A program made the translations under genes and the position numbers. DNA of 34,583 nt from positions 1 through 34,583 of the forward strand of contig DAIEHY010000008.1 in assembly GCA_027353165.1 (NCBI GenBank), read 5' to 3'. The stretch comes from Desulfosporosinus sp. Lineage in GTDB: Bacteria; Bacillota; Desulfitobacteriia; Desulfitobacteriales; Desulfitobacteriaceae. This document shows, in pieces, positions 1-34,583 of the stretch. Numbering within the stretch: the stretch's first letter is position 1; every line of letters starts with the position of its first letter. The notes under the pieces were generated by a model. That model searched no databases and had not been told where the DNA came from. It was given only the letters and a program-made list of their open reading frames with translations.

Positions 1-363
1 CTCTTCCTTCTCTTCTTCACGGCTACATTCAGTACATACAGTCGTAAAAGGTATAGCCTCAAGTCGTTCATATGGAATTTCATGACCACAATGTTCACAC
101 TTTCCATACTCACCTTTTTCAAAACGCTCTAAAGCGGCGTCTATCGTTTCTACTTTATGAAGCAATCGATCATGTTGAGCGACGTCTCGTGACCGTTGAT
201 AAACCTCTGTACCAATATCAGCAGGGTGATTATCGATGAGCGATAATTCCCCTAATGACTCTCTCATATCTCCGTTAAAAAGCTCTGTCGCCGCTTCTAT
301 CGAAGCTATTTTCTCTTTTTGGAGTGTTTCGATCAAGCTTTTATAAGATGTTTGATCTTTCAT
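1..363 (-). CDS. TraR/DksA-family zinc-finger protein (YteA-like), C-terminus cut by window edge
   Basis: Own translation from ATG (complement of 361-363) gives MKDQTSYKSLIETLQKEKIASIEAATELFNGDMRESLGELSLIDNHPADIGTEVYQRSRD...CEHCGHEIPYERLEAIPFTTVCTEC; C4 zinc finger CxxC-17-CxxC; GGAGG Shine-Dalgarno upstream. Not in the ORF track because it runs off the window. Confidence 0.88.
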   Translation of the reverse strand, partial: MKDQTSYKSLIETLQKEKIASIEAATELFNGDMRESLGELSLIDNHPADIGTEVYQRSRDVAQHDRLLHKVETIDAALERFEKGEYGKCEHCGHEIPYERLEAIPFTTVCTECSREEEKEE

Positions 364-383
364 TTTCTTGCCTCCGATCATAT

Positions 384-749
384 CTATGGCTGGTGAACAT
401 ACCTACTTAGTTCTGCGATAAACCCTCCAATGACTGGTAGATTAAGGACAACGATGCGTTTTAATAGGAAATATGCAACTCCGGCTAACAAGCCTGCTCC
501 CAAAGCCGTGCCAAGTCCACGCAATAGACCTACTAAAAAATTAAACCAAAGAAGTCGCCCCGGACTATTCAGATAAGCAATATATTCTGCCAATCTCATT
601 TTTTCGAGAGTGACAGCCAATAAAGTGACCTGATGTCTTAATCCAACTAACTCCTGAACGCTGACTGGATCGGCTAATTTTTCATTTTTTGAGGGTATTA
701 AACTCGTTTTTTTCTCTTCATCCGATACAACCACGTTTTCACCCCACAT
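384..749 (-). CDS. Small membrane protein, DUF5665-like
   Basis: 121 aa ORF with WFNFLVGLLRGLGTALGAGLLAGVAYFLLKRIV transmembrane segment, resembling the DUF5665 family. Confidence 0.7.
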   Translation of the reverse strand: MWGENVVVSDEEKKTSLIPSKNEKLADPVSVQELVGLRHQVTLLAVTLEKMRLAEYIAYLNSPGRLLWFNFLVGLLRGLGTALGAGLLAGVAYFLLKRIVVLNLPVIGGFIAELSRYVHQP

Positions 750-833
750 TAATAATTAGTGTTCCCAGCGCTTTAAAATTTACACTGGCCTATAATTTTA
801 AAACAAGTTCTAAGATGGTTCAAAATCAAAAAT

Positions 834-868
834 GGCTGTAATAAATCGTTTGATGATTTATTACAGCT
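834..868 (-). terminator. Intrinsic terminator downstream of pduL
   Basis: On minus strand AGCTGTAATAAATC-atcaaac-GATTTATTACAGCC followed by ATTTTTGATTTT. Confidence 0.75.
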
Positions 869-909
869 ATTCTTCAATATATGCTAATACCTTTTATTTT
901 ACTTCCGAA

Positions 910-1512
910 TCAACGAGCTACCTGGGAATGTTCATTAATCGAATAAATTTCCAGTTGTTGACCATTAACCAAACCAAACGCATTACCCTCATCCGTATCG
1001 ACATGTAAATCCAAGGAATAATCTGGGTTAACTCGCACGAGAACCTTTTCTAAAACTCCACCACGAGGACCCTGAACGATGGCCTGTACATGTTGGCCAT
1101 CTTCTAAAGAATACTTCAAAGCATCTTCTGGAGTCATATGGAGATGACGAGCCGCAATAATAACACCCTGTTCTAGGTGAACAAGCCCTTTTGGACCTTC
1201 GACATCAATGCCGGGAGTTCCTTCAATCTTTCCAGAATCTCTAACTGGCGGTTTAACACCGAGTTTAAACGTATCCGTACTTGAAAGCTCAACTTGAGAA
1301 GATTTTCTTGCAGGTCCTAAAATACGAACTCCGGGAATTGTCCCTTTCGGTCCAATCAGAGTAACAGTCTCTTCACAAGCAAACTGGCCAGGCTGACTGA
1401 GATCTTTCATTTTAGTCAAAGAATACCCTACCCCAAAAAGTGCTTCAATATGTTCTTGAGATAAATGAATGTGTCGATTAGAAATACCAACAGGGACTTT
1501 AAAAGTATCCAT
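910..1512 (-). CDS. pduL: Phosphate propanoyltransferase (PduL-type phosphotransacylase)
   Basis: VPVGISNRHIHLSQEHIEALFG and AARHLHMTPEDA motifs typical of PduL; 200 aa. Confidence 0.93.
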   Translation of the reverse strand: MDTFKVPVGISNRHIHLSQEHIEALFGVGYSLTKMKDLSQPGQFACEETVTLIGPKGTIPGVRILGPARKSSQVELSSTDTFKLGVKPPVRDSGKIEGTPGIDVEGPKGLVHLEQGVIIAARHLHMTPEDALKYSLEDGQHVQAIVQGPRGGVLEKVLVRVNPDYSLDLHVDTDEGNAFGLVNGQQLEIYSINEHSQVAR

Positions 1513-1558
1513 TATGTTTCAACCTCCCTTTTCCTAGTATGCACTGAAAAGATATAAA

Positions 1559-1715
1559 GAAAACTTGGCTAGCGCCCGAAGACACTGTCTTCGCACGTGT
1601 AAACCAGCTTGCAGCCTTGGCGAAGGCGGTCGCCTTAGTTGCACTTATGCTTCCAGAAAGTAACGAAGTTATACTTTCTGACTAGTATAAAAAACCTGGC
1701 TAATGCCAAGTTTTC
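1559..1715. repeat. Palindrome-rich intergenic element with 11-bp terminal inverted repeats (MITE/REP-like candidate)
   Basis: Left arm GAAAACTTGGC (1559-1569), right arm GCCAAGTTTTC (1705-1715); internal palindromes GAAGACAcTGTCTTC (1578-1592), AAGGCGgtCGCCTT (1623-1636), CAGAAAGTA-9nt-TACTTTCTG (1654-1680). Confidence 0.55.
1686..1712 (-). terminator. Probable intrinsic terminator downstream of comB
   Basis: Minus strand AACTTGGC-ATTA-GCCAGGTT followed by TTTTTATA. Confidence 0.6.
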
Positions 1716-1819
1716 AAATTGGCAGAAGATACATTAACTGTACTTCTGCTATTATACTTCATTTTAAATTAGAAAAAAATTTATTATTTGTTCACATTAT
1801 TTAGAAAAAGAGTCAATAA

Positions 1820-2551
1820 TTATTCCCTCGTCGACCACACAATTTCACCTTCTTGAAACACTGGCACGATCGGCAGAATGTTAGGCGTAGAGCAATAGAT
1901 TAAATCACGTTCAAAACCTAAGGAAATAAGTTTTTTTCCGTGAACCGAATTACGGATCGTGTCTACGAGATGTTCCTCTGAGCTTCGATATAGCATACGA
2001 GCAGCTTCGCCGAGATCATTAAGTGAATTATCTATTCCCATCGTTTCAATAAACATTCCTGCACATAGTATGTCAGGAAGGTCAAAACGATCTTCCGTGC
2101 CCGCGCAAATTACCACGATTCCTTCAAGTTTTTGATTTCTATCAAATTCCCTCAAAATCGCCAAGACGATACTTTGCATATTTATAAAAGAGGCAATCCA
2201 GATCATGGGAGCAGCGATTGAATCTCGTATTGCCCGAGTACCGTTAGTTGTCGTCATTATGACTCTTCTGCCCCCCACTTTTTCCGGAACGTAGTCAAAC
2301 GGCGAATTACCTAGATCAAACCCTTCAATTATTAGCGAATCTCGTTCCCCTCCCAATAATGAGCCGGGAATAGTTAAACGTTTTTCAAGCGCCTCTTCCG
2401 AAGTCAGCACAGGTATAATTGCTTGGCACCCATTTGCTAAAGCAGTTACAATTGTGCTTGTCGCCCTTAAAACATCAATTACGATCACTAATTTATCTTC
2501 TAAATAGGGCATCCGCGGAGAACCAGCACTTGGTAATACTTCAATCTGCAT
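1820..2551 (-). CDS. comB: 2-phosphosulfolactate phosphatase family protein (ComB-like)
   Basis: VIVIDVLRATSTIVTALANG, LGGERDSLIIEGFDLGNSPFDY, MTTTNGTRAI and CAGTEDRFDLPDILCAG motifs. Confidence 0.88.
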   Translation of the reverse strand: MQIEVLPSAGSPRMPYLEDKLVIVIDVLRATSTIVTALANGCQAIIPVLTSEEALEKRLTIPGSLLGGERDSLIIEGFDLGNSPFDYVPEKVGGRRVIMTTTNGTRAIRDSIAAPMIWIASFINMQSIVLAILREFDRNQKLEGIVVICAGTEDRFDLPDILCAGMFIETMGIDNSLNDLGEAARMLYRSSEEHLVDTIRNSVHGKKLISLGFERDLIYCSTPNILPIVPVFQEGEIVWSTRE

Positions 2552-2692
2552 ACGATCACCCCCATTAAGGAAATGCCCATTATGGCAAAAATTCGAATGT
2601 ACTTAAAAATTAGTTACTCTATTTGTATATATTCAACTTTTTTGTCGTAAATCCTGCATTTTCTTCAAATATTAAACAATCATCAGCTCCAG

Positions 2693-3505
2693 CTACCGTT
2701 TTTTTGTCCAAGCATCTGATCTGTATTTAAGGAGCGCCTCTTCCTTCAAGAGTATTTCTTGAACTGTTAGTTGACTATTTAAGAGTTTAATTCCCATAAT
2801 ATCGCAAAAACCGGTACAAATTTCTTGTTCTAACTCTTCGCGTTCAATAGGTCGAGTCCACACTTCATCCAGTGCACAAGCTTTAGCCTTAAACCCTGCC
2901 ATCAATCTCTCCCTTACCCCATCACTTGAAAACTTAAGAAGCTTAAAGAGCCGCTCAACTTCAAAATGGAGCAAGATGGACCCATGTTGTAGGAGCACAC
3001 CCTCTTTTCGAACTTGAGCACTCCCTACAAGTTTACGACCATCAACAACTAATTCATACCAAGAGGGAGCATCGAAACACATAGCGGATCGATCCTGCAG
3101 TTTTCCTCCGTTGGTAACCATTTCGGCATCAACCCCCAAGGTTCGAAAGCCTTTTAATAGAGCTTGACTAATCTTCAGATAGGATTCAATCACGGTCCCA
3201 GTGACGTTAGGATTTAGCTCCGGGGCTATAACACTATAAGTCAGTTCATATTCGTGTAATACTGCCCTTCCGCCCGTTGGACGACGGACAATATCAATCC
3301 CTTCAACTCGGCAGGATGCTTCATCGACCTCTTTATTGTAACTTTGAGCATAACCTAAAGAAAGAGTCGCAGGGTTCCACCCGTAAAATCTTAGCACCGG
3401 TTGAGGATCCACTGTATGGGCCATTGAAAGAAGAAGCGCTTCGTCTATGGCCATATTTTCTGCACCGCTATGCACTTTATATGGTAAGTATCGCCAATTT
3501 ATCAT
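2693..3505 (-). CDS. lipM: Octanoyl-[GcvH]:protein N-octanoyltransferase, LipM-like
   Basis: RFYGWNPATLSLGY, RRPTGGRAVLH, CFDAPSWYELVVDGRKLVGSAQVRKEGVLLQHGSIL; the Cys in the CFDAPS motif matches LipM-type transferases rather than ATP-dependent LplA. Confidence 0.85.
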   Translation of the reverse strand: MINWRYLPYKVHSGAENMAIDEALLLSMAHTVDPQPVLRFYGWNPATLSLGYAQSYNKEVDEASCRVEGIDIVRRPTGGRAVLHEYELTYSVIAPELNPNVTGTVIESYLKISQALLKGFRTLGVDAEMVTNGGKLQDRSAMCFDAPSWYELVVDGRKLVGSAQVRKEGVLLQHGSILLHFEVERLFKLLKFSSDGVRERLMAGFKAKACALDEVWTRPIEREELEQEICTGFCDIMGIKLLNSQLTVQEILLKEEALLKYRSDAWTKKR

Positions 3506-3506
3506 A

Positions 3507-4487
3507 CTACACTCCCTCCTCGGTCCTCATTAGCTTCGCTTCTACTTTGATATATCCCCAGGCGACTTCAACTTCGTTAGGAGTTAGAAGCCTAGGATAA
3601 TTAAAGAGTTCTTCTCCAGGAGTTTCGTTATAGTACGGTCGATTACATCCCTTGCACCCAGAGGTCTGAAATGGTTCTCCCCCCCGCGTGTTTTGGAGTT
3701 CATCGATATTCAGGTAGAAATCAGCGACTTTACCCTCACGAAAACGGAATTGATCTGCTCGTGCCAAGCCTTGCCGAATTAAATCGTGGGCGACCTGTAT
3801 TCGACGATAATGAGGCATCTCCGGTGGTTTTATTCCTTCCATACGCGTCCCTTTGACTGGCGTGAATGCAAAGAGTGCCACAGTAATTCCACGATCGTAC
3901 AAGGTCTGAAGACAGTTAACCATCTCTTCTTCACTTTCCCCTAAGCCAACAATCAAATGTGTCGCCATATGTCCAGGGAACTTTTCTGCTGCATCAAGGA
4001 GTAACGTAAAGCGTTCATTCCAGGATCCATCTTTAGTCTGAGCATATATCTCCGGTGTCGCTCCATCCAATGCAATGCTGATATGATCGACGCCAAGATC
4101 CAATAATTCTTCAACTTCTTCTATGGTGCGTGGTCCTGCGGACACGCAAATGGGTAAGCGAGAATTGTCTCTCACCCGTTTTACCCATTCCTTAGTTTCT
4201 TCCAAAGCGACCTGGTCTTGCACCACTTGAAAACAAACTCGCTGCAATACGGATTGGGCCTCCGGAAAAGCCATCCCTTCAAGAATTTCTTGCCCTTCAA
4301 ATTTTGGCCAACTGATTCTGGAAAGGAGATCTGCTCGAGCGCCACTATTACGCGCTTGCGCGCAAAAGGCGCAGTTGAATCGGCAATGTTCTCCAACCAT
4401 CAGATAAGCGGTGGTAGGTAGAGCGTCCACTTTAACCCTTTTCAGGCCTAATACTTTTGCCGTACCTAAAGAACATCGAATCGTCAT
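3507..4487 (-). CDS. Radical SAM protein, LipS1/LipS2-type lipoyl synthase component
   Basis: CRFNCAFC (CxxxCxxC) radical SAM motif plus C-terminal SGCKGCNRPYYNETPGEELFNYPR. The track starts at GTG 4499; an ATG at 4487 preceded by GGAGAGGAG forms an ATGA overlap with the upstream gene and is the likelier start. Confidence 0.78.
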   Translation of the reverse strand: MTIRCSLGTAKVLGLKRVKVDALPTTAYLMVGEHCRFNCAFCAQARNSGARADLLSRISWPKFEGQEILEGMAFPEAQSVLQRVCFQVVQDQVALEETKEWVKRVRDNSRLPICVSAGPRTIEEVEELLDLGVDHISIALDGATPEIYAQTKDGSWNERFTLLLDAAEKFPGHMATHLIVGLGESEEEMVNCLQTLYDRGITVALFAFTPVKGTRMEGIKPPEMPHYRRIQVAHDLIRQGLARADQFRFREGKVADFYLNIDELQNTRGGEPFQTSGCKGCNRPYYNETPGEELFNYPRLLTPNEVEVAWGYIKVEAKLMRTEEGV

Positions 4488-5371
4488 AATGCACAACACT
4501 CCTCTCCTTTGATCACTCGCAACCCCAATTCCTCTGCTCTACGACGTGCCCTTGGGGTTGGCATAACTAGCCGGTTTAAACCTAAGGATACCGCTGCTTC
4601 ATCTAAAACTTGACGATATTTCCCTTTGGGGCGCATACAACCTAAGGCTAATGGCACGTCCGGAAAACGCACTCTGGCCTTAGCTAAGAAACGAACAACC
4701 TCCTCCACCGGAAGCGGCTGACGCAAGGCATATCTGGTCCCTGGTGTCGGAATAAAAACATTAAATACTAGTCCAGTAAACCCAAGTTCTTGGAGCGCAT
4801 CTAAAGCCCTTTCCTCTCCACCCCATTTGCCCCCTCTCAGGCCAAGGGTTAGATGGGGAATAACTGGAACGACTTCTCGAAGACCAACGTAAACACGACG
4901 GTAGTCTTCCGGCCCTTGCTTTAGCCCATAAACCTCTTGTATTGTTTCGCGGTCGGCAACAAAGTCGAACGAGACAACGTCCGCTAAACCTTTCAGCAAA
5001 GAGATTTCCTTCCCATCTAGCAATCCAACATGAAAATTCAAACGCACACTCTGTTTAAGATCATATAGAAACTCCAGATGTTCTTCAAATGGGACTTTCC
5101 CCTCAATCGTACACCCTCCACTTACGAGTGCACTCCGAAACGTTAAGTTAGAATCGAGTGACCCATCAACCTTCATTTCACTAACACTCCGCATTCCTTT
5201 GAGGTAATGTCCCCCACAGTGTGCACAATTCAAGGCACAAGCCTGCCCGGTAAGCGTAATGCTCTCCGTCAAGGAAGGAAAGTCAAACCATATTTCGTCG
5301 GTAAAATGTTTCTTCCGTGCTTCCCAAGCGCGACGAATTAACACTTTAGTCTCTAAGTCTTTAGATTCCAT
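4484..5371 (-). CDS. Radical SAM protein, partner lipoyl synthase component (LipS1/LipS2-like)
   Basis: CALNCAHC (CxxxCxxC) motif, radical SAM barrel (HVGLLDG..., LTLGLRGG...), coupled by ATGA to the next radical SAM gene. Confidence 0.75.
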   Translation of the reverse strand: MESKDLETKVLIRRAWEARKKHFTDEIWFDFPSLTESITLTGQACALNCAHCGGHYLKGMRSVSEMKVDGSLDSNLTFRSALVSGGCTIEGKVPFEEHLEFLYDLKQSVRLNFHVGLLDGKEISLLKGLADVVSFDFVADRETIQEVYGLKQGPEDYRRVYVGLREVVPVIPHLTLGLRGGKWGGEERALDALQELGFTGLVFNVFIPTPGTRYALRQPLPVEEVVRFLAKARVRFPDVPLALGCMRPKGKYRQVLDEAAVSLGLNRLVMPTPRARRRAEELGLRVIKGEECCAL

Positions 5372-5397
5372 CTCTTCCTCCTCTTCGTAATTCCGGG

Positions 5398-5423
5398 AAA
5401 AGCCGCCCTTAAAGAGCGGCTTT
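5398..5423 (-). terminator. Weak terminator/attenuator-like hairpin between gcvPB and the radical SAM gene
   Basis: Minus strand AAAGCCGC-tctttaagg-GCGGCTTTT; short U-run followed by CCC. Confidence 0.45.
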
Positions 5424-5465
5424 ACTTATAACTAAGTTTATTCTGTTGCTGTCACAAATCTCCTG

Positions 5466-6932
5466 CTAATTACTCTCTTTGCGCCAACGTAAGTTAGGCT
5501 TCCGTACTGCACCCACTTCATCTAACCGCGTCACTAACGTAGTATAGGGAGCATTCTTAACCAGATCTGGAGTACTAGTCGCTTCCTCTGCAATCTTGAT
5601 GAGGATCTTAGCAAATTCGTCCAGAGTTTCAATGCTTTCCGTCTCCGTCGGCTCAATCATCATAGCCTCTTCAACAATGATTGGGAAATAGATGGTCGGA
5701 GGATGATAACCATAATCTAATAAACGCTTAGCAATATCTAACGTATGCACCCCAGTAGCCTTAAGATTTTTCGGGGTAATAATAAATTCATGTTGACAAA
5801 CCCTATCGAAGGGCAGGAAATAATGTTCCTTAAGAATGCTCATTAAATAATTGGCATTCAAAACTGCGTTTTCCGAAGCAGAGCGCAAACCTTCTCCCCC
5901 GAGGCTACGTATATATGCGTATGCTCTAACCAATATCGAGAAATTTGCGTAAAACGAGCGAACCCGTCCGATCGAAAGAGGCATATCATACTTTAATGTA
6001 AAGGTTCCATCCTCTCTTCGCACCACCAATGGTTTTGGGAGAAATGGAGCCAAAAACTTTTTGACCCCCACTGGGCCAGATCCTGGTCCTCCACCCCCGT
6101 GAGGTGTGGAGAATGTCTTGTGCAAATTGAGATGTATTACATCAAAGCCCATGTCTCCAGGACGGGTGATACCCATAATCGCATTGGTATTCGCTCCATC
6201 ATAGTATAATAATCCCCCTGCGTCATGAACCAGCTTGGTAATTTGTTGAATATTTTCATCGAATAGACCCACTGTATTAGGATTTGTCAGCATTAGCGCT
6301 GCAACTTCATCATTAACAACTTTTTTCAAAGCCTCCAGATCAACTCCACCACGGTCGTTGGAGGGTATCTGAATAATTTCATAGCCAGCCATCGCTGCCG
6401 TCGCAGGATTCGTTCCATGAGCAGAATCTGGGACAATCACTTTCGTGCGTTTATGATCTCCACGGTGATTATGATACGCTTTGATGATTAATATCCCAGT
6501 CATTTCCCCATGGGCACCAGCCGCTGGCTGAAGAGTAAACTCATCCATTCCAGCCAATTCGCAGAGATCCTCTTGAAGTTCCGCCATTAGCTGCAAAGCG
6601 CCTTGAGTCAAAGCTTCAGGCTGATAAGGGTGAAGCGCTGTAAATCCAGTCAGACGGGACAACATTTCATTAACCTTTGGGTTATATTTCATAGTACAAG
6701 ATCCTAATGGATAAAACCCGGTGTCCACTCCATGATTGAACGTCGAAAGGCGAGTAAAGTGACGAACCACGTCCACTTCAGCTAGTTCAGGGAGTTGCGG
6801 TTCTTGTTGCCGCAATAAAGAATTAGGTATTATAGTTTCAACCGGAACTTCAGGTACATCACAAGAAGGTAAACTAACCGCACTGCGCCCAGGAGCACTG
6901 AGATCAAAAATTAATGGTTCTAATGCTTTCAT
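5466..6932 (-). CDS. gcvPB: Glycine dehydrogenase (decarboxylating) subunit 2
   Basis: [47 protein letters not shown] (PLP lysine region); 4-bp overlap with gcvPA. Confidence 0.97.
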
Positions 6933-8269
6933 TGGATTTCCCCCAATCTGGCCACGAGCCGGTCAATATCAGCTTTACTCTTTGTTTCAGTCACACAGAA
7001 TAGGAGGTGATGATCTAATTCCGGATAGAATCGAGCTAAATCAAGTCCCCCGATAATCTGATCGTTTAATAGTAAAGCATTGACACGAGCAGGTTCAATC
7101 GTCGTCTCAATGACAAATTCATGGAAGAAAGGTCCTGAAAAAGCCATCTTCATGCCAGGTATTCTGGCAATCTCCTGCGCAGCATAGTGCGCATTCTGCA
7201 AATTCAAATACGCTAAGTTTTTAAGCCCGGTTTTTCCAAGTGCACTCAAATGCATGGTAAAGGCTAAGGCGCAAAGCGCTTCATTAGAGCATATATTAGA
7301 AGTTGCCTTTTCTCGACGAATGTGTTGTTCACGAGCCTGAAGGGTTAGAACAAACCCTTTCTTACCGTTTTTATCCGTTGTTGCCCCAACAATCCGTCCT
7401 GGCATTCTTCGAACAAACTTATCTCGGCAGGCTAAAAAGCCTAGGTACGGACCTCCGAAATTTAGAGGATTCCCAAAGGGCTGCCCCTCACCAACCACAA
7501 TATCAGCCCCACATTCCCCTGGGGGTTTAAGTAACCCCAAAGAAACCGGATTAACTGACATAACCACCAAGACCCCTTTAGCATGGGCGAGTTGTACTAT
7601 TTCTTCCGCTTTTTCAATGCTACCAAAGAAATTAGGATTTTGAATAAGTATGCCCGCAACATCCTCTTGAAGTGCCGACTCCAGAGCAAATCGATCAGTC
7701 TCACCATTCTTAAAAGGGATTTCTACGAGTTCAACGCCCCGCGGGGGTAGATAAGTTTTTAGAACGTCCCGATAATCAGGATGCACCGTTTGAAGCACGA
7801 GCACTTTGTCCCTTCGTGTCGCATCACAAGTCATGAGAGCAGCCTCTGCTAGAGCTGAGGCCCCATCATACATAGAAGCGTTGGCCACATCCATCCCGGT
7901 TAGTTCACAGACTAACGTTTGATATTCGTAAATTGCCTGTAAGGTCCCCTGACTAATTTCGGGCTGATACGGAGTATAGGCTGTATAAAACTCAGAACGT
8001 AACAACAATTGGTCTACGAAGCTTGGAATGTAATGTTCATAAGCCCCAGCTCCTAAGTAAGAAGTATACTCTTCTACAGTCTTATTCTGATTAGCTAATC
8101 CTTTTACGTGTTTCACTAAATCCTGCTCAGACATTCCTCCACGAATAGCTAAAGGACGTTGTAAGCGAACCTCCTGAGGAATATCCACAAAGAGTTCCTC
8201 GACTGATTTAACCCCAATACGGGCTAAAAGCCGCTCTTTTTGGCTGTCCGTATTCGGTACAAAGTTCAT
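6929..8269 (-). CDS. gcvPA: Glycine dehydrogenase (decarboxylating) subunit 1
   Basis: [49 protein letters not shown] motif. Confidence 0.97.
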
Positions 8270-8270
8270 T

Positions 8271-8657
8271 CTAATGTTCCTCCTGTGCTAAATACGTTTC
8301 GTATTCGGCAACCGACATCATGTTATCGAGAGGGGATAAATCCTCAACTTCTACTTTAACCAACCAGCCTTCCCCATAGGGATCACTGTTCAGCAGATCC
8401 GGTGAATCCATAACCTGAGTATTCACTTCTACTACTTTTCCACTGACCGAAGCGTAAATATCTGAGACTGCTTTCACTGACTCTACAGTTCCATAAGATT
8501 TCCCGACTGTTACGGTCACGCCTTCCTCTGGGAGCTCAACAAATACAACATCCCCAAGACTTTCCTGGGCATGGTCTGTTATTCCAAACGTTACAATATT
8601 ACCTTCAACTCTGGCATATTCATGTTCTTTGTTATACTTCAGTTCAACTGGATTCAT
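8271..8657 (-). CDS. gcvH: Glycine cleavage system H protein
   Basis: [39 protein letters not shown], with lipoylation lysine in ESVKA. Confidence 0.97.
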
Positions 8658-8730
8658 ACGATCATCCTCCTCAAATTTTGATTATCTTACCCTCATAAAG
8701 GGAAATACCATTAAAAATAGTGAACTTCGA

Positions 8731-9828
8731 CTAGTTTCCTCGCTTGTAAAATAAAGATGGGATAATCTTAGCCTTCACTGCCTTTTCCCGAATAATAACG
8801 TCAATAGTCTCTCCTTGAATTGCCAAGTCAGAGCGGATTAACCCCAATGCAATATTTTTATTAAGAGTTGGGGAAAATGAACCAGAGGTAACAAATCCAA
8901 TTTCTTGGCCATTTTTTTGTAGCGGATAATGAGATCGGGCAATTCCTCGCTCAATCATTTCTAAACCCACTAGCTTGCGTGGAATTCCATTTTCTTTTTG
9001 AGCAAGGAGTACCTCGCGACCGATAAACCTTTCTTTATCTAGTTTCACGAAGATACCTAGCCCAGCTTCTAACGGAGAAATTTCAGCTCCTAATTCATGT
9101 CCATATAAAGGGAGCCGAGCTTCGAAGCGTAGTGTGTCGCGGGCTCCCAATCCAATGGGTTGTACACCCTCTGGAGCACCAGTTTCTAATATCTTCCTCC
9201 ATAATTTGCGACCATATTCAGGTGAAACATAGATCTCAAATCCATCTTCCCCTGTATAGCCTGTTCGCGAAATTAGGCACGGTGTTCCATCAATTTCACC
9301 ATGAACAAATCCATAATATTTAATTTGTGCTAAATCAGTGTTTGTGATACGTTGTAAAATCGTTTCCGATAGAGGTCCTTGCAAAGCAAGTTGCGCATAC
9401 TGTTCCGAAACGTTCTCAACACTTACGTTAAACTTTTCAGCTTGCTCGACAATCCAAGCATAATCCTTATCAACATTAGAAGCATTTACGACAAGAAAAA
9501 AGCGGTTCTCATTATAGCGATAAACGAGTAAATCGTCGACAACACCGCCATTTGGATAACACATTGGAGAATAAAGTATTTTTCCATCTTCTAGCTTACT
9601 GGCATCATTGGTAATCAGCATTTGAACAAAGGCCAAGGCTTCTGTTCCGCGAACATCAATCTCGCCCATATGCGAGACATCAAATAGCCCCGCCTTTGTC
9701 CGGACGGCATGGTGTTCTTCAATCACGCCAGCATATTGGACAGGCATTTCCCATCCGCCAAAGTCAATCAATTTGGCCTTTGCGGCCGTATGTTCCTCAT
9801 ATAGTGGGGTACGTTTTACTTCAACCAT
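8731..9828 (-). CDS. gcvT: Aminomethyltransferase (glycine cleavage T protein)
   Basis: DFGGWEMPVQYAGVIEEHHAVRTKAGLFDVSHMGEI motif; 365 aa. Confidence 0.97.
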   Translation of the reverse strand: MVEVKRTPLYEEHTAAKAKLIDFGGWEMPVQYAGVIEEHHAVRTKAGLFDVSHMGEIDVRGTEALAFVQMLITNDASKLEDGKILYSPMCYPNGGVVDDLLVYRYNENRFFLVVNASNVDKDYAWIVEQAEKFNVSVENVSEQYAQLALQGPLSETILQRITNTDLAQIKYYGFVHGEIDGTPCLISRTGYTGEDGFEIYVSPEYGRKLWRKILETGAPEGVQPIGLGARDTLRFEARLPLYGHELGAEISPLEAGLGIFVKLDKERFIGREVLLAQKENGIPRKLVGLEMIERGIARSHYPLQKNGQEIGFVTSGSFSPTLNKNIALGLIRSDLAIQGETIDVIIREKAVKAKIIPSLFYKRGN

Positions 9829-9880
9829 ATTCGAACACCTCCTCTTTCTAAATCAATATTAGATCTAACCGATCTGTGGC

Positions 9881-9925
9881 GCTTTCTGGTACCGACAGAC
9901 AGTCGGAAACCATCGCTCTGAAAGC
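9881..9925 (-). other. Long bulged hairpin in the gcvT 5' leader
   Basis: Minus strand GCTTTC-agagcga-TGGT-tt-CCGAC-tgtct-GTCGG-t-ACCA-GAAAGC; lies between the riboswitch terminator and the gcvT start. Confidence 0.5.
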
Positions 9926-10004
9926 TCATTTAGCATTAGACATCCCTCATATTATTCCACTAAGTTTTTGATACCACCCGTGAAAATGATTCCAAAAACC
10001 CCAA

Positions 10005-10049
10005 TAAAAAAGGACAGAGGAAATGCGTTATCGCACTTCCTCTGTCCTT
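10005..10049 (-). terminator. Riboswitch expression-platform terminator
   Basis: Minus strand AAGGACAGAGGAAgtgcgataacgcaTTTCCTCTGTCCTT followed by TTTTATT. Confidence 0.9.
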
Positions 10050-10222
10050 GAACCTGAGAGATTCGCCGCTTTGCGGCTTCCCCTTTGGTGTTCTCTTTAT
10101 GAGAAACTCTCCAGAGTCCCGTCTACTAGCAGTACTTTTGCCTGAGAGTTTGCTTCTTAAAAAAAGCGATTTTTAAGAAATTTCTCCTTCGGCGTCTAGA
10201 TTTGACCAGATCTCTCCCGCTA
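10045..10222 (-). promoter_or_regulatory. Tandem (two-aptamer) glycine riboswitch
   Basis: Two GGAGAG...CTCTCAGG cores on the minus strand: GGGAGAGATCT...ACGCCGAAGGAG...CTCTCAGGCAAAAGTACTGC and GGACTCTGGAGAG...ACACCAAAGGGG...CTCTCAGGTTCAAGGACAGAGG; directly upstream of gcvT. Confidence 0.93.
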
Positions 10223-10337
10223 GTATCATTCGGTTATTAAACTATTGCTATTATTCTATATAATATGCTATTTTTCCAATTAAGTCTACTGGGATTTTCT
10301 TGATAAAGCAAACTGATAGTTCAGTACTCGGGAAATA

Positions 10338-13112
10338 TCAAGAATTCAGACTTTTAACCACTACACTACAACGTGGGCAAATCGTCGGATGTTCAGCATC
10401 GTTTCCTACTTCCTCATGAAACATCCAGCAACGCTCACATTTTTCTCCCTTAGCTGGCTGTACCCAAATCCCTAAACCCTCGTGAACTTCAGCTTGTTGT
10501 GCTCCCTCTGGTCTTTCTTCCTCGGGCTTATGCACCGTTAATCCAGAAACTATAAAAATTTCCGCAAGATTCGGGACCTTCTGCAAGAAACCATACTGTT
10601 CGTCCGTTGGATAAAGATCTACTTGCGCAGTTAACGGATGATTAATCAATTTTTCCTGACGCGCTTTTTCTAACGCCTTTGAGACATCCGTTCGCAATGC
10701 CAAAATCTGATCCCAAGTGTCCACCATGGTCTCGTTCATCCACTCAGAATTAACCTTCGGCATTTCCGTCATTTGAATATTTTCTATAGTCTTATCTCCA
10801 GGGATATACGGCCAAATTTCTTCCGTAATAAAAGACAAAACGGGCGCTAGGAGACGAACCAAAGAATCAAGGACTTCGTATAGGACCGTCTGAGCGGAAC
10901 GACGAGTATGGGAGTTCTTTCCTTCCACGTACAGCCTATCTTTAACAATGTCCAGATAAATGGCGCTTAACTCGACCGTGCAAAAATTATGAATTGTATG
11001 GTAGACCCAGTGAAATTCATAGGTTTCATATCCTTGAAGAACTCGTTCGACAACCTTAGAGAGCTTAAGCAGAGCCCAACGATCAATTTCCTGAAGATCT
11101 TGATAGGAAACTTTATCCTTTACAGGATCAAAATCATTAAGATTACTTAACAAAAAGCGCAGGGTGTTACGAATTTTCCGATAGGCTTCGGACATTTGCT
11201 TCATAATCCGAGGAGAAGCAGCTACATCATTCTTATAATCTACGGAACTAACCCATAAACGCAAAATATCCGCACCTAATTCTTGAACGACCTTAAGCGG
11301 GTCTACTCCGTTACCCAACGATTTCGACATCTTACGCCCTTGCTCGTCGACAACAAAGCCATGCGTTAACACATTACGGTATGGTGCTTGACCAAACGCA
11401 GCCACCCCTGTTGATAAAGAGGAGTTGAACCAGCCACGGTGCTGATCAGAACCTTCCAGATAGAGATCCGCAGGCCAAGCCAGATGCTCTCGTTGTTTTA
11501 AGACCCCAGCATGACTTGTACCAGAATCAAACCAGACGTCCATAATATCCGTCTCTTTGCGGAAGTTGTTTCCGCCACAATCACAAGTAACCCCTTCAGG
11601 CAACAATTCCTTGGCAGAATGAGCGAACCATGCATCAGATCCCTCTTGGCGGAATATGTCCTGGACAAACGAGATCGTTTGGTTATTCACCAATACCTTT
11701 CCACAATCCTCACAATAGAAGATGGGAATCGGAACACCCCAAGTCCTTTGCCGGGAAATACACCAATCCCCACGATCTGCAATCATGTTAAAAATTCGAT
11801 CTTTGCCCCAAGCAGGAATCCAGTGCACTTTCTCAATCTCGTCTAAGGCCGCTTGCCTAAATCCATCAATAGAGGCAAACCATTGTTCTGTGGCCCGAAA
11901 AATAATTGGGCTCTTGCAACGCCAACAATGGGGATAGCTATGTTCAATCGTTTCCTCCATGACAAGATCCCCGGAATTCTTAAGATCCTCCACAATCACC
12001 GGATTAGCTTTGCCGGTTTTTTGACCAGCATAGACTCCTGCTTCAGAAGTGAATTTCCCTTGGTGGTCGACAGGACACAAAACGGGCAATCCATACTTTT
12101 TACCAACAAGAAAGTCATCTTCCCCATGTCCAGGCGCTGTATGAACACATCCTGTGCCAGCTTCTAAGGTAACATGTTCTCCACAAACTAGCACAGAATC
12201 TCGAGCCATCAAGGGGTTTTTGCAAATAACACCCTCAAGTTCTTTACCCGAAAACGTCTTCTCGACTGGAAGTTCCATATTCCATAAGGAGCGTAAGGAA
12301 TCCAACATTCCTTCAGCAACGATCCAATGTTCCTGTTGAGCCGTGACAACGACATACCTTAACTCCGGATGGACACAGATCGCAAGATTTGCTGGAAGTG
12401 TCCAGGGAGTTGTGGTCCAAATCACCACAAACGAATTTTCTTGATTAAGGATATTTAACCCATCTCGTACAGCAAATTTGACGTAAATAGCATTAGCTGG
12501 CTTATCGGCATATTCAATTTCCGCTTCTGCTAAAGCTGTTTCACAAGAAGGACACCAATAAACTGGCTTTAAACCTTTGTAAATGTACCCTTTATGAGTC
12601 ATGTCTCCAAAGACACCGATTTGAGCGGCTTCATACTCCTTTTGTAAGGTTAGGTAAGGATGTTCCCAATCCCCTCTTACTCCAAGTCGCTTAAACTGTT
12701 CACGCTGAATTCCTACATATTTCTCGGCATAATCTTTACAGTTCTTTCGGAAATCTAACACAGAGACGGCGTGACGATTTACGCCCAGCTTTTTGATCAC
12801 TTGTTGTTCGATAGGCAGACCATGGGTATCCCATCCTGGAACATATGGAGCATCAAAACCCATCATGGTCTTATATTTAACGACAATATCCTTTAACACC
12901 TTATTAATTGCATGCCCAAGATGAATATCCCCATTAGCATAGGGAGGCCCGTCATGAAGGATGAATTTAGGGCGTCCGGCACGTGCCTTCTGCACCTTTT
13001 CATAGAGCTTAGATTCTTCCCAAGATTTAAGGATCTCAGGTTCCCTTTGTGGAAGATTCCCTCGCATTGGAAAATCCGTTTCCGGTAAGTTGAGAGTATT
13101 ACGATAGTCCAT
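10338..13112 (-). CDS. ileS: Isoleucyl-tRNA synthetase
   Basis: [19 protein letters not shown] (HIGH motif), KMSKSLGN (KMSKS motif), C-terminal zinc site CERCWMF...CPRC; 924 aa. Confidence 0.98.
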
Positions 13113-13189
13113 TTAATAGTTCCTCCTTAAATTACGATCCACGTTGTAGAGGGGATTGATCTACCTAAAATTAAATAAATAGTTAAAAA

Positions 13190-13312
13190 TCTCGCCCCTC
13201 TAAAAGGGACGAGATCACTCGCAGTACCACCCTTGTCGCCAAAACTAGCCACTCGGAAGCCCGATAACTGAAGTTTAGCTCAACTTATTCGCAGGCTTAG
13301 CCTTCAGATAAA
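13190..13312 (-). promoter_or_regulatory. T-box leader (core and terminator) of ileS
   Basis: Minus strand AAGGGTGGTACTGCGAG (T-box) followed by a terminator CTCGTCCCTTTTAGAGGGGCGAG-ATTTTT. The upstream extent is uncertain. Confidence 0.8.
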
Positions 13313-13810
13313 TCAGTCCTTTGAGATAACTTTGCGCAATATAGTGACCAACTTTGCTCGTTCTTCCGACTCAATCGGATCCACCATCCACAGGCACAGA
13401 AAAGAAACCTTACGTCTTTTCCATTCCTGAACAAAGGGATCCATTTGTTCTTTGGAAAAGTACAAATGCTTAGCATCTTGGGATTGAGTCAAACTAACAA
13501 CAACGCCACGTTGATCAATTTCATCCATCGCTAAAAACGCCCGATCCAGTAGATCATCACTCCCTGTCATCAAGACATCCCCAGGGCGAAAATTTTGGTC
13601 TGCTTCTGCGAAGCCGACACTGAAAATTTTCATATCCTTCTGATCTGAATCCAAATCATCTATGGAAGTTACAAGTTGAAGGTCATGCCCTCCTGATTTT
13701 CCGACGTAAATCTGTGTCTCATCCTGATGTAACCCAAACCCTTGAATGAGAAAGTCTGGGGATATCTCACTAATTAATGTATACATCGATTTATAATCCT
13801 TCTCCTTCAA
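13313..13810 (-). CDS. Hypothetical protein, 165 aa
   Basis: Open frame between divIVA and ileS, no overlap with neighbours; product not recognised. Confidence 0.7.
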   Translation of the reverse strand: MKEKDYKSMYTLISEISPDFLIQGFGLHQDETQIYVGKSGGHDLQLVTSIDDLDSDQKDMKIFSVGFAEADQNFRPGDVLMTGSDDLLDRAFLAMDEIDQRGVVVSLTQSQDAKHLYFSKEQMDPFVQEWKRRKVSFLCLWMVDPIESEERAKLVTILRKVISKD

Positions 13811-13877
13811 AATAACTGCCAGATTATTTTACCATGAATACAGAGTGATTAGCAACATATGCCATACCTATTAGCCT

Positions 13878-14339
13878 TTAAGCTATACCTTCATCACGTT
13901 CTTGTAGGGTTTCCAAATCAAGGTGAGCAAGCAGAAATGACTTGAGCTGAGTCCGTAATAAATCACGTTTTCTTGAAAGTCCCTGAATTTCTTCTTGGAT
14001 TTCTTCCCATTTTTCTTGAGCTTCAGACACTTTTGCCAACTTATTCTGTTCTGCCTCTCTAAGGAGAAGTGCCGCCTCGTGGCGCGCAACCTCCTTCACC
14101 TCTTCAGCCGTCTGCTGAGCCAGAACAAGCGTTTGTTGCAAGGTATTCTCTATTTGTCGATAGTGGCTGATTTCTGTTTCTAACCCATTTAATTTCTCTT
14201 TAAGTTCAAAGTTTTCTGCATAGGCGGTTTCAAATTCCGCACTTACACTTTCGAGAAACTTTTCCACTTCTTCACATTGATAACCTCGCATCCCTTTACG
14301 GAATGTTTTATTTCGAATATCAAGAGGAGTTATTTGCAT
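13878..14339 (-). CDS. divIVA: DivIVA-domain protein
   Basis: MQITPLDIRNKTFRKGMRGYQCEEVEKFLESVSAEFE is the canonical DivIVA N-terminus followed by coiled coil. Confidence 0.93.
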   Translation of the reverse strand: MQITPLDIRNKTFRKGMRGYQCEEVEKFLESVSAEFETAYAENFELKEKLNGLETEISHYRQIENTLQQTLVLAQQTAEEVKEVARHEAALLLREAEQNKLAKVSEAQEKWEEIQEEIQGLSRKRDLLRTQLKSFLLAHLDLETLQERDEGIA

Positions 14340-14350
14340 AGTTTACCCTC

Positions 14351-15148
14351 CTAATGCCGTTGTGACCGAAAAAGTACAATTTGCCATGCAATCTTATCTT
14401 TGCGGGTCTTAGAGCATTCCAAAAGCTTTATTCTACCATACCCCCGACAAGAGATCATATTATCCGGCCGTACTTCCGTCTCAGCTTTACTTACCACAAC
14501 TCCATCTCTTCTTACTTTGCCTTGATTAATCCATTCTTGAGCAACTGATCTAGAAACTCGAAAAGCATTGGCAATCACCGCATCCATGCGCGAGGAATTG
14601 ACTGTGACACGGCATTCCTCACCCTGATCAGTATTCACGACCGGTTTCTCAGTAAAGTGTGAAACTATAACTTTTTCACGCCCCGCCTGGGTCCAGTGGT
14701 TTATAATAAACGGGGCAACTTCAGTAGTTGAGGCAACAAAATAGCCACCCTGCCCAGGCTGAATATCCCCTAAAACATCCCTCCTAAACCCTAAGGCCAT
14801 CAGAGATCCCAAGATCTGCCGGTGTTCAAGTTGAGCATGCAAATCTATCGGACGCACCCAAAGAAGTGAAACGTCAGCCTCTTTAGAGTCTAAGGCTTCT
14901 CCCCATGGGCCAAGGAGGATTCGAACCCGTTCTGCCTCAGAAAATCCTCCCTCAGCAATAAAAGCGAGATGTTCTTTTTTAAGGACCGCTTCAACCCAAT
15001 CCCTCATGGCAAGGGTCAAAAAAGGGGTAACTTGTCTGGTCTCCCCGTCATACACTGATTCTATAAGATCTAAAATATGGGCTGCTTCTAAACGCGTTTC
15101 TTTTTCATCCCAATGCCTAAGTCCAGCGCGATCCATTGTATGTTTCAT
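14351..15148 (-). CDS. ylmH: YlmH family RNA-binding S4-domain protein
   Basis: C-terminal S4 domain SSRMDAVIANAFRVSRSVAQEWINQGKVRRDGVVV and genomic position. Confidence 0.9.
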   Translation of the reverse strand: MKHTMDRAGLRHWDEKETRLEAAHILDLIESVYDGETRQVTPFLTLAMRDWVEAVLKKEHLAFIAEGGFSEAERVRILLGPWGEALDSKEADVSLLWVRPIDLHAQLEHRQILGSLMALGFRRDVLGDIQPGQGGYFVASTTEVAPFIINHWTQAGREKVIVSHFTEKPVVNTDQGEECRVTVNSSRMDAVIANAFRVSRSVAQEWINQGKVRRDGVVVSKAETEVRPDNMISCRGYGRIKLLECSKTRKDKIAWQIVLFRSQRH

Positions 15149-15149
15149 A

Positions 15150-15386
15150 CTAGAAAATTTGAGCTAGAAGCCACTGAATTATATTTAGCGCAAAGATAGC
15201 AAAAAGCGGAGAGAAATCAATTGCGCTTGCAGTACCACTAAATTGAAAACGTTGAAATGGCTTAAGAATCGGGTCAGTTACATCGTAAATTACACTAACT
15301 AATTTATTATTAGACGGCGAAAATTTGGGGCCAAAAAAAGACAGAATAGCTCTAACAAAAATGGCATAGATAAGGATTGAAATCAC
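15150..15386 (-). CDS. yggT: YggT family membrane protein (YlmG)
   Basis: 78 aa, two hydrophobic segments, VTDPILKPFQRF motif. Confidence 0.9.
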   Translation of the reverse strand: MISILIYAIFVRAILSFFGPKFSPSNNKLVSVIYDVTDPILKPFQRFQFSGTASAIDFSPLFAIFALNIIQWLLAQIF

Positions 15387-15428
15387 TTTACTAATAATTT
15401 GAACAATGAATAAAATGAGAATCCCCCC

Positions 15429-15872
15429 TTACTTTGAACTAGGCCAAAACATTCCTTTGTCTTTAAGTTCATCGCGCATCTCACCAGAAATATCAACATT
15501 ATTGGGTACAAATAAAAAGATTCCATTTCCAACTTTTTGCATATTCCCATTTAAAGCATAGGTTGTCCCACTAATGAAATCGACTATACGTTTGGCAAGC
15601 GTTTTTTCTGCATTCTCGAGGTTAACAATAACGGGTCGGCGAGTTTTTAGTTGATCTGCAATGTTTTGTGCTTCCTCAAAGGAATTTGGTTCCATAACCA
15701 CGACACGCATTTGCTTTTGAGTGTGTATACTTACGACTTGAGCATTTTTTCTGCTAGTACGCACTTCTTCTTGTATATTTCTTTCTCTATCATTATCTTC
15801 TAGTATCTCTTCTTCCGGTTCCTCATCTGCAAATCCCATAATTCCGATTACCCTGTCAATTAATTTAGCCAT
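15429..15872 (-). CDS. sepF: Cell division protein SepF
   Basis: Amphipathic N-terminus MAKLIDRVIGIMGF; RPVIVNLENAEKTLAKRIVDFISGTTYALNGNMQKVGNGIFLFVPNNVDI. Confidence 0.95.
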   Translation of the reverse strand: MAKLIDRVIGIMGFADEEPEEEILEDNDRERNIQEEVRTSRKNAQVVSIHTQKQMRVVVMEPNSFEEAQNIADQLKTRRPVIVNLENAEKTLAKRIVDFISGTTYALNGNMQKVGNGIFLFVPNNVDISGEMRDELKDKGMFWPSSK

Positions 15873-15958
15873 TTGATCAAAATCCCTCCCTTTACTGGTT
15901 CATTTACTTAAAAGTTTCCTCACCTGAAGTCTCAATGTCCAGCTTAAGCTGAACAAGT

Positions 15959-16660
15959 TCACTGTCCACGCTCACCAAAAATCTGACGTCCTATACGAAC
16001 AAAGGTCGCCCCTTCTTCTATAGCTAATTCAAAGTCTTGACTCATTCCCATTGAGAGATCGCGTAATTCAACGCCCTCCCATTTTCGTGATTGTAATGTA
16101 TCACGTAAAGCCTTAAGTTGGCGGAAAAAGCCTTGAGTTTCAGCCTTGCTTGCCTCCAAGGCTCCGATGGTCATAAACCCACGTACTTTGACATAAGGAA
16201 AACCCTTAATGGAATCTAGGAAGTCAGGCACTTCCTCTGGTGTTAGCCCCGCCTTAGTCGGGTCCTTGGCAATATTGACTTGGACAAGGGTCGGCCAAGT
16301 GATACCCCGCTTTTCTCCCTGTACGTTAAGGGCCTCCAAAAGCGAAAATCGGTCAAGTGAGTGGATCATTGAAATGGTTTGATCTAAATATTTAACCTTG
16401 TTGGTCTGGAGCCTTCCCACTAGATGCCATTCACAATCATTTGGAAGAAGGGGAGCCTTCTCCAGCCATTCTTGTACACGATTTTCTGCAAATGCTCGTT
16501 GCCCAGCTCGATAGGCCTCTTCAATCGACGAAACTGGTTGGGTCTTAGACACAGCTAATAGTTGGACGGTCCTGGGGTCCCTTTCACAACGCTTTATTGC
16601 CTCAGCAACTATCCTACGGACTCTGACTAAGCGCTGTTCAATTTCCTCATTAACCAACAT
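15959..16660 (-). CDS. yggS: YggS family PLP homeostasis protein
   Basis: LLAVSKTQPVSSIEEAYRAGQRAFAENRVQEWLEK; HLVGRLQTNKVKYL; LSMGMSQDFELAIEEGATFVRIG. Confidence 0.96.
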   Translation of the reverse strand: MLVNEEIEQRLVRVRRIVAEAIKRCERDPRTVQLLAVSKTQPVSSIEEAYRAGQRAFAENRVQEWLEKAPLLPNDCEWHLVGRLQTNKVKYLDQTISMIHSLDRFSLLEALNVQGEKRGITWPTLVQVNIAKDPTKAGLTPEEVPDFLDSIKGFPYVKVRGFMTIGALEASKAETQGFFRQLKALRDTLQSRKWEGVELRDLSMGMSQDFELAIEEGATFVRIGRQIFGERGQ

Positions 16661-16727
16661 TGGAAATATCCCCTTCGCAATGAATTCTACGCTCTTTCTT
16701 AGGTTTCCTGCTTTTATAGTTCTAAAC

Positions 16728-17657
16728 TTAGATATTTTTTACGTCGGCAACTAACCCTTCCAATCCGTCACGCGGGGTAATCACGACAGGTATACCACTT
16801 GGAATATTATCAATGCAGATTTGCTGGTCATCTTGGTCAAGTATTTTAACCTTTTTAAATTGCACAACTCCCTCGCTCCATAGAAAAACTCCGAGTTCCT
16901 CCCCTTTCGTCCACAGTGCACTCTTAGGTACGAGAACTCCCGTGACCGATGGACGATAAATCCAAGTCACTTCATGACGCCTATCGGATACCGAACCATC
17001 GATATAGTAGGGAAATTGGACAATTATACCTTTAGGTTGATCTGATTTACGTAAAATCTTAGCATTGACTGTTTGATTTCCAACTGTTATCCTCAGAGTC
17101 TTTCCTACTACAAGTCCTTCCATACTAGGAATTTCAAGAAAGGCCATGGTCGGAATAAGATTATTAACAACTTTACCCACCACTTCCCCAGTTTGAACGG
17201 TTACACCCGGAGTCTTAACCTTAGCAGTCTGAGCCAACAATTTATCCAAATCCATTGTAGTAAGATTTTTACTTGTCAGAATAGATTCTAAGCCGTCACT
17301 CTGGCGGAAAAACAACCCTCCAACCACTGCTTGTATCGTTTGAGCATTTTCACGTTTGCTTCCTGGGGCTGTACCATCCGCCTGAATGGTTCCCACTGCC
17401 TCCCCTCGCCTAAAACGTTGCCCGTCCTCCCCCAAATACTGAATTTTTCCTGAGATAGGAGCAAGAATCGGTGTTTCTTGATTGGCAAACGTCGCCATTA
17501 CTTTCTGTTCATGAGTAATTGTCCCAGTTTGGGCCACCTCAAATTTTATCGTCTTGGCAGTTAAACTTGATCGAAAGAACCATACTGCACTACCAGCCAA
17601 AAGGATTAGAACTATACTCCAAACCCAATAAATTCGTTTTCTTTTATTTCCCTCCAT
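16728..17657 (-). CDS. HlyD-like membrane-anchored adaptor/biotinyl-lipoyl-like domain protein
   Basis: N-terminal transmembrane segment, APISGKIQYLGEDGQRFRRGEAVGTI motif typical of HlyD-type adaptors. Confidence 0.7.
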   Translation of the reverse strand: MEGNKRKRIYWVWSIVLILLAGSAVWFFRSSLTAKTIKFEVAQTGTITHEQKVMATFANQETPILAPISGKIQYLGEDGQRFRRGEAVGTIQADGTAPGSKRENAQTIQAVVGGLFFRQSDGLESILTSKNLTTMDLDKLLAQTAKVKTPGVTVQTGEVVGKVVNNLIPTMAFLEIPSMEGLVVGKTLRITVGNQTVNAKILRKSDQPKGIIVQFPYYIDGSVSDRRHEVTWIYRPSVTGVLVPKSALWTKGEELGVFLWSEGVVQFKKVKILDQDDQQICIDNIPSGIPVVITPRDGLEGLVADVKNI

Positions 17658-17681
17658 TTTAACCTCCCTGGCTAGTTCGAC

Positions 17682-17723
17682 GATGTTAGATGTTAGATAT
17701 TCGATATTCGATATTCGATGTTC
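17682..17723. repeat. Six tandem 7-bp units
   Basis: gatgtta|gatgtta|gatattc|gatattc|gatattc|gatgttc between the histidine kinase stop and the HlyD-like start. Confidence 0.85.
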
Positions 17724-17733
17724 TAACTACAAA

Positions 17734-19107
17734 CTACGATTTAGCCCGTGGCAAATCACACGTAAAAACGGTTCCGAGTCCTAGCTTCGAATCAACGCTA
17801 ATTTTGCCACCAATGCCTTCCACCATGTGCTTTACAATACTTAACCCAAGCCCCGTTCCCCCTTGTTCCCGGGACCGAGCCTTATCCACACGATAGAAAC
17901 GTTCAAAGATCCGAGGCAAAATATCCTCCGGTATGCCACAGCCCGTATCTCCGAATTCAAGGTGGATATCGTTTAGCCCTACTTGAGCATGGAGCCAGAC
18001 ACGCCCCTCAGATGTATATTTGACCGCATTTTCTAAGAGGTTTAAAAGAAGCTGACTCAGTAAGTCTTCTCCAATTAAGACTGGCGGTAAATCTTCTGGA
18101 AGAATAACCTCTACGCTAATTCCTTTAACCTGAGCAAAGCTTTGGATTACAGGTTTAATTTTTTCATAGGCGTTTTGAACGTAGCCTCTTTTTTCAGGAC
18201 CCACAGCCGTCCGATTTTCTCGGCCTTCAAAATGGGCTAACGTCAATAGATCTTCTATAAGGCGCTGTAAACGTAGGGTTTCTGCTTGAATTATGTTTAG
18301 AAATCGGTTACGTATAGCCGGGTCTTCAGCGGCACCATCAAGAAGAGTTTCTACAAATCCCTTAATAGAGGTCAGGGGCGTTCTTAATTCATGAGATACA
18401 TTAGCCACAAAATCAGTTCGGATTTGTTCGAGTCGACGCAATTCTGTGACATCATGGATCACGATCACTGCGCCCCGTGGTTGGCCTTGCTCGCCCAAAA
18501 TAGGATTTATCTGGCTTTGTACAGTTCTTTGGGCAATTTGAGTTTCTCTTGTCGCTGAGGGCTGCCCCGCAAGTACCTTACGGGTTAAGTGTACCAATTC
18601 CGCATCATAAGTCAGCTCTAATAGGTACTCCAGTTCGCGCTCTGATGCTCGACGTTCGAAAATCTTCTCTGCAGCAGTATTGACTAATACCACACGTCCG
18701 ACATGATCAACTGCCACTACACCTTCTTGCATCCCCGCTAAAATTGCTTCCATCTTATGTGCTTCTTGTGTCCCACTTTGGACAATTTTCTCCACATGCC
18801 TCGAAAGGCTGTTTAGCTCTACGGTAAATTGCCCGAGTTCATCCGTTGAATCTGATAAATAGATAGGTTGGAAATCTCCCCTTGCAATTCGTTGTGTAGC
18901 AAGGTAAAGCTTGTCCATACGACGAGATAGCTTGCTAGCGTAAAAGTAAGTTACCCCCGTGGGAAGACATAATGCTAGAAACACAACGCCAAAATCACTC
19001 CGTTGTTCGACAGAAACTAATCTCGCGCTCTCCCCAACCCAAAAAAGAAGTAGGGAAAGGGCTGTCATAACTAAAAATAATCCGGTCAATCGCCATTTTA
19101 TACTCAT
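17734..19107 (-). CDS. Sensor histidine kinase (PhoR/WalK-like; HAMP, PAS, HisKA, HATPase)
   Basis: FVANVSHELRTPLTSIKGFVETLLDGA (H-box), LLENAVKYT (N-box), GDTGCGIPEDILPRIFERFYRVDKARSREQGGTGLGLSIVKH. Confidence 0.95.
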   Translation of the reverse strand: MSIKWRLTGLFLVMTALSLLLFWVGESARLVSVEQRSDFGVVFLALCLPTGVTYFYASKLSRRMDKLYLATQRIARGDFQPIYLSDSTDELGQFTVELNSLSRHVEKIVQSGTQEAHKMEAILAGMQEGVVAVDHVGRVVLVNTAAEKIFERRASERELEYLLELTYDAELVHLTRKVLAGQPSATRETQIAQRTVQSQINPILGEQGQPRGAVIVIHDVTELRRLEQIRTDFVANVSHELRTPLTSIKGFVETLLDGAAEDPAIRNRFLNIIQAETLRLQRLIEDLLTLAHFEGRENRTAVGPEKRGYVQNAYEKIKPVIQSFAQVKGISVEVILPEDLPPVLIGEDLLSQLLLNLLENAVKYTSEGRVWLHAQVGLNDIHLEFGDTGCGIPEDILPRIFERFYRVDKARSREQGGTGLGLSIVKHMVEGIGGKISVDSKLGLGTVFTCDLPRAKS

Positions 19108-19112
19108 CTTCG

Positions 19113-19799
19113 TTACCCTTTAAAGCGATAACCAATCCCGCGTAATGTTTCGATGTACTCAGGGTTGGATGGATCCCTTTCAATTTTTAGACGCAGGTGG
19201 CGCACATGCACATCAACTGTACGGGTATCCCCATCATATTCGTACCCCCAAATACGTTCCAGCAATTCATCCCTAGAGTATACTTTACCAGGGTGAGCTA
19301 CCAATACGCGAAGTAGTTCAAACTCTTTAGGAGTTAATTCAGTTTCCTCTCCGCGCACATGAACGCGAAAACCGTTTATATCAATCCTCAATTCTCCGCG
19401 AACAATCTGGGCGTCAGCTTTCTCGTTTGTGTTGACACGACGCAAGCAAGCTTTAATACGAGCAATTAATTCGCGGGGGCTAAACGGTTTAGTCATATAA
19501 TCGTCTGCTCCTAGTTCAAGTCCTAACACTTTATCGATGAGTTCTCCTTTAGCGGTTAACATAATGATAGGAACGTGTTGAAACCCGGGAATTAAACGAA
19601 GTCTTCGGCAAACCTCTAAACCGTCCATTCCCGGCAACATCAGATCAAGAACAATAAGATCGGGGTTTTCCTTATTAACACGGTCTAAGGCTTCCTTCCC
19701 ATCTTTAGCGACACTAACCAAGTAACCTTCCTTTTCTAAATTAAATCGAAGGAGTTCTTGAATCGGTTCCTCATCGTCAACCACTAAGATTGTTACCAA
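19113..19799 (-). CDS. OmpR/PhoP-family response regulator
   Basis: ILVVDDEEPIQELLRFNLEKEGY receiver, LTPKEFELLRVLVAHPGKVYSRDELLERIWGYEYDGDTRTVDVHVRHLRLKIE winged helix. Confidence 0.96.
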   Translation of the reverse strand: MVTILVVDDEEPIQELLRFNLEKEGYLVSVAKDGKEALDRVNKENPDLIVLDLMLPGMDGLEVCRRLRLIPGFQHVPIIMLTAKGELIDKVLGLELGADDYMTKPFSPRELIARIKACLRRVNTNEKADAQIVRGELRIDINGFRVHVRGEETELTPKEFELLRVLVAHPGKVYSRDELLERIWGYEYDGDTRTVDVHVRHLRLKIERDPSNPEYIETLRGIGYRFKG

Positions 19800-19816
19800 C
19801 TAACTCACCCCCTAAT

Positions 19817-19886
19817 CGAGGCACAATGCTCGAATTTGTGCACCTCTCATGCATCATGTATCCCACCTCGTGCATCTCGAATACTA
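19817..19886. repeat. Degenerate 7-bp periodic array, about 10 units, spanning the pgeF stop codon
   Basis: cgaggca|caatgct|cgaattt|gtgcacc|tctcatg|catcatg|tatccca|cctcgtg|catctcg|aatacta. Confidence 0.5.
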
Positions 19887-20677
19887 ATCCAACCTGCCAT
19901 TCGGCCAGTTCGTGCACCTTCTCGACGATGCGAGAAAAACCATTCAGGATTGTCTGCGGTGCAAGTTGCAGCAATATCTATGTTTTCCGGGCGGACCCCT
20001 TTTTCCAAGAACAGTGTCCGATTAGCTTCCCATAAGTCGAGCAGATAGTGTCTATCTTCTTGCGGATGTAAAAACGATGTTTCTTTATAATTGAGACGAA
20101 ACTGCTCAGCAACCCTTTCATCGACTGCATAACAACAGGGACCAATGCTGGGCCCGATAGCAACCCATGCATTTTCAGTACACCCACCAGCTTCTTCGAA
20201 ACATTCAATGACTCTTTGTCCGATTTTTTGAGCAGTACCTTTCCACCCGGCGTGAGCAATTCCTACTGCCTTAAGATCCGGGTAATAGAAAAATAGAGGG
20301 ACACAATCAGCAAAAAAGGCCATGAGCCCAAGTGTACTACGTGTCAATAATCCATCAACCGCTGGAATTGCTGTTTCTAATTCGCGAAAACCACGCCCTC
20401 CATCTTCTTCATTAACCCATTGCACATTCGTACCATGAACCTGTTCTCCGACAACAGCCCTTGACCAAGGAACTTTCCAAAGGCCTAGCCAACGCTCTCG
20501 ATTTTCCAGAACTGCTCGAGGATTATCCCCCACATGAAACCCTAAATTGAGCATATCGTAAGGAACTTGACTTACTCCCCCAACCCGAGTCGAAAAGCCC
20601 AAGTCAATTCCTTCCGCTTGCCATTTTGAGGGGGTTAGGTAGGTTAAGTCCCCTTGTCTATGCCACTTCCAACTCAT
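19847..20677 (-). CDS. pgeF: Peptidoglycan editing factor PgeF (polyphenol oxidase/laccase-domain family, YlmD/YfiH)
   Basis: GFSTRVGGVSQVPYDMLNLGFHVGD; FADCVPLFFYYPDLKAVGIAHAGWKGTAQKI; IGPSIGPCCYAVD. Confidence 0.95.
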   Translation of the reverse strand: MSWKWHRQGDLTYLTPSKWQAEGIDLGFSTRVGGVSQVPYDMLNLGFHVGDNPRAVLENRERWLGLWKVPWSRAVVGEQVHGTNVQWVNEEDGGRGFRELETAIPAVDGLLTRSTLGLMAFFADCVPLFFYYPDLKAVGIAHAGWKGTAQKIGQRVIECFEEAGGCTENAWVAIGPSIGPCCYAVDERVAEQFRLNYKETSFLHPQEDRHYLLDLWEANRTLFLEKGVRPENIDIAATCTADNPEWFFSHRREGARTGRMAGWISIRDARGGIHDA

Positions 20678-20944
20678 CCCTTAAGCTCCTTCGATCCCCG
20701 ATAAAAAAAATTCCAATTATGATACCTTGTTACATAGTACAAATATATCATTTAATATGCTTGAGAACAAACCTGCCAAAAGTCCTATTTAAGGGGATTT
20801 CTGAACAAATATAACGATTTTTGTTTAACTTTGGAGAAATCGTTCAGTTAAAACTGAACATTGTACTCTAGATTGGAACTATACTCCGCCAAAGTTATAA
20901 GAACCCCGTTAGAACTAAGGCATAAAACTTAGATAATAAGCAAA

Positions 20945-20987
20945 CAAGCATAAGCCCTATTCCCGAAAGAAAAGGCGATTATGCTTG
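20945..20987 (-). terminator. Probable intrinsic terminator downstream of ylmC
   Basis: Minus strand CAAGCATAAtcGCC...GGgCTTATGCTTG followed by TTTGCTTATT; imperfect U-run. Confidence 0.45.
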
Positions 20988-21010
20988 AAACTAGGTAACT
21001 GTATGAAGGC

Positions 21011-21286
21011 CTACCGACGGTCTTCGTTTTCAAGATTAAATTCTGGCAGATCGTTGACATCGACTAAAATGACATCAACCCCAATCTTCTTAACGCGATC
21101 CCAAGGGATAATATAATCCTCCGTCTTACCACCACCAAAGAGCCCCCAACTTTTTGACGGTCCTGGCACAATAATTCCTTTGACAACACCCCGTTCTAAA
21201 TCGAGGTCTAGGTCTTTGATGGGCCCTAGCCTTCGTCCATCCTTAACATTCACGACATCCAATAATCGCAAATCCGAAACGCGCAT
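21011..21286 (-). CDS. ylmC: YlmC/YmxH family PRC-barrel sporulation protein
   Basis: MRVSDLRLLDVVNVKDGRRLGPIKDLDLDLERGVVKGIIVPGP; IIPWDRVKKIGVDVILVDV. Confidence 0.92.
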   Translation of the reverse strand: MRVSDLRLLDVVNVKDGRRLGPIKDLDLDLERGVVKGIIVPGPSKSWGLFGGGKTEDYIIPWDRVKKIGVDVILVDVNDLPEFNLENEDRR

Positions 21287-21303
21287 TTTAGACCCCCCTT
21301 AAT

Positions 21304-21366
21304 CGAGGCTCGATGCCCGAGGCGCGAGGCTCGAGATTCGAAGACCGAAGTCCAATATCATATATC
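21304..21366. repeat. Degenerate 7-bp periodic array, about 9 units
   Basis: cgaggct|cgatgcc|cgaggcg|cgaggct|cgagatt|cgaagac|cgaagtc|caatatc|atatatc; seven consecutive CGA-led heptamers. Confidence 0.75.
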
Positions 21367-21492
21367 GGGCTTTACTCTTCGGCATCGTCTATCTCATCAT
21401 ATGAGGGAAGGTCTTAAAATAGCCTACTGTTCACAGATATTTCAAGGTTAAACAAGGATCATCAGCTTACGCATAGCGCATCAATCCGCACT

Positions 21493-22266
21493 CTACACAA
21501 ACTTGCGCATATGTTGCATCGCAGCTTTCTCAAGACGAGATACCTGTGCCTGAGAAATTCCAATCTCATCCGCAACTTCCATCTGAGTTTTCCCTTGAAA
21601 AAAGCGCAAAGACAAGATTAATTTTTCTCGTTCACTTAAGCGTCGCAAGGCTTCCCGTACAGCAAGTCCTTCCACCCAACCTGTATCCGACTGCTTATCA
21701 TCCCCGATTTGATCCATAACAAAAATAGGATCTCCTCCATCATGATAGATGGGTTCAAATAATGAAATCGGTTCTTGTATGGCATCTAAAGCAAAAACAA
21801 CGTCTTCTCTCGGCAGAGCAAGCTTATGGGCGATTTCTGCAACTGTGGGTTCACAAGAACGTTCACTAACCAACTGATCCCGGACTTGAAGTGCCTTATA
21901 AGCAATATCACGCAAAGACCGACTTACTCGAATCGGATTATTATCTCTTAAATAACGACGAATTTCCCCGATGATCATGGGTACGGCGTAAGTAGAGAAC
22001 TTTACATTCTGACCAAGATCGAAATTATCAATCGCTTTCATTAGCCCTATACAACCGACTTGAAAAAGGTCATCGACATATTCTCCACGATTCGTAAACC
22101 GTTGAATCACACTGAGAACAAGACGGAGATTCCCATGAATAAGTTTGTCTCGAGCACTGCGATTTCCAGCTTGATAAATCACAAACAACTCTTTCATCTT
22201 CACGCTGGACAATACCGGCAACTTCGAGGTGTTCACTCCACAAATCTCAACTTTATTTAATGCCAA
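21493..22266 (-). CDS. sigG: RNA polymerase sporulation sigma factor SigG
   Basis: NKVEICGVNTSKLPVLSSVKMKELF N-terminus and full sigma-70 regions 2-4. The track start (22338) adds a non-homologous stretch; a TTG at 22264-22266 preceded by GGGAGGTG at 8 nt spacing is the better start. Confidence 0.95.
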   Translation of the reverse strand: MALNKVEICGVNTSKLPVLSSVKMKELFVIYQAGNRSARDKLIHGNLRLVLSVIQRFTNRGEYVDDLFQVGCIGLMKAIDNFDLGQNVKFSTYAVPMIIGEIRRYLRDNNPIRVSRSLRDIAYKALQVRDQLVSERSCEPTVAEIAHKLALPREDVVFALDAIQEPISLFEPIYHDGGDPIFVMDQIGDDKQSDTGWVEGLAVREALRRLSEREKLILSLRFFQGKTQMEVADEIGISQAQVSRLEKAAMQHMRKFV

Positions 22267-22322
22267 TCTAAGAGCACCTCCCAGCAAATTCTGTTGGGAA
22301 GTATGCCCTAACATCTGTAAGG

Positions 22323-23048
22323 TTATTCCAATCGGCAAAATTCTTTGCGCAATCGTCGAATAATTCGTTTTTCAAGTCGTGAAATGTAAGACTGAGAAAT
22401 CCCCAGTCGATCGGCAACTTCTTTTTGTGTCTTCTCTACCCCATCATCCAATCCAAACCTTAATTCCATGATTACTTTTTCTCGATTTGTAAGTCTCCCC
22501 ATCGCTAAATGTAACAACTGACGATCAACCTGCTCCTCAATGGGCTTTGAGATAATGTCATTTTCTGTACCTAAAACATCGGATAACAATAATTCATTTC
22601 CATCCCAATCTATATTTAAGGGTTCATCAAACGATACTTCAGAACGAGTTTTATTATTTCGTCTGAGATACATTAGAATTTCATTTTCGATACATCTTGA
22701 TGCATAAGTTGCAAGTTTAATTTTCTTTTGAGGATCAAATGTATTGACCGCTTTAATTAGCCCAATTGTGCCTATTGAAACTAGGTCTTCAATTCCGATC
22801 CCAGTATTCTCAAATTTCCGCGCAATATAAACAACGAGCCGAAGATTACGTTCAATTAAAATATCTCTAATAGAGAAGTCCCCCATTTCTAGTCGTTCCA
22901 AGAGGACCCCCTCTTCATCCGAATTAAGTGGTGGTGGGAGGGCTTCACTGCTTCCAACATAATAAATCCCACCAATCCCACAAGCCTTCTGAAAAAGCAT
23001 GACCCAAAGCCGTTTGAGCTTATTTTGCACATTACTCCACCACTTCAT
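22323..23048 (-). CDS. sigE: RNA polymerase sporulation sigma factor SigE (pro-sigma-E)
   Basis: Pro-sequence followed by [19 protein letters not shown]; sigma regions 2-4. Confidence 0.97.
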
Positions 23049-23966
23049 TTAACTATCTCCACCTTTCCGCACATGTTCTGGGTGTAGTAACGCTTGGTAT
23101 TCACCCTCTGAACTTAACACTTGCTTGACGAGTGCCACAGTTGCCTGGATTTGACAAGATTCTTTTTTATCGTGCCAGGTCACACGCTCAGGTCTAATTC
23201 CAAGCAGCCAACTTTGACGATCAATTGTTTGACAGGGAATAAAAACAATCTGTTTCATTAAGCTTGGATTAGTCTTCCAAATTAACGGCCAAGGGTCTGA
23301 GCAATCTTTCCAAGAGATATTAAGAAACGCCCTTACATTTTCGGGCATCGCACTCGCAGCAACCTCCTCTTCCAGAAGAATTACTGGGTTACTGGTCAAT
23401 GGATCTCGCAATTGATTTCCTGTGTCCATTAGCGCCTTTACCCGCACAACTTCATGATCACCACCGCCAAACCTGATTTCCAAATCGTAGATAATCTGTT
23501 CGAGGATAGAGTTTCTTTCCTGCCATCTCTGCCAAATAAATTGAAATAACCACCAGACCATGGCCGCTAACGGAAGAATCCACAAATTACCCAAGACTAG
23601 GGTTAATTGTTCACTACCGATTCCATCATCAAAGTTCACCCAACCCCATAAGGCATACACAAATCCCCCAAGTCCTGCCGAAAGAAGCCAAAATCCGAGT
23701 ATCGCTATGAGAAAATGTTTGAGTCTCCTCGTTGGGTAAGCTACTCCAATCATAAGGAACGGTATTACCCATTTACTTAGCGTGCTCCACGGTGGAGAAG
23801 AATAACAGGCTAAAATAACTGGAATCTCCCCAAGCATAGCCCCAACTAGGATTCTGTACGGCTGGATTGGTAGGCGGATGAGTCGACCAATAAAGATAAG
23901 AAGCAGAGTGTCCATTCCCCCGTTAATGAGAATGTCCAGATCGAGATAAGTTTGTGCTACGTCCAT
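23049..23966 (-). CDS. spoIIGA: Sigma-E processing peptidase SpoIIGA
   Basis: Five-helix N-terminus plus aspartic-protease-like VKALMDTGNQLRDPLTSNPVILLEE; located immediately 5' of sigE. ATG at 23966 has GAAAGGGTG upstream, better than the track start 23987. Confidence 0.92.
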   Translation of the reverse strand: MDVAQTYLDLDILINGGMDTLLLIFIGRLIRLPIQPYRILVGAMLGEIPVILACYSSPPWSTLSKWVIPFLMIGVAYPTRRLKHFLIAILGFWLLSAGLGGFVYALWGWVNFDDGIGSEQLTLVLGNLWILPLAAMVWWLFQFIWQRWQERNSILEQIIYDLEIRFGGGDHEVVRVKALMDTGNQLRDPLTSNPVILLEEEVAASAMPENVRAFLNISWKDCSDPWPLIWKTNPSLMKQIVFIPCQTIDRQSWLLGIRPERVTWHDKKESCQIQATVALVKQVLSSEGEYQALLHPEHVRKGGDS

Positions 23967-23997
23967 CTGGTACACCCTTTCTAACACTTCTCTAAAA

Positions 23998-24030
23998 ATT
24001 ATATCTAATGAAGGTAGTAAAACCTGTCGC
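23998..24030 (-). promoter_or_regulatory. Candidate spoIIG promoter with long -35/-10 spacing
   Basis: Minus strand GCGACA-21 bp-TATAAT about 30 bp before the spoIIGA ATG; the + strand TGTCGCT over the -35 partly matches a Spo0A box. Confidence 0.45.
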
Positions 24031-24116
24031 TTTCGGGATGTTGTAAATGGATATTTTAGGAAAAATAATACGAGTAGTGTAGTTTTTTAACCAAGAAACA
24101 TATTGTCGACAAAAAA

Positions 24117-24155
24117 CAAGCGTTCTCCACACACTTTGATAGTGAAGAACGCTTG
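24117..24155 (-). terminator. Intrinsic terminator downstream of ftsZ
   Basis: Minus strand CAAGCGTTCT...AGAACGCTTG followed by TTTTTTGT. Confidence 0.9.
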
Positions 24156-24185
24156 TTGATTGTTGTAACCATAATATAATATTTT

Positions 24186-25247
24186 CTACCGCCGACGCCT
24201 AAGAAACTCAGGGATATCGACGTCCCCTTCTTTCGTTACAGTCTTAATAATGTTATCCTGTACTTTTCCAGGAGCAACCCCAAACCCTGCCCAATGCTGA
24301 TCAAATCCTGTGGCAATAACAGTAACCCTTATTTCTTCCTTAAGGTTTTCATCAATGACGGCTCCAAAAATTATATTAGCTTCAGGATCCGCAGCTTCCG
24401 CAATAATTCCCGCTGCTTCGTTCACTTCAAAAAGAGTTAAGTTGCTTCCCCCGGTAATATTAAGGAGAACTCCTTTAGCTCCCTCAATCGAAGTTTCAAG
24501 CAAGGGACTGGAAATTGCTTTGCGGGCTGCATCTGCTGCACGATTTTCTCCAGTTGCCTGGCCGATACCCATAAGTGCCGAACCTGTATTTGACATAATC
24601 GTTTTAACATCAGCAAAATCCAAATTAATTAGGCCTGGAACCGCAATTAAATCCGAGATACCTTGTACACCTTGTCTTAAGACATCATCCGCAATGCGAA
24701 ATGCCTCATGAATCGTGGTATGCTTGTCCACCACTTGCAATAATCGATCATTAGGGATAGTAATCAGTGTATCTACTTTACTCTTGAGTTCAGCAATTCC
24801 TTTTTCTGCCTGCATAGCTCGCTTTCGCCCTTCAAAGGTAAATGGTCGCGTAACCACTCCTACCGTTAACGCACCCATTTCTTTGGCCACTTCTGCGACA
24901 ATAGGAGCTGCACCAGTACCAGTTCCGCCTCCCATACCCGCAGTCACAAAGACCATATCCGACCCTTTAAGTACCTTTGCCAATTCTTCGCGACTTTCTT
25001 CCGCTGCTTTAGCTCCAATTTCCGGATTTGCTCCAGCCCCAAGTCCTTTGGTTAACTTTATTCCGATTTGCACCTTTTGACCTGCACGGGAAAGTTGTAA
25101 GGCTTGTGAGTCTGTATTGACTGTTACGAAATCGACCCCTTGTAATCCAGCGGTAATCATACGATTAACCGCATTGTTTCCGCCACCACCTACACCAATC
25201 ACCCTAATTTCTGCAAATTGGTTTAAGTCCGTATCAAATTCCAGCAT
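24186..25247 (-). CDS. ftsZ: Cell division protein FtsZ
   Basis: [30 protein letters not shown] tubulin signature, C-terminal DIPEFLRRR. Confidence 0.99.
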
Positions 25248-25429
25248 TTAGGTTATAACCCCCTCGCTTCATTCTGACCTTTCTGACGTGTTATCCTTAA
25301 ATCCATAAACTATACATTCAGTTTTAAATGCATACACCGTACAAATTCTATATGTTTATGCTTTATCCCTTTATTTTAAAAAAGTTTTTGTTAAGTTACT
25401 TAACTATTTTTCAATTTAGCAATCTAATT

Positions 25430-25759
25430 TTATTTTTTGATAAGATGTCGCCTTATGCTTCCTAAATTCTGGAATATACGGACTCCAAATGCTACTACAG
25501 CAGCCAAATAAAGATCCACTCCGATGCGATCCCCTACATAAGCTAATAGAGCCGCAAGGAGCATATTACTAAAAAAACCTGTCAAGAACACGGCACTATC
25601 AAAATGATCTTCTTGAGCAGACCGTATCCCTCCCAAGACAGAATCCAAGGCCGCAAGAATTCCAACGGATAAGTATTTAGCATATTCAATCGGGACTGAA
25701 AACGGGCTGACATACCCGATCGCTAATCCTAAAACTAAGCCTAAGAGCGGTAACCACAT
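25430..25759 (-). CDS. sbp: Small basic protein (Sbp/DUF1290 family)
   Basis: YAKYLSVGILAALDSVLGGIRSAQEDHFDSAVFLTGFFSN; position between ftsQ and ftsZ. Confidence 0.92.
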   Translation of the reverse strand: MWLPLLGLVLGLAIGYVSPFSVPIEYAKYLSVGILAALDSVLGGIRSAQEDHFDSAVFLTGFFSNMLLAALLAYVGDRIGVDLYLAAVVAFGVRIFQNLGSIRRHLIKK

Positions 25760-25780
25760 GTTCCATTATTCCTCCCTGCA

Positions 25781-26506
25781 TTAGCGACCTATTACTGGTT
25801 TTGCCGCTGTAAAATCTATGTATCGTACCCCTTGTTGAATTGATGTATACCCAGGATCACTTATAAGTTGATTAAGCGCTTTTAATTTATCACTCCAGTC
25901 ATTGGCTTTTCCCAGCCGAACTTCCACCCCACTTGTTAAAAACAAGGTCATCTGTTGTATTTCGTTGACATGAAGCTCTCCAATCTGTTTAAGCAATTCT
26001 GGAGGAGCTTGTCCAAGTAAGCGAAGCGCAGCCAAGAGAAGTGGGTTGGTTAAATTTTGGCCAGGTCCAACCGTATCGGAAAGAGTTATTCCACTAATAA
26101 CAGGAAAATCATTTTTGGGCCAACTCTCTAATCGTCGTAAAAAGGTGCCTTCCTTATCCACCTCCAAGATTCCTTTTGGAACAGCTACCAGAGCAATCGG
26201 AGTTCTTTCGGTTACTTGTATAACAAGAGTTTTGGGAAGCTTCCGCTGAAAATTAACACTTTTAACAAGCGGATGTAACGAAATTTTATGGACTAAGGCC
26301 GTTTGATCAAAAAACAAACAATTTTGGCCCTTTATCCCATCCGACAATTTTAAAATATCATCTTCGGAAACCAAACTAAGTCCCTGTACCATGACGTTAT
26401 TAATAGCAAAAGCTCCGGATCGTGCAAATAGCACAATTCCAAGTGAAAGCAGCATCGTCAAAACTGCCACATAAAGAAAGGACGTATTCTTTTTCTTGGG
26501 TTGCAT
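25781..26506 (-). CDS. ftsQ: Cell division protein FtsQ/DivIB
   Basis: Single TM plus POTRA (INNVMVQGLSLVSEDDILKLS) and FtsQ domain (VTERTPIALVAVPKGILEVDKEGTFL). Confidence 0.93.
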   Translation of the reverse strand: MQPKKKNTSFLYVAVLTMLLSLGIVLFARSGAFAINNVMVQGLSLVSEDDILKLSDGIKGQNCLFFDQTALVHKISLHPLVKSVNFQRKLPKTLVIQVTERTPIALVAVPKGILEVDKEGTFLRRLESWPKNDFPVISGITLSDTVGPGQNLTNPLLLAALRLLGQAPPELLKQIGELHVNEIQQMTLFLTSGVEVRLGKANDWSDKLKALNQLISDPGYTSIQQGVRYIDFTAAKPVIGR

Positions 26507-26589
26507 TTTGGCATTTCCTCCTTGTCCCAGTATAACGAATACAGTCCTATTCTGTCATGCTTTTTTAGAAGACTTTTATTGACAAAATA

Positions 26590-27843
26590 TCACACACGCA
26601 CAACTTTTGCTCCTATATGACTATATTTCTCTTCTAAATTTTCGTAACCACGATCAATATAATCTACTTTTTCAAGGACAGTCGCTTCCTCAGCCGCCAA
26701 TGCCGCAAGGAAGAGCGCTGCTCCAGCACGAAGGTCTGTGGCCTCCACAAAGGCCCCCTCAAGGGTTTCAACTCCACGAATTACGGCAGTTCTCCCCTCA
26801 ACGGTTATCTGTGCCCCCATCCGCCTTAATTCATCAACATGCTGAAAACGGTTTTCAAAGATGGTCTCGGTAATGATACTAGTGCCTTCCGCACACGAGA
26901 GCATTGCCATAAACTGGGGATGCATATCTGTGGGAAATCCGGGATAAGGCATCGTCTTAAGATCCACCCCGCTAATTTTTCCCCTCTGTTGAACACGGAT
27001 AGCCTCATCCATCAAAGTTATAATAGCTCCTGATTGGCGCAATTTTGCAATAACCGGCTCCAAATGCTCCGGTACTACATTCTTAATCAACACATCTCCC
27101 TCAGTCATGACCGCAGCAATCATATGGGTTCCCGCCTCGATCCGATCCGGTATAACAGTATGTTCTGTAGGATGAAGAGATTCGACCCCATCAATTCTCA
27201 AGACATCCATCCCAGCTCCACGCACTTTGGCCCCCATTTTATTTAAGAATAATTGCAAATCGACAATTTCTGGCTCACGCGCTGCATTGCGAATCAGAGT
27301 AACACCCTTTGCTAAGACTGCTGCCATCATAATATTTTCAGTAGCTCCTACACTTGGGACATCTAAATAAACATCTGCACCCTGTAACTTATCCGTCCAA
27401 GCTTCGATGTAGCCGTGTTTTTCTTTAACCTTTACTCCTAATTGTTGAAGCCCTTTTATATGTTGATCCATGGGGCGAGAACCAATGGCACAACCACCAG
27501 GTCTTGAGATTTTAACCCGCCCATACCTGGCTAATAAGGGTCCTAAAATCAAATTTGAAGCACGCATTCGGCGCATGAGCCCTTCATCAACATCACAAGA
27601 CCCTAAAGCCCCAGCGTTAATGAGTAACGCCTCGTTTTGACGCACAACCTTACAGCCTAAGTGCTCAAGTACTTCAATCATATGGGTAATATCCGCTAAT
27701 TGCGGGATTTCTAATAAGGTCGACGACCCCTCAGCTAGTAAAGTTGCAGCTAATAAGGGAAGGGAAGAGTTTTTTGCTCCACTTACCCGAATAGTTCCTT
27801 CTAACCGTTGTTTTCCGGTGATGACATACCTATCCATCGCCAT
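26590..27843 (-). CDS. murA: UDP-N-acetylglucosamine 1-carboxyvinyltransferase
   Basis: [42 protein letters not shown] (catalytic Cys region). Confidence 0.98.
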
Positions 27844-27868
27844 TATCCAACCCCCCCTTTTAAAGGTG

Positions 27869-28780
27869 TCAATTTTCTATATTCTTTTGCGATATTGTCA
27901 TTTCGGTCTGGATACTCTCTATTTCTGTTTGCAAAGTGATTCCATATTTAGTACGAACATCATTCTTAATAGCGTCTATCAAAGCAAGCACATCCTTCGA
28001 CTTAGCACTGCCGTTATTGACGATAAAATTTGCGTGTTTCTCAGAAACCTGAGCACCGCCTATCATTTTCCCCTTCCAGCCAGCAGCTTCAATCAACCGG
28101 CCCGCTGAATCACCTGGAGGATTTCGAAAAGTACTTCCCGCATTAGGTTTTTCAATGGGTTGATTTGCTGCTCTATTGGCTAAATTCTCTTTCATTGTCT
28201 TTAATATTTGTTCCCGCTCCCCACGTGAAAAGGCCAGCTGTACTTCAAGCACCCAAGCCTGACCACGTAACGAACAGTATCGATAAGCAAATTTAATCTC
28301 TTCACGTTTTATGTCTTTCAGGGTTCCATCTGTTCCTAATACGGTAATATTAGTTATTTGAGATGCTATTTCACCGCCGTGAGCACCCGCATTCATGATC
28401 ACTGCTCCCCCAACTGATCCAGGTATCCCTCGTGCAAACTCTAGTCCGCTCCACCCTCGTTCACCAGCCTCCTGAGCCAATAAAGCTAATGAGTACCCTG
28501 CTTCAACACGAACTATGTAATCACCCCAGTGAATCTTCCGCAAGGCAGTCGTCACCATCGTTATTCCAGGAAGTCCTTCATCAGGCAATAGTAAATTAGA
28601 CCCCCGTCCGATTAACCAAACAGGAATTTCAGCCTCTCGCGCGCGTTTCCATACACTGAATAAATCTTCTGTCGTTTCAGGCCAATATACAACCTCAGCG
28701 GGCCCACCAATCCTCCAAGTGTTCAATTGGTGCAATGGATATTTTTTCTCCACCCTTCCCGTCATTCCATCCAAAATCAT
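27869..28780 (-). CDS. murB: UDP-N-acetylmuramate dehydrogenase
   Basis: NTWRIGGPAEVVYWP; GSNLLLPDEGL; GIPGSVGGAVIMNAGAHGGE; NAGSTFRNPPGDSAGRLIEAAGWKG; strong SD GAGGTGGG before ATG 28780. Confidence 0.97.
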   Translation of the reverse strand: MILDGMTGRVEKKYPLHQLNTWRIGGPAEVVYWPETTEDLFSVWKRAREAEIPVWLIGRGSNLLLPDEGLPGITMVTTALRKIHWGDYIVRVEAGYSLALLAQEAGERGWSGLEFARGIPGSVGGAVIMNAGAHGGEIASQITNITVLGTDGTLKDIKREEIKFAYRYCSLRGQAWVLEVQLAFSRGEREQILKTMKENLANRAANQPIEKPNAGSTFRNPPGDSAGRLIEAAGWKGKMIGGAQVSEKHANFIVNNGSAKSKDVLALIDAIKNDVRTKYGITLQTEIESIQTEMTISQKNIEN

Positions 28781-29561
28781 TGATTTCCCACCTCATGTTA
28801 TCCACCCTTCGTTGGTTCTTCCAAAGTGAGCCCAGAGCTAACTTAATATCAAACCAAGAAACCCCCATATCAAAACACTTCGCAATAATATGATATGCCC
28901 TTGGTTCTTCTATCGGTTCCGGCCATCGCGGTAAATAACCTAGATAACCACGGCCCTCGGAACTATGATAAAAATCAACTTGAGTTTCACGAACTACCCA
29001 AGTCGTTTGTTCATTGCTTCCAAGCTCCGCTTTTCTTCCCAGTGTACTTTTATCGACTAGCACATCTAACCAAGATTCTGATATCAGCCAGTATGAGCCC
29101 TGCTTTTGCACACAATGCCATTTTCCATCCTTTTGCCAAACGATCGTCGGCTCAAATCCTGCCATATCTAGAATATGCCCTAATAAGGGACGTCCTTCAA
29201 TAAGTACCGTCGGTTCAGATATCCATAAGACTGATTCATCCTGCAAAATATTATGTATTAAAGCTTGTATCGGTTGCTGATTTATTCCTTGGCTAAGCGC
29301 CTTTTTTTTCCATAAATCTTCTTCCAAGCCATCTGGCCAAGGCCAATAGACTAATTCAGTTACAGGGTCCCATTGACCAGACTTTGTCATATCAGTGAAA
29401 GGCATCTCCATCCATCGTTCCGAGCTTGATTCACATAAATCCTCTGCGATTGGTTCTACCTCACAGAATTTAAGCTGAACCCCGCTCAACAGGGCTCGGA
29501 CCCCGTCAATTCCGGAAGCCGCAGAAGAAGCGACCAGTTGGATTTTTCGTTTTGGCCACAC
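28695..29561 (-). CDS. Uncharacterised protein encoded inside the dcw cluster
   Basis: About 289-302 aa ORF between murG and murB; track start 29603, but AAAGGAG directly precedes GTG codons at about 29564/29561. 3' end overlaps murB by 86 nt. Confidence 0.75.
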   Translation of the reverse strand: MWPKRKIQLVASSAASGIDGVRALLSGVQLKFCEVEPIAEDLCESSSERWMEMPFTDMTKSGQWDPVTELVYWPWPDGLEEDLWKKKALSQGINQQPIQALIHNILQDESVLWISEPTVLIEGRPLLGHILDMAGFEPTIVWQKDGKWHCVQKQGSYWLISESWLDVLVDKSTLGRKAELGSNEQTTWVVRETQVDFYHSSEGRGYLGYLPRWPEPIEEPRAYHIIAKCFDMGVSWFDIKLALGSLWKNQRRVDNMRWEINDFGWNDGKGGEKISIAPIEHLEDWWAR

Positions 29562-29633
29562 CACGCTCACTCCTTTACTTTGTTTACTCCATATGCTATG
29601 CACCGGAGTAAGCAGGTGTGAGCGTAATCGATT

Positions 29634-30743
29634 TTAGTGCCAAGCAATTTCTCTACAGAGATCTAAGATTTTATCTAAAGCCTTAGGTTGGGCAAGGGTT
29701 CGCGCTGCGTCTCCCATAGTGATGAGAAGCTTTGGTTGAGAAATCAGATGATCTATCTCTTTCCATAACCGTTCTCCGTCACATTCCGAGTCCAAGATGA
29801 CTTGCGCTGCACCAGCCTGAACAAGTGCCTGTGCATTGTGTTCTTGATGATTTTCCGCAGCATAAGGATATGGAATCAAAACACTGGGAATACCTGCAAC
29901 CATCAATTCCGCTAAAGAAGCTGCGCCAGCCCTACCTATGTAGAGGTCGGTACAAGCCAACGCTTCCGGCATATCCTTCAAATACTCTAAGACACGCCAA
30001 CCTGATCGTCGCCACATAATTCCTCGTCTCTCGAGCTCTTCAATCGTTTGGGAGTACGTCATCTTTCCGGTTGCCCAAATCACTTGAATATCCGGGCGTT
30101 GAGCAAGATGCTCTAAAACAGTGATCATAGCCTTGTTCAAGGTGAGTGCACCCCGACTCCCACCCGTTACTAGCAAAGTCAAACAATCTGTGCGTAATCC
30201 AAATTTCCTGGAGCCCACTTCACGAGTCACTTCTCCTATCTCCGAGCGAACTGGGAGCCCTACTAATTCAAGTTTTTTTAAAGCCCCAAAATGCGAAATG
30301 CTCTCAGGAAAGGTTACCATCACTCGGTGTACAAACCGTGCTAAAATTCGATTGGTTATTCCGGGTAAAGCGTTTTGTTCATGAAGCAAGGTTGGAATAT
30401 TAAAAAGCGCCGCGGTCAAAACAACCGGCCCTGACACATATCCTCCAGTTCCTATAACCAGATCCGGATGAAACTTTCGCAAAATGTTCTTAGTTTCCCA
30501 GAGCGCCTTTAAGCTTTTAGCGAGGACTTTTATCGTCTCCAAGCTTAACTTGCGCGGCAGTCCTTTTCCCGAAATCCCAGCAAACTCAATTCCCTCTTCT
30601 GGCACTAGACGCGCTTCCATCCCATCCCTTATTCCCACATATAGAATTTGAGTCTTATCATCACGCGCCAATAATCCTTTAGCAATGGCTAACGCTGGAT
30701 ATATATGCCCGCCAGTTCCACCACCCGTTAAAATCACACGCAC
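29634..30743 (-). CDS. murG: Undecaprenyldiphospho-muramoylpentapeptide beta-N-acetylglucosaminyltransferase
   Basis: LTGGGTGGHIYPALAIA; HEQNALPGITNRIL; TGGSRGALTLNK; GRAGAASLAELMVAGIPSVLIPYPYAAENHQEHNA. Confidence 0.98.
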   Translation of the reverse strand: MRVILTGGGTGGHIYPALAIAKGLLARDDKTQILYVGIRDGMEARLVPEEGIEFAGISGKGLPRKLSLETIKVLAKSLKALWETKNILRKFHPDLVIGTGGYVSGPVVLTAALFNIPTLLHEQNALPGITNRILARFVHRVMVTFPESISHFGALKKLELVGLPVRSEIGEVTREVGSRKFGLRTDCLTLLVTGGSRGALTLNKAMITVLEHLAQRPDIQVIWATGKMTYSQTIEELERRGIMWRRSGWRVLEYLKDMPEALACTDLYIGRAGAASLAELMVAGIPSVLIPYPYAAENHQEHNAQALVQAGAAQVILDSECDGERLWKEIDHLISQPKLLITMGDAARTLAQPKALDKILDLCREIAWH

Positions 30744-30795
30744 CCTCTAAACCCCTTTCTCTACTTCTGAGACTTCCACCATCAAACCCCAAAGG

Positions 30796-30823
30796 CGCAC
30801 ATGCACTCGAACTTCAAGCCTCG
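30796..30823. repeat. Short degenerate 7-bp periodic array, about 4 units
   Basis: Reverse complement reads cgaggct|tgaagtt|cgagtgc|atgtgcg, between ftsW and murG; shares cgaggct with the 21304 array. Confidence 0.4.
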
Positions 30824-30828
30824 ATTTG

Positions 30829-31923
30829 TTACCTTACTTCTTTGGAAATATTCAGCAGCACTCCAACTCCCACCATCGTAAAAACGAGCGATGTACCCCC
30901 ATAACTGATAAAAGGTAGGGTTATCCCTGTAACTGGCAATAACCCGCTCACGACGCCCATGTTGATCATCGCCTGAATAGAAACCATAGCCGTTAACCCA
31001 ACTGCGAGAAAACCTGTAAAGGCATCTGGAGCTCTCATTGCCACCCGAAACCCTCGCCATGCGAAGAGGAAAAAAAGTAAGATGATCAATGTCGCACCGA
31101 TAAAACCAAGTTCTTCTCCTATCATGGCAAAGATAAAATCTGTGTGGTTTTCCGGCAAATAAAGAAATTTCTGCCTACTTTGCCCTAAACCTAGGCCAAA
31201 CAATCCCCCTGGACCTAAGGCTAAAAGTGCCTGAATCGTTTGATACCCGTTTCCTAAAGGATCGGCCCAAGGATCTAAAAAAGCAAAAATACGTCGCATT
31301 CGATAAGGTGCAGCGGCAATAGCCACGACGACTAAACCGAGCCCAGTTCCTGCCAAAGCAAGGATATGACTGACCCGTGCACCTGCCGCAATCAACATAA
31401 AAAACGTCGTAGCCGCAATGACCAGGGTTGTGCCCAAATCCGGTTGGAGCATAATCAGCCCGGCAATGACCCCGAGCAAACCAAGGATCGGAAGAACACC
31501 CTTGCGGAAGGATTTGATCTTGTAGGGATTAAGGGCAAGCAGATGGGACATCATCAAGACCATGGAAAGCTTAATCACTTCCGAGGGCTGGATTGACATG
31601 GGTCCAAGCCCAATCCAACGATCGGCACCATTGACCTTTCGTCCTATACCCGGGATTTTAACCGCAATTAATAAGGCGATTGCCAGAAAAAGGGCCGGCT
31701 TAGCAAATTGACGCAACCATTGCAAATCCACCCGCATGCTAAGGAACAATGCTACAAGTCCTATTGTCACCCACATCATTTCCATCTTGAGATAGTGATA
31801 AGGATCATCAAACTGAATAAAGCCTCTGACAGCACTAGAGCTATAAACCATAATAAATCCTATCCCTAACAGAGCCAAAATCGCTCCCAACAAGACCAAA
31901 TCAGGTCGATGATACTTTCGCAT
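30829..31923 (-). CDS. ftsW: FtsW/SpoVE-family peptidoglycan glycosyltransferase
   Basis: SEDS protein: GADRWIGLGPMSIQPSEVIKLSMV; LQPDLGTTLVI; NHTDFIFAMIGEELGFIG; FISYGGTSLVFTM. FtsW and SpoVE cannot be separated by eye. Confidence 0.93.
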   Translation of the reverse strand: MRKYHRPDLVLLGAILALLGIGFIMVYSSSAVRGFIQFDDPYHYLKMEMMWVTIGLVALFLSMRVDLQWLRQFAKPALFLAIALLIAVKIPGIGRKVNGADRWIGLGPMSIQPSEVIKLSMVLMMSHLLALNPYKIKSFRKGVLPILGLLGVIAGLIMLQPDLGTTLVIAATTFFMLIAAGARVSHILALAGTGLGLVVVAIAAAPYRMRRIFAFLDPWADPLGNGYQTIQALLALGPGGLFGLGLGQSRQKFLYLPENHTDFIFAMIGEELGFIGATLIILLFFLFAWRGFRVAMRAPDAFTGFLAVGLTAMVSIQAMINMGVVSGLLPVTGITLPFISYGGTSLVFTMVGVGVLLNISKEVR

Positions 31924-31941
31924 TGTTAGTTCCCCCTTTAT

Positions 31942-33336
31942 TCAATGTTGAATGGGTTCCCTATAATGCCTACGCACTAACTCCTTAAACAATTCCCCTC
32001 TTTCTTCATAATTCTTAAACATATCCCAACTTGTACAAGCAGGGGATAATAAAACAACATCCCCAGGAACCGCCTCGGAAATCCCTTTTTCCACACCCTC
32101 CTCGAAGGTATTAACCCTAATAATCCGCTGCACCCCTTCGTCCCGGGCAGCTTGTTCCATCTCTTCAGCCGCTTGACCCAGTAAAACAAGACTTTTAACC
32201 TTACCGCGCACAACTTTCATAAACTCATGAAAATCAAGTCCTTTATTTTTACCCCCAGCAATAAGTACTAAGGGTTCATCAAATGCTAATAAGGCCTTGG
32301 TAGCAGCATCTGTGTTAGTCCCTTTGGAATCATTGATGAAAAGAATCCCCTCATACGACCCTACAACTTCTTGTCGATGTTTTACCCCTTTAAACTGTCG
32401 TAGCCCTTCAGCGATCTCTGTCCAAGAAAGGCCTAACGCCCTCGCCGCAGCCGCAGCTGACATGACATTTTCCAGATTATGTGCCCCGCGAATCTGAAGT
32501 TCATTACGGGAGATAATTGAAATCATCGTCCTCTTTTCTTTTTCCGCATAGACAATCTCATCATGCCAAAGACTAATCCCATCCTGTAAGAAAGAGGTTG
32601 GACTAAAGTATAGGACCCTGCTTTTTAATTTTGATCCCAAATCTCGAACTAATGGATCATCCCAATTTAGAATCGCCAAATCCGTTGCTGTTTGGTTCTC
32701 AAAGATTCGAGTTTTAACTCTCAGATACTCTTCTAAGGTACCATGCCTATCCAAATGATCAGGGGTAAGATTCAGCAAAATGCCAATGTGAACTCGAAGC
32801 CTTTGAATAAACTCCAACTGAAAACTAGAAAGTTCAGCCACGACAATGCTATTCTCATTCATCTTATCGACCTGTCCACTTAAAGCGACTCCAATATTTC
32901 CCGCAACAATCGTTGGCCGCCCAGTCAACCCTGCTAATTCCCCGATTAAAGTAGTGGTAGTTGTTTTGCCATTCGTTCCGGTGACCCCAATACACAGCGC
33001 GGGACAATCATCCATAGCCAGCTCCACTTCGCTCCATACGGCCACATTACGGGAAATCCCCTCCTCAACCAAAGAGAGTTTAGGTGATACCCCCGGAGAT
33101 AGAATGATCAGCTCAGGATTAATCGTCGCAAAATCTGGTACTAAACCAAGTAACAAATGAGTCCGATCAAGTCCTAGTTCTTCAACACCCTTGAGGCTCT
33201 GGCCAGGCTGCTGATCCGTCAAGAAAACTTCCGCACCTAAACGTTGGAGTTTCCGAACAGCCGCCTGACCACTAAGACCTGCACCAATGACTAAAACTCG
33301 TTTATTTATCCAATTCACGTTATTCGTCCTCCGCAA
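31942..33336 (-). CDS. murD: UDP-N-acetylmuramoyl-L-alanine--D-glutamate ligase
   Basis: GVTGTNGKTTTTTLIGELAG; LTPDHLDRHGTLEEYLRVK; NDSKGTNTDAATKAL. Confidence 0.98.
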   Translation of the reverse strand: MRRTNNVNWINKRVLVIGAGLSGQAAVRKLQRLGAEVFLTDQQPGQSLKGVEELGLDRTHLLLGLVPDFATINPELIILSPGVSPKLSLVEEGISRNVAVWSEVELAMDDCPALCIGVTGTNGKTTTTTLIGELAGLTGRPTIVAGNIGVALSGQVDKMNENSIVVAELSSFQLEFIQRLRVHIGILLNLTPDHLDRHGTLEEYLRVKTRIFENQTATDLAILNWDDPLVRDLGSKLKSRVLYFSPTSFLQDGISLWHDEIVYAEKEKRTMISIISRNELQIRGAHNLENVMSAAAAARALGLSWTEIAEGLRQFKGVKHRQEVVGSYEGILFINDSKGTNTDAATKALLAFDEPLVLIAGGKNKGLDFHEFMKVVRGKVKSLVLLGQAAEEMEQAARDEGVQRIIRVNTFEEGVEKGISEAVPGDVVLLSPACTSWDMFKNYEERGELFKELVRRHYREPIQH

Positions 33337-33395
33337 ACCATAAATTTTTAACTCAAATAATTATCATACCTTAACAACCATATGCCCAGCAAGAC

Positions 33396-33743
33396 CTACT
33401 TTTGCAAGTTCATTTCAAACCTTTCAAAATATCCTATCAAGGCCCCATTCTCATCCCTTACAGGCACAATATAAATTCGTTCATTTCGATAATTAACCTT
33501 TAAAAAAACCTCATTAGCATGATTTTTGAGTTGTTCGACAACAGACTTAATCATTTCCTCTGATTTTGGACTTTGATGACAGTCAAAAATAGTTTTCCCG
33601 ATTAAATCACGATAACCACGTTCTTGATAATAATGGTATTCTGCCCTTTTGTTCAAATATCTAATAACATGATCACAATCGACAAATACAACAGGATATG
33701 GATATGCATCTAAAATATAAGACAGCATTTTTTCCCTTTCCAT
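33396..33743 (-). CDS. Small single-domain PAS protein
   Basis: MEREKMLSYILDAYPYPVVFVDCDHVIRYLNKRAEYHYYQERGYRDLIGKTIFDCHQ; TAGGAGG SD before ATG at 33743, so the track start (33836) is probably too long. Confidence 0.8.
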   Translation of the reverse strand: MEREKMLSYILDAYPYPVVFVDCDHVIRYLNKRAEYHYYQERGYRDLIGKTIFDCHQSPKSEEMIKSVVEQLKNHANEVFLKVNYRNERIYIVPVRDENGALIGYFERFEMNLQK

Positions 33744-33777
33744 AAAACGCCTCCTAAAATAGGTTGTTGGGCTTGCA

Positions 33778-34383
33778 CTATAGGTTTTTCCCAAGTTCCA
33801 GTAAGGCAAAAGAATTCTTGGCAAGTACTTTATCACCCTGAAATTTTAAAATTGTATCAAACCCTAATTTATTCCAAAAATAGATTCCTAACCAGTTTTT
33901 AAGTGATACTCCAAGCCTAACTTGATAAAATCCTAATTCAAGGGCTTGTTCACATAAACTATTGATAACTTCTTGTCCATAATGATTGTTGCGGTAGTCT
34001 TCACAAAACAAAAGTGTAGCAATATATAAAACTTCTTTATCGGGATAACCGTGATAAAACTCTATGAATCCAATAATTTCAGATGAAGCCTTACGAGTCA
34101 TCAATTGAATTTTATAAAACTCTTTTATTCCATTAGGCGGTAAATTACCCTTGTCAACACCATTAAGTATATAGTCATTAGTCAATTCGCTATCCCTAGT
34201 CCAGCCTTCCGTATTTTCAGACTGTCTATAAATCTCTTGTAATCTATCCACATCCAGTAAATTTGCATCTCTAATAATCAAGCGTTCTGTTTCCCATAAA
34301 TCTGAAATCAAAGATTTATTAACCAATTTTCTTATTTCCACAAGCGTTTTCTCCCTATTTTTCTGCTTATAAATGCAAGTCAA
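33778..34383 (-). CDS. GNAT-family N-acetyltransferase
   Basis: LWETERLIIRDANLLDVDRLQEIYRQSEN; LLFCEDYRNNHYGQEVINSLCEQALELGFYQVRLGVSLKNWLGIYFWNKLGFD. Confidence 0.88.
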   Translation of the reverse strand: MTCIYKQKNREKTLVEIRKLVNKSLISDLWETERLIIRDANLLDVDRLQEIYRQSENTEGWTRDSELTNDYILNGVDKGNLPPNGIKEFYKIQLMTRKASSEIIGFIEFYHGYPDKEVLYIATLLFCEDYRNNHYGQEVINSLCEQALELGFYQVRLGVSLKNWLGIYFWNKLGFDTILKFQGDKVLAKNSFALLELGKNL

Positions 34384-34583
34384 GAACCGTCCCTAAACTT
34401 GTGCATCCAGCGCATTTGCGTCAAAAACGCAAACAGCCCCACCCACGCGTCGTCCTTCTCCCGTCGCCCTAATCCCCATCGTTCCAACTCCGACGTTCCA
34501 ACCCCTTCGACCCAAGCCCAGAGGAAGTTTCTTAGCTTAGAGAGCACGATTAGTGGAATTGCGTCAATGAGCGCAGAGGATAT
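34380..34583 (-). CDS. Partial ORF (C-terminal end only), unidentified, GC-rich
   Basis: Frame open from window edge to TGA (complement of 34380-34382): ISSALIDAIPLIVLSKLRNFLWAWVEGVGTSELERWGLGRREKDDAWVGLFAFLTQMRWMHKFRDGS*. Could be spurious. Confidence 0.35.
   Translation of the reverse strand: MSSALIDAIPLIVLSKLRNFLWAWVEGVGTSELERWGLGRREKDDAWVGLFAFLTQMRWMHKFRDGS

Follow-up and report, generated by a model that had tools for sequence, protein, structure and literature searches.

The heptanucleotide array upstream of ylmC in a 34,583-nucleotide stretch of Desulfosporosinus sp. DNA (hereafter the window) belongs to what is apparently a previously undescribed, lineage-wide family of loose 7-base arrays that sit at gene edges in a fixed direction. 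The explanation we prefer, and to which we give roughly even confidence, is that it represents one arm of a palindromic intergenic repeat that evolves by slippage and has spread through Desulfosporosinus and related genera.

The array (21304..21366, minus strand) was delineated from the sequence, TRF, a pattern scan and shuffles. Read on the plus strand, its units are CGAGGCT (21304), CGATGCC (21311), CGAGGCG (21318), CGAGGCT (21325), CGAGATT (21332), CGAAGAC (21339) and CGAAGTC (21346), with six different units among the seven; this CGA-initial part (21304-21352), made of CGADGYN-type units, is followed by two decayed heptads, CAATATC (21353) and ATATATC (21360). TRF independently calls a repeat of period 7 at 21303-21335. 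The longest chain of CGA words at period 7 is seven in the window compared with one to three in 300 dinucleotide shuffles, and when all periods from 4 to 15 are allowed the shuffled window yields chains of at most four (100 shuffles). A pattern scan of the window permitting at most one mismatch returns nine matches against 0.07 expected, and this excess together with the shuffles rules out a chance origin. An earlier note on this DNA had described seven CGA-initial units at exact 7-bp steps followed by decay, located between sigG and ylmC, non-coding and not a simple identical repeat; this description proved right in every part, unit by unit, but it overlooked the inverted-repeat partner, the wider family of CGADGYN arrays, and their polarity and position relative to the stop codon and Shine-Dalgarno (SD) sequence.

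The flanking genes, identified with NCBIfam models, are sigG upstream (21493..22212, minus strand; TIGR02850 equivalog) and ylmC of the YlmC/YmxH family downstream (21014..21286, minus strand; TIGR02888), the start codon of the latter being at 21284-21286 (minus strand). In the sense of ylmC, that is on the minus strand, the array forms a right arm that reads ..TTCGAATCTCGAGCCTCGCGCCTCGGGCATCGAGCCTCG and ends 17 bp before the start codon, adjoining a GGGGGG Shine-Dalgarno run (21293..21298, minus strand). The left (partner) arm, in a decayed state and reading GACGATGCCGAAGAGTAAAG, lies at 21370..21389 (minus strand); it was recognized from the sequence and from the intact left arms present at the matching place of the ylmC gap in relatives such as G015, G021 and G003. 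By sequence comparison, the ylmC array is the right half of an inverted repeat in the leader of ylmC that has partly decayed. Directly upstream of the left arm is a promoter-like block, GGCTATTTTAAG..CCCTCATATGATGA.ATA (21390..21425, minus strand), which is kept in nearly all of the 30 orthologous sigG-ylmC gaps extracted for comparison and which we infer to be a sporulation-sigma promoter. As the element lies between this block and the SD sequence, it is probably transcribed as part of a 5' leader. A known structured RNA family was dropped as a candidate for this leader, since an Rfam search of 21280-21500 returned no match at E-values up to 1.

Most of the sigG-ylmC gaps share this conserved block. 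Left-format heptads often come next, and a variable middle section leads to right-format heptads that end ..CCTCGATTAGGGGGG before ylmC. When the leaders are aligned at their SD end, the three TCG phases carry a mean of 0.85-0.89 bits compared with 0.38-0.65 bits at the other phases, and this conservation fades approximately 30-35 bp upstream. The array is retained throughout the genus, with turnover of its units; in the divergent genomes G001 and G018, one unit or its remnant is left. In G021, G028, G016, G014 and G015 (L056, L053, L047, L057 and L035), the gap additionally contains a duplicated module, a second inverted array pair upstream of the promoter-like block, which ends ..TCGATTAGGG directly at the GGCTATTTT of the block.

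Arrays with at least four CG dinucleotides at 7-bp spacing were collected from approximately 1,500 gaps between predicted genes; gene starts for the polarity count came from a simple ORF caller, and many of the loci had been chosen for containing arrays. In co-directional gaps, 51 arrays begin 0-6 bp after the stop codon (10.6 expected under random placement) and a further 59 have their end 14-21 bp upstream of the start codon, at about 17 bp (11.6 expected). The stop-edge arrays read CGADGYN on the coding strand (47 plus, 3 minus, 1 neutral) and the start-edge arrays read its reverse complement (0 plus, 58 minus, 1 neutral), which amounts to outward polarity in 105 of the 110 arrays that are flush with an edge in co-directional gaps; the outward rule also holds at the stop and start edges of convergent and divergent gaps, in 14 of 14 cases. 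The units therefore read CGADGYN outward from the gene body, and because the pattern used to collect part of the loci was strand-symmetric, this polarity is not an artifact of collection. The unit consensus is CG, A (0.77-0.90), A/G/T, G (0.75-0.80), T/C and T/A; C is virtually absent from position four. On the start side, the arrays stop a few bases short of the SD sequence, which is retained.

Stop-edge and SD-edge arrays co-occur with an odds ratio of 22.7 in this array-enriched sample, and 56 adjacent plus/minus arm pairs form inverted repeats that span the gap. Of 30 lone SD-edge arrays, 26 are accompanied by a degenerate partner arm that exceeds the level of shuffles, and partnerless stop-edge arrays show little trace of one. 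The array-enriched sample also suggested a preference for co-directional gaps, but this is absent in untargeted DNA, where arrays of at least three units occur in approximately 5% of gaps of at least 40 bp whatever the gene orientation (28 of 524 co-directional, 3 of 82 divergent and 4 of 67 convergent gaps).

Six-unit arrays of the form CGA(N4)x6 were detected in 20 of 30 Desulfosporosinus genomes, with up to 62 matches per genome when overlapping matches of one array are counted separately; the backwards control pattern is near zero, and several genomes of the genus are without long arrays altogether. The test of intergenic 7-bp autocorrelation that the earlier note had proposed gave a clear signal. 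In the window's own genome, a draft that is 67% complete, the observed/expected ratios for CG in 179 kb of intergenic DNA are 2.67, 2.30 and 2.17 at lags of 7, 14 and 21, and in G028, a richer relative (683 kb), they are 2.28, 2.06, 1.83 and 1.55 at 7, 14, 21 and 28, with no comparable CG autocorrelation at these lags in the coding DNA of either genome. Related genera share the unit format CGADGYN. In a sample of 27 genera across the class, 6 carry the stricter format CGADRYN, and these include a second family within the order. Among the matches listed in a GTDB-wide scan, CGA heptads occur in many phyla, mostly as microsatellites of one or two unit types; compared with those matches, diverse units within one format are the mark of the Desulfosporosinus lineage. 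The gene-edge rule beyond the genus was read at two clear places in one genome (G047).

Several arrays stand out by their length. In the same genome, which belongs to another family of the order, arrays reach approximately 32 units, mainly CGAGGTC/CGAAGTC (for example L251, 8623-8843), and have a genome-specific flavor at the last unit position. A long, near-perfect array of 23 x CGAACTA lies directly before the SD sequence at L005 (G003), and at L008 (G007) another near-perfect one of 14 units, CGAACCA alternating with CGAACAT/CGAATAT, occupies the same position. The genes downstream of these two arrays, which have similar N-terminal coding sequences and presumably resemble microcompartment shell protein genes, share the place of the array and differ in its units.

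A dispersed palindrome, TTCGATTC-nnn-GAATCGAA, occurs in 16 of 30 Desulfosporosinus genomes, each of which has 1-13 copies, with none found for the backwards control. It mostly adjoins heptad arrays directly (for example at L304, L311, L007, L012, L013, L276 and L277), its copy number follows that of the arrays (rho 0.75), and it is absent from the window's own genome. It is locally clustered, with six copies within 13 kb of one contig of Desulfosporosinus sp. I2; one copy lies upstream of an mreB-like gene and others in the mur region. It could be a shared cis element or a small mobile palindrome.

Comparison with relatives shows how freely the arrays change. A second array of the window, located between a histidine kinase gene and its neighbor (17681..17723, minus strand; TRF and comparison with I2), is exactly two units (14 bp) longer than its counterpart in I2, so that the unit-number variation among relatives for which the earlier note had suggested looking does occur between sister species. 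Several units of the ylmC array also differ between the window and I2, and the murG gap holds an array in I2 and none in the window. Across 19 relatives, orthologous gaps range from 5-17 bp, little beyond the SD sequence, to 52-200 bp of wall-to-wall arrays, with the stop codon and SD sequence intact. Units are more alike within an array (0.70) than between arrays of one genome (0.53), with adjacent units no more similar than distant ones. A relic of the family was recognized, by comparison with relatives including I2, in the pgeF C-terminus and the following gap (19800..19876, minus strand): the last codons (19847-19876) are built of the heptads GATGCAC GAGGTGG GATACAT GATGCAT GAG, a short palindrome, GAGGTGCACAAATTCGAGCATTGTGCCTCGATTAGGGGG, lies between the pgeF stop codon and the next SD sequence, and the C-terminus is unlike that of I2. 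At the 3' end of pgeF, a heptad array has turned into coding sequence.

Heterocystous cyanobacteria contain STRR sequences, tandem heptanucleotides in non-coding DNA whose nearly identical units differ from CGADGYN. The likeness to STRR noted earlier holds for the general kind, but the nearest published parallel is provided by the heptads of Xanthomonas and Nostoc rather than by STRR alone. Rehm et al. (2015; PMC4692102), who also mention STRR, described GGGAATC heptads in Xanthomonas and GGGGA(C/T)T heptads in Nostoc/Anabaena near ORFs, on the non-coding strand upstream and the coding strand downstream, with 70-75 inverted pairs per Xanthomonas genome and a function that is unknown. The Desulfosporosinus arrays resemble both systems in being 7-bp intergenic units near ORFs, in their outward polarity and in differing in length between relatives at conserved places, and they resemble those of Xanthomonas in forming convergent inverted pairs. 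Their unit, in contrast, is unrelated and degenerate, they are tightly flush with the stop codon or SD sequence, and their host belongs to the Bacillota rather than the Gammaproteobacteria (Xanthomonas) or Cyanobacteria (Nostoc). The common CGADGYN units contain no run of G longer than GG (the unit CGGGGTT is rare, accounting for 4 of 285), and without a G-tract of three they cannot form a G-quadruplex of the Xanthomonas/Nostoc type. The Desulfosporosinus arrays are thus the Xanthomonas/Nostoc architecture with another unit.

A further parallel is the TAACTGA direct repeat of Beggiatoaceae, Cyanobacteria and Bacteroidetes, which lies mostly just upstream of start codons (MacGregor 2015; PMC4679880). 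It likewise consists of intergenic heptads with many sets per genome, a fixed orientation to start codons and 7-nt indels between strains, but its unit is unrelated and nearly invariant and contains stop codons in the forward orientation, stop-edge sets are few, and inverted pairs hardly occur. TAACTGA arrays moreover reach the start codon in place of the SD sequence, whereas the Desulfosporosinus arrays end approximately 17 bp before it and a strong SD sequence is always retained. Desulfosporosinus arrays also differ from REP/BIME, ERIC and other MITE-like palindromes, inverted repeats in gaps that often lie next to gene ends, in that they are built of heptads, with no defined ends or fixed length and no clear link to a transposase. 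In the open-access literature we found no description of heptad or intergenic repeats in Desulfosporosinus or Desulfitobacterium, which agrees with the earlier note, although such repeats may have been reported elsewhere.

In the account we prefer, the element would consist of degenerate CGADGYN heptads reading inward from both ends of a gap, and hence outward from each flanking gene. Arrays would grow and shrink by 7 bp at a time, with replication slippage aided by hairpins in single-stranded DNA as the most likely mechanism; the step changes and the likeness of units within an array are observed, and such turnover would explain the latter. The elements would fill dispensable space between functional signals (stop codon, promoter and SD sequence), which would account for their flushness with these signals, while the inverted-repeat form would account for the fixed polarity. 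If mRNA stability or translation were affected at all, this would be a by-product. This account is supported by the intergenic-only period of 7, the edge flushness and polarity, the 14-bp step between sister species and the co-occurrence of arms, and also by the range of gap lengths with intact signals, the within-array likeness and the strand-symmetric folding described below. Against it stand the partnerless stop-edge arrays and the weak arm-to-arm matching beyond the format. The format constraint (position 4 avoids C and position 6 is Y) and the higher TCG-phase conservation in the ylmC leader across the genus exceed what plain slippage would give; they hint that something recognizes the arrays, and a DNA-binding protein or a function in translation would be compatible with them.

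A post-transcriptional role, in which the arm in the 5' leader, alone or paired with the upstream arm, gates the SD sequence or provides translational coupling between the two sides of the gap, perhaps with the help of an RNA-binding protein that recognizes a UCG every 7 nt, is in our judgment unlikely. It would fit the ending of arrays at the SD sequence and their beginning at the stop codon, the genus-wide persistence of the ylmC-leader array with TCG as its most conserved phase, and a prediction that CCUC of the last unit pairs with GGGG over the ylmC SD sequence in the window, which is suggestive only; translational control has also been proposed for TAACTGA heptads at start codons (MacGregor, PMC4679880). 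The arrays do fold strongly, with z-scores of -3.81 and -3.88 on the two strands against a background of about -1.3, but the sense strand folds lower in 26 of 50 cases and thus has no advantage. Equal folding of both strands argues against selection on the sense RNA alone. The mismatches between arms likewise show no G-U bias (36 G-U versus 52 A-C), and convergent and divergent gaps are as array-rich as others in untargeted DNA. A selected sense-RNA hairpin is thus unsupported, despite the good folding of the region. Exact copying from one arm to the other is a weak effect only, as their match beyond the format is 0.554 versus 0.526 for random pairs of the same genome (35/2000 permutations). 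Strand-symmetric folding, the lack of G-U bias and this slight arm resemblance together favor a process or use at the DNA level over sense-RNA pairing.

Such a use could be a binding platform for a protein that reads CGADGYN every 7 bp at gene boundaries, for example as an insulator or nucleoid-associated mark, with three units spanning 21 bp, or about two helical turns. The format common to arrays, genera and families and the strand-symmetric properties speak for this, but no candidate protein was identified, several genomes of the genus are without long arrays, and unit numbers and flavors vary freely, and we regard it as quite unlikely. LexA and Spo0A boxes (CGAAC..GTTCG and TGTCGAA, respectively), considered owing to the CGAAC/TTCGA words in the arrays, were dropped; the arrays are direct repeats that vary freely at the positions these boxes fix. 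We place still less weight on the arrays being mobile palindromes of the REP/MITE type that a Y1 (IS200/RAYT-like) transposase mobilizes. Although the arrays are palindromic, dispersed and intergenic, and TTCGATTCnnnGAATCGAA often abuts them and tracks their number (rho 0.75), no constant ends or target duplications were seen, length is free in 7-bp units, and the weak correlation with Y1_Tnp counts across all 30 genomes (rho 0.39, p 0.034) is not significant in complete genomes (rho 0.32, p 0.13). That the arrays are ordinary microsatellites or VNTRs with no further meaning is highly improbable: a whole-unit length change (14 bp) does separate sister species, and CGA heptamer microsatellites occur in many phyla among the matches listed, but those have mostly one or two unit types, whereas the units here are diverse within one format rather than near-identical, and a microsatellite would not be expected to show strict gene-edge polarity.

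Many bacterial genomes contain an excess of heptad repeats. Because the Desulfosporosinus arrays have outward polarity without the G-tracts of Xanthomonas and Nostoc, the architecture is separable from the G-quadruplex explanation. It is conceivable, if quite doubtful as a whole, that Xanthomonas, Nostoc, Beggiatoaceae and Desulfosporosinus independently evolved unrelated outward 7-bp arrays as a general, heptad-based signal of boundaries or mRNA ends, which a conserved machine (polymerase, ribosome or end-binding protein) would read, and not through unit sequence or a G-quadruplex. Culturable Desulfosporosinus strains offer a testbed for a mutational versus a regulatory origin. The arrays also carry two warnings, that short gaps in Desulfosporosinus genomes change through the turnover of units and that the C-terminus of a gene can arise from an array, as for pgeF in the window. 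Elsewhere in the window, an ordinary glycine-GGAnGA riboswitch (RF03166, 113 bits) lies upstream of glycine cleavage genes at 10038-10233 on the minus strand.
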